NCBI GenBank assembly: GCA_002050125.1
Contig: MWTA01000084.1
Span: forward strand, 12,978 to 76,977
Direction: 5' to 3'
DNA: 64,000 nucleotides
Source: Anaerolineae bacterium UTCFX2
Lineage (GTDB): Bacteria > Chloroflexota > Anaerolineae > Anaerolineales > UBA4823
The notes under the pieces were generated by a model, which had not been told where the DNA came from, searched no databases, and was given only the letters and a program-made list of their open reading frames with translations. The position numbers and the translations under genes were made by a program. Shown one piece after another: positions 1 through 64,000 of this stretch (position 1 is the stretch's first letter; each line of letters opens with the position of its first letter).

Positions 1-651
1 AACGTCGTCCGCGTTGCAATTCAGGCGCTGGCGGCGGTGCTCGGCGGAACACAGTCGCTGCACACGAACAGCCTTGACGAGGCATTGGCCCTGCCGAGCG
101 AACACGCCGTCCGCATTGCGCTGCGCACCCAGCAGGTCATCGCTGAGGAGACGGGTGTAGTTAATACCGTCGATCCGCTTGGCGGGAGCTATTTTGTCGA
201 GGCGCTGACTGATCAAACTGAGGCCGAGGTTTACGCGTACTTCCGGCGTATCGACGAGATTGGCGGGGTACTGCCGGCGATTGAAGCGGGGTTCTTCCAG
301 CAGGAAATCGCGGATGCGAGCTACCGGCATCAACAGGAAGTCGACCGTGGTGATCGCACGATTGTCGGCGTCAACCGATATGTGACCGATGAACCGTTGA
401 ACATCCCCATCTTAGAGATGGATCCGAATGGTTATCAGCGGCAGGTCGAACGCCTGAGGCGCTTACGCGAGCGGCGTGATCCGGTGCGGGTTGAGCAGGC
501 CCTCAACCGGCTTCGCAATGCATGTGACGATCAGCACGAAAACCTGATGCCCTATCTGCTGGACGCGGCGCGCAGCGATGTGACGCTGGGCGAGACGATG
601 GCCGTGATGAAGCAGGCATTCGGTCTATATCAGGAGCCGATGTCGATCTGA
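1..651 (+). CDS. Methylmalonyl-CoA mutase, catalytic (large) subunit, 3' part
   Basis: This is the C-terminal part of the B12-dependent methylmalonyl-CoA mutase catalytic domain, which interconverts methylmalonyl-CoA and succinyl-CoA. The frame is open from base 1, so the gene starts outside the window. Recognisable family segments are [19 protein letters not shown], the following [13 protein letters not shown] and [10 protein letters not shown]. The protein ends about 200 residues later with [13 protein letters not shown], which is where the TIM-barrel catalytic domain ends. No cobalamin-binding DxHxxG domain follows, so this is the split type in which a separate small subunit carries B12. 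The isobutyryl-CoA or ethylmalonyl-CoA mutase relatives cannot be excluded without the N-terminal half. polA follows 66 bases later on the same strand. Confidence 0.9.
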
Positions 652-717
652 TGTCGGTTGACCACGATCGATAGAGGTATCGGCGTCGTTGTATCCGGCA
701 CAAGACGAGGGGGAGCC

Positions 718-3504
718 ATGCCGCGGATGATCCTAATTGACGGCCATGCGGTCGCGTACCGGCAGTTCTTTGCGCTGCCCGTTGAAAGCATGTCCACACG
801 CGCAGGGGAACCAACCAATGCCGTATTTGGGTTCACCCGTATCTTGCTTGACATCCTGCAGAAGGATCGGCCCGATTACCTTGCAGTGAGCTTCGACATG
901 GGCCTCAGCGGCCGTGACGTCCTCTTTGGGGAGTACAAGGGCACACGCGAGAAGATGCCGGACGAACTCCGGTCGCAGCTTGAGCGGATTGATGAGGTGG
1001 TGCGTGCGTTCAACATCCCCGTCTTGACGCTGGACGGTTACGAAGCGGACGACGTCATCGGCACGGCGACGCGGCAAGCCGAAGCGCAGGACGTGGCGTC
1101 GCGGATCATCACCGGGGATCGCGACCTGCTCCAGCTTCTCAGCGGCCACGTTACGGTTCAGCTCCCGTCACGCGGCGGGCCGGATGAAATCTGGGACGTG
1201 AGCAAATTCATCGAGAAGTACGGACTGCAGCCCGATCAACTGGTGGATCTCAAGGCGCTCATGGGCGATTCGTCCGACAATATCCCCGGTGTCCGGGGGA
1301 TCGGCGAGAAGGGCGCTACCAACCTGCTGCAGACGTATGGATCACTGGACGCGATCTATGCCGCGGTGGATGAGATCAAGGGCGCGCTTGGCAAGAAGCT
1401 GGTTGAAGGGCGTGAAATGGCGTACGTCAGCCAACGTCTTGCGCGCATCCAGCGTGACATCCCGATCACTCTGAATCTGAATCAATGCGTGGCGCATGAC
1501 TACGACGCGTCCGTTGTGCTGTCGGTGTTCGAGTCGCTGAACTTCCGCTCTCTGCGTGACCGGCTTATCAAAATCTCGACTCCCACACAGCAGCCGCTGT
1601 TTGGCGATATGCAGCCCATGGCCGTCGTTGAAGAAGCGCCCGTCGCGCCGGATTTTGATCCGCCTGCGCGCGCGTCCGATGTCGTGGAAACGGTAGTCGT
1701 CCGCTCCGAGGCTGCGCTCGCCAACATGATCGAAGACCTGCGTGCGCAGGGTGAGATTGCTGTCGATACCGAGACCACCAGCCTCGACGCGATGATCGCC
1801 GAACTGGTCGGCATTTCACTGTCGGGGGACGGAAAGCGGGCGTACTATATTCCGGTTGGACATACGGGGACACCGCAGCTCCCGCTTGAGACCGTTGTTC
1901 GGGCGCTCAAGCCGGTGCTTGAGGATTCGCACGTTCCGAAATTCATGCACAACGTGACGTATGACCTCGTTGTCTTGCGCAGGCATGGCATTGACGTACG
2001 TCCAATCGCCATGGATACGATGGTCGCTGAATGGCTGCTCAACCCGATCAGCCGTAATCTGGGATTGAAGGATCTCACCTTCGCACGCCTGCGTGACGAC
2101 AACAACCGGCCGATTTTTATGACGCCGATTTCCGATCTGATCGGCACGGGCAAAAAGGCAATCCCGTTCAGCGAAGTCGATGTCGAGCAAGCAGCGCCGT
2201 ATGCTGCCGCCGATGCCGCGATGACGTTTCGCTTGAAGCAGCAGCTTTCGCGTGAGATTGAACAAAACGGACTCACCGAAGTCCACGAGACGCTTGAGCT
2301 GCCGCTGCTGCCCGTCGTCGTGTCGATGGAGCAAGCGGGCGTCGTCCTCGATACCGGGTTTCTCGCGCAGATGAGCGAGCACCTCGGCGAACAGTTAGCT
2401 GGGCTTGAGCAGCACATCTATGAACTGGCTGGGACAACCCTGAACCTCAACAGCCCGCAGCAGCTCAGCGATCTGCTGTTCGGCAAGCTCGGCCTTCCGA
2501 CGAAAGGCATCGGCAGGACTTCACTGGGCTACACGACGAATGCCGCCGTGTTGGATGAACTGCGCGACGCACATCCCGTCGTCGGGGCGATCCTCGAATA
2601 TCGGGAACTGTCCAAGCTCAAGGGAACGTACGTGGATGCGCTGCCGGCGCTCATCAACCCGTACACCGGCCGTGTCCATACCAGTTACAACCTCACGGGA
2701 ACCAGCACGGGGCGGCTTTCCAGCAGTAATCCGAATTTGCAGAACATCCCGATCCGAACCGAGGTTGGGCGGGAAGTCCGCCGGGCGTTTATCGCGCCGG
2801 AGGGCCACGTGCTGCTTTCGGTCGATTACAGCCAAATTGAACTGCGGGTGCTGGCGCATATCAGCGGTGACGAAACGCTCAAGCAGGCGTTCTACGACGG
2901 CCAAGACATTCACAAAGCCACCGCCGCCGCCGTTAACGGGATTCCATTGGAGGACGTTACCTACGAGCAGCGCAGTTTCGCCAAACGGGTGAACTTCGGC
3001 CTGATCTACGGCATGGGCGCGTTCCGGCTGGCACGAGACAGCGGCTTGACGTTGGCCGAAGCTGAGGATTTCATCCGGCGGTACTTTGCGCGCCTGCCGA
3101 GGGTGCAGGAGTACATCCAGAGTGCGAAGGAACGGGCGCGCTCGCCGGAGGGGCTGAAGACCCTTGCTGGGCGCAGCCGCACGTTCCCTGCGCTGCATAA
3201 TCCGCGCGCAAGCCGGCAGATGGTTCAGGCCGAGGAGCGCGCGGCGATCAACCTCCCGATTCAAGGGAGCGCCGCCGATATTATCAACCTCGCCATGATC
3301 CAACTGCACCGTGCGCTCGCCGCTGAACGGCTGCGTTCCGTAATGATCCTGCAAGTGCATGACGAGTTGGTGCTGGAAGTTCCCGAAGATGAATTAGGAC
3401 GGGTCAAGCCGTTGGTTATCAACACGATGGAGTCGTCGTATCCGCTTGACCCGCCGCTTAAAGCCAACGCCGAGGTCGGGCCGAATTGGCGCGATATGGA
3501 GTGA
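718..3504 (+). CDS. polA: DNA polymerase I (5' nuclease, 3'-5' exonuclease, polymerase)
   Basis: DNA polymerase I fills gaps and removes RNA primers. The start at 718 is chosen because a GAGGGGG ribosome-binding site lies just upstream; an in-frame start at 658 would add unconserved residues. The protein is 928 aa, the usual full length. The N-terminal third is the 5' nuclease (MILIDGHAVAYR, then the GYEADDVIGT and GDSSDNIPGVRGIG segments). The middle holds a 3'-5' exonuclease that looks active: VDTETTSLD (Exo I), HNVTYD (Exo II) and a YAAADA Exo III. The polymerase domain has motif A VDYSQIELR near residue 702, motif B with KRVNFGLIYGMG near 755-766 and motif C QVHDELV near 879-885. Intact proofreading motifs are notable because many bacterial PolA proteins have lost them. 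Confidence 0.97.
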   Translation: MPRMILIDGHAVAYRQFFALPVESMSTRAGEPTNAVFGFTRILLDILQKDRPDYLAVSFDMGLSGRDVLFGEYKGTREKMPDELRSQLERIDEVVRAFNIPVLTLDGYEADDVIGTATRQAEAQDVASRIITGDRDLLQLLSGHVTVQLPSRGGPDEIWDVSKFIEKYGLQPDQLVDLKALMGDSSDNIPGVRGIGEKGATNLLQTYGSLDAIYAAVDEIKGALGKKLVEGREMAYVSQRLARIQRDIPITLNLNQCVAHDYDASVVLSVFESLNFRSLRDRLIKISTPTQQPLFGDMQPMAVVEEAPVAPDFDPPARASDVVETVVVRSEAALANMIEDLRAQGEIAVDTETTSLDAMIAELVGISLSGDGKRAYYIPVGHTGTPQLPLETVVRALKPVLEDSHVPKFMHNVTYDLVVLRRHGIDVRPIAMDTMVAEWLLNPISRNLGLKDLTFARLRDDNNRPIFMTPISDLIGTGKKAIPFSEVDVEQAAPYAAADAAMTFRLKQQLSREIEQNGLTEVHETLELPLLPVVVSMEQAGVVLDTGFLAQMSEHLGEQLAGLEQHIYELAGTTLNLNSPQQLSDLLFGKLGLPTKGIGRTSLGYTTNAAVLDELRDAHPVVGAILEYRELSKLKGTYVDALPALINPYTGRVHTSYNLTGTSTGRLSSSNPNLQNIPIRTEVGREVRRAFIAPEGHVLLSVDYSQIELRVLAHISGDETLKQAFYDGQDIHKATAAAVNGIPLEDVTYEQRSFAKRVNFGLIYGMGAFRLARDSGLTLAEAEDFIRRYFARLPRVQEYIQSAKERARSPEGLKTLAGRSRTFPALHNPRASRQMVQAEERAAINLPIQGSAADIINLAMIQLHRALAAERLRSVMILQVHDELVLEVPEDELGRVKPLVINTMESSYPLDPPLKANAEVGPNWRDME

Positions 3505-3516
3505 CACGCGACGCCG

Positions 3517-4959
3517 TTAGCTGGGAACGATCAGATCGCCTTCGCCATATACCTTGCCGGGCTGAATCGTGATCGGCGCGCGAAGGGGCGGCGTGGCGAA
3601 CAGGTCATAGGTCGTCGCGCCCGTCACCCGAACTGGCACAATCTCGCCCACGGGAAGCTCACCCTCGACAATGACGAACCCGTCGATCTCCGGCGCGTCC
3701 CGGAAACTGCGGCCCACTGTGACGGTCTCGCCTGTGGGGATGTCGTTGTCGTCCACGCCGATGTCGTAGCCCTCGACCAGAATATCCAGTGACTTGCCGA
3801 TCCACTTCTGGTTCTTGGCGAGGCTGATGCCCTGCTGCAGCTCCATAAGGCGATTCCAGCGTTCCTCTTTGACGTCGTCATCGATCTGATTCGGGAGCGT
3901 GGCGCTGGGCGTGCCGATTTCGTAGGAATACTTGAACGCGCCAACCCGGTCGAATTCGAGGTCGCGTACGAACTTCAGCAGACCGTCGAATTCCTCCTCG
4001 GTCTCGCCGGGGTAGCCGACAATGAACGTCGTGCGGATCGCGAGATGCGGGATCGTTGCGCGCAGCTTGCCGATGGTCTCATACACCCACTCAACGTTCG
4101 CCGGGCGTTTCATCCGCTTGAGTGTTTCACGGTGGCCGTGCTGCAGCGGGATGTCGAGGTAGGGCAGAACCTGTGGGTACTTCGCCATCGTCTCCATCAG
4201 CCGGTCGGTGACGTAACCCGGATACGCGTACATAATGCGGATCCATGGGATTTCCGGCGCGGCCTTGGTGATGGCGTCGAGGAGATGCGCGAGGCCGTCT
4301 TTCAACCCGAGATCGTAGCCGTAGTCGGTCGTGTCTTGCGCGATAAGGAGAAGCTCTTTGACACCACGTTCCTGAAGCTTCACCGCTTCAGCGACGATCG
4401 ACTCGATCGGCCGGCTGACGGCAGTGCCTTTGATCTTGGGAATCGCGCAGAAAGCACATGGCCGCCGACAGCCATCAGCGATTTTGAGATACGCGCTCGC
4501 GCCTTGAATACTCGCACGCAGAACGCCGCGCTCATCCAGACCCACAACGGGCGCGTCAGTTGGCAGGTGATACAGCGGTTCGGGATGCTTGCGGGTACGC
4601 AGCCGCGTCACGAGGTCGAAAATGTCCATCCAGCGGCGTGTTCCAATGACGCCGTCGAGGCCCGGCACGTGCTGTACAAGCTGCTCGCCGTAGCGCTGAG
4701 ATAAGCAGCCCGCGGCGATGACCATTTGATTGCTTCGCTTTAACCCCACCAGCTCACGCAGCGCCAAAATCGACTCTTCCTTGGCGGCGTCGACAAATCC
4801 GCAGGTGTTCACGATCAAAACTTCCGCCCGCGAGGGATCGTCCTCGGCATGCATTCCATTGGCCGACATGATTTGGGCCATGCCTTCCGAGTCAACCGTG
4901 TTCTTTGAGCACCCGAGACTGAGCAGATAGTAGTTGCCTTTGCGGTTCTTTCGCGACAT
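3517..4959 (-). CDS. rimO: Ribosomal protein uS12 methylthiotransferase RimO
   Basis: RimO is a radical-SAM enzyme that adds a methylthio group to an Asp of ribosomal protein S12. The 480-aa protein has the UPF0004 N-terminal domain with three cluster cysteines (LGCSKNTVDSE, VNTCGFVDAAKEE, AAGCLSQRY), then the radical-SAM CxxxCxxC motif in DGCRRPCAFCAIP, and a C-terminal TRAM-like domain. The LGCSKN and RPCAFCAIPKIKG signatures point to RimO rather than the tRNA enzyme MiaB. It converges with polA (12 bases between the stops). A -10 box TATAAT at 4986-4991 on the minus strand and the purine-rich AGGAATCAGG before the start support the chosen ATG. Confidence 0.96.
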   Translation of the reverse strand: MSRKNRKGNYYLLSLGCSKNTVDSEGMAQIMSANGMHAEDDPSRAEVLIVNTCGFVDAAKEESILALRELVGLKRSNQMVIAAGCLSQRYGEQLVQHVPGLDGVIGTRRWMDIFDLVTRLRTRKHPEPLYHLPTDAPVVGLDERGVLRASIQGASAYLKIADGCRRPCAFCAIPKIKGTAVSRPIESIVAEAVKLQERGVKELLLIAQDTTDYGYDLGLKDGLAHLLDAITKAAPEIPWIRIMYAYPGYVTDRLMETMAKYPQVLPYLDIPLQHGHRETLKRMKRPANVEWVYETIGKLRATIPHLAIRTTFIVGYPGETEEEFDGLLKFVRDLEFDRVGAFKYSYEIGTPSATLPNQIDDDVKEERWNRLMELQQGISLAKNQKWIGKSLDILVEGYDIGVDDNDIPTGETVTVGRSFRDAPEIDGFVIVEGELPVGEIVPVRVTGATTYDLFATPPLRAPITIQPGKVYGEGDLIVPS

Positions 4960-4985
4960 GACCTGATTCCTGTTGGGCTTGCGTG

Positions 4986-4991
4986 ATTATA
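4986..4991 (-). promoter_or_regulatory. -10 box of the rimO promoter
   Basis: TATAAT followed by C on the minus strand, 26 bases upstream of the rimO start codon. The matching -35 region (5009-5014) reads GTAGAC, which is only a partial match, so the promoter rests mainly on the -10 hexamer. It lies in the 51-base gap between rimO and the RodZ-like gene. Confidence 0.5.
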
Positions 4992-5010
4992 GTGGCAGAT
5001 GCTGTGCGGT

Positions 5011-6282
5011 CTACGGAGACTTAGTCGCCGTGACGTTGGACGGGGTGACGCGTGGTGGCACGACCGCCGACGGGGTAGGCGTAGCGGCCGGTGTAACCGT
5101 CTCGGTTGGCGGTGGCGTCTCGGTCGACGTGGCCGACGCAGTTGGCGTATGAGTCTCTGTTGGTGGCGTGGTTTCCGTCGCTGTGACGTCTGGTGTCTCT
5201 GAGGCGGTTGGCGACAGCGTAGGCGTGGGGCTTGGGCCGTCCGTCGGTGTCGGCGTCTGTTCGGCCAGCAGCGTCGCGGCGAGTGAAAGCGGGGTGATGG
5301 AAGGCGTTAGTGTGACGTTCTCGGTCGGCTCAAATCCGGGGCCGGTTTGAATAGATACATTGCCGTTCGGGCGGAATACGACCTCCACCGCCTGCCCGCG
5401 TCCCCCGAACTTAGGCTGAGGAGCGCCGTTGTATGTGACGACCAGCGATTCGGCGTTGCTGCTGCTCAGGATGATCTCGTTTACGGCGCGATATTCGAGC
5501 GTCAGTTCTCCCGGCGCGACCAAACCAGCAAACAGCTCGGCGCCGTCAACGATTAGGCGAACCCACGCGCGCTGCGTGAAATCAACGGTGACGAGCACCG
5601 GCTCGCCCTGATAATTCTGCTGACTGCGAACCTCCAGCGTCGGTGTGCGTATCGTCGTCGGGGAGGGGCGGGGCGTGAACGTCAGCGTCGGCGGTAGGTC
5701 GGCCAACTCTCCGCTGTTGGGATCACGCACGACATCGTCGGCGGCTGTTGGTGTGCGCTGCAAGAGTTCGATGGCGATGAACGCGATCACAATCAACGAC
5801 GCCGCGGTGAGCGTCACGATGACCAGGATGTTCAACACCCCGCGACCCCGGCGTGACCGGCGCGCACGACGCGTTCCAAACGTCTCAGGACGTGACGCAT
5901 GGGTAGGATCGCCGCTGGCGGCGCGGGCACTGGAGAGGGTCGGCGGCCGTGCATCGGATGTGGCGGGATGGACGTCGACACCGCTGCCGCGTTTGCTCTT
6001 GCTGGGCGGTCTGGCGCCCGGCCGGCGCCGGTTGCGGGTTGGACTTTGCGAGTCAGTGTAGTGCTGCAGGATCTGTTCGGGGTCGAGGCCGAGGAACACT
6101 GCGTAATTCGCCAGCATGCCGCGAATTTGCGCGGGTGAAAGCTCAGAGAGTGCGAACGCGCCCTGCTCAAAGGACTCTAACGTGGCAATCGGGATGCGGG
6201 TCTTTGCACGGGCGTCGTCCAGCGTCAGCTCGCGCTCTTCGCGTGCTTTATAAAGTAGTTGACCGAGGGAGTACGAGTCCAT
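5011..6282 (-). CDS. RodZ-like helix-turn-helix membrane protein
   Basis: The 423-aa protein has the RodZ/YfgA layout. Residues about 3-70 form a helix-turn-helix of the Cro/RodZ type (SLGQLLYKAREERELTLDDA). A basic Arg-rich stretch and one transmembrane segment follow (about 152-172, VLNILVIVTLTAASLIVIAF). Next comes a beta-rich domain resembling DUF4115, and finally a Thr/Pro/Ser-rich tail of about 90 residues. RodZ links the MreB cytoskeleton to the envelope in rod-shaped cells, so a cell-shape or envelope role is likely but inferred. It lies directly downstream of rplI, with a hairpin terminator in the gap, so it is probably transcribed separately or by read-through. The Thr/Pro tail is low-complexity and would lie outside the membrane. 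Confidence 0.75.
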   Translation of the reverse strand: MDSYSLGQLLYKAREERELTLDDARAKTRIPIATLESFEQGAFALSELSPAQIRGMLANYAVFLGLDPEQILQHYTDSQSPTRNRRRPGARPPSKSKRGSGVDVHPATSDARPPTLSSARAASGDPTHASRPETFGTRRARRSRRGRGVLNILVIVTLTAASLIVIAFIAIELLQRTPTAADDVVRDPNSGELADLPPTLTFTPRPSPTTIRTPTLEVRSQQNYQGEPVLVTVDFTQRAWVRLIVDGAELFAGLVAPGELTLEYRAVNEIILSSSNAESLVVTYNGAPQPKFGGRGQAVEVVFRPNGNVSIQTGPGFEPTENVTLTPSITPLSLAATLLAEQTPTPTDGPSPTPTLSPTASETPDVTATETTPPTETHTPTASATSTETPPPTETVTPAATPTPSAVVPPRVTPSNVTATKSP

Positions 6283-6290
6283 TTGCGCCT

Positions 6291-6324
6291 AACAAAACAG
6301 CCCCGCGCGGTATGCGACGGGGCT
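6291..6324 (-). terminator. Intrinsic terminator after rplI
   Basis: Minus-strand hairpin AGCCCCG/CGGGGCT (6318-6324 pairing with 6299-6305, 12-base loop), followed by GTTTTGTT. It sits between the rplI stop and the start of the RodZ-like gene, so it should end the rplI transcript. Confidence 0.75.
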
Positions 6325-6349
6325 ATTCTATCACTTGAATACGCCGAAA

Positions 6350-6922
6350 TTAGGCGTCAGCACTGGCCTCAGCGGCTTCCGGATTGGCGGTTTCCATATC
6401 GGTGCCCTCCGCTGCGGCGTCCTGTTCAGTGGCGCTGGCGGCGGCTGCTTCACGCTTGGCGAGGAATTCGTTCAACTCCTCCTCGCGGACGATAGTGATC
6501 TTGAGGGTTGGCGCGGTCTCCGTGCCGAGGCGAACCGGGACGTCGTGCGTGCCGATTTCGCGCAGCGGCTGCTGGCTCACGCGGCGGCGGTTGATGTCGA
6601 CACCGGTGACGCGGTTCAACTCATCGGCGATCTCCTGCGTCGTCACCGAGCCGAACAGTTTGCCCGTGCTCGCAGCGCGGCGGCCGAAGATCAACTCGAC
6701 GCCATCAATGAGTTTCGCCAGCTCGTTAAGGCGTTCTTCGAGCGCCGCACGCTTGATCGCCGCTTGTTCGCGTAGGCGGGCAGCGCGCTTGAGTTCACCC
6801 TCGGTTGCCTTGACCGCCCTGCCGCTGGGGATCAGATAGTTGCGCGCGAAGCCGTCCGCAACATCAATGACCTCACCCTCGACACCGTGCTTGTAAACAT
6901 ATTCTAGCAGAATGACCTTCAT
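6350..6922 (-). CDS. rplI: 50S ribosomal protein bL9
   Basis: The first 60 residues match the L9 N-terminal domain, with MKVILLEYVYKHGVEGEV, DVADGFARNYLIPSG and KATEGELK; this domain binds 23S rRNA at the base of the L1 stalk. The central helix and C-terminal domain follow (GSVTTQEIADEL). At 190 aa it is about 40 residues longer than the typical 148-150. The extra part is an Ala/Glu-rich tail (AAAASATEQDAAAEG and onward), a common type of lineage-specific extension. The gene stands alone rather than beside rpsR/rpsF, with its own promoter upstream and a terminator downstream. Confidence 0.97.
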   Translation of the reverse strand: MKVILLEYVYKHGVEGEVIDVADGFARNYLIPSGRAVKATEGELKRAARLREQAAIKRAALEERLNELAKLIDGVELIFGRRAASTGKLFGSVTTQEIADELNRVTGVDINRRRVSQQPLREIGTHDVPVRLGTETAPTLKITIVREEELNEFLAKREAAAASATEQDAAAEGTDMETANPEAAEASADA

Positions 6923-7005
6923 GCCCGTGTCCTCAGATGACTTATCGCCCGTATCCGGCCGGACAGCAGGCGTGATTCAACGATCCCGTGTGAAACGTGC
7001 AGGCG

Positions 7006-7034
7006 ATTATACTGGCAGGGGAAGCCTGTGCCAA
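7006..7034 (-). promoter_or_regulatory. rplI promoter
   Basis: Minus-strand -35 TTGGCA (7029-7034), 17-base spacer, -10 TATAAT followed by C (7006-7011). The predicted start of transcription is near 6999, giving a leader of about 75 bases before the rplI ATG. Confidence 0.75.
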
Positions 7035-7048
7035 CCCTAAACTGATGA

Positions 7049-9559
7049 CTAACCCCGCGTGCCGACCTGTTCGACCCCAACACGAGTTATCGACGCTGTT
7101 CCAGCGGCAAAGAAGCGATCAAGTTCGATTTGCACCGCGTTGTTGGGGCCGAGATAATGCTGTGGATCCTCGATCCTCAAGTCTGACCCGGCAAGTTGGA
7201 TCGGGACATACGTTCCGGTATTCCAGTTGAATACTCGCAGTTCGGTATTCTCCAACTGCGCCGCTCCATGTTCGACGTGTACTACGAGTTCGTCTACCTC
7301 ATCCAGAACACTCGTCGGCGCGGGCGTAAAGCGATACGAAACTTTGCCTCGGGCTAGATAGCTGATGAGGTTCGGCGTCGACTCGGTCGCGGCCTCGTCT
7401 TCCAAGAGCAGCCACGTGAACTGGTCGGCCATGACGTGATCGCGTTCGCCCGGAGCGGCTTCAAGATCGGCGTTGAGCTTCACGATATAGATGGAGGTAT
7501 CGACGGCTTGCCGCGCGCTGCTGGAGATTAGTTCCTCGGTGGGCGCTGACTCCGTCCAGCCAACCAGATAAACGCCATCTCCACGCGAAGTTGCATTGAA
7601 CTGGTCGATGATGAAGGTCGATAGGAACGTCTGGCGACGCTGCTCGGCCTGATCGATTGTCGTCGATGATTGTGGTAAGCCGAAATAGACCGCGGAACGA
7701 TAACTATTCTCACCGATGATGTCTCGCACCGTCTGATCCGGCCCGGTCATCGACTCTCGTCCGCGCGAGACGAACCGTGACTGCGAAGGTGAATAGTATG
7801 CGACGGCGTTTTGGATCGGCGCGGCTGGGATCGGCGTGGTAGGGTTTCGCGTCAGGCTGGCGTCGATAAGTCGGATTTCGCCCGGCATGAGGGGCGAATC
7901 GAGGCGATGCGCGCCGGCGCGCGTCAAGATCACCGGATCAAGCAGCGGGACACTCAGCTCGTTGCGAACCGAGCCACGCAGTTGAACGGTGTCACCTGTC
8001 GCACGGCTGATGACCGAGAATCGTCCACTGATATCCGGCCGCGGGATGTCGCCGTCCGTGACGAAACCGGCCATGAAACTCGCGTCGATCGAGAAGTCTT
8101 GAGCTGAGAAGAACTCGCTTTGGGAGATTTGCAGCGGGCTGGCCTGATTGGTAAAGAAGCCACCTGCGGCGGCGCGCAAGAGAGGCCGCAGCGCGCGCCC
8201 GTCCTCAACGGACAAGTCATAGGTGGCGCGTCGTGGGCTGAGCACACCGACAAGCTGCCGCAGGTGCGCATCCTCAGCACCGGGCCACGACTCGATCACC
8301 GACAGCCGGCTGAGTGTGACATCTGTGCCGCGTAGGTTGAAGCCCGTCACCCACGCCGCGATTGTAAATACGGCGATCAAGCCCGGAACGGTGAGCCAAG
8401 CGAACTCGCGCCGGCCGATGCGGGAGAGGATGAAATAGTTCACCGGGCCGATCAACACGACGTATGCCAGTAGGAACGCCAGCATCGTCAATGCCTCAGG
8501 AAGCGCGGTGATTCCCGGCAGGATTTCGATGGCGGTGTACCCTTGGCTGAGGTTCAAGAATCCGAGATTCCACGCTGGCCGGGGCGCGCGGCTGGTGATG
8601 ACAGAGAGCCACAGCCCGTCGAGGCCGGGCCATGACGTGAACGGAGCGGAGGCCGGATCGAACGCGATATAGTCGACGACGCCAGCGCCCACCGTACGAC
8701 GTGCGATCAGCGGAACGCCGCTGCTGTCGGTCACGAGCACACGGCTGTCCTCTTGCAAGCTGCCCGTTGCGATGATGGATTCGGTTTGCGCAACGGCTGA
8801 TGTCGAGGTCGACCACGTTGTCAACGCCGCAAAATCGCTGCTGACGATACTGGAATCAGGCATGATCGGGAGCAGTGGCTGTAAGCCTGCGGCCGTAGGC
8901 TGCCACTGTGCCCCGCCCACGACGATCAGATGGCCGCCATACGTGACATACTGCGCGATGGCATCTCGCTGGCGTGTGGTCAGTGAGCCGGTATCCGCCG
9001 CGGCGATGTAGAGCACATCGACGGCCTGCAGCCCAACCTGATGGTCGGGCAGGTTCTGCGTGAAGATGTCGGCTTGCGTGACGGTCTGACCGTATGCGGC
9101 GGCGGCGGAAAGGTTGGCGGTGCGGCCCAATGTGTCGCTCACACGCACATAAAGCCGCTCCTGCGGCAGGACAGCGCGCACTGAAGTCTCGGCCTCGGCG
9201 GCGATCAAGCCTTCTTCGTTAATCAACTCGATGCGGACGACGTCTGCGAAGGAGCGCAGGCCGACATACAGCGTGAGAGCTTGCTTGGCGCCGGGACTGA
9301 GTGAGATCGGCGTGCGTGACGTATGCGTGAGTCCGCGCGAACGCTCAGGCCGGGCAACGATCTCGCCCGTAAAGCCGCGTGTCCCGGCGTTCTCGAGATG
9401 GATCGTGAGGGGTGTCCACATATTGTCGCGAAAACGGCCTGCAAAGCCTGCCTCGACGTTAACGGTCAGGGTCACGAGGCCGGAGTCTTGCGCGTCGAGT
9501 GGCGGCGCAAGGGACACGATGCAGAGCAAGGCCAAGACAAGAATTAGGCGACGGTTCAC
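7049..9559 (-). CDS. Exported membrane protein of unknown function (836 aa)
   Basis: I do not recognise a named family. The N-terminus is a signal peptide (MNRRLILVLALLCIVSLAPP). A beta-rich region of about 120 residues follows, with phrases typical of immunoglobulin-like folds (WTPLTIHLENAGTRGFTGEI). Around residues 180-240 the pattern VLYIAAADTGSLT...QYVTYGGHLIVVGG resembles the glutamine-amidotransferase-like fold found in bacterial surface proteins, without a visible catalytic Cys triad. Two transmembrane segments lie at about 355-375 and 390-412, followed by a large C-terminal part on the other side of the membrane or a second exported domain. It lies between rplI and the FtsB-like gene, which suggests a constitutive envelope role. 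Function is unknown. Confidence 0.7.
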   Translation of the reverse strand: MNRRLILVLALLCIVSLAPPLDAQDSGLVTLTVNVEAGFAGRFRDNMWTPLTIHLENAGTRGFTGEIVARPERSRGLTHTSRTPISLSPGAKQALTLYVGLRSFADVVRIELINEEGLIAAEAETSVRAVLPQERLYVRVSDTLGRTANLSAAAAYGQTVTQADIFTQNLPDHQVGLQAVDVLYIAAADTGSLTTRQRDAIAQYVTYGGHLIVVGGAQWQPTAAGLQPLLPIMPDSSIVSSDFAALTTWSTSTSAVAQTESIIATGSLQEDSRVLVTDSSGVPLIARRTVGAGVVDYIAFDPASAPFTSWPGLDGLWLSVITSRAPRPAWNLGFLNLSQGYTAIEILPGITALPEALTMLAFLLAYVVLIGPVNYFILSRIGRREFAWLTVPGLIAVFTIAAWVTGFNLRGTDVTLSRLSVIESWPGAEDAHLRQLVGVLSPRRATYDLSVEDGRALRPLLRAAAGGFFTNQASPLQISQSEFFSAQDFSIDASFMAGFVTDGDIPRPDISGRFSVISRATGDTVQLRGSVRNELSVPLLDPVILTRAGAHRLDSPLMPGEIRLIDASLTRNPTTPIPAAPIQNAVAYYSPSQSRFVSRGRESMTGPDQTVRDIIGENSYRSAVYFGLPQSSTTIDQAEQRRQTFLSTFIIDQFNATSRGDGVYLVGWTESAPTEELISSSARQAVDTSIYIVKLNADLEAAPGERDHVMADQFTWLLLEDEAATESTPNLISYLARGKVSYRFTPAPTSVLDEVDELVVHVEHGAAQLENTELRVFNWNTGTYVPIQLAGSDLRIEDPQHYLGPNNAVQIELDRFFAAGTASITRVGVEQVGTRG

Positions 9560-9592
9560 GTGTTTACCTCGGATGCTCGCTTGGCGGCAGAC

Positions 9593-10075
9593 TCATTCGC
9601 GTGGCAGCGGCGGCGGGCCATCGAAGAACAGGCTCCACCACATCTCCCATGTCTGTGGTTGGTCGACGCCGGAATCAAATTCACCCGTCTCGTACGGGAC
9701 GGGTGTAGGGGTTGCTGAGTCGCGTGATGGGATCGGCACGAACAGCTTATCGCCGGGGCGGATCATCTTGCCGCGCCCGCGCGCCCAGTTCTCGACATAG
9801 AAATCGCTCAGCGAATAGTCACGTTCAGCAAGGAGGTCGGCCTGTTCCGTCTCAAGCTGAGCGATCTCCAACTGAACGAGTTCGTAGGCTTCCTGCAAGG
9901 GGCGGCCTTGAGCGATGCGCGCGCTGAAATTGACCGTGAGCAGTAGGCCGACCGCCAACACCACGGCGAACATGATCTGCAAGCTGGACACCTGCGAATT
10001 GGCACGTATCGCGGGGCGCTGACGCTGGCGGATATGCGAAGCGTGGCCGGAGGGGGATGGATTCTCGCTGCTCAT
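9593..10075 (-). CDS. FtsB/DivIC-family septum formation initiator-like protein
   Basis: The 160-aa protein has a short cytoplasmic N-terminus, one transmembrane segment (about residues 33-52, IMFAVVLAVGLLLTVNF) and a coiled coil (about 65-95, VQLEIAQLETEQADLLAER). The short segment YVENWARGRGKMIRPGD follows. The combination of a membrane helix, a coiled coil and a VE-WAR-xGxxxPGD segment is that of FtsB/DivIC, which scaffolds the FtsQLB division complex. A Pro/Thr-rich tail follows. It is 33 bases upstream of the 836-aa exported protein gene and probably cotranscribed with it. Assignment is by architecture, so a different small coiled-coil membrane protein is possible. Confidence 0.7.
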   Translation of the reverse strand: MSSENPSPSGHASHIRQRQRPAIRANSQVSSLQIMFAVVLAVGLLLTVNFSARIAQGRPLQEAYELVQLEIAQLETEQADLLAERDYSLSDFYVENWARGRGKMIRPGDKLFVPIPSRDSATPTPVPYETGEFDSGVDQPQTWEMWWSLFFDGPPPLPRE

Positions 10076-10103
10076 AGTACCATTCTACGCGCATCCCAGC
10101 GAC

Positions 10104-10132
10104 CAAACAAAAACCCGACATAATTGTCGGGT
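10104..10132 (-). terminator. Intrinsic terminator after tRNA-Leu
   Basis: Perfect 8-bp hairpin ACCCGACA/TGTCGGGT (10113-10120 and 10125-10132) with a 4-base loop. On the minus strand it is followed by TTTTTGTTTGG. It lies 11 bases after the tRNA-Leu 3' end. Confidence 0.85.
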
Positions 10133-10143
10133 CTTGTGGGTTG

Positions 10144-10227
<84 letters not shown>

Positions 10228-10275
10228 ATCGGCACAGTAGTTGCACAAATCTGCTTACTAGCTTGTGCGCACCGT

Positions 10276-10305
10276 ATTTTACCTGGATAAATCTCTTTTT
10301 GTCAA
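10276..10305 (-). promoter_or_regulatory. tRNA-Leu promoter
   Basis: Minus-strand -35 TTGACA (10300-10305), 18-base spacer, -10 TAAAAT (10276-10281). It lies about 48 bases upstream of the mature tRNA 5' end. Confidence 0.75.
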
Positions 10306-10345
10306 CCTGGTTTTATTATCTGCCTGGTAGACGGAACGGTCGTGC

Positions 10346-10351
10346 TATAAT
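10346..10351 (+). promoter_or_regulatory. -10 box of the sensor-kinase operon promoter
   Basis: TATAAT followed by C. Transcription should start near 10358, leaving a leader of about 20 bases that contains AAGGGA as ribosome-binding site before the ATG at 10379. No clear -35 element is visible. Confidence 0.55.
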
Positions 10352-10378
10352 CAAGGGAAAATTAAGGGACAATGAGAT

Positions 10379-12796
10379 ATGGCGTGGCTTTTTGAGCAGA
10401 TATTAGGCTTGCTTTCCACGGAAGCGGGGAGCATGACCTATCACCTGGTTCTGGCGTTTTCGATTGTAGGCGCCTTGCAATTCACGTTGGCTCCCCGCAA
10501 CCTGATTCCGCTTGGGATTAAACGGCGCGAAATTCTTGGCTTATCGTTTTTACTCTTCTTGCAGATCGCGTTATTTGTGTACTCAGGTTTGGCATGGCAG
10601 GGATTGGTTGCGAAAGAAGCCTGGCTGCCCCTTTTAGACCGGGGGGCTGCTTTGTTAATGTTAGTTGCGATTATCTGGCTTTGGGGTTTTGCTGAGAGCA
10701 ATCCGGTTGGAGATGCAGCGTCGCTGATTGTTGGATTTTTAACCTTGATCGGAAGTCTGTTCGGCGCCTTGTGGTGGCTGCGTGTCAGCGTCGAACTCGG
10801 GATTTCAGAAACCCCATTGAACGGATCAGCCGTCGATTTGAATTTTCAAATTGCCGCCCTGGTATTGATCGGCGCGGGGTTGCTGCTGTTGCTGATCAAT
10901 CGTCCGGTTGGCTGGGGGTACGGGCTGTCTATGCTGCTCTTAATGGCTGCGGGACACATTCTCCATCTTATCTTGGTCCCTTACCCTGGCGATTATCCGT
11001 ATGTTTTACGATTGATCCAGATGGCAGCTTTTCCGTTTTTGCTGCAGCTTCCACAGCGAGTTTTTCACTTCGAGAGCAGTAAGCAGGATGTTACGGATCA
11101 GTCCGCAGAGAGTAAAACTCTGCTCGAGGAAGGCGATCAGGGGATGGATCACCGACCCGGACAAGGTCTTGGGGTGGACTATCAAATCCTAGCCTCGATG
11201 TTGAGTTTGATCGAAGATAACGAACCCCGACAGGTTTGCCGAAAATTGGTTTCCATTTTGGCGCAAACTGGCAAAGCCGATCATGTTTTCCTCGTCTCGC
11301 CGCCAGACGAGAATGGAAATATGCAAATATTATGTGGGTTGGATAAAACCGCCGGGCGCTACATGGAATCGGCGCTGGTGGATGGACGCTCGTTTCCTAT
11401 CCTTACGTCGTGCACAAAAATGGGCCGGATTCGACGGCTGCCGGCTTCCAGCGCCTCGCCCGACCGGTTGAGCCTGAACCGCTTATATGGACTCGACCAG
11501 GACGGGGCAATGCTGTTTGTTCCAGTCCTCAATTCGGAAGGAAAACCGCTCCAATCGGCAATATTGATCTCGGTTGATCTGCAAAATGATTGGAGCATGG
11601 ATGAACAATCGCTGATCGGAAGCCTGACAAAATTCTTGGTCCAATTTCTACAGCATACGCAGCAATCCCATAAAATGCGCAATGAGCTGGATAACACCCG
11701 CCAGGCTGCCCGGCGGGTGCAAGACCAAGCTCAACTGGTTTATTTAGAAGAGCGGAAATTGCGCGATCAGCTTGCTGCATTGCAAGAACGGTCGGGTCAA
11801 GATCGGGCACAATTAGTACAAATGACCGGCATGGTCGCGGAACACGCAGAGTTCCAGCAAATAATTGCTGAACTCAAGGAAGAAAATGAGCGTCTGCGAG
11901 ATCACCTTGAGCAGGCTCAGCAAAGCTCTGGAAAGAGAATTGGTCCACTGACCGGGGAACTCCGGCTCGCTCTGGAAGAGATCTCCTTATTGCGGACGGC
12001 TTTGACCGACACCGAATCGCGTTTGACTACGCTGGAGTTCGCGCCTTCTCATGCGGAACCGTCTAATCCTCAGTTGAATAATATCGTCTCGCTGGCGGAG
12101 GAACTGCGCCAGCCGCTTTCATCCATTATTGGATATACGGATCTGTTGCTGGGCGAATCGACTGGAATTCTTGGATCAAACCAGCGCAAATTTTTGGATC
12201 GCATTAAATTATCTACCAAAAGATTTGGGCGCTTGCTCGACGAACTCCTTCAAGTCTCTATGACCGAATCGGATCCAACCCGTGTGGATTATCAGGAAAT
12301 CGATCTGCGGTCGGTTATCCAAGATGCCTTGAGGGAAGCGGATAGTTTATTCCAGCTTCGCCGCCTGGTTTTACGCACGCGATTGCCGGACAAACCGCTC
12401 ATCATCCAATCTGATCGCGAGGCGTTGCGCAAGATCCTGATCCAGCTTTTACGCAATGCCGCAACTGCAAACCCGGAAGGCGGAGAAGTGAGCGTGAACG
12501 CCTGGTTGGAGGGCAGCGATCAGGAAAAAGATTTTGTTTTAATCCAGATTTCAGATAAAGGGCCGGGCATTCCGCTAGAAGATTTGCCGTTGGTGTTTAA
12601 CCCCAGACCGGGAGCATCCCAATTGCGCGGCCTTGGCAGCAGCGAGATTGATTTCGTCAGGATCAAGACGCTGGTCGAAGTACTTGGCGGGCGCACCTGG
12701 GTGGATAGCGACCCAGGTCAGGGTTCAGTTTTCAGCATTCTATTGCCGGCTGTCCCCGATCAGGAAAGTCAAATGGACGAGGAGAATTTCGTGTAA
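10379..12796 (+). CDS. Membrane sensor histidine kinase-like protein lacking the phospho-acceptor His
   Basis: The 805-aa protein starts with about seven hydrophobic segments (residues 1-230). A GAF-like domain (about 265-430) and a coiled coil with many Gln/Glu/Arg (about 435-560) follow. Then come HisKA-like helices and a HATPase domain (about 670-800). The ATPase part looks intact: N box LLRNAATA, G1 DKGPGIP, and a C-terminal GSVFSILLP strand. In the H box, where kinases have HELRTP, the sequence reads EELRQPLSS; the histidine position is Glu574. It therefore may not autophosphorylate in the usual way. No response regulator is adjacent. The LysM gene starts directly after its stop (TAAATG), so the two are cotranscribed, suggesting an envelope-sensing role (inference). 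Confidence 0.85.
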   Translation: MAWLFEQILGLLSTEAGSMTYHLVLAFSIVGALQFTLAPRNLIPLGIKRREILGLSFLLFLQIALFVYSGLAWQGLVAKEAWLPLLDRGAALLMLVAIIWLWGFAESNPVGDAASLIVGFLTLIGSLFGALWWLRVSVELGISETPLNGSAVDLNFQIAALVLIGAGLLLLLINRPVGWGYGLSMLLLMAAGHILHLILVPYPGDYPYVLRLIQMAAFPFLLQLPQRVFHFESSKQDVTDQSAESKTLLEEGDQGMDHRPGQGLGVDYQILASMLSLIEDNEPRQVCRKLVSILAQTGKADHVFLVSPPDENGNMQILCGLDKTAGRYMESALVDGRSFPILTSCTKMGRIRRLPASSASPDRLSLNRLYGLDQDGAMLFVPVLNSEGKPLQSAILISVDLQNDWSMDEQSLIGSLTKFLVQFLQHTQQSHKMRNELDNTRQAARRVQDQAQLVYLEERKLRDQLAALQERSGQDRAQLVQMTGMVAEHAEFQQIIAELKEENERLRDHLEQAQQSSGKRIGPLTGELRLALEEISLLRTALTDTESRLTTLEFAPSHAEPSNPQLNNIVSLAEELRQPLSSIIGYTDLLLGESTGILGSNQRKFLDRIKLSTKRFGRLLDELLQVSMTESDPTRVDYQEIDLRSVIQDALREADSLFQLRRLVLRTRLPDKPLIIQSDREALRKILIQLLRNAATANPEGGEVSVNAWLEGSDQEKDFVLIQISDKGPGIPLEDLPLVFNPRPGASQLRGLGSSEIDFVRIKTLVEVLGGRTWVDSDPGQGSVFSILLPAVPDQESQMDEENFV

Positions 12797-13711
12797 ATGA
12801 AAAACACCAGCCAGGTGATTGCCGGAGCGCTATTCGCGCTGTTGTTCGCCGGGCTGATCGCCGGCAGTCTATTATTATCGTTGGTTGAAAACGGGTTGGC
12901 TATTCCTGCAGCGCCAGGTATTGCGGAGACCGCTCCAGTCTACGAAATCTTACCCGAAAGTTCGCAAATCCCACCCAAGCCAAACATCAAACAAACCGGA
13001 AACGCTGAGACAGCATTTTCAACAGAAATCATCGCTACGCCCACCTCAGCCTGCCCGCCGCTGCCCGGATGGGTAACGCATGAGGTCCAGGTAGGAGATA
13101 CCCTGGCTGCCCTGGCAAAAACATATGGGATCGATGAGGCTGAACTGAGAGAGGGGAACTGTTTATTCGTGTCTGACCCCATTCTCTTACCGGGGATGAC
13201 GTTGAACATCCCCGAAAAACCGAACACCCCGGTGATCGTTCCTGCAACGGATACAACTGCCCCGACAGCCACTCGGGCAGCCCCGACAAAGCCCCCGGTT
13301 CGCTGCGCGCCGCCGGCTGGATGGGTTACGTATATTGTTCGTCCAGGCGATACGTTATACAGCCTGAGTTTAGCGGTTGGCTCGAGCGTTCCTGCGCTCC
13401 AAGCGGCAAACTGCATGGGGAGCGCGACGCTTATTCGCACCGGGGACAAGATCTTATTGCCACGCTATCCGGTTAGTACGCACATACCAACCATTACGCG
13501 CCCACCGATCATTCCGCCGAGCCTGCTTCCGCCTGCTTCGCCAGCGCCCACGAACACGCAGGCGCCCGTTCCATCGCCAACCGCGACGCAGGTACTGCCG
13601 CCAACCTCAACAAATACCTCCGCGCCTCCTCCGACCAACACCCTTGCGCCAGTACCGACGAACACCGAAGCTCCCCCTCCGCTGCCAACCGACACATCAG
13701 AAATGCCATAA
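12797..13711 (+). CDS. Secreted or membrane-anchored protein with two LysM domains
   Basis: LysM domains bind N-acetylglucosamine in peptidoglycan. The 304-aa protein has an N-terminal membrane segment (residues 9-29). The first LysM is at about 94-138 (VQVGDTLAALAKTYG) and the second at about 178-222 (VRPGDTLYSLSLAVG). Each LysM is preceded by a Cys-x-PP-x-GW segment and contains a second Cys (C86/C122 and C170/C206), so the two units are duplicates, each likely with a disulfide. A Thr/Pro-rich tail of about 75 residues follows. No catalytic domain is present. The ATG immediately follows the stop of the kinase-like gene, so the genes form an operon. Confidence 0.88.
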   Translation: MKNTSQVIAGALFALLFAGLIAGSLLLSLVENGLAIPAAPGIAETAPVYEILPESSQIPPKPNIKQTGNAETAFSTEIIATPTSACPPLPGWVTHEVQVGDTLAALAKTYGIDEAELREGNCLFVSDPILLPGMTLNIPEKPNTPVIVPATDTTAPTATRAAPTKPPVRCAPPAGWVTYIVRPGDTLYSLSLAVGSSVPALQAANCMGSATLIRTGDKILLPRYPVSTHIPTITRPPIIPPSLLPPASPAPTNTQAPVPSPTATQVLPPTSTNTSAPPPTNTLAPVPTNTEAPPPLPTDTSEMP

Positions 13712-13829
13712 CATTGACGAGTAAATTTGGAATGACAGAAGCAACTTCTTGAATTTGTTTGGTAAGATTCTTGCACCTACACGAGAGATAAGAAAAACAG
13801 AAACGGTTGTGGTGGATTTCCATTTGCGT

Positions 13830-13835
13830 TAGAAT
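13830..13835 (+). promoter_or_regulatory. Possible -10 box of the LCP gene
   Basis: TAGAAT 22 bases before the TTG start of the LCP gene, with AGGAAG between them as ribosome-binding site. No convincing -35 is visible. The 146-base gap (13712-13857) holds nothing else I can support. Confidence 0.35.
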
Positions 13836-13857
13836 CTAGTCATCAGGAAGCGCCAAA

Positions 13858-14976
13858 TTGGAACGGCAGACACATCGAATTTCTCGCAATACTATTCTAG
13901 CTGGGATACTTGTCCTCGCGGTAGCCTGGTCAGCCGCGGGGTTCCTGGTTGTGGGGAATCTAAAAACCAAAGCCGCCAGCTTACCCCCGGATGAACTGGC
14001 GCGTTTCGACAAAGCCCAGACCACTTATGTGCTGGCGCAGCCAGACGCCACGGCAACGCCGACCCCATTTCAGCCGCTTCTTCCAACCGCAGCCTTATTG
14101 CTGGCAGGCACAACGCATGAGACTTCGATTCCACCTTCCGTTGCTGGATCTACACCGATCCCGCCCACCCCGACCGCGCCTCCGCCAACCGCCGCCCTGA
14201 CCAGCGAACCGCTGATGGAAGGGCTTCCCAGCCAGGTGAACATCCTGCTGCTTGGTTCGGATCGGCGACCCTGGGATGCCGGCTTCCGGACGGATACGAT
14301 AATTCTGCTCACCCTGAATTCTGAACTGGGGAGGGTGAATATCACTTCGTTTCCGCGCGATTTGTGGGTCACCTTGCCGGGCTGGGGTCAGAGCCGGATC
14401 AATACCGCCTGGACTTACGGCGGCTATAACATGCTTCGCGAGACTTTCAAGCACAACTTCGGTGTGGAGGTCGATTATCACGTCCTGATCGATTTCTCAT
14501 CATTCAAGAAGATTGTCGACAGCCTGGGCGGTCTGGATGTACAAGTTTCCGAACCGGTTTCGGATTATCGCGCCGGCTATTGGGTGACGATCCCCAAAGG
14601 CAACATCCACATGGATGCCGATACGGTTTTGTGGTACGTCAGAACCCGAAAAACGACCAATGATATCGCCCGCAACCGGCGCCAACAAGAAGTGCTCCAG
14701 GCGCTATTCGAGAAATTCATCTCGATTAACGCGATTCGGCGCGCCCCGGAATTGTTCGATCTCTATGACAATAGCGTCAAGACGGACATCAAGCCAGTGG
14801 ATATTATCACCTGGCTGCCGTTTGCCGCAAAAATCATCGAAACCCGGGATATTCATTCTTACTTCATTACATACAACCATGTCTATGATTGGATTACCCC
14901 CGAAGGCGCGATGGTATTGGTGCCGCAGAAACAAGCCCTCATGCAGGTGATTCGCAAAGCTCAAAATCTAAAATAG
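13858..14976 (+). CDS. LytR-CpsA-Psr (LCP) family protein
   Basis: LCP proteins transfer polymers from lipid carriers to peptidoglycan or, in some lineages, act on other surface glycans. The 372-aa protein starts at a TTG with AGGAAG eight bases before it. It has one membrane anchor (about residues 10-30), a Thr/Pro-rich spacer (about 60-115) and a full LCP domain from about 120. Family signatures are NILLLGSDRR, FRTDTIILLTLN, SFPRDLWV and GQSRINTAWTYGG, with the conserved Arg/Asp positions present; VRTRKTTNDIARNRRQQEV is the downstream signature. It follows the kinase-like and LysM genes on the same strand, forming a cell-wall group. Confidence 0.92.
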   Translation: MERQTHRISRNTILAGILVLAVAWSAAGFLVVGNLKTKAASLPPDELARFDKAQTTYVLAQPDATATPTPFQPLLPTAALLLAGTTHETSIPPSVAGSTPIPPTPTAPPPTAALTSEPLMEGLPSQVNILLLGSDRRPWDAGFRTDTIILLTLNSELGRVNITSFPRDLWVTLPGWGQSRINTAWTYGGYNMLRETFKHNFGVEVDYHVLIDFSSFKKIVDSLGGLDVQVSEPVSDYRAGYWVTIPKGNIHMDADTVLWYVRTRKTTNDIARNRRQQEVLQALFEKFISINAIRRAPELFDLYDNSVKTDIKPVDIITWLPFAAKIIETRDIHSYFITYNHVYDWITPEGAMVLVPQKQALMQVIRKAQNLK

Positions 14977-15018
14977 CCCCGCCGCGAAGTAAAACCATTG
15001 TAGAATAATAATCATATT

Positions 15019-16122
15019 ATGGCGTTGGAAGGCAAGGGTTGGTACATCTGGCAGATTCGCCGATGCGAAGGGGGAAATGCCGCGCAAATCGCCGCCGAGG
15101 CAGTTGCCTCAGGACTTAGCCATGTGCTCATCAAGGTTGCAGATGGAACCAGCGCGTATAACCTGGATCCAATAACCGGAGCCGACCTTGTCCCGTCTAT
15201 AATTCAGGCGCTGCGCGCCAAAAACATCCAGTGTTGGGGGTGGCAATACGTTTATGGATATGATCCCGCGGGCGAGGGCGCGATTGCCGTCCAGCGGACG
15301 CAGCAGCTTAACCTGGATGGATTTGTCATCGATGCTGAGGATCAATATAAGCTGCCCGGGCGCGAGGCGGCTGCCCGAACCTATATGAACGTCCTGCGGG
15401 CTTCCTTACCGAATTTGCCGATTGCCCTTAGTTCGTATCGATATCCTACATTGCACCCCCAACTGCCCTGGGTCGCTTTCCTGGAGAAATGCGACTACAA
15501 CATGCCTCAGGTGTATTGGGTCAATGCTCACAACCCCGGCGAGCAGCTTATCCGGAGCGTGCGTGAATTTCAAGCGATCACTCCGTTCAGACGCATTATT
15601 CCCACCGGTTCGGCGTACTTGCAGGGGAATTGGCAGGCGACCTCGGCAGATATCATCGATTTCATGCAAACCGCACAGATTTTGAATCTCAGCGCCGCCA
15701 ACTTCTGGGAATGGGGGCATACCAAGCTCTACGTACCCGGATTGTGGGAAACGGTGAAAGCCTTTCCCTGGGGCGGCTTCCCCCCGGGCGGGGAAATTTT
15801 AGATAATTACTTCGATGCCTTGAATGCGCACAACGCCGGGCTGGCGGCTTCGCTCTATGCTTCAAACGCGGTGCACGTGAATGGCGATCGGGTTATTCAA
15901 GGCAATGAAGCTATCCGTAACTGGTATCAAACCCTGTTTGGACAGATCCTGCCCAACGCGCAATTCACGCTGACGGGGAGCAGCGGGGATCAGAGCGCCC
16001 GCAGCTTTCAATGGACCGCTGTTTCGGATGCGGGCAGGGTGATTGACGGAAGCGACAACTTCGGCATCGTGAACGGCGCGATCGTTTATCACTACACCTT
16101 TTTTACGCTCAGCCCCCCATGA
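15019..16122 (+). CDS. Glycoside-hydrolase-like TIM-barrel protein fused to an NTF2/SnoaL-like domain
   Basis: The 367-aa protein has two parts. Residues 1 to about 255 look like a TIM barrel related to GH25-type or DUF1906-like glycosidases: KGWYIWQIRRCEG at the N-terminus, an acidic DGFVIDAED motif near residue 97 that could carry catalytic acids, then PQVYWVNAHNPGEQ and FWEWGH. Residues about 260-367 match an NTF2/SnoaL-like fold (LDNYFDALNAHNAGLAASLY, IRNWYQTLFGQI). No signal peptide is visible, which is unusual for a wall hydrolase. TAGAAT/AATAAT boxes lie just before the ATG and no ribosome-binding site is seen, so the mRNA may have a very short leader. Substrate is unknown. Confidence 0.65.
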   Translation: MALEGKGWYIWQIRRCEGGNAAQIAAEAVASGLSHVLIKVADGTSAYNLDPITGADLVPSIIQALRAKNIQCWGWQYVYGYDPAGEGAIAVQRTQQLNLDGFVIDAEDQYKLPGREAAARTYMNVLRASLPNLPIALSSYRYPTLHPQLPWVAFLEKCDYNMPQVYWVNAHNPGEQLIRSVREFQAITPFRRIIPTGSAYLQGNWQATSADIIDFMQTAQILNLSAANFWEWGHTKLYVPGLWETVKAFPWGGFPPGGEILDNYFDALNAHNAGLAASLYASNAVHVNGDRVIQGNEAIRNWYQTLFGQILPNAQFTLTGSSGDQSARSFQWTAVSDAGRVIDGSDNFGIVNGAIVYHYTFFTLSPP

Positions 16123-16158
16123 CTGGGCATTGCTTGCCCGAATAAAGAAAACCCGAAC

Positions 16159-18915
16159 CTATCGTGTCGATGAACCTCCGCCGCCGGTTGATCGATTGGC
16201 GCGCGGTTTCTTGGGAGCCGGCGCGCTGGTTGGTCCCGGGGTTGTCTCCGACTTGCGCGTTGACGTCCGGGGACCTTTTGTCGGCTTTTTGGGGATTGGC
16301 GGCTTGGGTGTTGAGGGCTGCGTTTTTTTACGCGAACCGGGCGCAGTTTTCTTTGACGCCGGTTTTGTCGAAGCCTTAGAGGTACGGGCGCTTCCTCCAG
16401 CAGACCGCCCAGCCGCGTTGGGGCTGCTTTGGCGGGCTGCCGGCTTCGATCTCAATTGATTGGAGATGCGCTCAGGATCCCACGGCGCGCTGAGATACAT
16501 GACGGCTTGCCCGGTTTTAAGATCGAGCACTTTGGCGCCCCTGGCGGCTCGGGTCTGGATAGGAGCCTCGTCCAGCCGGATTGCCTTTGGCAGTAGTTTA
16601 TGGATGTGCAAGGTAACCCGCAGCGCGCCTTTGCCGATCGCCGTGCCGATGATTTCATCATCGGTTGGCAATTTCCAAGCCAAAACCCCCTGACCATAAC
16701 GCCCCTGAATTGGGAACTGTTTTTCAGTCAGGCGTTTGGCATGTCCATTGCGCGAAACCAGAAGAACTTCCCCAGCGCGAGGCAGGGCTTCCATCCCGGC
16801 GATCAGATCGTTCTCAGCCAGCTTCATGCCCATGACGCCCGCTGCAACCAGCCCCATCGGACGAATGCTGTCCTCTTTGAAGCGAATCGCCATGCCACGC
16901 GCGCTGACCAGCAGAACTTCGCTATTGCCATTGGTGATTTTCACCCAGCCTAACTGATCCCCTTCATTGACCTTTACGAGCGTAAAAAGACTGGCTGAAG
17001 CGCCCGGCAGCTCGCTCAACGCGGTTTTTTTGAGCATTCCCTTGCGAGTGCCGCATAGAAGGAAATGGGTGTCGAAGGCTGAAGCGGCGGTCTCGCGCGC
17101 GCTGCGCGTTGGAAGCGCGAAGATGGCAGCCAGGCGCGCTTTTTCGGTAAACGGAGAGATTCTATGAAACGCAACCCCCGCGCTGATTTCATCGGTTTCT
17201 GGAACCGCGTGGACGGGGATCGCGGCAGCTTCACCAGCTTCGTCTACCAAGAACAGCGTATCGCGCGTGGTGGTTTTGATGAGCCATTTTGGAGACTCTT
17301 TTCCGCTCTGTTTTGGCAATTTATCTGTGTGCGACCTCGAAATCAACCCGTCGGAATCCACGGATATCCAGATGTTCTTCTCTTCGAGCAGATCGGTTTT
17401 GGTCAGGAGCGAGGCTTTGGTATCCCCTTCGCGCAGGTGCACGATATGCGTGCGCCGGCGGTCGCCAAAAGCATCCTTGATGCTTTGCAGCTCGTCGTTG
17501 ATAAGCTGGCGCATTTTCTTGGGCGAACGGAGCAGCGCTTCGAGCTGCTTGATCAATGCAGCCAGGTCGCGGTATTCCTCTTCGATTTTCTTGCGTTCTA
17601 ATGCTGCGAGGCGTCTGAGGGGCATATCCAATATCGCCTGCGCTTGGATTTCACTGATCTTGAAGCGGCGGATCAAGCGCGAACGGGCAGTTTCCACATC
17701 GGGGGATTTGCGAATGATTTCGATCACTTCGTCGAGATTCTGCAAAGCGATCCGCAATCCTTCGAGAATATGGATGCGCTTTTTGGCTTTGTCCAACTCA
17801 TATTCGCTTCGGCGGCGAACCACCTCCAGCCGGTGCTCCAGATACACTCTCAACGCCTGTTTCAGGCTCAGCAGGCGGGGCTCGCCGTTGACCAGCGCTA
17901 ACATGATGATGCTGAAGGTGGATTGCATTGGCGTCAGGCGGTACAGGTCTCTAAGGACCGCGTCCGGGTTGGCGGTTTTGCTGAGTTCGATTACGATGCG
18001 CATCCCCTGCCGGTCCGATTCGTCGCGTAAATCTACAATCCCTTCGATCCGTTCCTCGCGCGCCAGATCGGCAATGCGCTCGATCAGCGAGGATTTGTTG
18101 GTCATGTAAGGCAGCTCTGTGACGATGATGCGGTTCCGGCCGCGCTCCATTTCCTCCAAGTGAGCGCTGGCTTGAACTGTGATGCGCCCGCGGCCGGTTC
18201 CGTACGCGGCTGCCAAGCCATCGCCCTCGACCGAATGCAGGATCACGCCTCCAGTGGGGAAGTCCGGTCCCTTTACAAACTGGGTCAACTCATCAATGCT
18301 GATATCGTCGAGTTTCTCCCAACGCTGCAGCATGAATTGTAGCGCCTCGACCACCTCGCCCAAGTTGTGTGGCGGGATGCTGGTTGCCATGCCCACGGCA
18401 ATCCCGATGGCGCCGTTGATCAGCAAATTCGGGATGGAAGATGGCAGCACCTCTGGCTCGGAAAGGGCGCCATCAAAATTCTCGGTGAAATTTACGGTGT
18501 CGCGATCAATGTCGGCTAACATCTGCATTGCTGGGTTGGTCAAACGGGCTTCTGTGTACCGCATAGCCGCCGGCGGGTCGCCGTCGACGCTGCCGAAGTT
18601 TCCCTGTCCCTCGACCAGCAAATAGCGCATCGAAAAATCTTGCGCCATGCGCGCCATGGCATCGTAAACCGCCATATCCCCGTGCGGGTGGTATTTACCG
18701 AGCACTTCGCCCACAATTCGGGCAGATTTCTTATGGGGAGAATCGGGGCGCAGTGCCATGTCGTGCATGGCATAGAGGATCCGGCGATGAACTGGTTTCA
18801 ACCCATCGCGGGCGTCGGGGAGAGCTCGGGCAACGATCACGCTCATTGCATAATCCAAGTAGGCTTGCTGCATCTCGCGATCGATGTCAATGCGTTCGAC
18901 CATCCCAATTTCCAT
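16159..18915 (-). CDS. DNA gyrase/topoisomerase IV subunit A-like protein with basic tail
   Basis: This 918-aa protein is a type IIA topoisomerase A subunit, which cleaves and rejoins DNA with a B-subunit ATPase partner. The start is the ATG at 18915, preceded by GGGAGGATAG. The breakage-reunion domain is complete: [37 protein letters not shown] and catalytic Tyr120 in [10 protein letters not shown]. The quinolone-site serine is Met81, and the nearby acidic residue is kept. In the C-terminal propeller I find no GyrA box (QRRGGKG-like); the corresponding region reads [12 protein letters not shown]. The last ~95 residues are a Lys/Arg/Ser/Pro-rich tail resembling histone H1. It may therefore act more like ParC than a wrapping gyrase (inference). 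No B subunit is in the window. Confidence 0.9.
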
Positions 18916-19110
18916 CAACTATCCTCCCGATTAACAAATTTACAAGTTCAGGGCATTGCGTTTGTGATATTAGAATTTTTGTTCCAGACGGGTCTATTAT
19001 AGTCCAGGTTAGCCCACATAGAATCTTGCCTGGTCAGCCGGATTGGATTATTATTCGACCCTGCGAGAGTCTTGGATGAAACCCGCATCTGCAGATAAAA
19101 AGGAACCCCT

Positions 19111-19716
19111 TTGAGAATGAAAGTCGTCCCTGTAGTGCTTCAAGGAAAAATTGTGCGCCTGGAACCTCTGGATGAACGCCACAGTTATGAACTTGCTGAG
19201 GCTGGCAGCAACCCGGAGATCTGGCGCTATATGGTTTACGGAGAGATAACCAGCGCGGGGGATGTTCGAGCCTGGATTGAAGAGATGCTCGAGCGCCGCC
19301 GCTGGTTGGGCGACCAGCCGTTTGCGGTGATCCACCTGAAAAGCGGGAAAGCGATCGGCGTGACGCGCTACATGGACATACGCGCCGAACATCGCGGGCT
19401 GGAGATCGGGGGCACGTGGTACGGCATCGATTACCAGGGAACGGGGGTGAACATCGACGCGAAATATTTGCTCTTGACGCATGCGTTCGAGGCGCTTGGC
19501 TGCATCCGCGTGCAGTTTAAGACCGACGCGCGCAACGTGCGTTCGCAACGCGCGATTGAACATCTGGGGGCGCAGAAAGAGGGGGTGCTCCGCAGCCATA
19601 TGATTTTAAGCGATGGCGTTGTGCGGGACTCCGTTTATTACAGCATCATTGACCGGGAGTGGCCTCGGGTTAAACAAGACCTTGAAGAGCGTCTGCAAGA
19701 AATCACGCCTGGATAG
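19111..19716 (+). CDS. GNAT-family N-acetyltransferase (RimJ/RimL type)
   Basis: The 201-aa protein has the GNAT fold of the RimJ/RimL group. The N-terminal strand reads KIVRLEPLDERHSYEL, followed by the acetyl-CoA-binding and fold segments AIGVTRYMDIRAEHRGLEIG and, later, ALGCIRVQFKTDARNVRSQRA. The substrate may be a protein N-terminus or a small amine and cannot be told from sequence. The TTG at 19111 is six bases after AAGGA and is preferred on spacing; the ATG at 19117 is the alternative. It is transcribed away from the gyrA-like gene and converges with the epimerase gene. Confidence 0.88.
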   Translation: MRMKVVPVVLQGKIVRLEPLDERHSYELAEAGSNPEIWRYMVYGEITSAGDVRAWIEEMLERRRWLGDQPFAVIHLKSGKAIGVTRYMDIRAEHRGLEIGGTWYGIDYQGTGVNIDAKYLLLTHAFEALGCIRVQFKTDARNVRSQRAIEHLGAQKEGVLRSHMILSDGVVRDSVYYSIIDREWPRVKQDLEERLQEITPG

Positions 19717-19735
19717 CCCCGAAAGAACTCAAATA

Positions 19736-20881
19736 CTATAAGTCTGTGTCCTCATACCCCAGAAGCGCCTGAACGATCCGGTCGGCGGCGCGCCCATCGC
19801 CGTAGGGATTGACCGCCCGCGCCATTCTGGCGTGCGCCTGTGGATCATCCAGTAGACTGCGCGTTTCAGCGATGATTTTTTCCAGGTCGGTTCCGACCAA
19901 CCGGACCGTGCCAGCCTCCACGCCCTCGGGTCTTTCAGTAACCTTCCGCATCACCAGCACGGGAACGCCCAGACCTGGCGCTTCTTCCTGCAGCCCGCCT
20001 GAATCGGTCAGGATCAACGACGCCCTTTGGATCAATTGCACCCAGGGCAGGTAGTCCAGCGGATCGAGCAGCGCGACGTTGGGGACATTTCCCAGGATAC
20101 GGCGGGCAGTCGTTTGCACATTTGGATTGAGATGCACCGGGTAGATAAAATAGACTTCTCCGGAATAGTGTTCGGCTAGAATGCGTATAGCCATACAGAT
20201 GTTCTCCAGCGGCTGACCGAAGTTCTCCCGCCGGTGAGCAGTGACCAGAACCAATCGCGGCGTGCGCAACGGGGACTGATCGACCGGCAGGTGTAACTGA
20301 TCCAGCAGTTTGCGCAGAGCGTCTGAAACCGGCATTTTCGAAACGATCTGCAATGCGTCGATGACCGGGTTACCGGTGACGCGGATTTGAGCGTCTGGGA
20401 CGTTTTCCCGCAGAAGGTTATCTCTAGCCCAGGCGGTTGGCGCGAAGTGCAGATCCGCGACAACTCCAGCCACGCGGCGGTTGATCTCTTCCGGGAAAGG
20501 ATGCCATTTATTATGCGTGCGCAAGCCCGCTTCCACATGCCCAATGTGGATTCGATGATAATAGGCGAGCAGGGCGGTTGACATCACTGTGGTTGTGTCT
20601 CCCTGAACCAGGATCCAATCTGGCTTGGCTGCGCGCAAAACGGGGTCCAGCTCTTTGAAAATATTGCTCGTCAGCTCTGCCAGTGATTGATCTGGACGCA
20701 TAATGTTCAGATCGATATCCGGAACGATGTGGAATAAATCCAACACCTGGTCGAGCATTTCGCGGTGCTGCGCGGTCACGCACACGCGCGATTCGATGAC
20801 GGGGTTGGCAGCCAGCTTCAGCACAACTGGCGCCATTTTCACTGCCTCGGGTCGGGTTCCAAAAACTGAAAGGATTCTCAA
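19736..20881 (-). CDS. wecB: UDP-N-acetylglucosamine 2-epimerase (non-hydrolysing)
   Basis: This enzyme converts UDP-GlcNAc to UDP-ManNAc, a precursor of surface polysaccharides or teichoic-type polymers. The 381-aa length is typical. Family motifs are GTRPEAVKMAPVV at the N-terminus, QGDTTTVMSTALLAYYHRI, HVEAGLRTHNKWHPFPEEINR and, in the C-terminal half, LTDSGGLQEEAPGLGVPVLV with TERPEGVEAG. The start is a TTG with GAGG five bases before it; no ATG fits the conserved N-terminus. It stands alone, divergent from the M23 lipoprotein gene. Confidence 0.95.
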   Translation of the reverse strand: MRILSVFGTRPEAVKMAPVVLKLAANPVIESRVCVTAQHREMLDQVLDLFHIVPDIDLNIMRPDQSLAELTSNIFKELDPVLRAAKPDWILVQGDTTTVMSTALLAYYHRIHIGHVEAGLRTHNKWHPFPEEINRRVAGVVADLHFAPTAWARDNLLRENVPDAQIRVTGNPVIDALQIVSKMPVSDALRKLLDQLHLPVDQSPLRTPRLVLVTAHRRENFGQPLENICMAIRILAEHYSGEVYFIYPVHLNPNVQTTARRILGNVPNVALLDPLDYLPWVQLIQRASLILTDSGGLQEEAPGLGVPVLVMRKVTERPEGVEAGTVRLVGTDLEKIIAETRSLLDDPQAHARMARAVNPYGDGRAADRIVQALLGYEDTDL

Positions 20882-20942
20882 GTGCGCCTCATTATTCGTG
20901 GAATTTTACGGATCATGGAATACCTGATAGTTTCGTCAAGAT

Positions 20943-20948
20943 ATTATA
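20943..20948 (-). promoter_or_regulatory. Possible -10 box of the wecB promoter
   Basis: TATAAT on the minus strand, about 60 bases upstream of the wecB start. No good -35 is visible. Confidence 0.4.
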
Positions 20949-20970
20949 ACGAACGTGTTAGGTTTTTTGC

Positions 20971-20999
20971 ATGACAGGCTTTGAAGGTGTGTGTATAAT
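20971..20999 (+). promoter_or_regulatory. Promoter of the first M23 lipoprotein gene
   Basis: -35 ATGACA (20971-20976), 17-base spacer, -10 TATAAT followed by C (20994-20999). Predicted transcription start is near 21006, giving a leader of about 50 bases before the ATG at 21057. Confidence 0.7.
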
Positions 21000-21056
21000 C
21001 TAAATATCTGATGCGCCGTGCCGGTTTGCCAGGCGACATCGGTGGATATTTCTATC

Positions 21057-22037
21057 ATGTGGCAAAGGAGATCCTACCTCGCAATTCTGATCATCTTACT
21101 CGCGGTAAAATTTTCGGGTTGCAGTATCTCAGGTATTGGTGAAGTCCCTTATCAGGGTTCGAGTAGGTCCGCTTCTGTACAAAAGAACGCCAACATCGCC
21201 TCAACTGAAACGGACGCGGGGTTGAGAATTCGGCGCTCGACCCAGCAGCCGGCTCAGACTCATGCGCCAACGCCTTCCGTTCAGAATTTACAACCACCTT
21301 CTGCTTCTTTATATCCAACTGAAACCCCAACCGAAACCCGGGCGAAAATCGACCCGGTAGAGACCTTTTTAGTTGCAGAGACCGCTGCCCCAACCAGGGT
21401 CGTAGAAGCAGAGATCTGTTCTCCATTGGAGCATGTCGCATTGGCGGATCTTCCGCGCGTCGTTTCTGAGCGCTATCACCCGCCGCCAATGGGGCAGGAT
21501 GACCGGCATCAAGGCGTGGATTTTTCTTATTACCATTGGAACGGCGATCAACCGATCGATGGGACGCGGGTAAATTCGATCCTGGGGGGCTTTATTGCCG
21601 CGTCGGTAAAAGACTCTTATCCATTCGGAAATATGATCATCGTTGAGACGCCAAAAGAACTGCTGTCAGAGGAAATGATCCGCGTGTTTGGGATTGGCGA
21701 AGAAGAATCGTTATACATGTTATACGCTCACATGAATGAAGAATCGCCGCTCATTCCCTTAGCCCGCCGGGTGCAGCCCTGCGAAGCGCTGGGTTATGTT
21801 GGGCGCACAGGGAACACGGACGCGCCGCATCTCCATCTTGAAATGCGGGTTGGTCCGATGAATTGGCGCTTCGAGGTTTTTTCCGCGTTTCGGGATTCGG
21901 ATACCAAGGAGCAGAAGCAGAATTACCGATTGTGGCGAACCAGCGGTCTATTTTTGCATTTTGACCCTATGCGCCTGCTCTCCTGGGAGACCAGCCGGGG
22001 AGCAACCGCCACCCCCACAGCTTCACGCAAGGATTGA
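21057..22037 (+). CDS. M23 (LytM-type) metallopeptidase lipoprotein
   Basis: M23 peptidases cut peptidoglycan cross-bridges or peptides, or regulate amidases when inactive. The ATG at 21057 begins MWQRRSYLAILIILLAVKFS followed by GC, a plausible lipoprotein signal with Cys at about residue 22; a GTG at 21018 would place 13 polar residues before it. A Thr/Pro-rich spacer of about 60 residues follows. The peptidase domain has HQGVDFSYYHWNGD (H-x3-D zinc ligands) and APHLHLEMRVG (HxH), so the zinc site appears intact. The domain has a long insert between the two motifs (MIRVFGIGEEESLYMLY). tRNA-Pro lies downstream with its own promoter. Confidence 0.85.
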   Translation: MWQRRSYLAILIILLAVKFSGCSISGIGEVPYQGSSRSASVQKNANIASTETDAGLRIRRSTQQPAQTHAPTPSVQNLQPPSASLYPTETPTETRAKIDPVETFLVAETAAPTRVVEAEICSPLEHVALADLPRVVSERYHPPPMGQDDRHQGVDFSYYHWNGDQPIDGTRVNSILGGFIAASVKDSYPFGNMIIVETPKELLSEEMIRVFGIGEEESLYMLYAHMNEESPLIPLARRVQPCEALGYVGRTGNTDAPHLHLEMRVGPMNWRFEVFSAFRDSDTKEQKQNYRLWRTSGLFLHFDPMRLLSWETSRGATATPTASRKD

Positions 22038-22065
22038 ACCTCCCTCGAAAAAATCGCGATTAGGG

Positions 22066-22094
22066 TTGCAATAACCGCTCAACCGCGCTATAAT
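22066..22094 (+). promoter_or_regulatory. tRNA-Pro promoter
   Basis: -35 TTGCAA (22066-22071), 17-base spacer, -10 TATAAT followed by C (22089-22094). It ends 15 bases before the tRNA 5' end. Confidence 0.8.
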
Positions 22095-22108
22095 CCGGTC
22101 GCTCGATA

Positions 22109-22183
22109 CGGGGCGTGGCGCAGTCCGGCTAGCGCGCTTGCATGGGGTGCAAGAGGCCCTGGGTTCAAATCCCAGCGCCCCGA
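22109..22183 (+). tRNA. tRNA-Pro(GGG)
   Basis: A 75-nt tRNA. Acceptor stem CGGGGCG/CGCCCCG with discriminator A; anticodon stem CTTGC/GCAAG encloses ATGGGGT, giving anticodon GGG. The T arm contains GGGTTCAAATCCC. CCA is not encoded. Confidence 0.96.
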
Positions 22184-22207
22184 CAACGAACCTATCCGGT
22201 GATTAAA

Positions 22208-22248
22208 TAGCTAATGCTCGAGTGAGGGGGGCACCCGAGCATTAGCTA
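22208..22248 (+). repeat. 13-bp inverted repeat (hairpin) after tRNA-Pro
   Basis: TAGCTAATGCTCG (22208-22220) pairs perfectly with CGAGCATTAGCTA (22236-22248) around a G-rich 15-base loop. No T-run follows on either strand, so it is not a classical intrinsic terminator. It may protect or end the tRNA-Pro transcript, or be a protein-binding site. Confidence 0.7.
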
Positions 22249-22341
22249 GGTAAGATAATATCACAATTCCCCGAAAAATCAAGGGGAATTCTTCAAAGAT
22301 TAAAAAATACTATTCAATTTCTAGTTTTCCACTTATTCGGG

Positions 22342-22470
22342 TATAATCGCAAAACGTTGCCAGCGCGGAGATGATGTGGATACGCCAGGCGCTGGTTTTC
22401 TCTCGGAGGAGAAGAATTTATTTTGGCGGGCGTTGATGAAAATCAGCGCCCGCCCGCTTTTTCTGTTTTG
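22342..22470 (+). ncRNA. Candidate small RNA with its own promoter and terminator
   Basis: An orphan -10 box TATAATC (22342-22348) is followed about 80 bases later by a strong intrinsic terminator. The predicted transcript, about 22354-22465, contains a first hairpin CCAGCGC/GCGCTGG (22360-22366 and 22389-22395, 22-base loop). A purine-rich stretch CTCGGAGGAGAAGAA then precedes the terminator hairpin. No convincing protein is encoded: a 16-codon frame starting TTG at 22423 runs through the terminator and is probably chance. The -35 region is weak. I cannot match it to SRP RNA, 6S RNA, tmRNA or any riboswitch I know. It could instead be a leader of a degraded gene. Confidence 0.4.
22425..22470 (+). 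terminator. Strong intrinsic terminator
   Basis: 13-bp stem GGCGGGCGTTGAT/ATCAGCGCCCGCC (22425-22437 and 22442-22454, one G-U pair) with a GAAA loop. CGCTTTTTCTGTTTT follows on the plus strand. It faces the convergent GerMN-like gene and does not have a T-run on the minus strand, so it serves a plus-strand transcript. Confidence 0.85.
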
Positions 22471-22479
22471 TGATAATCG

Positions 22480-23133
22480 CTATTTGCGGCTCATGACATC
22501 CCCGATAGGGAAGCCATTAATATAAATGATGATGGTGGTGATGCCTGGAAATTGCTTGATCGTATATCTCAGTTGATCCTTGAAGCGCGCGGCATCGCAC
22601 GGATCTTTGGTTTTGACATATTCCCCTGACAGATAAACCTTGATCTCGCCACCGTTCAATTCGACGTTTTTTACCGCCAGATTCGAGGCATACCCAGGAT
22701 GATACAGAATTCCGATCGTATCGCTGTGGTAAGTCAAAATGGTTTTCAGCGCATTGGTCACATCGACCGGGATGTTGCCAGTCTTTGGGAAATGGGTCTT
22801 TATATACCAGAGCGCTTCACCACAACCAAAGGGTCCTTTTTCATTCTTGTTTATGTAATAGACCAGAACTGCCTGGTCCACGCTCAGGGTTGCGGTTGGC
22901 TGCGCTGGAGCGGGTGGGGGCTCGGTAGGCGGCGGCGGGAGGGTATCGGTTGGAGGCGGTTGAGTAAACGTCGTGGTGGGTTCGGGCGTATTTGTCGGCG
23001 GCGGGGTTGGAGATGGCAGCGGTGTCTCGGTGGGTGTGGCGGTTGGCGTTGGTCCCAAGAGCGGCAATACGCTGCATCCCGTTCCGTAGAACACCAGTGT
23101 AACCAGGACAATAACGAACGAAATATTTTTCAC
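22480..23133 (-). CDS. GerMN-like domain lipoprotein
   Basis: The 217-aa protein has a lipoprotein signal (VLVTLVFYGTGCSV, Cys at residue 20) after a GTG start with AGGAGC upstream. A Thr/Pro-rich spacer of about 60 residues follows. The C-terminal domain (about 85-217) has the order of elements of the GerMN domain: VLVYYINKNEKGPFG, ALKTILTYHSD, VKNVELNGGEIKVYLSGEY and IIIYINGFPIGDV. In other bacteria this domain occurs in GerM and LpqB; it is a ligand-binding or assembly domain at the cell surface. Its role in a non-spore former is unknown. Two cysteines (in FGCGEALW and DPCDAAR) may pair. Confidence 0.75.
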   Translation of the reverse strand: MKNISFVIVLVTLVFYGTGCSVLPLLGPTPTATPTETPLPSPTPPPTNTPEPTTTFTQPPPTDTLPPPPTEPPPAPAQPTATLSVDQAVLVYYINKNEKGPFGCGEALWYIKTHFPKTGNIPVDVTNALKTILTYHSDTIGILYHPGYASNLAVKNVELNGGEIKVYLSGEYVKTKDPCDAARFKDQLRYTIKQFPGITTIIIYINGFPIGDVMSRK

Positions 23134-23180
23134 ATTCAGCTCCTGAACCCAATTTTATCAAAAAACCAGCAGGAATGAGA

Positions 23181-23212
23181 AACCCCTCGGCGTCGTCTTT
23201 AGCCGAGGGGTT
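23181..23212 (-). terminator. Hairpin downstream of the oxidoreductase operon
   Basis: 11-bp perfect inverted repeat AACCCCTCGGC/GCCGAGGGGTT (23181-23191 and 23202-23212) with a 10-base loop, 35 bases after the gamma-subunit stop. On the minus strand the U-rich tract (CTGGTTTTTTG) is about 10 bases further on, so termination is likely but not textbook. Confidence 0.6.
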
Positions 23213-23246
23213 GACGGACGAGATTAGAAGTTGTTATTTTCTAATT

Positions 23247-23804
23247 CTATGCGACTTCCGCGAGCGCCTTTCTTGCAAAAACGGCGCCTTCGGTCAAGGC
23301 TTTTGAGTTCAGCGGCAACAGGTGTTTATGACGTTCGGGCAGGTGCTTGGCAAGCGTTTTTTCAATCTCCTCGATGCTCAAGACGGGCAAGCGCTCAAGC
23401 AGTGCGCCCAACATCACCATGTTGATCAATTTCTTTTCGCCCAGCGATTCGGCGATTTCGATTGCGGGGACCATCACAACTGCCAGGTCATCACGATCGA
23501 AACTTCTGTCGACGAGCGATTTATTTACGATCAGAACTCCGCCGCTGGCGACGAGCGGTTCGTATTTGTCGAAGGACGGCAGGTTGAATACCATGGCTGC
23601 CTTGGGGTTACGAACGGTCGGCGCCCCGATTTCTTCATCCGCGACGATCACGGTGCAATTCGCTGTGCCGCCGCGCATTTCTGGACCATACGATGGAATC
23701 CAGGTGACGTTTTTGCCCGCATCCATCGCCGCATATGCAATCAATTGTCCGGCGAATAAAATTCCCTGACCGCCAAATCCGGCAATGATAATCTCTGTTT
23801 GCAT
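23247..23804 (-). CDS. 2-oxoacid:ferredoxin oxidoreductase, gamma subunit
   Basis: The 185-aa protein is the gamma chain of the enzymes that oxidatively decarboxylate 2-oxoacids to acyl-CoA with ferredoxin as acceptor. Family signatures are EIIIAGFGGQGILFAGQLIA, YGPEMRGGTANCTVIVADEEI and DKYEPLVASGGVLIVNKS. It is the last gene of a delta-alpha-beta-gamma operon, 17 bases after the beta gene. The gamma chain does not by itself tell pyruvate, 2-oxoglutarate and branched-chain enzymes apart. Confidence 0.93.
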   Translation of the reverse strand: MQTEIIIAGFGGQGILFAGQLIAYAAMDAGKNVTWIPSYGPEMRGGTANCTVIVADEEIGAPTVRNPKAAMVFNLPSFDKYEPLVASGGVLIVNKSLVDRSFDRDDLAVVMVPAIEIAESLGEKKLINMVMLGALLERLPVLSIEEIEKTLAKHLPERHKHLLPLNSKALTEGAVFARKALAEVA

Positions 23805-23821
23805 TTGATCGACTCCGCTGC

Positions 23822-24595
23822 CTATACTCTCAAACCTTCGAGGGCTGGATGAACTTTGAAATCTCCCAGTGGAAAGACCGGAATCATTCGTTCTTCAATA
23901 AACTTGAGCGATTCTTTTGGCGTTAGCCCCCAATTGGTTGGGCAAGAAGACAGAAGCTCGACAATCGCAAAGCCCAAGCCCCTTGTCTGGACTTCGAATG
24001 CCATGCGCAGAGCTTTTTTCGCAAGACGGATGTTTTTAGGATCGTGTAAACTGCGGCGCACGGCATAGCCGGTCCCTTGCATGGTCGCTAAAGCCTCTAC
24101 CATACGCAGAGGATAGCCCGCCTGTTCCACATCTCTACCGTCGGGCGACGAAGTGGTTTTCTGTCCTGGGAGGGTGGTTGGCGCCATTTGTCCGCCGGTC
24201 ATCCCGTAAATCGCGTTGTTGATGAAAATTACGGTGATGTTTTCACCGCGGCCGGAGGCGTGCATGATCTCTGCCATGCCAATCGAAGCCAGATCGCCAT
24301 CACCCTGGTATGCAAAGACCACGCGATCCGGCAAGACTCGTTTAATCCCGGTTGCCATGGCGGGGGCGCGCCCATGGGCGGCTTCGACAAAATCACAGTT
24401 AAAGAAATTGTAGGCAAAAACAGAACAGCCCACCGGCGCTACACCAATGGTGTTCTCGCGCAGTTCCATTTCGTCAAGCACCTCAGCGACCAGACGGTGG
24501 GCAATCCCATGCGTACAGCCGGGACAGTAAGTCGTTGGCGTCGAGGTCAAGGATTCAGGCCGTGAATATACAACTTGTGCTGGGACATCCATCAT
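23822..24595 (-). CDS. 2-oxoacid:ferredoxin oxidoreductase, beta (TPP-binding) subunit
   Basis: The 257-aa protein binds thiamine pyrophosphate and a 4Fe-4S cluster. It shows [15 protein letters not shown] (cluster Cys and TPP region), [30 protein letters not shown], the TPP motif [12 protein letters not shown] with [16 protein letters not shown], and [11 protein letters not shown]. This pattern fits the 2-oxoglutarate or branched-chain (KorB/VorA-like) members better than pyruvate synthase. A GGAGAA ribosome-binding site precedes the ATG. The final substrate is inferred, not shown. Confidence 0.93.
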
Positions 24596-24630
24596 GAACT
24601 TTTCTCCGTTTCAATGAATCATAAACAACA

Positions 24631-25746
24631 CTAGTTTAGGATTTCTTTCATCCGGCGAATCCATTTTTCCCGCGGATCGAACTCGATTGTCGGCGGGTGA
24701 TGGGCAATGCGTTCGATTTCAGTAAGCACCTCATCTTGAAACGGGACAACCCCGCCCAATCGACCGTAAAACTCGACCGGGATCTGACCCGCAACCGGGC
24801 GAAGCACGTCATCCAGCATTTGCCCGCTGTTCATCTCCACCACCAGCATTGCCTGGGCATGTGCGGCTAGCTCAGCCACTGCCTCGGAGGGGAACGGGCT
24901 CAAAGTGATCGGTCGCAACAGACCGACCCGAATCCCCTGCGCTCTGGCTGCCCGCACCGCTGAAAAGGCTACCCTTCCCGCGGTTCCGAACCCGACAACT
25001 ACGATTTCGGCGTCATCCAGGAAATATTCTTTATATCGCACTTCATTTTCTTTGATTTTTCCGGCTCTTTCGAGCAACCTGAGGTTAGTCACCTCTTCGT
25101 CTTCGGGGCGAATATAAATCGAGGACAGGATTCGGCGTTCTCGCCCTTTAGCGCCGCGCACTGCCCAATCCGGGATGGGTCGGTCAACCGGCTGCATTGG
25201 CGGCAGTTCTGCGGGTTCCATCATCTGACCGATATTTCCATCCGCGAGGACAAAGGTGAGCGCACGGTATTTTTCTGCCAGGTCGAACGCCATCACGGTG
25301 AAATCGATGGCTTCTTGCACGCTGGAGGGCGCCAGCACAATGGGGAAATAATCGCCGTGACCGCCTCCATGAACGATCTGGTTATAATCGCCTTGTGAGG
25401 GGGCTATATTCCCCAAGCCTGGACCGCCACGCATCACATCGATTAGCACAACTGGCAATTCAGTGCCAGCGATATATGAAATGCCTTCCATCATCAAGCT
25501 GACCCCCGGACTGGAGGAGGAACTCATGACCCGGACGCCAGTGCAGGCAGCGCCGTAGATCATATTAATTGCCGCAACTTCGCTTTCGGCTTGCAGAAAC
25601 GCCCGCCCAAGTTCCGGCATACGCTTCGACATCCATTCCAGCAGTTCAGTCTGAGGCGTGATGGGGTACCCGAAATAAGCCTGCACACCAGCGCGAACCG
25701 CTGCCTCAGCCATTGCTCGATTGCCTTCAAGTAATTCACGTGCCAT
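24631..25746 (-). CDS. 2-oxoacid:ferredoxin oxidoreductase, alpha subunit
   Basis: The 371-aa alpha chain contains the pyrimidine-binding and transketolase C-terminal-like domains. Signatures are LLEGNRAMAEAAVRAG, AYFGYPITPQTELLEW, AESEVAAINMIYGAACTG and VRVMSSSSSPGVSLMMEG. The start is set at 25746, where GGAGGA lies seven bases upstream; the longer open frame reaching 25860 overlaps the ferredoxin gene and has no family similarity there. In the four-subunit enzymes this chain pairs with beta to form the active site. Gene order and spacing (16 bases after delta) support one transcript. Confidence 0.93.
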   Translation of the reverse strand: MARELLEGNRAMAEAAVRAGVQAYFGYPITPQTELLEWMSKRMPELGRAFLQAESEVAAINMIYGAACTGVRVMSSSSSPGVSLMMEGISYIAGTELPVVLIDVMRGGPGLGNIAPSQGDYNQIVHGGGHGDYFPIVLAPSSVQEAIDFTVMAFDLAEKYRALTFVLADGNIGQMMEPAELPPMQPVDRPIPDWAVRGAKGRERRILSSIYIRPEDEEVTNLRLLERAGKIKENEVRYKEYFLDDAEIVVVGFGTAGRVAFSAVRAARAQGIRVGLLRPITLSPFPSEAVAELAAHAQAMLVVEMNSGQMLDDVLRPVAGQIPVEFYGRLGGVVPFQDEVLTEIERIAHHPPTIEFDPREKWIRRMKEILN

Positions 25747-25762
25747 TTCAGATCCTCCGGGG

Positions 25763-25999
25763 TCAGGCTTTGACGCGCACAGGCGTCTGCCGAAAAACGG
25801 TAATGGCGGCTTCAGGACAGACCACCGCGCAGATCGCACAACCGGTGCAGCCATCTGCAATCAGATGAACCGGGTGAAATCCCTTGGGTGTAAAAACCTC
25901 CATGTCCAGCGCCAAGACATTTTGGGGGCATTCTTCTATACACAGTTCGCAGCCTTTACAAAACCGGTGGTCCACTTCGATCCAACCCTTAACTGGCAT
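25763..25999 (-). CDS. 2-oxoacid:ferredoxin oxidoreductase, delta subunit (2x4Fe-4S ferredoxin)
   Basis: This 78-aa protein has two complete 4Fe-4S motifs, CKGCELCIEECP and CTGCAICAVVCP, as in the delta (ferredoxin-like) subunit that carries electrons out of the alpha-beta core. AGGAGGTC lies just before the ATG. It is the first gene of the operon delta-alpha-beta-gamma. The 209-base gap upstream (26000-26208) has no further gene I can support. Confidence 0.93.
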   Translation of the reverse strand: MPVKGWIEVDHRFCKGCELCIEECPQNVLALDMEVFTPKGFHPVHLIADGCTGCAICAVVCPEAAITVFRQTPVRVKA

Positions 26000-26208
26000 T
26001 CAGACCTCCTTTGAATAGTATCGCTGAAACAAATCTAACCATGTTTATCTCATTAAACACCCCCCATTAGCATTTTGCTAGTGCCAACTGTCATCATTCA
26101 GGAATACAAAAATCATTGGCGGCGCTTGCTGTTCTCGCTCCTGGCTGCCTTTATTGTGTGGATAACCCAAAAGCGTGGAGGTGATAGAGAAAGAAATCGG
26201 TTGAAGTT

Positions 26209-27516
26209 TCAAGGCTGTGCGAGAGGGGTGGATTGTGCGCTTTGTGCCAGGATAGCATCCTGCGCATTTTGAAGCGCTTGCTCGACGGGCAAGCTATGTT
26301 CAAAAAATGCGCGCAGGGCGGTCTCGATGTTTTGCTGATAAATGGAGAGCTCGGGAAAGTTAGGATATGCAGTTCCACCAGACAACGCAATCATCGCCTG
26401 GGTTACCAGATTTGCAGAAGCGGAATTGTCCAGATATACCTGATTAGCGCTGGGGATGAGCCCGTTTTTCGCCAACAGCGTCTGCGCTTCGGGCGAGACC
26501 AGATATTCCATGAATTCTATGGCTGCTCTTCGGTCTGCGGGGTTTGCGTTTGAATTCAGGTATATGTCCTCAGAGAGCACATAACCGGAAAGATGTCCGC
26601 TTCCATACCGCGGCCATGGGTCAATTGCCAGTTTTTCGGCGCCGATTGCCTCTTCCAGCGCGGCTAAATTCCAGGTCCCATCGATAATCCAGCCTACTTT
26701 TCCAGCTTTGAACCGTTCAAGATCGTCGTCGGAATAAGTGGCGGTTGGACCAGCCTGTTCAAATGATTTGAGCAATTCGAGCCATGCTACGCCCTTGCTG
26801 TTGTTGAACCCTGGCAAGCCGTTCGAGTCGATTAGCTGCCCTCCGATTCCGTTCAAATGGGCGCTGGAATACAAGAAGCTGCGTTCCAGGTATGCCCCAA
26901 TCACGTCGCCTTGAGACGAAGTCTGAGCCAATAAAACCAGATCATCGAATGTATCTGGCTTAATGGTGATGATGTCTTTGTTGCGAAACAGGACCACGCC
27001 CTGGATTGAGTAGGGCAGTCCAATCAGTTTCCCTTCCTGATTGGCTGTTTCCAAAGCAGGCTGGTTGAGCGTGTCGAGAACATTCGTATCAATCTCAGTC
27101 GTGAGATCTGCGACCAGCTTCTGGTCGTAAAGCAAGGGTCCCCATTCTGGTGGGGCAAGGAGCAAAGTCGGACCGATCCCCTCGCGCGAATCAGCTGCGA
27201 ACCGATCCAAGAGCGTTTCCTGCGGGATGTACATCACATCGAACATCACGTTCGGATGAAAAGCTTGAAAATTCTTGATGATTTGAGCCAGAACCGGTAG
27301 CTTCGCTTCATCCCACGAGTGCCGAATCGAAACCGTGCCGCGCAGAATCTCCTCCGTGGGGAAGACCGTTCTGACGGGGGGGCGGCTGGGCGTGTTTACG
27401 ATTGTGTCTGGTAGTTCTGGGATGGCTTGCGATGTGATATCAGCCGGTTTACATGCTGCTAAAGCGAGGAATAAAACTACAACCCAGAGACAAAAAACAG
27501 ACCTCGCGCCGTGCAT
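26209..27516 (-). CDS. Extracellular solute-binding lipoprotein (carbohydrate ABC type)
   Basis: The 435-aa protein begins with a lipoprotein signal ending LALAACKP (Cys at about residue 22). It resembles family-1 (sugar) binding proteins: SIRHSWDEAKLPVLAQIIKN, LIGLPYSIQGVVLFRNKDII, GKVGWIIDGTWNLAALEEA and RRAAIEFMEYLVSPEAQTLL. It would deliver a sugar or oligosaccharide to an ABC permease, but no permease or ATPase gene lies next to it. The start codon is only 7 bases after a TATAGT -10 box, so the mRNA is predicted to lack a leader. Confidence 0.88.
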   Translation of the reverse strand: MHGARSVFCLWVVVLFLALAACKPADITSQAIPELPDTIVNTPSRPPVRTVFPTEEILRGTVSIRHSWDEAKLPVLAQIIKNFQAFHPNVMFDVMYIPQETLLDRFAADSREGIGPTLLLAPPEWGPLLYDQKLVADLTTEIDTNVLDTLNQPALETANQEGKLIGLPYSIQGVVLFRNKDIITIKPDTFDDLVLLAQTSSQGDVIGAYLERSFLYSSAHLNGIGGQLIDSNGLPGFNNSKGVAWLELLKSFEQAGPTATYSDDDLERFKAGKVGWIIDGTWNLAALEEAIGAEKLAIDPWPRYGSGHLSGYVLSEDIYLNSNANPADRRAAIEFMEYLVSPEAQTLLAKNGLIPSANQVYLDNSASANLVTQAMIALSGGTAYPNFPELSIYQQNIETALRAFFEHSLPVEQALQNAQDAILAQSAQSTPLAQP

Positions 27517-27523
27517 GGAAATA

Positions 27524-27574
27524 ACTATACCAGGGTATCAGCGGTTTTTCAAGTTTAGCGATATCCATTATAAT
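27524..27574. promoter_or_regulatory. Divergent promoter pair with -10 boxes abutting both start codons
   Basis: Minus strand: -35 TTGAAA (27547-27552), 17-base spacer, -10 TATAGT (27524-27529), then 7 bases to the ATG at 27516. Plus strand: -35-like TTTTCA (27546-27551), 17-base spacer, -10 TATAAT followed by C (27569-27574), then 6 bases to the ATG at 27581. The two -35 elements overlap almost exactly. Both transcripts are predicted to begin at or next to their start codon. Confidence 0.7.
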
Positions 27575-27580
27575 CTGTAT

Positions 27581-28504
27581 ATGAACGATTCATCCGAGAT
27601 AAACGGCGTATTTGCGGCAGCGTTGACCCCACTGCATGAAAATGGATCGCTGGCTGAGGAAGAATTACCCGGCTTGCTCAAATTCCTCGCGCAACGCGGA
27701 GCCAACGGGGCGTTGCTGCTCGGAACCACGGGCGAAGGGCCGTCTTTCTCTCCGGAGGAACGGATCCGGATCGTCCGGGCGGGTATGCAGATTCGCCGGG
27801 AATTTCCGCATTTCAAGATTCTGGTAGGCAGCGGCACGCCGAGCCTGGAAGAGACGATTTCTATTAATAAAGCTGTTTTTGATTTGGGGGTTGACGGTGT
27901 GGTCGTGCTGCCCCCGTATTTCTTTCGAAATGCGCCCGAAGCTGGAATATTCGAATGGTTTTCGCAGGCGCTGCGGAGATCGGCGCCCACGGGCAAGGCT
28001 TTTCTCGTTTATCATATCCCCTCGCTGAGCGGCATAAATCTTTCAATGGATTTCTTTGACCGCCTCTTGACGTCATTTCCGGATCATTGCATCGGGATGA
28101 AAGATTCGAGCGCAGATCCGGATTTTGCGCGCCAACTGGGTCAACGCTTTGGATCCGCATTGAAGGTTTTTAATGGCACCGATTCGCTGTTCGATCTGGC
28201 GCTCGAAAACGCGGCTGCGGGATGTATCACCGCGATGGCTAATCTCAGATCGCCCGACTTGCGCCTGATTTGGAACGCGCGCCGGCAAGAGAAGGTAGAT
28301 CTCGCGGCGAAGGAGCGGGTGGTGCGCGGGCGGCTTCTGATGGAGCGTTTTCCTCCCAACCCGCCGCTCTATAAGGCGTTAATTCACCGTCTGCATGGCT
28401 TTCCATTATGGAACGTCCGACCTCCATTGGTTGATCTACCGCCGGCTCAGGTCGAGACTATACTTGCTCAAGTTCTTTCCGAGGCGCCGGAATTTTCCGC
28501 GTAA
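27581..28504 (+). CDS. DapA-family lyase/aldolase (dihydrodipicolinate synthase-like)
   Basis: Members of this family condense or cleave pyruvate-type substrates through a Lys Schiff base. The 307-aa protein has NGVFAAALTPLHENGSL, LLLGTTGEGPSFSPEER (GTTGE motif), Tyr144 in VYHIPS and the Schiff-base Lys174 in CIGMKDSS. The C-terminal part is less like true DapA, and no lysine-pathway genes are nearby, so it may be another member (for example a keto-acid aldolase). The ATG is directly downstream of a -10 box, and no ribosome-binding site is seen. Its divergent partner is a sugar-binding lipoprotein, which could fit a sugar-acid aldolase role (inference). Confidence 0.85.
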   Translation: MNDSSEINGVFAAALTPLHENGSLAEEELPGLLKFLAQRGANGALLLGTTGEGPSFSPEERIRIVRAGMQIRREFPHFKILVGSGTPSLEETISINKAVFDLGVDGVVVLPPYFFRNAPEAGIFEWFSQALRRSAPTGKAFLVYHIPSLSGINLSMDFFDRLLTSFPDHCIGMKDSSADPDFARQLGQRFGSALKVFNGTDSLFDLALENAAAGCITAMANLRSPDLRLIWNARRQEKVDLAAKERVVRGRLLMERFPPNPPLYKALIHRLHGFPLWNVRPPLVDLPPAQVETILAQVLSEAPEFSA

Positions 28505-28542
28505 GAGCGTTGCTCTAGAGCCTTGCTCTAAAGCAACGCTCT
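28504..28542 (+). terminator. Hairpin after the DapA-family gene
   Basis: AGAGCGTTGCT (28504-28514) pairs with AGCAACGCTCT (28532-28542). Inside, TAGAG (28516-28520) pairs with CTCTA (28526-28530), giving about 16 bp with one mismatch. It starts at the last base of the stop codon. No T-run follows, so it may be a Rho-independent end only in part. Confidence 0.55.
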
Positions 28543-28563
28543 CAGCTCATTGGGAATGATATT

Positions 28564-31071
28564 TTGATAGAAGACGGAGTTTCACAGAAGAACCGCATCA
28601 GATTGTTGGCGGTTAATCTGGTTTTGCTGGTGGTTTGCGCTCTGGGATTACTTCTGACGATTGCTGGCTATCTCGTGTTAAAACCCAGGGCATTTCGGTC
28701 CATGGCTCCAACGGCAACCCACACACTGCGCCCAACCCTGACCTGGACGCAGTTTCCAACGGCTACGCTTACGCCGACGCCCAGCGCGACTTCGCGGCAA
28801 ACTTCAACCCCGACGCCGACGCAGACGTTGATCTTCACATCAACGCCTGCGTCAACCGACTTTCCTCTGCGGACTTTTCTGCCCAGCCTGACGCCGGCGG
28901 CGGCGCTGGTTTACGACGGCGCGTACCAACTGTTGGATTGGGACGAGTTCAGAGCCGACCACATGGCTTTGACTATGCAGGGTTTTCCGCAAGGGATGCT
29001 ATCCGAGTTGAAGCCAGACCAAGAGGTGGCGTACTTTCAAGCCTATCAATATCCCGCGTTCGCTTATCGTGAAGCCTTGCTGCAATTCCCGGAAGCGTCG
29101 GCAGCGGAACGCTGGCGCTGGGCGCTGGCGTATAACTCAATGCTGACGGGGAGCGCTAAGGCGGGCGAGCTGTACGCCGGGTTAATCGCAGACAACTTGA
29201 ATCGGGGTCAGACGAGCATTGAGGAGCTTTATGCCTGGTTTCCGATCCAGGAGTCGGCGCTGACCTTATTCTTGGTTCAGGGATCATTGCCGCCGGGGCG
29301 CCTGGAAAGTTACATTGTCGAGCTTCGCGGGCTGGGCGGCAGTTCGTTTATCTGGCTGCTCAGGAAGAGCGCGGGTTATGAAGCCTATTCAATTTGGACA
29401 CGTTTCGATTTTGTCCATCCCCGCCGCACAAATTGGATCCTGGCAGATCTCGACAATAACCCCTCGAACGGTCCGGAAATGGCAATTTACCAATCGACAT
29501 TGGGAGATGAAACGACGCTGCAACCCGTACAGGTGATTAGCCTCGCCAAAGCGCCGCCCGTGCAACTGCCCTTCATTCCGGGTAAAGATATTTTTGAGAT
29601 TGGAACTCAATACCAAAACTATTGGGCGGTGCAGACGGACCACTCTGGCGTGAATGAGCTGATATTTCGACCGGTTGTTTTCCCAACCTGTCCATTAGAA
29701 ATCAAACTCCCATTTCGGTGGAATGGGTTGTATTTCAAGCGGGCCGCGCAGCAAATCGAATTCGCGGGTCTTCCCAAAAACCCGGGCATGTGCGAACCGC
29801 TTATTGACATATCCGACCGCTTCTGGGAACCAGAGACAACCGCAGGCTTGATGGAAACCCTGCTCCCACAGTGGCCCCCCGAAAAAGACGCCAATGGCGA
29901 GCCGTATCCGCCGGACGCGCTCGATGAGTGGAAATATCGGCTGGGCGTTTTATATGCATTATCGGGCAAGTTCGACCTTGCTGTAAATTATCTCGATGAA
30001 GTGGTGAATAATCCAACGACGGCGAACAGCCGCTGGATCGATCCCGCACATCAATTTCTCGCGGCGTATCATAAGCCGGAGGACATTTACAACGCTTGCT
30101 GGCTTGCCCCTTACTGCGATCCAGCGCATGCGATTCGGTTTCTGACGCGCCAGATCCCAAGCAGCGTCGATGCCCTGCAATACTTGCGAAATTGGGGCGT
30201 GCAGATTGTATCTTCTGGCTTTTTTGATTTCGATGACGATGATGAAGGCGAGCGTTGGTTTACGGTGCGTAACTCGCCCAATCAAAAGTTGGATTTCTGG
30301 ATTCTTGCGCGTAGCAAAGGCTATCATCAAGCGCTTGAGGTCGGCATTGTCGAGACCCGAATTCCTACGATCAATTTTATCGAGGAGCCCTTTATCGCCG
30401 ATGAGGGATTGTCATATCAACCGGCGGCGCTTCTGGACGGCAAGATCTCATTTAGTATGCAGCGTTTCCCCGATACGCGCGAGTCTTTCTTGGTCCAGGT
30501 GCCTCTGCGCAAAGAATATCCAAGCCGGTTTTTTGAACCCTTGTTCAACTACCGAGATGCGCTGTTTACGGGAACTTCTCCCGATTTGATCCAGAAAAAG
30601 CTGGAAGACTTACAAGATTTCCCCGGTCTGCTGTGTAAAAGTACCTGGAGTTGTGATGAGTATTATTACTTATTAGGATTGGCGAGCGAACTGGCTGGCG
30701 ACGCGCAGACCGCGGTGGAGAATTACCAGCGGCTCTGGCTGGATTACACAAAAAGTCCCTTTACGCAGATGGCGCGCTTAAAGCTGGATCCGATCGGTGG
30801 ACTGCCTACCGCCACTGAAATTCCAACATCAACCCCGCTGCCGGTCATTCCAACGCCCACGGAGACGATCTTCATTACCCCAACCCCAACGATAACCGGA
30901 ACGCCGCCGACTGCAACCCCAAGCGGCGAGGTGAGCCTCACCCCAACAGTGACTGGCACAGTTCCTACAGGTACACCCTCACCAACGGTGACGAGCTCTC
31001 CCGGATCTACTCAACCTTATCCGCAGCCGAATGACATCCCTTCAGCCACTCCCTATCCCCCTAATACCTAA
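28564..31071 (+). CDS. Large membrane-anchored protein with TPR-like segments, unknown function
   Basis: I do not recognise a named family. The 835-aa protein starts at a TTG and has one transmembrane segment (about residues 15-38). A Thr/Pro-rich spacer (about 48-105) follows. The central part is helix-rich with TPR-like pairs, for example KYRLGVLYALSGKFDLAVNY near residue 460 and EYYYLLGLASELAGDAQTAV near 700. The last 85 residues are again Thr/Pro-rich. The Thr/Pro regions at both ends suggest a surface-exposed scaffold. The next gene follows closely (17 bases). Confidence 0.6.
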   Translation: MIEDGVSQKNRIRLLAVNLVLLVVCALGLLLTIAGYLVLKPRAFRSMAPTATHTLRPTLTWTQFPTATLTPTPSATSRQTSTPTPTQTLIFTSTPASTDFPLRTFLPSLTPAAALVYDGAYQLLDWDEFRADHMALTMQGFPQGMLSELKPDQEVAYFQAYQYPAFAYREALLQFPEASAAERWRWALAYNSMLTGSAKAGELYAGLIADNLNRGQTSIEELYAWFPIQESALTLFLVQGSLPPGRLESYIVELRGLGGSSFIWLLRKSAGYEAYSIWTRFDFVHPRRTNWILADLDNNPSNGPEMAIYQSTLGDETTLQPVQVISLAKAPPVQLPFIPGKDIFEIGTQYQNYWAVQTDHSGVNELIFRPVVFPTCPLEIKLPFRWNGLYFKRAAQQIEFAGLPKNPGMCEPLIDISDRFWEPETTAGLMETLLPQWPPEKDANGEPYPPDALDEWKYRLGVLYALSGKFDLAVNYLDEVVNNPTTANSRWIDPAHQFLAAYHKPEDIYNACWLAPYCDPAHAIRFLTRQIPSSVDALQYLRNWGVQIVSSGFFDFDDDDEGERWFTVRNSPNQKLDFWILARSKGYHQALEVGIVETRIPTINFIEEPFIADEGLSYQPAALLDGKISFSMQRFPDTRESFLVQVPLRKEYPSRFFEPLFNYRDALFTGTSPDLIQKKLEDLQDFPGLLCKSTWSCDEYYYLLGLASELAGDAQTAVENYQRLWLDYTKSPFTQMARLKLDPIGGLPTATEIPTSTPLPVIPTPTETIFITPTPTITGTPPTATPSGEVSLTPTVTGTVPTGTPSPTVTSSPGSTQPYPQPNDIPSATPYPPNT

Positions 31072-31087
31072 TTCGGAGAGTCTGCAA

Positions 31088-31939
31088 ATGGTCTTTTCAC
31101 GGTCACAATGGCGGCTAATTCTGCATCCACCCAAGCGCGGCGCCTGGAATATGGCGGTCGACGAGGCGATCCTGGAAGCGGTTGGCCGCGCGGAAGCGCT
31201 GCCTACACTGCGTTTGTACGCCTGGTCTCCCCCATGCCTGTCGCTGGGATATGCTCAATCCTTGGGTGATGTGGATCAGGAGGCTCTGGCTACGCTCGGC
31301 TGGGATATCGTGCGGAGACCAACGGGCGGCAGGGCAATCCTGCACACGGACGAACTCACATATTCGGTTATCGGGCCGCCCGATGACCCGCGGCTGTCAA
31401 ACGGGGTGCTTGAAAGTTATCGGAATCTTTCAAGAGCGCTGCTGCGCGGTCTCACAACGTTGGGTATCAATGCGGAATCGGTAGAAATAAACCCGCAAAC
31501 AGGGGCTAATGAAACTTCAAAGGAAAGTAAAAAGACACCGAACCCGATCTGTTTCGAAGTCCCCTCGAATTTCGAGATCACGTTGAATGGAAAAAAACTG
31601 ATCGGCAGCGCTCAGGCGCGGCGAAAAGAAGGGGTTTTGCAGCACGGCACATTGCCATTGCACGGGGATCATACACGCATCATCCAAGCGCTGCGTTTCT
31701 CAGACGAGAATACCCGCCAACGCGCCAGAACCAGATTGCTGGAAAGAGCCACAACGGTTCAATTGGGGACCGGGCGAGAACTCGAATGGGAGCGGGCAGC
31801 GGAATCGATTGTGAAAGCGTTTCAAACCGAGCTTTCGCTGGATTTTATTCCCGGGGAATTGAGTTCCAGTGAGGTCGCAAGAGCTCGTGAATTAGAAAAT
31901 GTGAAGTACAGTAACCTGGATTGGACCGGCAGGTCGTGA
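31088..31939 (+). CDS. LipM/LplA-family octanoyl- or lipoyl-transferase
   Basis: The 283-aa protein belongs to the biotin/lipoate protein ligase fold family that loads lipoyl or octanoyl groups on to E2 and GcvH. Signatures are GAWNMAVDEAILEA, SLGYAQSLGDVD, VRRPTGGRAILHTDELTYSV and KLIGSAQARRKEGVLQHG. Cys155 in ICFEVPS matches the position of the catalytic Cys of LipM octanoyltransferases, which favours LipM over an ATP-using LplA. The start at 31088 is preceded by CGGAGAG; the longer frame would overlap the preceding gene. Confidence 0.87.
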   Translation: MVFSRSQWRLILHPPKRGAWNMAVDEAILEAVGRAEALPTLRLYAWSPPCLSLGYAQSLGDVDQEALATLGWDIVRRPTGGRAILHTDELTYSVIGPPDDPRLSNGVLESYRNLSRALLRGLTTLGINAESVEINPQTGANETSKESKKTPNPICFEVPSNFEITLNGKKLIGSAQARRKEGVLQHGTLPLHGDHTRIIQALRFSDENTRQRARTRLLERATTVQLGTGRELEWERAAESIVKAFQTELSLDFIPGELSSSEVARARELENVKYSNLDWTGRS

Positions 31940-31943
31940 GTCC

Positions 31944-32639
31944 TTAGGGTGTCGGCGTGGGGGTTGCGGGTCGTTCTGGATAGACGAAGATTACCTCCGG
32001 ATAACCCAGGTCTTTCAATAACCGGCTGAGAAAAGTCTCCCCATTTTGGCGGGCAAGTTCGAGAATACCGTCTTCCATTGCAGCGGCTTCGATCTCATCT
32101 TCTGCAACGGCGCGCGCCGCGGATTCGAGATGGATGTCCCCTTTGGTCAGCAAGCCTCTATCGCGGTCATAAACGTATGATTTCTCGTTATCCAGGGTTG
32201 CGACAAACACCTCCGGTTCTGGAAGTGATAGGAACAGCATCCCGTCTTTAATTTCAATCCGATCCGCGCCTAATTTGCTCAAATCAAACCCAGCAATCAC
32301 ATTTCCATGAGCAACGAAGATCAGCTTATCTCCAAAGAGGCGTGAAATGGCGTTTTCTTGATTCTTCTCAGCCGTAATGACCTTTTCTACCGTAAATTGA
32401 ATCGTCTCAAGGCGGGCGAGCGAACGGATATCCCGGATGATCGTCAACGGCGATGGCAGGATTGTCGGGGTGGGGTTTAACACGGACGATACTTGTGTCG
32501 CCAACTCCCCGGTCATCGATTGGACCGGCGAGACCGTTTTTTGCAGCATATCGTACAGCGCCCAAGCAAAAAACAGCATGATAGCCATCATGATCGCCAG
32601 AATGCTGACAACCAGAAACCAACCTTTCTTTTCGTCCAT
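31944..32639 (-). CDS. DUF4230-family membrane protein
   Basis: The 231-aa protein has one N-terminal transmembrane segment (about residues 6-28, WFLVVSILAIMMAIMLFFAW) and a DUF4230-type domain. Typical features are LETIQFTVEKVITAEK, DKLIFVAHGNVIAGFDLSKL, LSLPEPEVFVATLDNEKSYVYDRDRG and the final ILELARQNGETFLSRLLKDLGY. The family's function is unknown. The ATG at 32639 follows a TATAAT box by 7 bases; the longer open frame to 32717 would contain that promoter. Confidence 0.8.
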   Translation of the reverse strand: MDEKKGWFLVVSILAIMMAIMLFFAWALYDMLQKTVSPVQSMTGELATQVSSVLNPTPTILPSPLTIIRDIRSLARLETIQFTVEKVITAEKNQENAISRLFGDKLIFVAHGNVIAGFDLSKLGADRIEIKDGMLFLSLPEPEVFVATLDNEKSYVYDRDRGLLTKGDIHLESAARAVAEDEIEAAAMEDGILELARQNGETFLSRLLKDLGYPEVIFVYPERPATPTPTP

Positions 32640-32646
32640 GACCTCG

Positions 32647-32652
32647 ATTATA
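32647..32652 (-). promoter_or_regulatory. -10 box directly before the DUF4230 gene
   Basis: TATAAT followed by C on the minus strand, 7 bases from the ATG, predicting a leaderless mRNA. The -35 region is weak (ATTTCA at 32670-32675). Confidence 0.55.
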
Positions 32653-32690
32653 CTATTGACATTCCTGAATGAAATCGAGCTTTTGACGTA

Positions 32691-32978
32691 ATGCCCGTTG
32701 GAATCCTCACGGTTCAATTGGAATTAGCTGGATGTGGTTCCTTGAAGGAAAAGCGCGGCAGATTACAGCCTTTGCTCACGCGCCTTCAGCGCGAGTTCAA
32801 TATCTCAATCGCAGAAGTGGATTTCCTGGATTCCTGGCAAAGCGCCCTGGTTGCCTGCGCCGTCGTGAGCAACAATGGGCGGCACAATCAGCGATCATTG
32901 CAGCAGGTCGTCCGCTGGATCGAGGAAAACTGGCCGGACGTAGAAGTGGTCGATGAACGGATCGAGTTGCTTTTTTAG
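32691..32978 (+). CDS. DUF503 family protein (YlxP-like)
   Basis: The 95-aa protein matches the DUF503/YlxP family: GILTVQLELAGCGSLKEKRG at the start and FNISIAEVDFLDSWQSALVA followed by VVSNNGRHNQRSLQQVV. In many bacteria ylxP lies in the nusA-infB-rbfA operon; here it is alone, upstream of an SDR gene. Its biochemical function is not established. It is divergent from the DUF4230 gene with only 51 bases between the starts. Confidence 0.9.
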   Translation: MPVGILTVQLELAGCGSLKEKRGRLQPLLTRLQREFNISIAEVDFLDSWQSALVACAVVSNNGRHNQRSLQQVVRWIEENWPDVEVVDERIELLF

Positions 32979-33005
32979 GAAAACAATAATTTTCGGAGGA
33001 TCATT

Positions 33006-33797
33006 ATGGATTTAGGTTTGGCAGGGTTGCGTGTGCTTGTAACTGGTGGTAGCAGCGGGCTGGGTTTTGCAACTGCGCTGGAATTAGCGCGCGAGGGCGC
33101 ACTGGTCGCGGTCAACAGCCGCGATCTGGGGCGGATTGAACAAGCAATCGAGAAAATCAAAAATGAGACCGGGCAGGTTGCCATCGCGGCAGCGGGAGAT
33201 TTAACAATCGCCTCCGAACCAGCCCGCATCGTGACTGAAGCGGCTGAAACGCTGGGCGGGCTCGATTTGTTGCTCACCAATGCAGGAGGACCGCCTCAGG
33301 GCAAATTTGAAACCTTTGATGATGAGGCTTGGGACAACGCGGTGCAGCTCTCCTTTCTGAGCCACGTGCGCTTGATTCGCGCCGCGCTACCGTATCTGAG
33401 AAAATCCTTGGCGCCCAGCGTGCTGACGGTCACGTCTCTTTCTGTGAAGCAACCCATCCCGGATTTGATCCTGTCCAACAGCGTGCGTTCCGCTACGATT
33501 GGTCTCACGAAAAGTCTCGCGCTCGAAATTGGCGGCGAGGGGATCCGGTTTAATTCGATCTTGCCGGCGTGGACGGAGACCGAGCGCGTTCAGGCGTTGA
33601 TGCAGCACCGGGCGTTATCGCGGGGCACCACAATCGAGGAAGAAATTCAAAGACAGGCTGCTTCCAGCGCGCTGGGGCGAATGGGGCGTGCGGAGGAATT
33701 TGGGCGCGTGGCAGCTTTTCTATTATCGCCAGCAGCCTCATATCTTACAGGCATGATGCTTTCGTTTGATGGAGGGATGTACCGGGGAATTTATTGA
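33006..33797 (+). CDS. SDR-family oxidoreductase with substituted catalytic residues
   Basis: The 263-aa protein has the Rossmann signature TGGSSGLG, the TNAGG motif and a C-terminal YLTGMMLSFDGGMYRG, as in FabG-like reductases. The active-site YxxxK is not present: the aligned segment LSNSVRSATIGLTKSLA has Ser157 for Tyr and Arg161 for Lys, while the Ser of TSLS is kept. It may belong to an SDR subgroup with a different mechanism, or be non-catalytic. GGAGGATCATT precedes the ATG, and it is probably cotranscribed with the DUF503 gene 27 bases upstream. Substrate is unknown. Confidence 0.88.
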   Translation: MDLGLAGLRVLVTGGSSGLGFATALELAREGALVAVNSRDLGRIEQAIEKIKNETGQVAIAAAGDLTIASEPARIVTEAAETLGGLDLLLTNAGGPPQGKFETFDDEAWDNAVQLSFLSHVRLIRAALPYLRKSLAPSVLTVTSLSVKQPIPDLILSNSVRSATIGLTKSLALEIGGEGIRFNSILPAWTETERVQALMQHRALSRGTTIEEEIQRQAASSALGRMGRAEEFGRVAAFLLSPAASYLTGMMLSFDGGMYRGIY

Positions 33798-33810
33798 TCT
33801 GTACCAAAAC

Positions 33811-34269
33811 CTATTGGTTTGTCTTGCAGACCAAACGGCGCGCGACAATTCCGCCGTTGAATGGGTCGATCAGAAAATAAGCCTCCTGGATCGCCGGCTC
33901 CGGGACAATCGTGACCTTTTCGGTTGAATCCGTTCCCTTTTCTTTGCGAACTACTTCTGGGTGGGGAACGACCTTGATATACCAGTACTCCGTTGAGATC
34001 TTGATCGGTTTATTCTCCGGAAGCATGGGTCCGGCGCAACTCGTGTGTTGAACGGCTGAAAAGTCGGCTACGACATCTTTTCCGTATACCATGCGCGCCT
34101 CGTGGATTTCCCAGTAATCCCGGTTTTTTGAGACCGTGCTCGGTTTTAAGGCTGCCCAGGCAATTTCCAGGGCTTCTTGTTGCCGCAGGCTTTTTTGAGA
34201 TTTTACACAGGCTGAAATCAATATAGGGAGTAAGAAAGACAGAAAAACTAAAAAGAAAATCCTTTTCAT
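33811..34269 (-). CDS. Small lipoprotein of unknown function
   Basis: The 152-aa protein begins with a lipoprotein signal (FLLPILISAC, Cys at about 21). The mature part has no family I recognise. It contains two further cysteines (SCAGP and LVCKT) that could pair, and a segment EAYFLIDPFNGGIVARRL near the C-terminus reminiscent of PepSY-like or YpeB-like beta hairpins. It converges with the SDR gene (13 bases between stops). Confidence 0.65.
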   Translation of the reverse strand: MKRIFFLVFLSFLLPILISACVKSQKSLRQQEALEIAWAALKPSTVSKNRDYWEIHEARMVYGKDVVADFSAVQHTSCAGPMLPENKPIKISTEYWYIKVVPHPEVVRKEKGTDSTEKVTIVPEPAIQEAYFLIDPFNGGIVARRLVCKTNQ

Positions 34270-34311
34270 TTGGCTTGGGTCTCAGTCATGAGATAGATTT
34301 GTTTGAAGTTC

Positions 34312-34317
34312 ATTATA
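34312..34317 (-). promoter_or_regulatory. -10 box of the small lipoprotein gene
   Basis: TATAAT on the minus strand, 42 bases from the start codon. A loose -35 (GTGAAG, 34335-34340) is 17 bases further upstream. Confidence 0.5.
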
Positions 34318-34423
34318 CTCATAATTTACACCATCTTCACAGTAGAAAATTCCCGGTTGTCCGCGCGGGTGCAGCGCTTTCACTGGGTAACTTCGGAGTG
34401 TGGGAGGTGGTCGTGGGGGCTGG

Positions 34424-34768
34424 TCAGCGGTTGAGACCGTACTCTTTGAGCAGGCGCTCGAGCACTGCTTGATCCGCATTTTCAATATTGATCAATTGTA
34501 GTCCGATTCTAAAGAGATCTGGGTCTTCATCTGGCGCGCACCAAATCACACGTGCTTCGATATCAAGCAAGGGCTGGTCGCCGTATGTCTCTGGAAGGTC
34601 AATCCGCAATTGAAAATTGTTATTTACTTTCAGAGGCAGGTTTCCAACGATCAGCGCGCCATCAGTGGTCATATCGACTAGATAACCGACGAGGCGCTCG
34701 CTTCTTCGATCGATTACACGCGAAAAGAAAGTCAGGATTCTGCGATTCTGTTTACGACGTTCATCCAT
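34424..34768 (-). CDS. PilZ-domain protein
   Basis: The 114-aa single-domain protein has the PilZ pattern: RRKQNRRILTFFSRV at the N-terminus (RxxxR-type arginines), DMTTDGALIVG (D/NxSxxG-like, with Thr for Ser), then LDIEARVIWCAPDEDPDLFR and IGLQLINI. PilZ domains bind cyclic di-GMP and regulate motility or surface polymers. The Thr in place of Ser in the second motif leaves binding likely but not certain. It has its own promoter and no neighbouring diguanylate cyclase. Confidence 0.82.
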   Translation of the reverse strand: MDERRKQNRRILTFFSRVIDRRSERLVGYLVDMTTDGALIVGNLPLKVNNNFQLRIDLPETYGDQPLLDIEARVIWCAPDEDPDLFRIGLQLINIENADQAVLERLLKEYGLNR

Positions 34769-34809
34769 GGTTAAAATCCCGATGCCGATTCATAATCAGA
34801 ACTTAACCT

Positions 34810-34837
34810 ATTATAACGGTATGTTGCCAGGTATCAA
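34810..34837 (-). promoter_or_regulatory. Promoter of the PilZ gene
   Basis: Minus-strand -35 TTGATA (34832-34837), 16-base spacer, -10 TATAAT (34810-34815), about 41 bases from the start codon. Confidence 0.6.
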
Positions 34838-34863
34838 GTAGGGAAGGGGTACTGCGGTACTGT

Positions 34864-35928
34864 TCATTCGGTTACGTAGATGGGATTGCTAAAAATCCAA
34901 CCTCTTTTTTGCCCGTGCAGCACAGAATAAACTTCGACGCGATATGCGCCGGTCTCTTTTGCCGGGTGAGTGCAGAGCTTTTGGTTGTTCCACTCATTTA
35001 CGATTGCACCGTTGCAGATCAGGCGGCATTCAGCCTCCGCCGGCAGCCGAATTTGGATCGTGATTCCCCAGCGGGCGGAGATGGTTCCTCCCATCATTGC
35101 CGTGTGTCCATACCCATGGGCATGGAAGCTGAACCCCTTGGTTGTGGCGAGATGATCGTTTGCGACAAAAGCCCGGCCTTGTCTCAACGCCTGATAGATC
35201 AGTTTTTGATCGTGTGCGATTTCACCGGATAACGGCTCTTCCAACAACAAATGGGTATTGATGCCTTGGAAGTGAAACTCATAGGGAAAAACAATCTTTT
35301 TCAAGGGACCGAGTTGAACTTCCAACGCATGCGCGTCGGAGCCGCCGATGCCAACCAGGCGGCGACCAGCAATGAGCTGTTCGTCCCATTTGCGGAGCGT
35401 TTTGGCGAACGGACCTATCGCGATCTTGTGTGGGTTCCAAATATAGAATAATGCGTGGACTTTGGTTTTTAGGTGCCTTTTAAATTCGGAGAAAGCGTTC
35501 CAAATTTCGATCCCCGTAAGGTCTTGGATTCGCCAGTCTTCCCAATTGAGCGCCTCTTCCCCGATTGCTGGGGCAGCAACATCGTCTGGATGAGCGGCAA
35601 ACGAAAGCCCGCCCAGATTTTCAACGGATTTAATCAGCTTCGCCAGGTCGTTGGCGCGGTCAGCTAACTCGACCCCGGCGCCCAGAACTAACAGGTGGTT
35701 TTTTTGGGGTGTGCGCGTGCGGTCATGGATCTCCTCGCCCACCAGCAGCAACAGCTTGCGGTCTCCATCATGGTAGTATCCCTGCGGTCCGTCAACATAA
35801 AGGTTGTGATCCGTCGTGATCACGGCATCCAGACCGGCTTTCAAACCCGCGGCAGCAATTTCGGCGTGCGAGCCAGTCCCATCTGAATAGTGCGAATGAA
35901 CGTGCAGGTTTACGACAATTTCATGCAT
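34864..35928 (-). CDS. PHP-domain metal-dependent phosphoesterase-like protein
   Basis: The 354-aa protein starts with a PHP domain: NLHVHSHYSDGTGSHAE (HxH and Asp metal ligands), VITTDHNLYVDG and, later, FAAHPDDVAAP and GGSDAHALEVQLG. The histidines and aspartates expected for a trinuclear metal site are present. A beta-rich C-terminal part of about 100 residues follows. PHP proteins include histidinol phosphatase, nucleases and nucleotide phosphatases, and the substrate cannot be named. It is divergent from secG. Confidence 0.85.
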   Translation of the reverse strand: MHEIVVNLHVHSHYSDGTGSHAEIAAAGLKAGLDAVITTDHNLYVDGPQGYYHDGDRKLLLLVGEEIHDRTRTPQKNHLLVLGAGVELADRANDLAKLIKSVENLGGLSFAAHPDDVAAPAIGEEALNWEDWRIQDLTGIEIWNAFSEFKRHLKTKVHALFYIWNPHKIAIGPFAKTLRKWDEQLIAGRRLVGIGGSDAHALEVQLGPLKKIVFPYEFHFQGINTHLLLEEPLSGEIAHDQKLIYQALRQGRAFVANDHLATTKGFSFHAHGYGHTAMMGGTISARWGITIQIRLPAEAECRLICNGAIVNEWNNQKLCTHPAKETGAYRVEVYSVLHGQKRGWIFSNPIYVTE

Positions 35929-35959
35929 CTGGAATTGAGATTCGACCTTTTTGCAAGAT

Positions 35960-35988
35960 TTGACGATTCATGGCGCGAAAGGTATAAT
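35960..35988 (+). promoter_or_regulatory. secG promoter
   Basis: -35 TTGACG (35960-35965), 17-base spacer, -10 TATAAT followed by C (35983-35988). Predicted transcription start is near 35995, leaving a leader of about 100 bases with stem-loops (see findings). Confidence 0.8.
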
Positions 35989-36096
35989 CCATCTGCTTAA
36001 AAAAGACCGGTAGATAGCCGGCTTTTGATTTGACTTCACAAGGATTGCCTTACAGCTATAACCTGTTGAGGCAAGAGGAAAGTTCTGGAGGCAAGT

Positions 36097-36321
36097 GTGC
36101 AAACTTATATTGAAATTGCGTTAATTATAACGTCAATCGCTCTAATCGTCAGCGTCATCCTCCAAAGCAAAGGCGCGGGATTGGGCGGTTTGACTGGCGG
36201 CGATTCGGGTGGTATATTCACTGCCCGACGTGGAATAGAAAAAGTTTTGTTCCGGGTCAGCATCGGGTTGAGTGTGCTCTTCTTCATCCTTGCCATTACG
36301 GCAACGTTGATCCAGGTTTGA
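36097..36321 (+). CDS. secG: Protein translocase subunit SecG
   Basis: SecG is the small third subunit of the SecYEG channel. The 74-aa protein has two transmembrane helices (about residues 4-22 and 52-72) and the conserved cytoplasmic loop ILQSKGAGLGGLTGGDSGGI with TARRGIEK. The start is a GTG with GGAGG six bases before it. A binding-protein gene follows after 47 bases. Confidence 0.93.
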   Translation: MQTYIEIALIITSIALIVSVILQSKGAGLGGLTGGDSGGIFTARRGIEKVLFRVSIGLSVLFFILAITATLIQV

Positions 36322-36368
36322 GCAAGCCTCTCTGTTTGGGTTAGCCCACAACTCTCAAAACAAACTTC

Positions 36369-38066
36369 TTGAAAAAGCTCCGCTGGCAAGTTCTTGTAGT
36401 CTTCTTGTCGCTGATCGGCATAGGGGTGTTGCTGCTTGGGCAGGACAAGCCCTTGCTTTCGGGCATCGAGGGTCAGAAGCAACCGGTTGCAGGCGGTTCG
36501 TACACAGAGGCGCTCATTGGCGCTCCTGCGCGGTTAAACCCTCTACTAGATTTCTATAATCAAGTTGACTATGACGTAGACAGCCTGATCTATAGCCGTC
36601 TGATCAATTTTGACGATCGAGGCTTGCCGCATGGCGATTTGGCAAAGGACTGGGGGATTTCTCAGGATGGTAAGCGGTACAGCTTTTCCATTCGGAAGAA
36701 CGCGTTTTGGCACGACGGCAAACCGGTTACCAGCGACGATGTTGTTTTCACCATCGATCTGCTTAAGAACGACGAGATGCCAACGCCGGAGGACATCCGG
36801 GAATTTTGGAAGCAGGTCGAGGTAATTGCACTAGATGACAAGACGCTCCAGTTTACGCTCCCTGAGCCATTTTCACCGTTCTTGGATTATCTAAACATTG
36901 GCATACTTCCTAAACACCTGTTGGAAGGCTTGGCGCCGCGCGAGATCATTGCCTCGACTTTCAATTTACAACCGATTGGCAGCGGGCCGTTTCAGTTCAA
37001 GACTCTGGAATTAGATGCTGAAGTAATTAGCGGGATAGAACTGGAAAGATTCGATGGTTACTACGCAGCCAAACCTTTTCTGGAGCAATTGAATTTTCGT
37101 TATTATCCAAACGCCCAGAGTGCGCTGGATGCTTTGACGAACGGAGAGGTTCAGGGGGTAGGCGGCATTCCAAACGAGGTGTTGCAGAAGGTACTTGAGG
37201 ATGAGAACTTGCAGCTATTTGCGAGTCGCTTGCCGCGCCTGGCGATGATTTATCTGAACCTGGATAATTCAAAGCTGCCATTTTTCAAAGAGCCGGAAAT
37301 TCGCCGGGCGTTGATGCAGGGATTAAATCGCAATTGGATCATCAATCACCTCTTGAAAGGTCAGGCGGTCCTGGCGAATGGGCCGATTTTCCCCGAAAAT
37401 TGGGCTTTTTACAACACCTCGGGCGCGGTCGATTATAACCCTGAGCGCGCGCTGGAACTGCTAAAAGAGGCGGGGTACACCATTCCAGCCGAGGGCGGTC
37501 AAGCACGCCAGAAAGACGGCGTTTCAATGAAGTTTGAACTGGTGCACCCCGACACCGCGCTCTACACGGCGATCGCAGAACGCATTCAGAAGGATTGGGC
37601 GCGTTTGGGGGTGGTGGTGTCCCTCAAAGCGGTTTCAAATGAAGAACTGCTCCAGAACTATCTTGAAAAGCGCAATTATCAAGCCGCGCTGGTCGAGCTT
37701 GATTTCAGCCGATCGCCAGACCCGGACCCCTATCCTTTTTGGCACCAGGGGCAGATCGTGTCCGGTCAGAATTATGCTCAATGGGACGACCGGCAGGTCA
37801 GTGAGTACCTGGAACAGGCGCGCGTTCTAGACGATCTCAACGAGCGTATAAGGCGCTATCGCAACTTTCAGGTGCGTTTTGCGGGGGAGCTTCCAGCGCT
37901 CCCGCTGTTCTACCCCATTTATTCGTTCGCCGTTGACCGGTCAATAAATGGCGTGAGCGTCGGGCCTTTATTTGATCCAAGCGACCGGTTTGCCAATATC
38001 GCTTCCTGGTTTACAAGGACTGCTCCGCAGGCTCAGATCTTTGCCACCGCCACCCCGAATCCATAA
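36369..38066 (+). CDS. Peptide/nickel-type ABC transporter substrate-binding protein
   Basis: The 565-aa protein belongs to the family-5 (DppA/OppA) binding proteins. The N-terminus is a membrane or signal segment (VLVVFLSLIGIGVLLLG). Signatures are YTEALIGAPARLNPLLD, LAKDWGISQDGKRYSFSIRK, FWHDGKPVTSDDVVFTIDLL and IRRALMQGLNRNWIINHLLK. It should capture oligopeptides or similar solutes. No permease or ATPase gene is adjacent. The start is a TTG (MKKLRW) without a clear ribosome-binding site, suggesting coupling to secG. It converges with the transglycosylase gene. Confidence 0.9.
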   Translation: MKKLRWQVLVVFLSLIGIGVLLLGQDKPLLSGIEGQKQPVAGGSYTEALIGAPARLNPLLDFYNQVDYDVDSLIYSRLINFDDRGLPHGDLAKDWGISQDGKRYSFSIRKNAFWHDGKPVTSDDVVFTIDLLKNDEMPTPEDIREFWKQVEVIALDDKTLQFTLPEPFSPFLDYLNIGILPKHLLEGLAPREIIASTFNLQPIGSGPFQFKTLELDAEVISGIELERFDGYYAAKPFLEQLNFRYYPNAQSALDALTNGEVQGVGGIPNEVLQKVLEDENLQLFASRLPRLAMIYLNLDNSKLPFFKEPEIRRALMQGLNRNWIINHLLKGQAVLANGPIFPENWAFYNTSGAVDYNPERALELLKEAGYTIPAEGGQARQKDGVSMKFELVHPDTALYTAIAERIQKDWARLGVVVSLKAVSNEELLQNYLEKRNYQAALVELDFSRSPDPDPYPFWHQGQIVSGQNYAQWDDRQVSEYLEQARVLDDLNERIRRYRNFQVRFAGELPALPLFYPIYSFAVDRSINGVSVGPLFDPSDRFANIASWFTRTAPQAQIFATATPNP

Positions 38067-38098
38067 ATAAAGTCTCATTAGAAGCGGGCATCGGGTCG

Positions 38099-40531
38099 CT
38101 ATGGCTCGCGAGAATATAGAAACCGGTAAATCATGAAATTCTCGTATATGCGCCGGATATAATTCCTGGTTTCAGCAAAAGGGATCACTTCCATAAAAAG
38201 GTCTGGATCATCTTTGGCGAGTTGAACCCAGCTTATGGTGTTTCCAGGACCGCCGTTGTATGCGGCGAGGGCGGCATATAAATCGCCATCGAAGTTCTTG
38301 CGCTGGCGGTTCAGGTAATCTATGCCTAATCTGAGGCTGACTTGCGGGCGGTACAGGTCGTCATCGGTGTAATTCTCGGGCCAGCCAAGGTTTGCCGCGA
38401 TTTCCTCCCCGGTGCGCGGGATAATTTGCATCAGCCCGCGCGCTCCTGCGGATGAGCGTACAAAACCTTCGAAAAGGCTTTCCTGCCGAATTAGCGAGAA
38501 TAATAAGAGCGGATGAAAACCGTACTCCTGCGCAAGGGGGATAACCAGGTCGCCAAAAAAGGTGCCGAACCGAATATGGTTGAAGTACGCCGGCGCGCTT
38601 AACGATGTAGCATCGTTCAAGCCGGCGAGATCCAGCACCTGGCGGGCTGACATAATGGCGGGTCGATACGCCCCTGATTGCAGAAAAATGTCGATCAGGC
38701 GAAAAGTCTTTACCGGGTCTGCTGCGGCGTATTGCCGCAGTACCTCGAACTCGCCGCGGGCTTCGTCATAAAGTCCCAGTTTCCATAACTCCAAACCCCG
38801 GCGCAGATAGGGATCGTTTACCAGATCGCCTGGTCCCGACAGGTCAACATCTGAGGCGATGTTGAACGTCGAACGCATCCAGTCTTCAGCTTTATTTCTT
38901 TCCGCTGGCAGATCGAAAGCCAGGTTGTAACTGAGAGGCGGGTCGAATGCGCCGCGATCGTGCAGATGATCGCGGGCTCGTTCGCTATAATAGCCTGTGG
39001 GATCGATCTCTGCGGCAGTCTTCCACGCCGGGCGGGCGCGCTCAAGGTCACCGGCTGCAGCAAGGGATTTGCCCTGCCAGAAATTTCCCGCGGCTTTGTC
39101 CTCGAGGTTATCCGAGATTGGAATATAACGCTGGAAGGTATCCGCGGCTTTGGAATAATTCTTTAGCCGGTATTGCGCCAATCCAGCCAGAAAGAGCGCT
39201 CTTGAGGCATACTCGCTATCCGGGTAAATGGAAGCAACCCGCTCCCATAATTCAATTGCGCGTTCATATTGGGCGTCGCGCTCCGCAGCTAGCGCCGCGT
39301 CAAACAGAAATTCGGCTGCTCTGGGATGTCCCGGCGATTTCTCGGCGAACAAAGACAATGTGGTGATTGCATCTGAGGCGCGATCCAGGTCAGCCCACTG
39401 CGTATAGCCTTTCATTTCCCAGGCTTCATCCCACAGTCCGTGGTCAGGAAACTTCTCAATCACGATATCCCATTGACGGATCGCCTCTTCGTAGTTACCT
39501 TGCGCAGCCAAAGTGAGACCGTAATAATAATGCGCGGTAGCCGGGTCGGATGGATTGTTTTGGAGATAATGGTCAAAGGCTGCCAGGGCGGGCCCATATT
39601 GACCGGCGTAGTAATCGACGATCCCGCGCTGAAGTTCATTTACGGTGATGTTTGCGTCGACAAGTTCTACCAGCGCCAGATAAGCATCGTATGACTTTGG
39701 ATAATTGTTCACCGAATCAAGATAAGCCGCATATGCCTGATCCGTTTCCCCCAATTCGGTGTAAATCTGCCCTTTCCGCAAATTGACCGCTGCCCGGGTG
39801 TAATCGCTGTTTGTGCGCTGATAAATATCTTCATAAAGCGTTAAAGCAGTTGGCATGTCTCCGGAAAGCTGATAAGCATTTGCCAGTTTCAGCCGAAGCT
39901 GCAATTCGTCGAGCACGCTGCTGGCTTCAAGCGCAGCCTGGTATTCCTGGATAGCCGCGTCAACGTCGCTTGAAGCGAATAACGCATCCGCGGTCCAGTT
40001 TCTGACATAGGCGTCGATTGCGCCAGGTTGTTTTTCCAGGAATTGACGATAATGCTGGGCGGCTTCTGCATATCTTTCCTGGGCTTCCAGCGCCCTGGCA
40101 AGGTAGAAATGCGCATCGGCGGATTGGGGAGAATCGGGGAATTGGGTGGTCAGCTTTTCGATTTGTTCAATTGCGCTATAGTAATTCCGCCCCAAAAGAT
40201 AACTTCGAGCAACCCCCAGCATCGCCTCTGCTTGAAACTGTTTGTTCTGGGTGTCGGATAACGCGGTTTGGAATTCTGTTAGCGCCAGCTCCCAATCCCC
40301 ATAAAATAGCGCTTGTTCAGCGGAATGAATCCGGAACTCGGGCAAAGGGGTTGGAGTTGGCGGCGAGACTGGGGTGGTTGGAACAACCCGTGGCGTTTCC
40401 GGTTCGGCGGCGGACGATTTGCTTGACGATTCAGTGGTTGGGGGGATTTTATAAACGGTCGCAGCCGGCCTGATGCAGGAGGTGAGCAGAACAGAAAGCA
40501 GAACCAGCGCTCGGATCACATTGCGAAACAT
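38099..40531 (-). CDS. TPR-containing lytic murein transglycosylase lipoprotein
   Basis: The 810-aa protein cleaves peptidoglycan glycan strands, producing anhydro-muropeptides. It has a lipoprotein signal (LVLLSVLLTSC), a Thr/Pro spacer and about 450 residues of TPR repeats (for example YFLGRNYYSAIEQIEKL-like units, and AHYYYGLTLAAQGNYEEAI). The C-terminal SLT domain has LFSLIRQESLFEGF with catalytic Glu684, SAGARGLMQIIPRTG and YAALAAYNGGPGN, all intact. The layout is that of Slt-type enzymes but with a much longer TPR part. A TTGACA/TATAGT promoter ends 8 bases before the ATG. Confidence 0.93.
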   Translation of the reverse strand: MFRNVIRALVLLSVLLTSCIRPAATVYKIPPTTESSSKSSAAEPETPRVVPTTPVSPPTPTPLPEFRIHSAEQALFYGDWELALTEFQTALSDTQNKQFQAEAMLGVARSYLLGRNYYSAIEQIEKLTTQFPDSPQSADAHFYLARALEAQERYAEAAQHYRQFLEKQPGAIDAYVRNWTADALFASSDVDAAIQEYQAALEASSVLDELQLRLKLANAYQLSGDMPTALTLYEDIYQRTNSDYTRAAVNLRKGQIYTELGETDQAYAAYLDSVNNYPKSYDAYLALVELVDANITVNELQRGIVDYYAGQYGPALAAFDHYLQNNPSDPATAHYYYGLTLAAQGNYEEAIRQWDIVIEKFPDHGLWDEAWEMKGYTQWADLDRASDAITTLSLFAEKSPGHPRAAEFLFDAALAAERDAQYERAIELWERVASIYPDSEYASRALFLAGLAQYRLKNYSKAADTFQRYIPISDNLEDKAAGNFWQGKSLAAAGDLERARPAWKTAAEIDPTGYYSERARDHLHDRGAFDPPLSYNLAFDLPAERNKAEDWMRSTFNIASDVDLSGPGDLVNDPYLRRGLELWKLGLYDEARGEFEVLRQYAAADPVKTFRLIDIFLQSGAYRPAIMSARQVLDLAGLNDATSLSAPAYFNHIRFGTFFGDLVIPLAQEYGFHPLLLFSLIRQESLFEGFVRSSAGARGLMQIIPRTGEEIAANLGWPENYTDDDLYRPQVSLRLGIDYLNRQRKNFDGDLYAALAAYNGGPGNTISWVQLAKDDPDLFMEVIPFAETRNYIRRIYENFMIYRFLYSREP

Positions 40532-40539
40532 CGCCGGTC

Positions 40540-40568
40540 ACTATACCTGAGGCGCTGACGATTGTCAA
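40540..40568 (-). promoter_or_regulatory. Promoter abutting the transglycosylase start codon
   Basis: Minus-strand -35 TTGACA (40563-40568), 17-base spacer, -10 TATAGT (40540-40545), then 8 bases to the ATG at 40531. The mRNA leader would be 0-2 bases. Confidence 0.75.
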
Positions 40569-40579
40569 TGTTTGAAGGT

Positions 40580-40608
40580 TTGACAGTGAAATCGGAAGAT
40601 GCTAAACT
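40580..40608 (+). promoter_or_regulatory. mtnA operon promoter
   Basis: -35 TTGACA (40580-40585), 17-base spacer, -10 TAAACT (40603-40608). Predicted transcription start is near 40615. The -35 boxes of this and the divergent transglycosylase promoter are 11 bases apart. Confidence 0.75.
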
Positions 40609-40614
40609 GAACGC

Positions 40615-40657
40615 GCCTCGAGCTATGGTTACGTGAGTCGAGGCAGCGAAAATGCTG
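40615..40657 (+). promoter_or_regulatory. Structured 5' leader of mtnA
   Basis: GCCTCGA (40615-40621) pairs with TCGAGGC (40638-40644) around a 16-base loop. A small CAGC/GCTG stem (40644-40647 and 40654-40657) overlaps its foot by one base. The first hairpin begins at the predicted first transcribed base. The GGAG ribosome-binding site lies just after the second stem, so folding could affect translation. Confidence 0.5.
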
Positions 40658-40670
40658 GAGAAATGGCGAT

Positions 40671-41723
40671 ATGAGAACCGTTGAATGGGATTACACCAAC
40701 CACAAGCTGCGTTTAATTGATCAGCACGCGCTGCCTGGCGAATTCAGTTACCTGAGTTTTGGCGATTATCGTGAAGTCGCCCGGGCGATCCGCAACATGG
40801 TGGTTCGCGGCGCGCCGGCAATTGGCGTTACGGCGGCTTTTGGCATGGCATTGGCAGCGCGCCAATCGCGCGCCAGAGATACCGCTTCCTTTTTGCAAGA
40901 CATGAATCGCGCGGCAGAGGAACTCAGGAACGCGCGTCCGACAGCCGTGAACCTGAGCTGGGCGGTCGAGCGTATGTTGGGGGTGATCTCCCGCCAGCCC
41001 GCTACGCCGGAAAGTCTGCGCGCGGCTTTGTTGGATGCCGCCCAACAGTTGGCGGACGAGGATGTGCGCACCAATCAAGAGATGGCGCTTTTTGGTGCCT
41101 CTTTGATCGAGAGTGGGGATACCGTAATTCATCATTGCAACACCGGTTCGCTGGCGGCGGTGGAGTGGGGCACCGCGTTGGGAGTAATCCGCATGGCGCA
41201 CCAGCAAGGGAAAGCAATCCACGTGCTGGTCGATGAAACCCGCCCGCGCTTGCAGGGTTCGAGGTTGACCGCCTGGGAATTGGAGCAGTACGGCATCGAT
41301 TATGCGATTATTACGGACAACGCGGCGGGATATTTCCTCCAAAGCAGGCAGGTCCACAAGGTTTTATTCGGCGCCGATCGAGTTGCCGCAAACGGGGATG
41401 TGGTAAACAAGATCGGGACTTATATGCTGGCGCTTGCCGCGCACGCGAACCATGTCCCAGTGTATCCGGTTGTGCCGCTTTCGACCATTGACCTGGGAAC
41501 GCAGAACGGAGAAGACATCCCAATCGAGCAGCGTTCGCCTGATGAGGTATTGGATTTAATGGTCAATGGAATGCCAGTTGCCCCGGCGGATGCGCGGGCG
41601 CGCAATCCGGCTTTCGATATCACGCCCCACCGTCTCGTGAGCGCGATTGTCACAGAAGCGGGCATTATCTACCCACCATTTAAGCGCAACATCCGCCGAG
41701 CGATCGAGCATAATTTGAAGTAA
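40671..41723 (+). CDS. mtnA: S-methyl-5-thioribose-1-phosphate isomerase
   Basis: MtnA isomerises 5-methylthioribose-1-phosphate to methylthioribulose-1-phosphate in the methionine salvage route. The 350-aa protein has MVVRGAPAIGVTAAFGMAL, catalytic Cys156 in HHCNTGSLA, LVDETRPRLQGSRLTAWEL and FGADRVAANGDVVNKIGTY with the catalytic Asp. The start ATG is preceded by GGAG. The downstream genes (PfkB kinase, adenosylhomocysteinase) also handle SAM by-products, which supports the assignment over the related eIF2B-like or ribose-1,5-bisphosphate isomerases. Confidence 0.95.
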   Translation: MRTVEWDYTNHKLRLIDQHALPGEFSYLSFGDYREVARAIRNMVVRGAPAIGVTAAFGMALAARQSRARDTASFLQDMNRAAEELRNARPTAVNLSWAVERMLGVISRQPATPESLRAALLDAAQQLADEDVRTNQEMALFGASLIESGDTVIHHCNTGSLAAVEWGTALGVIRMAHQQGKAIHVLVDETRPRLQGSRLTAWELEQYGIDYAIITDNAAGYFLQSRQVHKVLFGADRVAANGDVVNKIGTYMLALAAHANHVPVYPVVPLSTIDLGTQNGEDIPIEQRSPDEVLDLMVNGMPVAPADARARNPAFDITPHRLVSAIVTEAGIIYPPFKRNIRRAIEHNLK

Positions 41724-41810
41724 AATAAACACTTGTGCTTGCAGTCAGGCGTCTAGCATTCCTGAAAAATCGGTGCGCGGCACATCGACTTAATCATGCA
41801 AAAGGAAAAC

Positions 41811-42773
41811 ATGGATATTCTCCTGACCGGATCGGTTGCCTTCGACTACTTGATGACTTTTCCGGGCAATTTTAAAGATCACATTCTACCCGAACGTCTG
41901 GAAACGATCAGCCTTTCTTTTTTGGTCGACTCGATGACAAAAATGCCCGGCGGCATCGCCCCGAATATCGCCTACACGATGGCGTTGTTAGGGAGCCACC
42001 CAAGGCTGTGGGCGGCGGTTGGCGAGGATTTCGAAGAATATCGGCATGCGCTTGAGGCAGAGGGGATCGATACTTCCGGTATGCGCGTCATTCCGGGCGT
42101 GTTTACCGCCTCGTTTTTCGTCAACACGGATCGTTCAAACGCCCAGATTGCCAGTTTCTATCCGGGGGCAATGGCGCATTCTGCCGAGCTATCGTTGAAG
42201 TCGGTGAATCCAAAACCTGACCTTGTTGTGATTTCGCCAAGCGATCCGTTCGCGATGCAGCGCTATTGCGAGGAATGCCGCGAATTGAACATCCCGTTTA
42301 TCTATGACCCTTCGCAGCAAATCGTGCGCATGTCCAGCGACGAATTACAGAGCGGCGTTGAGGGGGCTTGGGCGATGTTCGTCAACGATTATGAGTATGC
42401 TTTGATTAAGAAAATGACCGGGCTCGATGCCGGAGCGGTTCTGGGGAACAGCCCAGATTCATTTGTCGTCGTCACGTGCGGAAAGAGAGGCGTGGAGGTA
42501 TACGCGAACTTGGGCTCTTTCGAGACGCCTAGCGTTCAGCCGAAGATGGTGCTGGACCCTACCGGCGTGGGTGACGCATTTCGCGGCGGATTTCTGACCG
42601 GTTTGAAATATGGGTTCGGTTTTGAATTGTGCGCTCAGATGGGCGTGATGTGCGCCACCTATTGCCTTGAGCATAAGGGGTCGCAAGGTCATCGGTTTAC
42701 GCAACAAGAATTTGTTTCTAGATTTCGTGAGAATTTTGACGATCGAGGCAGCCTGGACGGGTTGTTAGAGTGA
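41811..42773 (+). CDS. PfkB-family kinase, probable adenosine kinase
   Basis: The 320-aa protein is a ribokinase/PfkB-fold sugar or nucleoside kinase. It shows ILLTGSVAFDYLMTFPG, MPGGIAPNIAYTMALLG and the anion-hole motif DPTGVGDAFRGGFLTGL with the catalytic Asp. The ATG at 41811 follows AAAGGA by about 6 bases. Its place between mtnA and ahcY suggests adenosine kinase, which would remove the adenosine released by adenosylhomocysteinase. The substrate is inferred from context. Confidence 0.88.
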   Translation: MDILLTGSVAFDYLMTFPGNFKDHILPERLETISLSFLVDSMTKMPGGIAPNIAYTMALLGSHPRLWAAVGEDFEEYRHALEAEGIDTSGMRVIPGVFTASFFVNTDRSNAQIASFYPGAMAHSAELSLKSVNPKPDLVVISPSDPFAMQRYCEECRELNIPFIYDPSQQIVRMSSDELQSGVEGAWAMFVNDYEYALIKKMTGLDAGAVLGNSPDSFVVVTCGKRGVEVYANLGSFETPSVQPKMVLDPTGVGDAFRGGFLTGLKYGFGFELCAQMGVMCATYCLEHKGSQGHRFTQQEFVSRFRENFDDRGSLDGLLE

Positions 42774-42790
42774 ATTCGAGTTCGTCATGA

Positions 42791-44074
<1,284 letters not shown>

Positions 44075-44090
44075 ATCGAACAGGGTTAAG

Positions 44091-45242
44091 ATGCTAGTAA
44101 CACGCGAGAATTTGGAAGCGCAGGAGGCGAACACACTGGCTCCTTATGCCTGTCTTTCGAAAGATTCGCAGGGCAGAAAATACGAGGAGGAAGAACCGGA
44201 ATACCGCACTGTTTTTCAGCGCGATCGCGACCGGATCTTGCATACAACGGCTTTTCGCCGGTTAGAATATAAGACACAGGTCTTCATTAACTATGAGGGG
44301 GATTATTACCGCACCCGACTCACGCATACCCTGGAAGTTGCACAAATCGGGCGTGCGCTGGCGCGGGCGCTGGGGGCGAATGAAGACCTTGTCGAAGCGA
44401 TCAGCCTGGCGCACGATCTGGGGCACAGCGCGTTTGGTCATTCCGGTGAAATGACGCTGGCGCGGCTGATGCGAGACCACGAAGGATTCGATCACAACAA
44501 ACAATCGTTGCGCATAGTCACCGTACTTGAGCGGCGTTATCCCGAATTTCCCGGCTTGAACTTGAGCTGGGAAGTGCGGGAAGGGATTGTGAAACACGAA
44601 TCCGAATACGATACCGCGGACGCGCGTGAATACAACCCGGAATTGCGGGGGCATCTCGAAGCCCAGATTGTCAACATCGCCGATGAATTGGCGTACACCA
44701 CCCATGATCTTGACGACGGGCTAAGGTCGGGAATGCTCACCGCGCACGACTTGGACGGGATTACCCTGTGGGAAATTCTGTTGGAAAGCGTTGGAATTCG
44801 AGGTGCTGACCTGGACGACCTGGCGCGCCACCGGCTGATCCGCCGCATGATTGGGTTGGAAGTTTCAGATCTCATTCACACCACCCATCAAAGGTTGAGG
44901 GATAGCAACGTGCGGTCCGTAGAAGAATTACAGAGCCTTCCCTACAACGTGATGGCGTTTAGCGAAGACATGTACCGGCGTAATCGTGAGATGAAAGACT
45001 TTTTGTACGCCAATCTCTATCGCCATTACCGGGTGGAGCGTATGGCAGTCAAAGCGGCGCAGGTGATCACGCAGCTTTTCGAGGCTTATCTGTCGAAGCC
45101 GGAAATTTTACCCATGCACGTGCGTGAGCAGATCGAGCTATACGGCTTAGAGCGGACGATTTGCGATTATATAGCCGGAATGACGGACAGATTCGCAATC
45201 GAAGAACATCAAAAGATTTTCGATCCACGCGTTAAGCCGTGA
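44091..45242 (+). CDS. HD-domain deoxyguanosinetriphosphate triphosphohydrolase-like protein
   Basis: The 383-aa protein is of the Dgt-like family that removes triphosphate from dNTPs. Conserved segments are FRRLEYKTQVFINYEGDYYR, RLTHTLEVAQIGRALARAL, the HD motif ISLAHDLGHSAFGHSGE, KHESEYDTAD and VNIADELAYTTHDLDDGL. All metal-binding His/Asp residues I expect are present. It starts 16 bases after ahcY and is likely in the same operon. It may control nucleotide pools; the preferred dNTP cannot be stated. Confidence 0.93.
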   Translation: MLVTRENLEAQEANTLAPYACLSKDSQGRKYEEEEPEYRTVFQRDRDRILHTTAFRRLEYKTQVFINYEGDYYRTRLTHTLEVAQIGRALARALGANEDLVEAISLAHDLGHSAFGHSGEMTLARLMRDHEGFDHNKQSLRIVTVLERRYPEFPGLNLSWEVREGIVKHESEYDTADAREYNPELRGHLEAQIVNIADELAYTTHDLDDGLRSGMLTAHDLDGITLWEILLESVGIRGADLDDLARHRLIRRMIGLEVSDLIHTTHQRLRDSNVRSVEELQSLPYNVMAFSEDMYRRNREMKDFLYANLYRHYRVERMAVKAAQVITQLFEAYLSKPEILPMHVREQIELYGLERTICDYIAGMTDRFAIEEHQKIFDPRVKP

Positions 45243-45270
45243 AAACATCGAGAGAATGGAAGGACTGAAC

Positions 45271-45738
45271 ATGCCGGAGGAACATTTCCTGACCGCCGAC
45301 GGGGCAGAACGGTTGAAGAACGAATTGCATCATTTGGTAACGGTGGAGCGCGAGGCGTTGGCAAAACGGTTGAGAGCTGCGATTCAGGAGGGTGACCTTT
45401 CCGAAAATGCGGATTACTCAAAAGCGAAAGAGGATCAGGGGTTTCTCGAGGGGCGCATCCAAGAATTGGAATATCTTTTGAAATACGCGATCATTGTCGA
45501 AGCTTCTGCCACCGGTTACGATCAGGTCGAGGTTGGCGCCCGGGTCACTGTAAAAGAAGACGGATACGAACCGGAGACGTTTTCACTGGTGGGGGCGAAA
45601 GAAACCGATCCGAGCCAGGGAAAGATTTCAAACGAGTCGCCGGTTGGTAAGGCGTTACTGGGGAAAAAGGTGGGGGATGTCGTTTCGGTGGAGACGCCCG
45701 TAGGCGCATTGGTTTATAAGATCGTCAAAATAGAATAG
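45271..45738 (+). CDS. greA: Transcription elongation factor GreA
   Basis: GreA rescues backtracked RNA polymerase by stimulating transcript cleavage. The 155-aa protein has the coiled-coil N-terminal domain with FLTADGAERLKNELHHL, EGDLSENADYSKAKEDQGFL (the acidic tip) and the C-terminal FKBP-like domain (ISNESPVGKALLGKKVGDVV). The ATG at 45271 follows AAGGA by six bases and is preferred over an ATG 15 bases upstream. An intrinsic terminator follows. Confidence 0.96.
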   Translation: MPEEHFLTADGAERLKNELHHLVTVEREALAKRLRAAIQEGDLSENADYSKAKEDQGFLEGRIQELEYLLKYAIIVEASATGYDQVEVGARVTVKEDGYEPETFSLVGAKETDPSQGKISNESPVGKALLGKKVGDVVSVETPVGALVYKIVKIE

Positions 45739-45771
45739 GCGCCGGCGTAATAACGGACATAGTGACGAAAG

Positions 45772-45797
45772 AAAGCCGCCCATGTGAGCGGTTTTTT
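45772..45797 (+). terminator. Intrinsic terminator after greA
   Basis: Stem AAAGCCGC/GCGGTTTT (45772-45779 and 45788-45795, one G-U pair) with an 8-base loop, continuing into T6. It ends the mtnA-to-greA gene group. Confidence 0.8.
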
Positions 45798-45861
45798 CTC
45801 TTAATTTTACGATAATTCTACAAGAACAGCTACGAGAACGAGACCGTTGGTTGAGTAATGG

Positions 45862-46863
45862 TTATTTCGACCAGATTGCCAGTTCGAGCAGCAGATGATT
45901 GAAGTAACTCTCGTCCGGCATTGCGCCGTTTCCGTAACTCATATCGACTGTCCGCGCAACCAACTGTAGCGTCTGCGTCTCGAGTACGGTTTCGATGCCC
46001 GGCTCCAAGAGAATTGGCTCGCCTTTGGCTTCCAATCGCTGGCGAATAGCCTGATCGTTGTAAGCATGCGCGCTCATGAGAACCTTGGTGACCGTCTGGA
46101 TGTCATTCTTATCAAACAGCCACACTTCGAAAGCGGTCACTTTCTTGTGGTCGCCGACCCCAATCGTCTCTGAGATGCTCACGCCGCACTCTCCCAGGAA
46201 CTCGCCCGATGGGGAGTCGATGCTAAAGGAATCGTCAAACAGATCATCGCCCAGCTTGTAGGAAGCCATATATTGAGAGATTGGGGTTTCTTCACCCGTG
46301 GCAGCGTAGTCGGTGTATCCAGCCTGGCTGCGGGCGATTTCTGCCTGCATCGCTGGAGTGGGCGGACCTGACTGCACCAGACGTTTGCGAAACAGGAACA
46401 TATACGCCAGAAATCCTGCCAGGACGAGAAACAGGACGCACAGAGCCACAAGCAAAACTGGGAGCATGCTCTTGGATTGTTCTTTACCGGGAACTGCGGT
46501 CGTTTCCGGACTTGTCGGCGCAGCCGCGGTAACGCCAACTGCGTTCTGAAAGTCCGTAATTAGAGCCGGGCTTAACCCTTGCAGATCCTGCTCAACCGCA
46601 GCCATGGTTTTTTCGGCTGCTGCGCCCAATCCTTTGAATCGAGCCAGGGCTTGCGCGGCGTCTCGGTTGAGGCTGAAGCTTTCAATCGAAGCGCGCAGAT
46701 ATTCGGCTTGCCACTCAGCGCTGAGGTGCTCAGGCGTGGCGTTGGTCCACTGCACGGGCCAAAGCCCCCAGCCCAGAACTACCAGACCGAAGATCGCCCC
46801 GACCACAAAACCGACGATCACAACAATCAGCGGATTCTTCGTATATTCGCGCATTGCGTCCAT
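45862..46863 (-). CDS. Membrane protein of unknown function with two transmembrane segments
   Basis: I do not recognise a family. The 333-aa protein has one transmembrane segment near the N-terminus (about residues 11-30, LIVVIVGFVVGAIFGLVVL) and a second at about 131-155 (LPVLLVALCVLFLVLAGFLA). Between them lies a helical region of about 100 residues with many Ala. The C-terminal part (about 195-333) is a mixed domain with DLFDDSFSIDSPSGEFLGEC and AFEVWLFDKNDIQTVTKVLM, probably cytoplasmic. GGGAGAA precedes the ATG. Its own promoter upstream separates it from topA. Confidence 0.65.
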   Translation of the reverse strand: MDAMREYTKNPLIVVIVGFVVGAIFGLVVLGWGLWPVQWTNATPEHLSAEWQAEYLRASIESFSLNRDAAQALARFKGLGAAAEKTMAAVEQDLQGLSPALITDFQNAVGVTAAAPTSPETTAVPGKEQSKSMLPVLLVALCVLFLVLAGFLAYMFLFRKRLVQSGPPTPAMQAEIARSQAGYTDYAATGEETPISQYMASYKLGDDLFDDSFSIDSPSGEFLGECGVSISETIGVGDHKKVTAFEVWLFDKNDIQTVTKVLMSAHAYNDQAIRQRLEAKGEPILLEPGIETVLETQTLQLVARTVDMSYGNGAMPDESYFNHLLLELAIWSK

Positions 46864-46964
46864 CTGTTTCTCCCTGTTGCGTAAGGATGCTTCGGTTCAC
46901 TCAGAGCGAGAGGATCTCATTCGGGTCATAACGAAGCATTTGCCTACATATGTTTCAATTTTAG

Positions 46965-46970
46965 ATTATA
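46965..46970 (-). promoter_or_regulatory. -10 box of the two-TM membrane protein gene
   Basis: TATAAT followed by C on the minus strand, about 100 bases from the start codon. The leader contains the inverted repeat TGCTTCG/CGAAGCA, which might fold. No good -35 is seen. Confidence 0.5.
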
Positions 46971-47019
46971 GCGCAAAATTCCGCAACCTTTTTCACGAAC
47001 ATCCTGTTAGCTGCAAGAA

Positions 47020-49347
47020 TCATGCCGTGCTTGCGTTTTGAGTTACCTCATCAACAGAGACCTCATCCAATGTAAACCGCTCTTCACAGTTGAGACACTG
47101 CGCATTTTGCTTATCTGCGACGACCAGGAGGCCTCCACACTGTGGACAGGGGCGCGGCAGCGGCAGCTTCCAGGAGGTGAAGTCGCAGTTGGGGTAGTTG
47201 GCGCAGCCGTAAAAAGTTCTGCCCTTGCGGGTTTTCCGCTCTACGATCTCTCCGCCATCTTTGGGGCACTTGACGCCGATCTTTTCCAGCCAGGCCTCGG
47301 TGTAGCGGCATTCCGGGAAGTTACTGCAACTGATAAACTTGCCGTAACGTCCCCAGCGGATGGCCAGCTCGTGCCCGCATTCGGGGCAGGCGCGCCCGAT
47401 CGGCTCGGGTCCCATGTTCAATTCGGGCATTTTTTGCTCAGCGGATTCAACCTGCACCGCAAACGGACCGTAAAAGTCGCGGATGACTTCGACCCATGGC
47501 AATTCACCGGAGGCGATGCGATCGAGGTTTTCTTCCATACCGGCGGTGAAATCCACGTTGAGGATTTCCGGAAAATGCTCGATTAACAGATCGTTCACCA
47601 GTATTCCGGTTTCGGTAGGGGAGAGCTTTTTGCCCTCTCGTAGCACGTATCCACGCTGTTGGAGGGTGTTGAGAATCGGCGCATAGGTGGACGGGCGTCC
47701 GATTCCATTTTCCTCCAGTGTGCGCACCAAAGTCGCTTCGGAATAACGCGGGGGCGGTTGGGTAAAGTGCTGCTCTGGGGTCAACTGCTGCAAGTACTGC
47801 ACCTGGCGTTCCTCGAGCCCAGGCGGGATGCGCACATTTTCCTCATCCTCCTCGGTTTTCAGATCTTCATCTTTTGATTCTTCATAAACGATCAGAAACC
47901 CTTGAAACCGAACGGTGGAACTGGAAGCTCGGAAAAGATATGTATGACCCTGGTTTTCGCCGGTGATATCGACTGATAAAGTGTCGAAAATAGCTGCTGA
48001 CATCTGTGAAGCGACAAACCGCTGCCAGATCAACTGATATAACCTGTACTGGTCTCGATTCAGGAATTCTTTGAGCGAATCGGGCTGCCGTAAAACCGAA
48101 GTCGGGCGAATAGCTTCGTGAGCCTCTTGCGCGCCGGCGACTTTGGTCTTATATTTTGGAGCTTCTTGCGGCAGAAACCCTGCGCCATAACGCTCGCGGA
48201 TAAACTGACGCGCCTCATCCTGGGCGATCTGAGAGATATTGGTCGAATCGGTGCGCATGTAGGTGATCAAGCCGACTGCGCCGCCCTCGCCGATATCGAT
48301 CCCCTCGTACAACTGTTGTGCGAGCGCCATCGTTCTGCGAGCGGAGTAGCCCAGCTTGCGTGATGCTTCTTGTTGAAGCGTACTGGTGATAAACGGCGCG
48401 GTAGGATTGCGTTTGCGTTCGCCCCGTTTTATTCTTGTGATGAGATAGTCTGCTTTTTCGAGTGATTCTAAGATCGGGGTGACGTCTGCCTCGCTATTCA
48501 GCGCCGGCTCGTCATCATCGATCTTGTTCAACTTTGCCAGGAATGTTTGGTTGACGCCCTCGGGGCGAAATTCTGCTCCGATCGACCAGTATTCGACTGG
48601 GTTGAAAGCGTCAATTTCACGTTCGCGCTCCACAATAAGGCGCAAGGCAACCGACTGCACGCGCCCCGCCGAAAGCCGGCTTCTTACTTTACGCCAAAGT
48701 AACGGGCTCAAGTTATAGCCGACCAACCGATCCAAAATCCGCCTGGCTTGTTGGGCGTCCACCAGACGCTTATTAATTTGGCGGGTGTGCGCAAATGCTT
48801 CGGCAACCGCGGGTTCGGTAATTTCGTGGAACACCACGCGCTGTGTCAGCTTCGGGTCGATTTCAGCCGATTCCATCAGATGCCAGGCGATGGCTTCCCC
48901 TTCGCGGTCGGGGTCAGTTGCAAGGTAGATTTCCTGAGCGGTTTTTGCAAGCGATTTCAATTCCTTGACCACGGGGCGTTTTTCGTTTGGCACCCGGTAC
49001 TTGGGCTGAAAATCGTTTTCCACGTCAACCGAGAGCTGCGAGCGGAGCAAGTCTCGCACGTGCCCGATTGAAGCCTTCACCGTATACTCCTTTCCCAGAA
49101 AGCGTCCGACTGTGCGCGCTTTGGCGGGCGATTCGACGATGACGAGTTTGCCTGACCGCACCTTCTTGCGCGATTCGGGGCTCGGCGGCGCCAGGTTGGC
49201 GTGAGCGTCGGTTCGACCCATCAGAGTCATGCGCGTGCTGCACACCGGACAGACGCCGCGCGTGGCAGGCGTTCCGGTGCGCGTATAAGTAGGCTCGGGC
49301 GCTTGTATTTCGCGTTTGGTTTTGCATTTTACACAATAGGCTTCCAC
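47020..49347 (-). CDS. topA: DNA topoisomerase I with N-terminal Cys-rich (DUF5679-like) domain
   Basis: TopA relaxes negative supercoils. The 775-aa protein has an extra N-terminal domain of about 60 residues with four cysteines (YCVKCKTK and GVCPVCSTRMTLMG), which I recognise as DUF5679-like. The TOPRIM region follows (GKLVIVESPAKARTVGRFLG, DPDREGEAIAWHL). The active-site Tyr363 is in GLITYMRTDST. Three C-terminal zinc-finger units are CPECGHELAIRWGRYGKF, CPKDGGEIVERKTRKG with CANYPNC, and CPQCGGLLVVADKQNAQC. The start is a GTG with GGAGG upstream. It lies downstream of dprA, a common arrangement. Confidence 0.95.
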   Translation of the reverse strand: MEAYCVKCKTKREIQAPEPTYTRTGTPATRGVCPVCSTRMTLMGRTDAHANLAPPSPESRKKVRSGKLVIVESPAKARTVGRFLGKEYTVKASIGHVRDLLRSQLSVDVENDFQPKYRVPNEKRPVVKELKSLAKTAQEIYLATDPDREGEAIAWHLMESAEIDPKLTQRVVFHEITEPAVAEAFAHTRQINKRLVDAQQARRILDRLVGYNLSPLLWRKVRSRLSAGRVQSVALRLIVEREREIDAFNPVEYWSIGAEFRPEGVNQTFLAKLNKIDDDEPALNSEADVTPILESLEKADYLITRIKRGERKRNPTAPFITSTLQQEASRKLGYSARRTMALAQQLYEGIDIGEGGAVGLITYMRTDSTNISQIAQDEARQFIRERYGAGFLPQEAPKYKTKVAGAQEAHEAIRPTSVLRQPDSLKEFLNRDQYRLYQLIWQRFVASQMSAAIFDTLSVDITGENQGHTYLFRASSSTVRFQGFLIVYEESKDEDLKTEEDEENVRIPPGLEERQVQYLQQLTPEQHFTQPPPRYSEATLVRTLEENGIGRPSTYAPILNTLQQRGYVLREGKKLSPTETGILVNDLLIEHFPEILNVDFTAGMEENLDRIASGELPWVEVIRDFYGPFAVQVESAEQKMPELNMGPEPIGRACPECGHELAIRWGRYGKFISCSNFPECRYTEAWLEKIGVKCPKDGGEIVERKTRKGRTFYGCANYPNCDFTSWKLPLPRPCPQCGGLLVVADKQNAQCLNCEERFTLDEVSVDEVTQNASTA

Positions 49348-49426
49348 AGATAAACCTCCATTCCAGAAACCCCATGGATGTTTTCAAGAAATTTATAATA
49401 ATGGCAACTCATTTGGTTTTTGAAAT

Positions 49427-50542
49427 TCATTCTTCGATTGTATATTCAGGGCTTGTTTCATAAATGGCAATGTAACGCATCGTGCCGACCTGGCGGACCA
49501 ACCCCTTCAACTCCATCATTGTCAACGCGGATGAGACCTGTTCGATAGGGAGGCTGGTCTGCAACTGAATTTCATCGACGTGCAGCGGCTCACGTCCAAG
49601 CAGCGAATAGAGGGCGGCTTCGGTAGCGTCGGTTGGCAGGACTGCTCGGGCGGATTTGTACTGGTCGGTGTGCTCCAAGTTGAGCGCGTCCAAGAGGCTG
49701 CTAATTCCAGTATAGATGCGCGCCCCGCTTTCAATCAGCCGATTTGCCCCAACGCTTTGCGGCGCGTAAAGGTACCCTGGAACCGCGAAAACTTCACGCC
49801 CCTGCTGAGCGGCGAACGCGGCTGTGATCAAAGCGCCGCTCTTTTCGCTTGCCTCGACAACCACCACAGCTTGCGACAATGCAGAAATAATGCGGTTGCG
49901 CGGCGGAAAATTGGCTGCTTCAGGGAGAGCCCCGGGAGGATAATCGCTGATCACCGCCCCATTTTCGATAATATTCTCAGCTAATCTCTTGTGCTCCGGC
50001 GGGTAAATCTGGTCAACCCCGCTCCCAAGCACGGCGATCGTCCGCCCGCCGCTCTTCAAGCACGCCTGGTGGGCAATCGAATCAACCCCGCGCGCCAGCC
50101 CGCTGACTACGGTAACCCCGTGCCTGGCAAGCTCGCTTCCAATTTCATCGGCGACCTGCCGGCCATAGGCGGTTACACGCCGTGTGCCGACAACTGCCAC
50201 CGCCCATTGATCCTCAGCGGATAGTTTGCCGCGATAATATATCACCGGAGGCGGTTGGTCGATTTCCTTCAGCCGTCTTGGATAATCCGCGTCATCCCAG
50301 GTTAAGATGCCGATGTCCTCCTTGTGGATCTGTTCCCAGGTTTTTTCGAGCAGATCCGAGGATCGCACCTGGATTAGGCTTTCGGCAAGCCTGGGGCTCA
50401 AACCGGCTGATTTTAAATCCTCGAGCGAAGCCAGCCAGGCAGATTCGGCGGCGCCAAACCAGTTGAGCAGCGAACCCATCCGCACCGATCCGATCCCTTT
50501 GACCAGAGTTAGCCCAACCCAATACTTACGTTCGTCAGCCAT
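49427..50542 (-). CDS. dprA: DNA-processing protein DprA
   Basis: DprA loads RecA on incoming single-stranded DNA during natural transformation. The 371-aa protein has an N-terminal helical region, the Rossmann-like core with AVAVVGTRRVTAYGRQVADE, VSGLARGVDSIAHQACLKSG and GSGVDQIYPPEH, and PPRNRIISALSQAVVVVEAS. A C-terminal winged-helix domain (about 300-365) is present. It is 38 bases after rimM, with topA next on the same strand. Confidence 0.95.
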   Translation of the reverse strand: MADERKYWVGLTLVKGIGSVRMGSLLNWFGAAESAWLASLEDLKSAGLSPRLAESLIQVRSSDLLEKTWEQIHKEDIGILTWDDADYPRRLKEIDQPPPVIYYRGKLSAEDQWAVAVVGTRRVTAYGRQVADEIGSELARHGVTVVSGLARGVDSIAHQACLKSGGRTIAVLGSGVDQIYPPEHKRLAENIIENGAVISDYPPGALPEAANFPPRNRIISALSQAVVVVEASEKSGALITAAFAAQQGREVFAVPGYLYAPQSVGANRLIESGARIYTGISSLLDALNLEHTDQYKSARAVLPTDATEAALYSLLGREPLHVDEIQLQTSLPIEQVSSALTMMELKGLVRQVGTMRYIAIYETSPEYTIEE

Positions 50543-50580
50543 CGTTTGTTCGTCGAAGTGTGGAATTCACAAACGGCAAA

Positions 50581-51159
50581 TCAGTTTGCCGGTTTTTCGG
50601 GAACCAACCCCGGAAGCAGATGGACTGTCATTTCATGCCGGTCAGGATCGATCTCCAGCACAATGGAACGGATATTTGGGAGCAAGATTTCGGAACCATC
50701 CTGAGATTGGACGACAAAAACATCGTTCGCCCCCGTCTCCAAGATTCCAACAACTGTGCCCAATTCTTGACCGGCATCGCTTTTCACGCGCAGACCCAGG
50801 ATTTGGTGATGATAGAACTCGCCCTTTGGGAGTTCGGGCAAGTCGTCCGCCTGGGTATACAGGTATTGTCCACGCATTTCCTTGACTGACTCTGGATTGT
50901 CATATCCGGTGAATGCAATCAGAAACCCGCGTGAATGTCCGCGACGGCCGCGAACCTCCAACGGCAGGCGGTCATCACCCAGGTAAAGCATTCGCCCTGG
51001 CTTTAAACGTTCAGGGAAATCACTCAGAATTTCCATTTGAATTTCCCCATTTAAGCCGTGTGGGCTGAGGAGCCGTCCAACAGCCAAGAATACAGGCTCG
51101 CCCGAGGGAGGCGAGCCTGCAGGCTGAGAAAATTCCAACAACCTCTTGTTTCTAGGCAT
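50581..51159 (-). CDS. rimM: Ribosome maturation factor RimM
   Basis: RimM helps mature the 30S head around ribosomal protein S19. The 192-aa protein has the N-terminal RimM domain (VGRLLSPHGLNGEIQMEILS, GFLIAFTGYDNPESVKEMRG) and a PRC-barrel C-terminus (GEFYHHQILGLRV, GSEILLPNIRSIVLEID). The gene starts six bases after khpA. In many genomes trmD follows rimM; here dprA does. Confidence 0.95.
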   Translation of the reverse strand: MPRNKRLLEFSQPAGSPPSGEPVFLAVGRLLSPHGLNGEIQMEILSDFPERLKPGRMLYLGDDRLPLEVRGRRGHSRGFLIAFTGYDNPESVKEMRGQYLYTQADDLPELPKGEFYHHQILGLRVKSDAGQELGTVVGILETGANDVFVVQSQDGSEILLPNIRSIVLEIDPDRHEMTVHLLPGLVPEKPAN

Positions 51160-51165
51160 GCGGCG

Positions 51166-51402
51166 TTAGTCGGGCTCAGCGATCTCCAGGATGGCGCGTT
51201 TTCCCTCCTGGGCGGCTGCAACCCGCAGCAGAGTGCGCATCGCGCCAGCAACACGCCCTGATTTTCCGATGATCCGCCCCATATCTTCTTTGGCGACGTG
51301 CAGGGAATAAATTACCTGGGCGCCGCGCCGAAGGGTTTTGACTTCAACCTGGGTTGGGTCATCTACCAGGGATGTGGCGATATATGCGATTAAATCGTCC
51401 AT
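51166..51402 (-). CDS. khpA: KH-domain RNA-binding protein KhpA
   Basis: The 78-aa single KH-domain protein has the RNA-binding GxxG loop in GRIIGKSGRVAGAMRTLL. With KhpB it binds many transcripts and affects cell division in Gram-positive bacteria. GGGAGGGA precedes the ATG. It lies between rpsP and rimM, the usual place for this gene. Confidence 0.94.
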   Translation of the reverse strand: MDDLIAYIATSLVDDPTQVEVKTLRRGAQVIYSLHVAKEDMGRIIGKSGRVAGAMRTLLRVAAAQEGKRAILEIAEPD

Positions 51403-51438
51403 TGGTCCCTCCCGGGGAATCTTAAAGCTGGGAATCGA

Positions 51439-51771
51439 CTATTTTATCTTGTCGGTTCGAGCGGCTTCAGCCTGAGCGGCTTCTTGCATCAAGACTTCAA
51501 CCGATTCCCCTTGCTTATAGCGCTCGTACCGCTCGAGCGTTCCGGCGCTGCGAAAAACCTGAGTGACCGATTCGCTTGGCTGAGCGCCTTTTGAAAGCCA
51601 ATCGTAGACCCGGTCTTCTTTGACGTTGATGGTGGCTGGATCGGTACGCGGGTTGTAGAAGCCCAGGATTTCGATAAACCGACCATCGCGGGGCGATTCT
51701 TTATCCGCCGCAACAATGCGATAGCTGGGCTGGCGTTTGGCGCCGACCTTGCGCAGTCTTATACGAACCAT
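51439..51771 (-). CDS. rpsP: 30S ribosomal protein bS16
   Basis: The 110-aa protein matches bS16: MVRIRLRKVGAKRQPSYRIV, SPRDGRFIEILGFYNPRTDP and VYDWLSKGAQPSESV. A Glu/Ala-rich C-terminal tail extends it slightly beyond the usual 80-90 residues. AAGGAGA lies eight bases before the ATG. It is the second gene of the ffh-rpsP-khpA-rimM group. Confidence 0.97.
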   Translation of the reverse strand: MVRIRLRKVGAKRQPSYRIVAADKESPRDGRFIEILGFYNPRTDPATINVKEDRVYDWLSKGAQPSESVTQVFRSAGTLERYERYKQGESVEVLMQEAAQAEAARTDKIK

Positions 51772-51874
51772 AGATCAAATCTCCTTCATAGATAACATAT
51801 GTAACGATTGATGCGAACATACTGAGCGTTGAGAGGGTGGCTGAAGGAGGCCGTTATAACACTCATGCCCGCGC

Positions 51875-53197
51875 TTATCCGAACAATCGCGGCATACCGC
51901 GCATGCCAGATTTCTTGAAGTTTTTAAAAAGCTTCTGAGCTTCTCGGAACTGCTTGATCAGACGATTTACATCCTGGACTTGCGTGCCAGAGCCGGCTGC
52001 AATCCGCCGTCTGCGGGAAGCGTTTAGAACTTCGGGGCGGCAGCGCTCTTCGCGCGTCATCGAGTTGATAATCGCTTCCGTGAGTTTTAGCTGCTTCTCT
52101 GCGTCTTGGGGAGAGACTTGTTTAGCAATCTGGCTCATGCCTCCAGGGAGCATCTCCATAATCTGCCCAAGCGGGCCCATTTTTCGCAGTTGTTTGAGTT
52201 GATCGGCGAAATCTTGCAGTGAGAACTCACCCGCCATCAATTTTTCAGCTTGTTCGCGCGCGGTCTTTTCGTCGTAGGCAGCTTCAGCCTTTTCAATCAA
52301 TCCGAGGATATCGCCCATGCCCAAAATCCGCCCCGCCAACCGTTGCGGATCGTAGACTTCGAGGGCGTCGAGCGCCTCGCCGGTTCCGAGGAACTTTATC
52401 GGAATGCCGGTTACCGCCCGGATGGAAATTGCCGCGCCGCCGCGCGCATCGCCTTCGATCTTCGTGAGTACCAAACCGGTGACCGGGATTGATTCTCTAA
52501 ACCCCTTGGCGATGTTGACTGATTCTTGACCAATCATCGAATCGACCACGAGCAGGATCTCGGCTGGCTGGACCTGGGTTTGGATTGCTTGAAGCTCATC
52601 CATCAGCTCACGGTCAAGCTGAGACCGCCCGGCGGTGTCCAGGATCATGACCGTAAACCCGCCTTTTTGGGCTTGTTCGAGAGCCTTCTTCGCCATCTGC
52701 GGCGGGGAGAGATTTGGCTCGTAGGCAACCGGGACGTTCAGACGTTCGCCGAGGGTTTCCAGTTGGCGCACCGCCGCCGGACGATAGGGGTCGCAGGCGA
52801 CAAGCATGACCCTTTCACCCTGCGAGCGGAGCAAACGAGCCAGCTTTCCTGCAGCGGTGGTTTTACCTGAGCCTTGCAAGCCGACTAACATGAGTGGGCG
52901 CGGTTTTTGCCCCGCCAGGTTCAGCCGTTCGGCTGGTCCCAAAGTGGCAATGAGCTCCTCATTGACGATTTTCACCACTTGCTGACCGGGGTTCAGCGCC
53001 TTTGAAACCTCTTGTCCAACCGAGCGCTCACGCACGCGACTGACGAAGTCTTTCACAACGCCATAGTTCACGTCCGCTTCTAATAGCGCCATGCGGACTT
53101 CGCGCATTGCGGCATCGACATCGGACTCGCTCAATTTGCCGCGCCGGCGCAAGCCTTTAAATACATCATCGAGGCGTTGGGTCAGACTTTCGAACAT
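51875..53197 (-). CDS. ffh: Signal recognition particle protein Ffh
   Basis: Ffh binds SRP RNA and signal sequences of nascent membrane proteins. The 440-aa protein has the N domain, the GTPase G domain (MLVGLQGSGKTTAAGKLARL, DTAGRSQLDRELMDEL, TKIEGDARGGAAISI) and the Met-rich M domain (KMGPLGQIMEMLPGGMSQI, GSGTQVQDVNRLIKQF). It begins at an ATG only 8 bases after a TAAAAT -10 box, without a ribosome-binding site. The SRP RNA gene is not visible in this window. Confidence 0.97.
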   Translation of the reverse strand: MFESLTQRLDDVFKGLRRRGKLSESDVDAAMREVRMALLEADVNYGVVKDFVSRVRERSVGQEVSKALNPGQQVVKIVNEELIATLGPAERLNLAGQKPRPLMLVGLQGSGKTTAAGKLARLLRSQGERVMLVACDPYRPAAVRQLETLGERLNVPVAYEPNLSPPQMAKKALEQAQKGGFTVMILDTAGRSQLDRELMDELQAIQTQVQPAEILLVVDSMIGQESVNIAKGFRESIPVTGLVLTKIEGDARGGAAISIRAVTGIPIKFLGTGEALDALEVYDPQRLAGRILGMGDILGLIEKAEAAYDEKTAREQAEKLMAGEFSLQDFADQLKQLRKMGPLGQIMEMLPGGMSQIAKQVSPQDAEKQLKLTEAIINSMTREERCRPEVLNASRRRRIAAGSGTQVQDVNRLIKQFREAQKLFKNFKKSGMRGMPRLFG

Positions 53198-53205
53198 AGC
53201 ATTGC

Positions 53206-53234
53206 ATTTTAGCGTGGAAGCGAATAATGGTCAA
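53206..53234 (-). promoter_or_regulatory. Promoter abutting the ffh start codon
   Basis: Minus-strand -35 TTGACC (53229-53234), 17-base spacer, -10 TAAAAT (53206-53211), then 8 bases to the ATG at 53197. It predicts an mRNA leader of 0-2 bases. Confidence 0.7.
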
Positions 53235-53367
53235 GGTGCGTTTGGAATTACAAAAACTATTAATCGCGTAACCATTTCTTCCTTTACGTGTTACATCAGG
53301 AGAATAAAACGAAACCGTCAGCGTTGCAGCAATTATCTTTTTTTATTCTCGCCTGGAGGAATAGCAG

Positions 53368-54216
53368 ATGTCGAAAGTCGCTTTGATTACCGATAGCACG
53401 GGGAATCTTCCCGCTAATTTTGTAAATGAATACTCGATCACAGTGGTACCTCAGGTGTTGATCTGGGGGGATGAAACCTTCGAAGATGGCGTTGATATTC
53501 AGCCAAGCGAATTCTATGAACGGCTAAAAAACGCCAAGCAGATGCCCAGCACCTCTCAGGTAACTCCAAAAAGTTTTCTTCAAGCTTATCAAGAGCATTT
53601 GGATAAAGGCGATGAAGTTCTCTGTGTGCTGATCTCCGAAAAACTATCGGGGACAATCGCTTCGGCGGTTCAGGCGAAACAATCCTTTGCCAATTCTCCG
53701 ATTGAGATTGTAGATTCGGAGACGACCTCTCTGGCGATGGGTTTCGTCGTCCTCAAGGCGGCGGAAGCGATAAAACAGGGCGCGAATCTGAAAGAGGCGA
53801 AAGAGGTTGCCGAGCAGGCGGTTAACCACGTGGGAGTTGTGTTTGCCGTGGATACGCTCGAATTCCTCCATCGTGGCGGGAGAATCGGCGGGGGCAGCCG
53901 CTTTCTCGGTACAGCGTTGAACATCAAACCTATTCTTGAGGTGCGAGACGGGCGCGTTGAAGCGGTCGAGCGCGTGCGTACGCGCGCCAAATCGCTTAAC
54001 CGCCTGGTTGAGCTGGCGGAGCAGGGCATCAACGGCAAGCAGCCCGTGAGGTTGGCAGTTTTGCACGCCGATGCTTACGACGAAGCGTCTCAACTGTTAG
54101 AGCAGGCTTCCGCGCGCATTGAGAACGTCCAGGCGTTCCTGGCTGAGGTCAGCCCGGTCATCGGTACGCACGCGGGACCCGGAACGGTGGGTTTAGCCTG
54201 GATGACGGGCGGCTAG
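53368..54216 (+). CDS. DegV-family fatty-acid-binding protein
   Basis: DegV/FakB proteins bind a fatty acid and present it to the kinase FakA. The 282-aa protein has SKVALITDSTGNLP, PSTSQVTPKSFLQAYQ, SEKLSGTIASAVQAK, IVDSETTSLAMGFVV and RGGRIGGGSRFLGTALNIKPIL. The Thr/Ser residues that contact the carboxylate are present. GGAGGAA precedes the ATG. No FakA gene is adjacent. It diverges from ffh. Confidence 0.93.
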   Translation: MSKVALITDSTGNLPANFVNEYSITVVPQVLIWGDETFEDGVDIQPSEFYERLKNAKQMPSTSQVTPKSFLQAYQEHLDKGDEVLCVLISEKLSGTIASAVQAKQSFANSPIEIVDSETTSLAMGFVVLKAAEAIKQGANLKEAKEVAEQAVNHVGVVFAVDTLEFLHRGGRIGGGSRFLGTALNIKPILEVRDGRVEAVERVRTRAKSLNRLVELAEQGINGKQPVRLAVLHADAYDEASQLLEQASARIENVQAFLAEVSPVIGTHAGPGTVGLAWMTGG

Positions 54217-54439
54217 TCAGACCCCTTGATCTGATTATCTAAATTGCTTTCCGTTTATCCTACCCTGGGCTGGTGGGGGATATGGGCTGTTGCCGGCTGG
54301 CAGGGGTTTCGTGGTACACTTTAATTGAATAAACAGAATTGACGGGGGCAAATCGCGGTATTATCCTATGGTGTATGCCGTTATTGGATTTTGGAGCGCT
54401 CGTATTTCACGATTCTTGCAACCTGATAACCGGAGAACT

Positions 54440-54832
54440 ATGGATTACTTTTTCGCTGACCCTTCTGAGCCGCGGCTGCCCCCAGATGAAGTCACGATCC
54501 GATCATTACAAGCGGATCTTTGGCCCGATAAGCGGCGCTTGAGAGTGTATCTCGAAGTGGACCTTTCTCAAAAGCGTCCTAGCGCCGAGCTAAAGGTGTA
54601 CAACCCACAGGGCAAGCTTGTCGCGGAGGCAGACGTCATCGAAAGCATGAGCCGAAGAATGGAGATGAACCTGCATTTGCGCGGCGATCTCCAACCGGGC
54701 GAGTACACGCTTGAGGCGGTAGTATTCTTTGTCGATCTTCCAGATCTCGAGAATCCTCACCTCGAACCCGATTCAATCGAGCGGAAAGTTGTGGACACCA
54801 AAAAACAAACATTTGTGTTGACTGAGGAGTAA
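54440..54832 (+). CDS. Conserved hypothetical protein, beta-sandwich-like
   Basis: No named family is recognised. The 130-aa protein starts at the ATG at 54440, five bases after GGAGA. It appears all-beta (RRLRVYLEVDLSQKRPSAEL, LHLRGDLQPGEYTLEAVVFF) and could be an immunoglobulin-like or C2-like fold. It lacks a signal peptide. The 223-base gap before it (54217-54439) holds only weak promoter-like elements. Confidence 0.6.
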   Translation: MDYFFADPSEPRLPPDEVTIRSLQADLWPDKRRLRVYLEVDLSQKRPSAELKVYNPQGKLVAEADVIESMSRRMEMNLHLRGDLQPGEYTLEAVVFFVDLPDLENPHLEPDSIERKVVDTKKQTFVLTEE

Positions 54833-54955
54833 CTGCGAGATAGTGGTTTTTTATTAAAGTGAGAAAATTGAGACCAAATCCTTTCAAATTAGTTAACTCG
54901 ACCGCCGCAGCCAAGTTCATCGCTGATTTGTCGTTTTTGATGGTTTAATTATCTT

Positions 54956-56944
54956 ATGGCGAAGAGCGATCAACCATCCAATCATCTGCCGGTGTTTTCG
55001 GTTGTGCGGATGGCAGTGTTAGTTCTGATAGCCTTAATGCTTCTCCTAGCGGCATTCTTGGTGGGACCCTCATTTCTTAAGCGGTTTCGACCCGGAGGAT
55101 CGTTAGCTAATGCAGTTATTGAGGATCAATCGACCTCAACATCGTCGCCCACGCCAACCGTCACGCTAACGCCGACGCCCGAAAATGTCGAGCCGGAATT
55201 GGAAACAGTCATTCCGACTGCTCTGCCCGCTGCTGTTAGCGGCGCTGACCCGCAGTCCGTGATATTTCTATCAATATCTGAAGCCGGGTACGCACATTTA
55301 TTTGCCTTTTTCCCCGAATCGTTCGATTTGAAGCGCCTGACAATGGGAGATTGGGACGACATCGCGCCCGCGGTAAGTCCGGATGGCAACTGGCTGGCAT
55401 TTGCTTCGAACCGCGGTGGGCAGTTCGATCTTTTCCGAATGAGTTTGGAAACCGGGAAAGTCGAACAGCTTACGAACACGCCCGAATACGAGTCGAACCC
55501 AAGCTGGTCGCCAGATGGCTTGTGGCTGGCGTATGAAGCCTATATCGCCGATGAAGAAGGCGGTAACCTTGAGATCTTAATCCGCCCTGTTGATGGGTCT
55601 CAGCCGGCGATCCGGCTGACGGATGACCCGGCTGCCGATTTTGCGCCGACCTGGTCTCCGGGCGGTCGTCAGATTGTCTACGTTTCGACTAGAACCGGCG
55701 ATATGGACATTTGGCTTTCAGATTTGGATCGCAGCGACAACCGTGATCAAAACCTGAGCAACGAACCGTATAGCAACGAAAGACACCCCGCCTGGTCGCC
55801 GGATGGGACAAAGATAATCTGGTCGGCTTACAGCCAGGACGGGATTGAACGACTGAACCTGTGGGATGCCCAGCAGCCGGATCTAAAGGCACATCCGATC
55901 GCAATAGGCAGCTGGCCCGCCTGGAGCGCGGACGGTCAAAAGATCAGCGCCGCTTTTAACACCCCTAACCAGACTTATCTGACCGGCTATCGCATGAGCG
56001 ACCATGCAGCGCTTTTCCCGCTGCTGAGTATGAGCGGCGAGATATTTGGGATCAGTTGGGGCAAGAATCCAATTTCGCAGTCGTTGATCCAGGAATTTAC
56101 GCCAGTTGCATTATTGACCATGCCGCCTTTGTGGCTGCCGCAAACGCAAGAGGAGCTAATTGATTCACAAGGGCGCGCCGCCATGGTGGAACTTGACGGC
56201 GTACGTGCGCCACTACCGATGCTGCAGGATCGGGCGGATGAGGCTTTTATTGCGTTACGAGAGCGCCTTGCGGATAGGATTGGCTGGGATTTCCTTAGCA
56301 TTCTAGAAAATGCCTATGTTCCGCTCACTTCCCCGCTTGAACCGGGATATATCGACGACTGGCTGTACACTGGGCGGGCAATCCAGATCAATTCAGCGCC
56401 CTTACAAGCTGGATGGATGGTAATTGCTAAGGAAGATTACGGTCCTGAGACGTACTGGCGTGTGTATGTAAAGGCGCGCCGCCAGGACGGCACGCAAGGC
56501 GTTCCACTGCGTGTGATGCCATTTGATCCTTTCGCCCGCCATTCAGGCGACCCGTTGGCGTATGAAAATGGCGGAATGCAGAGCCGGGAGGTTCCGCCCG
56601 GATACTGGATCGACTTCACCCAACTCGCGGCGGAGTACGGATGGGAGCGGCTGCCATCCTTGAGCACCTGGAAGACCTCCTTCTCCGGATTGCGGTTCAA
56701 CGAGTTCTATCTGCCGCAAGGTTTAGACTGGTTTGTGGCGATGTTGGAGGTTTATCCACGGGTTGCGTTGAATACCTCCACGCCGGTTCTATCGCCAACC
56801 CCTTCAGCCACGCCCACCAACACGCCTACGCTGACCCCGACAAACACGCGCACGCCCTATATGTCCCCGACGCCGACGGTCACCAACACACGCCGACCAA
56901 CCTCCCCGGCAACCGCGGCGCCTACTAAAAAGCCAAGAGATTAG
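54956..56944 (+). CDS. Membrane-anchored TolB-like beta-propeller protein
   Basis: The 662-aa protein has one N-terminal transmembrane segment (about residues 18-40) and a Thr/Pro spacer. At least five WD40-like/PD40 propeller units follow (about 120-370), such as ISPDGNWLAFASNRGG-type and YESNPSWSPDGLWLAYEAYI. A middle region of about 230 residues of unknown fold comes next, then a Thr/Pro-rich C-terminal tail. Such proteins often bind proteins or peptidoglycan outside the membrane. TTTAAT lies six bases before the ATG and no ribosome-binding site is visible. An M23 lipoprotein gene follows after 7 bases. Confidence 0.8.
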   Translation: MAKSDQPSNHLPVFSVVRMAVLVLIALMLLLAAFLVGPSFLKRFRPGGSLANAVIEDQSTSTSSPTPTVTLTPTPENVEPELETVIPTALPAAVSGADPQSVIFLSISEAGYAHLFAFFPESFDLKRLTMGDWDDIAPAVSPDGNWLAFASNRGGQFDLFRMSLETGKVEQLTNTPEYESNPSWSPDGLWLAYEAYIADEEGGNLEILIRPVDGSQPAIRLTDDPAADFAPTWSPGGRQIVYVSTRTGDMDIWLSDLDRSDNRDQNLSNEPYSNERHPAWSPDGTKIIWSAYSQDGIERLNLWDAQQPDLKAHPIAIGSWPAWSADGQKISAAFNTPNQTYLTGYRMSDHAALFPLLSMSGEIFGISWGKNPISQSLIQEFTPVALLTMPPLWLPQTQEELIDSQGRAAMVELDGVRAPLPMLQDRADEAFIALRERLADRIGWDFLSILENAYVPLTSPLEPGYIDDWLYTGRAIQINSAPLQAGWMVIAKEDYGPETYWRVYVKARRQDGTQGVPLRVMPFDPFARHSGDPLAYENGGMQSREVPPGYWIDFTQLAAEYGWERLPSLSTWKTSFSGLRFNEFYLPQGLDWFVAMLEVYPRVALNTSTPVLSPTPSATPTNTPTLTPTNTRTPYMSPTPTVTNTRRPTSPATAAPTKKPRD

Positions 56945-56951
56945 ATTTCAC

Positions 56952-58115
56952 GTGAACCGGCTTTTGAGTTTGGTGATAGCAATGGTATTCTTTTGGGGGG
57001 CAGCCGGCTGCCAGCCGCAGAGACCGCCAACAGATCGGGCTTTGGATTCCACTCCTGAGAGCGCACCGATAACCGAGCCTGACTTGGAGGAGCCGCTCGC
57101 TACGCCGACCCCAGTACTGGCTTCAGAGCACGCCATAATTCTCGAAGATCAATCTTCAATAAGCCTACCGCCAACGCTGGAACTTGACCCGTTAGAATTT
57201 GTTTTTCCAGCCTTTGACACGCAGACCATTTCACTTTGGCGTCCCCCGCTTTATCCGCTGCCTTGGGAGCCAACGCCTGAGGATCATTTTTACTTCACGC
57301 GCCCAATCGGAGCCAACGATGTGAATTGGCCGCTGGCGCGTTATCGTTATGGATATTTGCTCTACTCCGAGCCTCACACCGGGATCGATATCCCGGCGCC
57401 GAAGATGACGCCGATTCTAGCCGCCGGCTCAGGGACGGTCATCCACGCCGGGTATGGTCTCTATTTTGTGCAAGACATCTATAAAGACCCGTATGGCATT
57501 GCAGTTGCGATAAAGCATGATTTTGGTTTCAAAGGAAAAGTACTCTACACCGTCTATGGGCACCTGGATCGGGTGGATGTGTACCGAGGACAACGCGTGA
57601 ACGCTGGCGATGTGATCGGGGTGGTGGGGGAGACTGGAAAAGTATCCGGACCTCATCTCCATTTTGAAGTACGCATAGGCGACAACACATTTTTCAGCTC
57701 GCGCAACCCTGAACTCTGGATTGCGCCGCCGGTTGGCTGGGGGATGCTGGTTGGGCAGGTGGTCGAATCAAACGGGCGCAGGATTCCACAATTAAAAGTC
57801 CGTTTGGTCAGCCTGGAGAACAGGCAAGTTTTTGAGGCGATCACGTATGCGCAGGGTTCGGTGAACAGCGATGCATATTACAGTGAAAATCTGGTACTGG
57901 GCGACATCCCTGAAGGAAAATATTTGTTATATCTGGATTTTAAAGACCAGACGGTAAAAACTGAAATCGAAATCAAGGCGGGTCAGGCGAACTATTTTTC
58001 TTATCGCTCAACGCGCGGTTTCGATTTTACAAGACCAGCTTCGAAAGGAGTCCAGTTTACTCCTCCAGAACCCCTGGACCCAACAATTGAAGCGATTCCG
58101 GAGACTGGCTCTTGA
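56952..58115 (+). CDS. M23 (LytM-type) metallopeptidase lipoprotein with extra C-terminal domain
   Basis: The 387-aa protein starts at a GTG and has a lipoprotein signal (VIAMVFFWGAAGC, Cys at about 20). The M23 domain (about 135-260) shows HTGIDIPAPKMTPILAAGSG with zinc-binding His and Asp, the HLDRVDV segment and GPHLHFEVRIG (HxH). A C-terminal domain of about 100 residues resembles a carboxypeptidase-regulatory-like beta sandwich (LKVRLVSLENRQVFEAITYA, PEGKYLLYLDFKDQTVKTEI). Unlike the M23 protein near 21 kb it lacks the long insert. The gene ends inside the recA promoter (its stop overlaps the -35 box). Confidence 0.88.
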   Translation: MNRLLSLVIAMVFFWGAAGCQPQRPPTDRALDSTPESAPITEPDLEEPLATPTPVLASEHAIILEDQSSISLPPTLELDPLEFVFPAFDTQTISLWRPPLYPLPWEPTPEDHFYFTRPIGANDVNWPLARYRYGYLLYSEPHTGIDIPAPKMTPILAAGSGTVIHAGYGLYFVQDIYKDPYGIAVAIKHDFGFKGKVLYTVYGHLDRVDVYRGQRVNAGDVIGVVGETGKVSGPHLHFEVRIGDNTFFSSRNPELWIAPPVGWGMLVGQVVESNGRRIPQLKVRLVSLENRQVFEAITYAQGSVNSDAYYSENLVLGDIPEGKYLLYLDFKDQTVKTEIEIKAGQANYFSYRSTRGFDFTRPASKGVQFTPPEPLDPTIEAIPETGS

Positions 58116-58178
58116 CAAATAGAACGCTTGTGCTAAACTTGTCCTACTTGTGAACTTGCTCTGGCTGAAAACTTGTTC
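58112..58178 (+). promoter_or_regulatory. recA promoter with candidate LexA (SOS) boxes
   Basis: -35 TTGACA (58112-58117), 16-base spacer, -10 TAAACT (58134-58139). Two Cheo-type GAACnnnnGTTC look-alikes are present: GAACGCTTGTGC (58122-58133) fills the spacer, and GAAAACTTGTTC (58167-58178) lies downstream of the start site. Each differs from the consensus at one of the eight fixed positions. SOS control of recA is typical in bacteria; here it is inferred from these sites. Confidence 0.5.
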
Positions 58179-58243
58179 TAGTTTTAGCCGGTTTAACAGT
58201 TTTTCTGATACTCAAATATTTCTACTGAGGAGCGAAGGGGCTC

Positions 58244-59341
58244 ATGGCAAAAAAAAGCACGCCAGTCTTACCAGCACAATACATCGAGCCGGAGGATAGC
58301 GCTCGAAAAGTTGCATTGGACAAAGCGCTCAGCGACATAACAAAACGCTACGGCGATGGTTCAATTATGCGCTTGGGCGAAGCCCACCAACTCACGCTCG
58401 ATGCAATCCCAACCGGCGCGCTGTCGCTCGATATCGCGCTGGGGGTGGGAGGCGTCCCGCGCGGACGGATCACCGAGGTTTATGGGCCCGAGTCTTCCGG
58501 TAAGACCACAATCTGCCAACACATCGTGGCTGAAGGGCAAAAGCTGGGCGGGACATGCGCTTACATTGATATGGAACATGCGCTCGACCCAGCATATGCC
58601 GCGCGTTGCGGCGTAGATATTGAGAGCCTGTTGATTTCCCAACCGGATACCGGCGAGCAAGCGCTCGAAATTACCGAGACGCTGGTTCGCTCGGGAGCGG
58701 TTGATATCATCGTGATCGATTCAGTGGCGGCGCTTGTCCCGCGCGCTGAAATTGAAGGCGATATGGGCGATTCTCCAATGGGAATGCAGGCGCGCCTGAT
58801 GTCGCAAGCCTTGCGCAAACTCTCCGGCGCAATCAAGCAGACGAACACCGCGGTCATCTTTACAAATCAATTGCGCCAAAAAATTGGCGTGATGTTTGGC
58901 AACCCTGAAACAACGACTGGTGGAATGGCACTGAAGTTCTATGCCTCGGTTCGTCTTGACGTTCGGCGTATTCAAAGCATTAAGATGGGGGCGGAGATCA
59001 TCGGCAGCCGGACGCGGGTCAGGGTGGTGAAGAATAAGGTGGCAGCCCCATTCCGCACGGCTGAATTTGATATTATGTATAACGAAGGTATTTCGCGGTA
59101 CGGCGACCTGATCGACCTGGCTGCTGGACTGGATATCGTTGTCAAGCGCGGCTCGTTCTACTCCTATGGCGATATTCGGCTGGGACAAGGTCGGGAAAAC
59201 GCCAAAGATTTTCTCAAGCAGAACCCGGATCTGGCAGACGAGATCGAACTCGCAGTTCGCCAACAGGCGATGGAGGGGCAGCTTCCCTTTGCCTCTGGCG
59301 GCGAAGACGAAGGCGACGCCGGAACCGAGGACGAAGTTTAG
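58244..59341 (+). CDS. recA: Recombinase A
   Basis: RecA forms filaments on single-stranded DNA for recombination and SOS induction. The 365-aa protein has Walker A at residues 81-89 (GPESSGKTT), [20 protein letters not shown], Walker [15 protein letters not shown], loop L1 [20 protein letters not shown] and loop L2 [20 protein letters not shown]. The C-terminal tail is acidic ([14 protein letters not shown]). GAGCGAAGGGG precedes the ATG. A leader of about 100 bases follows the predicted promoter. Confidence 0.98.
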
Positions 59342-59356
59342 GTTCGATCTGCGCAA

Positions 59357-59947
59357 GTGAAATTCCATCAACCTTTTTTCACGCAGCCAGCTTTCATCTG
59401 GATTGGCATTGCCTTTTTTGCCATCCTTCTATTTGGCTGTTCGGGAGGAGCGCAGCCGAACACTTTAGCGACTTCAACCACCAGCATTTTAATTGCGACA
59501 GAAACAGTTGGGGGACCGGAGGCTGGATTTACATTGAGTCCCACGCTAATGGTTCAACCCGCGGCGGATATCCCGCCCACGCCCGTGAGCCTCAAGGCGT
59601 CTCCTACCCCAGATTGCACGAATGGAATGCAATTTGTCACCGATCTGACGGTGCCGGATGGAGCGCTGGTTGCCAGAGGGGCGCAGATCGATAAACGCTG
59701 GCAAGTCAAGAACACCGGCACCTGTAACTGGGATCAACGATACTCTCTGGTTCTCATTGCGGGGACCGAACTTAGATTAGCCAACAAACAAGCGCTCTAT
59801 CCGGCGCGGTCTGGAACTGAGGCGGTGATCCGAATGCTGCTCACTTCTCCGATGAGTCCAGGGGTGTACACCAGCGCCTGGCAGGCATTCAACCCTGACG
59901 GGGAACCGTTTGGGGATGTGATTTATGTGCAATTCCAGGTAAATTAA
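59357..59947 (+). CDS. NBR1-Ig-like domain lipoprotein
   Basis: The 196-aa protein starts at a GTG and has a lipoprotein signal (FFAILLFGCSGG, Cys at about 28). A Thr/Pro/Ser spacer of about 60 residues follows. The C-terminal domain (about 90-196) matches the Ig-like domain of NBR1: VPDGALVARGAQIDKRWQVK, NTGTCNWDQRYSLVLIAGTE and MSPGVYTSAWQAFNPDGEPF. In Chloroflexota this domain is common on surface proteins; its ligand is not known. It is 15 bases after recA and so may be co-transcribed with it. Confidence 0.85.
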   Translation: MKFHQPFFTQPAFIWIGIAFFAILLFGCSGGAQPNTLATSTTSILIATETVGGPEAGFTLSPTLMVQPAADIPPTPVSLKASPTPDCTNGMQFVTDLTVPDGALVARGAQIDKRWQVKNTGTCNWDQRYSLVLIAGTELRLANKQALYPARSGTEAVIRMLLTSPMSPGVYTSAWQAFNPDGEPFGDVIYVQFQVN

Positions 59948-59975
59948 AACCGGCTGGAAGCAGTTGACCAGCCGG
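59941..59975 (-). terminator. Intrinsic terminator after phoU
   Basis: 8-bp stem CCGGCTGG/CCAGCCGG (59950-59957 and 59968-59975, 10-base loop). On the minus strand TTTTAATTT follows. It lies between the convergent lipoprotein and phoU genes and may serve both. Confidence 0.75.
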
Positions 59976-59995
59976 CGATGATGATGTTTTGTGAT

Positions 59996-60685
59996 CTAAC
60001 CGGCTAGATTCAACTGTTCGTCATCGCTGCCGTTGAGTTCTTCCAGTTTTCCGGTGACGGAATAGATGGTCCGTTCGCAAATGTTGGTCACGCGGTCCGC
60101 CATTCTCTCCAAATTGTGCGAAGCCCACATTAAATAATTTGCCTGCTCGGTTGCGGCAGGGTTTTCCATAATCACCCCAATCAATTCTTGATACACCTGG
60201 TAGTAGAGCGCGTCCACCTGAGCATCTTCAAATGGGATGGCGCGGGCGGTGTCCACATCGAGATTGACGAAGGCGTTGATTGCTCGATGGAGCATGTCGA
60301 CTACGAGTTCGCCCATTTTTGTTATCCCGGCGGGCGGTTTAATATGCGGCTGCTCTCCGATCAACATGCAGATTTTTGCAATGCCCTTGGCATAGTCGCC
60401 CATGCGCTCCAGCTCGCCAACCACCTCGAAGATGGAGGCTGCCATGCGAAGATCGCCAGCCATAATGGGCTGCTGAGTGGCAATTGTGACAATCACATCG
60501 TTTTCCAACTCGAAACGGCGTGCGTTGATGCGTTTGTCAAAGTCATAGACTTTCTTAGCCAGTTTGAGGTCACGCCGGTTGAGCGCGTCGACCGCCTCGT
60601 TCGTCGAGGATTCAACCATGCTGTCTAAGACAAGGATTTCATCCAACAGGTGACGGATTTTTCGGTCCAGAGTTTCTCTCGCCAT
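59996..60685 (-). CDS. phoU: Phosphate transport system regulator PhoU
   Basis: PhoU links the Pst transporter to control of phosphate uptake. The 229-aa protein has two PhoU repeats of three-helix bundles, with ALNRRDLKLAKKVYDFDKRI, LRMAASIFEVVGELERMGDYA and, in the second repeat, MWASHNLERMADRVTNICER. The conserved E-RxxD metal-binding motifs (ELERMGDYA and NLERMADRV) are intact. GAGGGCGC precedes the ATG. It is the last gene of the pst operon. No PhoR/PhoB pair is in the window. Confidence 0.95.
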   Translation of the reverse strand: MARETLDRKIRHLLDEILVLDSMVESSTNEAVDALNRRDLKLAKKVYDFDKRINARRFELENDVIVTIATQQPIMAGDLRMAASIFEVVGELERMGDYAKGIAKICMLIGEQPHIKPPAGITKMGELVVDMLHRAINAFVNLDVDTARAIPFEDAQVDALYYQVYQELIGVIMENPAATEQANYLMWASHNLERMADRVTNICERTIYSVTGKLEELNGSDDEQLNLAG

Positions 60686-60748
60686 AATTGCGCCCTCAGA
60701 TTCGTTTAGATAAAATATTGAACAAGATCTTTTCAGCCATACCTTACC

Positions 60749-61525
60749 TCATCCATATCGACCTTCTACGTAGTCGCGCGTTTTCGGGTCTTGAGGCGTA
60801 ATAAAAAGCGTATTCTCCGGCGCGCTTTCGACCAACTTGCCCTGTAGAAAGAAAGCAGCAAAATCAGCCATTCGTGCAGCTTGCTGGATCGAATGTGGAA
60901 CAAGAACAATAGTATAGTCTTGTTTTAGCTCCTGAAGCGTGGCTTCGACTTTAGAAGTAGAAATCGGATCCAATGCCGAAGTTGGTTCATCTAGCAGGAT
61001 CACTTCGGGTTCTAACACCAGGCTGCGCGCCAGACAAAGCCGTTGTTGTTGTCCACCGGAGAGAGCCATGGCAGGCTCATCCAGGCGGTCTTTAGCTTCG
61101 TCCCATAGCGCGGCTTGACGCAAACTACGTTCAACCGCGTTGTCGAGGATTTTCTTGTTCTTTTCACCCTTCACTTCTAAGGCATACGTCAGGTTTCCGC
61201 GGATGGTCAACGGCAGCACAACTGGACGAGCAAAGACCATTCCCACGCGGCGCCGCAATTCGATCACGTCGACTTTTCTGTCATATATGTCCAGGTAGCT
61301 GCCATTTGCGATTGCCAGTAGAATGGTTCCCGACCTGGTTGCTACGTCAGCCAGGTCGTTCAACCGGTTGATCGCTCTAAGCAAGGTTGATTTTCCACCT
61401 CCAGCGGGCCCGAAGAAGACCGTAATCGTATTGGCTTGGATCTTTAGATTGATATTATGAAGCGATTCCGTTCCATCGGAATAGCTCAATGAAAAATTCT
61501 GGATGATTATTTTGTCCACTGACAT
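60749..61525 (-). CDS. pstB: Phosphate ABC transporter ATP-binding protein PstB
   Basis: PstB powers phosphate import by PstCA. The protein is about 258 aa with Walker A GPAGGGKST, signature LSGGQQQR, Walker B VILLDEPTSALD and H-loop His in LVPHSIQQAAR. The Q-loop is unusual: where most PstB have GMVFQ, this reads GMVFARP (Ala at 61229-61231, about residue 99). The start is taken at 61525, overlapping the pstA stop (TGATG); an ATG six bases upstream is also possible. The longer frame upstream lies inside pstA. Confidence 0.93.
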   Translation of the reverse strand: MSVDKIIIQNFSLSYSDGTESLHNINLKIQANTITVFFGPAGGGKSTLLRAINRLNDLADVATRSGTILLAIANGSYLDIYDRKVDVIELRRRVGMVFARPVVLPLTIRGNLTYALEVKGEKNKKILDNAVERSLRQAALWDEAKDRLDEPAMALSGGQQQRLCLARSLVLEPEVILLDEPTSALDPISTSKVEATLQELKQDYTIVLVPHSIQQAARMADFAAFFLQGKLVESAPENTLFITPQDPKTRDYVEGRYG

Positions 61526-62412
61526 CACCATTGACGGCGCGCCCGCACGCGCGATCGAATGACGGTGGCAACCAGGTTCATCCCCAGCACCAGGATCAGG
61601 AGCACTAACGCGGTCCCATATTGGATGCCCGCTGGCATGCCAGGCACTTGCGTGGAAATCACATACAGGTGATAGGGGAGCGCCATAGTCTGGTCGAGGG
61701 GAGATTCGGGTAATCGGGGCAGATAGAACGCGGCAGCGGTGAACAGGATCGGGGCAGTCTCGCCAGCCGCTCGCTCGAGACCCAGCACTACGCCAGTAAG
61801 AATGCCCGGTTGAGCTTGCGGCAAAATAACCCGGCGGATGGTTTGCCACTTTGTAGCCCCCAACGAAATGCTTGTCACTCGGAAAGCTTGGGGGATCGTC
61901 CGCAGCGCTTCTTCGGAGGTGCTGATAATCACCGGGATGTTCATGATTGCCAGGGTGAGCGCCCCGGCGAGAATGCTCGTGCCAAATTTCATCGCAATGA
62001 CAAACAGACCCAGCCCGAACAATCCGTACACAACCGAAGGGATGCCGGCAAGCGTGATGATTGCAATGCGGATAATCTGCGTGATTCGATTATCGGGGGC
62101 ATATTCCGCCAGATAGATCGATGCAGCGATGCCTAATGGCACGGAGAAGAGGGCGGTTCCGAGGATCAGATAGATTGTGCCGACGATTGCCGGCCAAATA
62201 CCGCCGGACTTCATTCCATTATAAGGAAACCCAAAGATGAATTCAGGTGTGATTGTTTGAAACCCTTGCACAATGATCACGCCGATGATGAGGAAAATTG
62301 GGATGACTGTCAACAGCGTGGCGCCCAGTAAAATAAGGAAACCGACCCGTTGAATGCGATTGCGTGCGGCAGAACCAGATGAATGGAGGGAGTTGGGGGT
62401 TACCTTCTTCAT
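61525..62412 (-). CDS. pstA: Phosphate ABC transporter permease PstA
   Basis: The 295-aa permease has about six transmembrane helices and the EAA-type loop with ALRTIPQAFRVTSISLGATK followed by WQTIRRVILPQAQPGIL. The N-terminal segment GFQTITPEFIFGFPYNGMKS is characteristic of PstA. It forms the channel with PstC. It overlaps pstB by its stop codon and starts 21 bases after the pstC stop. Confidence 0.95.
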   Translation of the reverse strand: MKKVTPNSLHSSGSAARNRIQRVGFLILLGATLLTVIPIFLIIGVIIVQGFQTITPEFIFGFPYNGMKSGGIWPAIVGTIYLILGTALFSVPLGIAASIYLAEYAPDNRITQIIRIAIITLAGIPSVVYGLFGLGLFVIAMKFGTSILAGALTLAIMNIPVIISTSEEALRTIPQAFRVTSISLGATKWQTIRRVILPQAQPGILTGVVLGLERAAGETAPILFTAAAFYLPRLPESPLDQTMALPYHLYVISTQVPGMPAGIQYGTALVLLILVLGMNLVATVIRSRVRARRQW

Positions 62413-62433
62413 GAATAATCCGCTGGCTGATCG

Positions 62434-63330
62434 TTAAGACAAAATCCGTTCTGAACGCTGGCGCTTTCGAAACACGACGGAAGCCGCAGTCAAGTTGATT
62501 AGGAGGGTGACGATGAACAAAGTTATGCCGATCAAAAACAGCACATGATAGTGCACGCTTCCTGTTGCAACTTCGCCCATCTCCGCGGCGATTGTCGCCG
62601 TCATGGTTCTAACGGGGGCAAAGAAACCAGACAGACCGCGCGGAATCACCGGCGCATTACCGGTGACCATTAGAACCGCCATAGTCTCGCCTACGGCGCG
62701 CCCGATGCCGAGCATGCACGCGGTAAGAACGCCCGAACGTGCGGCTGGCAGCGTCACATTCCAGATGGTTTGCCATTCAGTGACGCCCAAGGCGATCGAG
62801 GCGTCGCGATAAGACTTCGGGACAGAATAAAGCGCATCTTCTGACACGGATACGATCGTTGGAAGCGCAGTGGCAGCAAGCAGCATGGAGCCAGCGAAAG
62901 CAGTCAAGCCGGTGGGAAGGTCTAACAGAAGGCGCAGATAAGGCGCCAGAATCACAAAGCCAAAGAAGCCTAAAACAACGGATGGGATACCCGCTAGTAC
63001 TTCAACGGATGGTTTCAGAATTTCACGCGCCCATTGTGGAGCCACCTCAGCAATATACACCGCAGTACAAATCCCGATTGGAACTGCGATTATCGTTGCG
63101 CCCAGCGTTACGATGAGCGAGCCAGCTAATAAGGGCGTTAAACCGAAGAAGTCCTCTATCGGATACCAACATGAACTGAATAGATTTGAAAGAGGAACCT
63201 CGCCAAGAGCCGGTAAACCCTCGCGCAGCAAGTATATGAAAATCAACCCTACGAAGATAATGGCTGAGTAACCTGAAAGGCGAATTGCCCAGAGTATGAT
63301 CTTTTCCTTCCAGTCTTTTGTTTTTTCCAT
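62434..63330 (-). CDS. pstC: Phosphate ABC transporter permease PstC
   Basis: The 298-aa permease has about six transmembrane helices and the EAA loop ALYSVPKSYRDASIALGVTE with WQTIWNVTLPAARSGVL. ATIAAEMGEVATGSVHYHVL is a typical PstC segment. It pairs with PstA. AAAGG precedes the ATG. It lies 43 bases after the pstS stop. Confidence 0.95.
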   Translation of the reverse strand: MEKTKDWKEKIILWAIRLSGYSAIIFVGLIFIYLLREGLPALGEVPLSNLFSSCWYPIEDFFGLTPLLAGSLIVTLGATIIAVPIGICTAVYIAEVAPQWAREILKPSVEVLAGIPSVVLGFFGFVILAPYLRLLLDLPTGLTAFAGSMLLAATALPTIVSVSEDALYSVPKSYRDASIALGVTEWQTIWNVTLPAARSGVLTACMLGIGRAVGETMAVLMVTGNAPVIPRGLSGFFAPVRTMTATIAAEMGEVATGSVHYHVLFLIGITLFIVTLLINLTAASVVFRKRQRSERILS

Positions 63331-63373
63331 GCGTTACCTTTGAATAAGTATTGTTGGAAGCCTTGGGCTATTG

Positions 63374-64000
63374 TCAGTTGTTGAATTCATTCCCTGCAAT
63401 TGGAACAAAACCTAGATCGAACACGATTTTCTGCGCTGTGGGCGTAAGAATCCAGTTCAAATAATCTCTTATGTTGCCAGCGGGTTCCCCAGCAGTGTAC
63501 ATATAGAGGTCACGGGCGATCGGGTAGCTGCTGTCATTTACCGTGGTCGTAGATGGCAATACATATGGCGAATCCTCCCTGCGAGCTACTTTGATGATTT
63601 TGACATCGGGAGTGACATAACCTAATCCGTCATAGCCGATTGCATTCGGGTTGTCGCTGACCTCGGCAGTGATGCCCTGGGATGAAGGGAGCAAGAGGGT
63701 GTCCACCGAAAAAAGGGTTTTGTTGTCTTTTTCACCGAGACGAAGCACTTCCTCAAGAAAATAGATATGCGTGCCGGAATTGGTTTCGCGCGATAGGCGG
63801 ACGATCACTCGATCCTCGCCGCCAACTTCCTGCCAGTTATTGATTGCGCCGCTATAAATATCTGAGATTTGGCGCAGGGTGAGTTGAGAGACGGGGTTCT
63901 CGGGATGAACAATAATGGCAATGGCGTCGCGCGCTACGACATGCTCAACAGGTTGGATTCCGTTGCGTTTGGCGGAGGTTTCTTCCTCTGGCTTGATCTC
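63374..64000 (-). CDS. pstS: Phosphate-binding protein PstS, C-terminal part
   Basis: The frame is open to the right edge, so the N-terminus is outside the window; 208 residues are present. They match the periplasmic-type phosphate-binding protein family: RDAIAIIVHPENPVSQLTLR, QISDIYSGAINNWQEVGG, RLSRETNSGTHIYFLEEVL, NAIGYDGLGYV and the C-terminal YLNWILTPTAQKIV. Ser/Thr/Arg residues for phosphate binding are present in SRETNSGT. First gene of the pst operon. Confidence 0.93.
   Translation of the reverse strand, partial: EIKPEEETSAKRNGIQPVEHVVARDAIAIIVHPENPVSQLTLRQISDIYSGAINNWQEVGGEDRVIVRLSRETNSGTHIYFLEEVLRLGEKDNKTLFSVDTLLLPSSQGITAEVSDNPNAIGYDGLGYVTPDVKIIKVARREDSPYVLPSTTTVNDSSYPIARDLYMYTAGEPAGNIRDYLNWILTPTAQKIVFDLGFVPIAGNEFNN

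Follow-up and report, generated by a model that had tools for sequence, protein, structure and literature searches.

Two probable back-to-back promoters with predicted leaderless starts in the 64-bp gap between a lipoprotein gene and a dapA-family gene of an Anaerolineales bacterium

Introduction

How two genes transcribed away from each other can each be served by a complete promoter when 64 bp lies between their start codons is the question raised by a locus in the draft genome (contig C84; 2.92 Mb, 82.9% complete) of Anaerolineae bacterium UTCFX2. The whole stretch of DNA analysed, 64,000 nucleotides long, is termed the window here, and the divergent intergenic region occupies its positions 27517..27580. 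An initial annotation had read in this 64-base gap TTGAAA-17-TATAGT-7-ATG on the minus strand and TTTTCA-17-TATAAT-6-ATG on the plus strand, all of which is as the bases stand, and had gone on to propose a shared -35 region and the lack of a leader on both mRNAs. The answer that we consider likely is that the gap is made up of two complete back-to-back promoters with transcription starting at the ATGs, that both mRNAs are leaderless and that polymerases at the two sites are mutually exclusive.

Results

The two genes and their starts

The minus-strand gene (26209..27516) encodes an extracellular solute-binding lipoprotein of 435 aa with a match to Pfam SBP_bac_8 (E 3.2e-29) and an N-terminus, MHGARSVFCLWVVVLFLALAAC, in which a lipobox is present by pattern match. 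Its best NCBIfam match is MalE, at 56.5 bits versus a cut-off of 291, and, as it scores below the cut-off of any specific NCBIfam model, no substrate is assigned to it. ATG 27516 (codon 27516-27514) is its sole candidate start upstream of 27249. On the plus strand, 27581..28504 encodes a DapA/DHDPS-family enzyme of 307 aa (Pfam DHDPS, E 4e-37) that is not called a true DapA, and to which likewise no reaction is assigned, since its score against NCBIfam dapA is 123.3 bits, below the cut-off of 206. Its ATG (codon 27581-27583) falls in one alignment column, 8 residues ahead of an invariant G, in a comparison of seven sequences whose starts were chosen by the analyst. A Pfam scan of seven neighbourhood proteins revealed no regulator. 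Downstream of the lipoprotein gene and on the same strand is a cluster of three 2-oxoacid:ferredoxin oxidoreductase genes (23247-25860, minus strand; POR_N, TPP_enzyme_C, POR).

Promoter elements in the gap

On the lipoprotein side, the -35 hexamer TTGAAA (27552-27547, minus strand; 5/6) is followed after a 17-nt spacer by an extended -10, TGGTATAGT (27532-27524), in which TGG (27532-27530) precedes TATAGT (27529-27524), with the ATG 7 nt on. On the other strand the candidate -35 is TTTTCA (27546-27551; 4/6), again 17 nt from the -10, a perfect TATAAT (27569-27574) that has a conserved flank, TCC (27564-27566), two bases upstream and the ATG 6 nt downstream. Both promoters would be of the housekeeping-sigma type, one per gene. 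The lipoprotein promoter would be the more classical of the two, with its TTGAAA and extended -10, and that of the dapA-family gene would depend chiefly on the perfect TATAAT together with the conserved flank ahead of it, its poor -35 coinciding with that of the other promoter.

No Shine-Dalgarno sequence precedes either start, as read directly (AGTTATTTCC-ATG and AATCTGTAT-ATG), and on both strands the -10 ends 6-7 nt before the start codon, which is the placement that marks leaderless genes of the TA-led type. The predicted starts, 27516 or 27517 for the lipoprotein gene and 27581 for the dapA-family gene, are at or next to the ATGs, and both mRNAs should therefore be leaderless. RNA polymerase has a footprint of about -55 to +20, and the two predicted starts, 65 bp apart, place the opposed promoters by sequence at less than two such footprints. 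Because of that distance, polymerases at the two promoters are predicted to exclude each other.

The -35 hexamers do overlap, as initially annotated, but the 7 bases then taken to be common to both are the union of the two hexamers (27546-27552), which have 5 bases in common (27547-27551). Given starts 65 bp apart, exclusion of one polymerase by the other needs no shared -35, and to judge from the hexamers the overlap is probably less meaningful than had been held.

Conservation within the genus

In the closest relative, which is the one other genome of the genus in the search (G001), the dapA-family protein is 78% identical and the gap is likewise 64 bp long, with 45/64 bases identical. The longer blocks that are kept comprise TATACCAG, i.e. 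the minus-strand -10 and its extension, GTTT-TCAAG at the centre, and GATATCC-TTATAAT-TGTAT, the region of the plus-strand -10. At the position of the plus-strand -35 is TTATCA, also 4/6 and at exactly 17 nt. Differences between the two genomes are distributed over the three codon positions as 6/8/5 in the gap and as 53/30/144 in the first 900 bases of dapA, and the gap is thus judged not to be coding in the dapA frame, since it is without the third-position bias seen in dapA. A longer dapA product, from ATG 27515 or further up, is ruled out by these differences. As to the frame itself, it is open upstream to 27335 (about 80 codons), antisense to the 5′ end of the lipoprotein gene, and is open in G001 also; the open frames on the dapA side are of 405 aa in the window and in G001.

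How far chance could account for the arrangement

A scan of 7 kb for consensus promoters yielded 5 sites versus 4.4 expected (sd 2.0), and a count so near the chance expectation means that a single promoter match signifies little. The joint placement of two promoters, unlike single matches, stands out from chance. The gap was shuffled 100,000 times with its dinucleotides preserved, and a promoter was scored when it reached 10/12 or better and its -10 ended 5-8 nt from the end; the plus-strand promoter arose 217 times, the minus-strand one 290 times and both together never. A genome sample was assembled from the window and 20 further stretches (348,296 bases, about 12% of the genome, a non-random draw), and among its 2,644 CAT-N50..89-ATG placements just one, the gap at 27517-27580 itself, has both promoters at 9/12 or better. 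The shuffle and placement tests are measures of rarity and not blind predictions, as they were framed after the sequence had been seen.

Divergent lipoprotein/dapA-family loci in other genera

Adjacent, divergent lipoprotein and dapA-family genes were collected from 13 loci in 13 genomes of eight genera, the window's own locus (G000) included; the lipoprotein start is uncertain for some of these, and none was chosen for G030. TTGNNN-17-TGGTATA(G/T)T is present in 5/13 loci, from three genera (G000, G001, G028, G031 and G003), and it is in these five that the lipoprotein is most similar (48-100% identity). Absence of TGGTATANT from the other 8/13, where the lipoproteins are 38-43% identical, weighs against the preferred reading. 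A previous count, in which the lipoprotein promoter was kept in 5/5 relatives, was biased by the picking of loci for a visible motif, and is replaced by the 5/13 of the full divergent set. In four of the five loci the extended -10 is 6-7 nt from the ATG, and in G003 it is 49 nt away.

On the dapA side, TATAAT is 6-8 nt before the ATG in 8/13 loci and was not found nearby in 3/13. It is further off in G028 (29 nt) and G031 (28 nt), and the dapA-family gene would for that reason have a leader in both. (In G031 the dapA-family gene at this locus, L034, yields three separate matches, as a gene that was interrupted or misassembled would, and there is a run of N in the gap.) A leaderless-like placement on both sides is confined to G000 and G001, the two loci of this genus, i.e. 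2/13, which counts against the preferred reading. The promoters being kept in part of the relatives, the comparison supports the prediction that both mRNAs are leaderless.

The wider dapA family was sampled at the window's locus and at 80 others from genome contigs (81 in all), the start chosen at each being the one nearest to the aligned start. At 18/81, a perfect TATAAT precedes the ATG by 6-8 nt. The signature is absent from the remaining 63, which also counts against the preferred reading; many of these resemble, by eye, genes internal to operons or genes with a Shine-Dalgarno sequence. Two bases upstream of the -10, TCC recurs in 10 of the 18 leaderless-type loci (TCCNNTATAAT), and among the five TATAAT-6/7-ATG sites of the genome sample it is present at the window's dapA site alone. 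This flank could reflect shared descent or be an extended promoter element. In 16 leaderless-type dapA loci of more distant relationship (protein identity at most 56%), the best plus-side hexamer at 16-18 nt is 1-3/6, which makes the plus-strand -35 doubtful as a separate element. With the window's own plus-strand hexamer at 4/6, the overlap of the two -35s stands as a matter of sequence, but its part as a device, as first annotated, appears weak.

Leaderless starts and compact pairs in the order

The window's genome has 60 occurrences of TATAAT-6/7-ATG, compared with 24 at a spacing of 12-13 and 5 of the reversed pattern, and in each of the 41 genomes searched (41/41) TATAAT-6/7-ATG is present and outnumbers the 12/13 spacing. 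Leaderless genes have been predicted in 4/12 Chloroflexi genomes, at a mean of 4.7% of genes (Zheng et al. 2011, PMC3160421), and the excess at 6/7 agrees with that prediction, so that starting transcription at the ATG is, by prediction here, an ordinary option in the order. In the genome sample, where crude gene finding gave 283 genes in 348 kb, a perfect TATAAT precedes the start by 6 nt in two cases and by 7 nt in three; a second group, nine cases at 21-27 nt, consists of promoters with a short leader.

Compact arrangements with perfect -10s on both strands were sought in 201 genomes of the order. ATTATA-N20..50-TATAAT-6/7-ATG has a match in 172/201 and ATTATA-N51..81-TATAAT-6/7-ATG in 158/201, and 12 places per search, counted by eye among the matches listed, have an ATG on each side. 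Twenty of these places were fetched, namely all 12 listed for the shorter spacing and 8/12 for the longer. At 16/20, each of the two ATGs begins a reading frame that stays open for 133 codons or more, frames that run off the 2-kb stretch being counted by their visible part, and the other four fail on at least one side. The resulting 16 compact divergent pairs (L162-L165, L167-L172, L174-L176, L178, L179 and L181) have gaps of 44-97 bp with TATAAT 6-7 nt from both ATGs; at L168 the beginning of the plus-strand protein resembles, by eye, that of MutL. At none of the 20 places does a -35 hexamer exceed 4/6, and a rough look at the matches listed from the 201 genomes gave no sign of a preferred -10 to -10 distance, from which selection for a shared -35 could have been read. 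The window's pair illustrates well a compact arrangement that recurs, and has the better -35 on one of its sides.

Discussion

The shared -35 is where the initial annotation is weakest. The central -35 may be used by the lipoprotein promoter alone, the dapA-family promoter being driven by its -10 or dependent on an activator, with overlapping footprints but no shared -35, and we give this an even chance. The plus-strand hexamer, at 4/6 in the window and 1-3/6 in the distant leaderless-type loci, speaks for such a division of labour, and the centre bases kept between G000 and G001 are largely the minus-strand TTGA(A/T)A and its downstream flank. Against it, both genomes of the genus have a 4/6 hexamer, TTTTCA or TTATCA, at exactly 17 nt from the plus-strand -10. 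A -10-driven dapA-family promoter is a sharper form of the preferred reading, and both may hold together.

There are two further alternatives. Compactness might serve regulation instead of polymerase competition, a common regulator at the centre switching both genes, either together or oppositely. Retention of the divergent neighbourhood in 13 genomes of eight genera is in keeping with this, as is the precedent of LysG/LysE, where overlapping divergent promoters are under the control of a regulator and the lysE start is leaderless (PMC5648196). Yet the seven neighbourhood proteins scanned include no regulator by Pfam, what is conserved within the gap coincides largely with promoter elements, and such a switch seems unlikely. 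Still less probable is a leader on one side, with transcription initiated from a more upstream site within the opposite gene, and the -10 on that side being fortuitous. The longer leader on one side in G028, G031 and G003 and the openness of the dapA frame up to 27335 favour it, but the placement of the -10 on each side is kept in part of the relatives and the gap is without a coding signature. A single bidirectional promoter built on a symmetric -10 is ruled out by distance, there being 39 bases between the -10s and 65 bp between the predicted starts.

Two leaderless, mutually exclusive promoters would have several partial parallels. The window's genes are like the TA-led leaderless genes of PMC3160421 in that a hexamer of the TATAAT type precedes the ATG by about 12 nt and a Shine-Dalgarno sequence is absent, and Chloroflexi are among the phyla listed there, but here two genes of leaderless type stand back to back, and the word 'divergent' is absent from the main text of that paper. 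Nearer in form is the prpD (Rv1130)/Rv1129c pair of Mycobacterium tuberculosis (Cortes et al. 2013, PMC3898074), which is divergent and leaderless on both sides, as is predicted here; there the leaderless mRNAs were mapped experimentally and, unlike in the window, the pair includes a regulator beside its neighbour. A legend in the same paper describes closely juxtaposed divergent promoters as common in M. tuberculosis. The EcoRV CR/M genes (PMC5333194) also have divergent promoters with overlapping polymerase sites, and their transcription is coupled; the C transcript is not leaderless and the pair, unlike that of the window, encodes its control protein. Bidirectional promoters based on -10 symmetry (Middlemiss et al. 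2023, PMC10268837) are similar in having divergent starts within one short stretch, but those starts are 7-25 bp apart (mostly 18) with reciprocal -10s, as against 65 bp and two separate -10s in the window. In the literature searched, under the name Chloroflexi, no paper on this gene pair or on mapped leaderless starts in the phylum was found, and 'Chloroflexi', 'transcription start sites' and 'leaderless' co-occur solely in the prediction paper PMC3160421.

As an arrangement, the locus is a neat instance of a kind already known. If its starts are mapped, it would be a minimal natural case, with two genes lacking a leader and lacking room for independent polymerases, and the absence of both would therefore allow coupling by exclusion alone to be measured. 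The further pairs of this type in the order would supply replicates with different spacings. Compact back-to-back leaderless pairs may even be a standing architecture for gene pairs in the Anaerolineales, in which the start codon, the -10 and a central core are fused in gaps of 44-97 bp and polymerase exclusion would couple the genes without a regulator and without an untranslated leader on either side, a generalization that we put forward tentatively, as a doubtful one.
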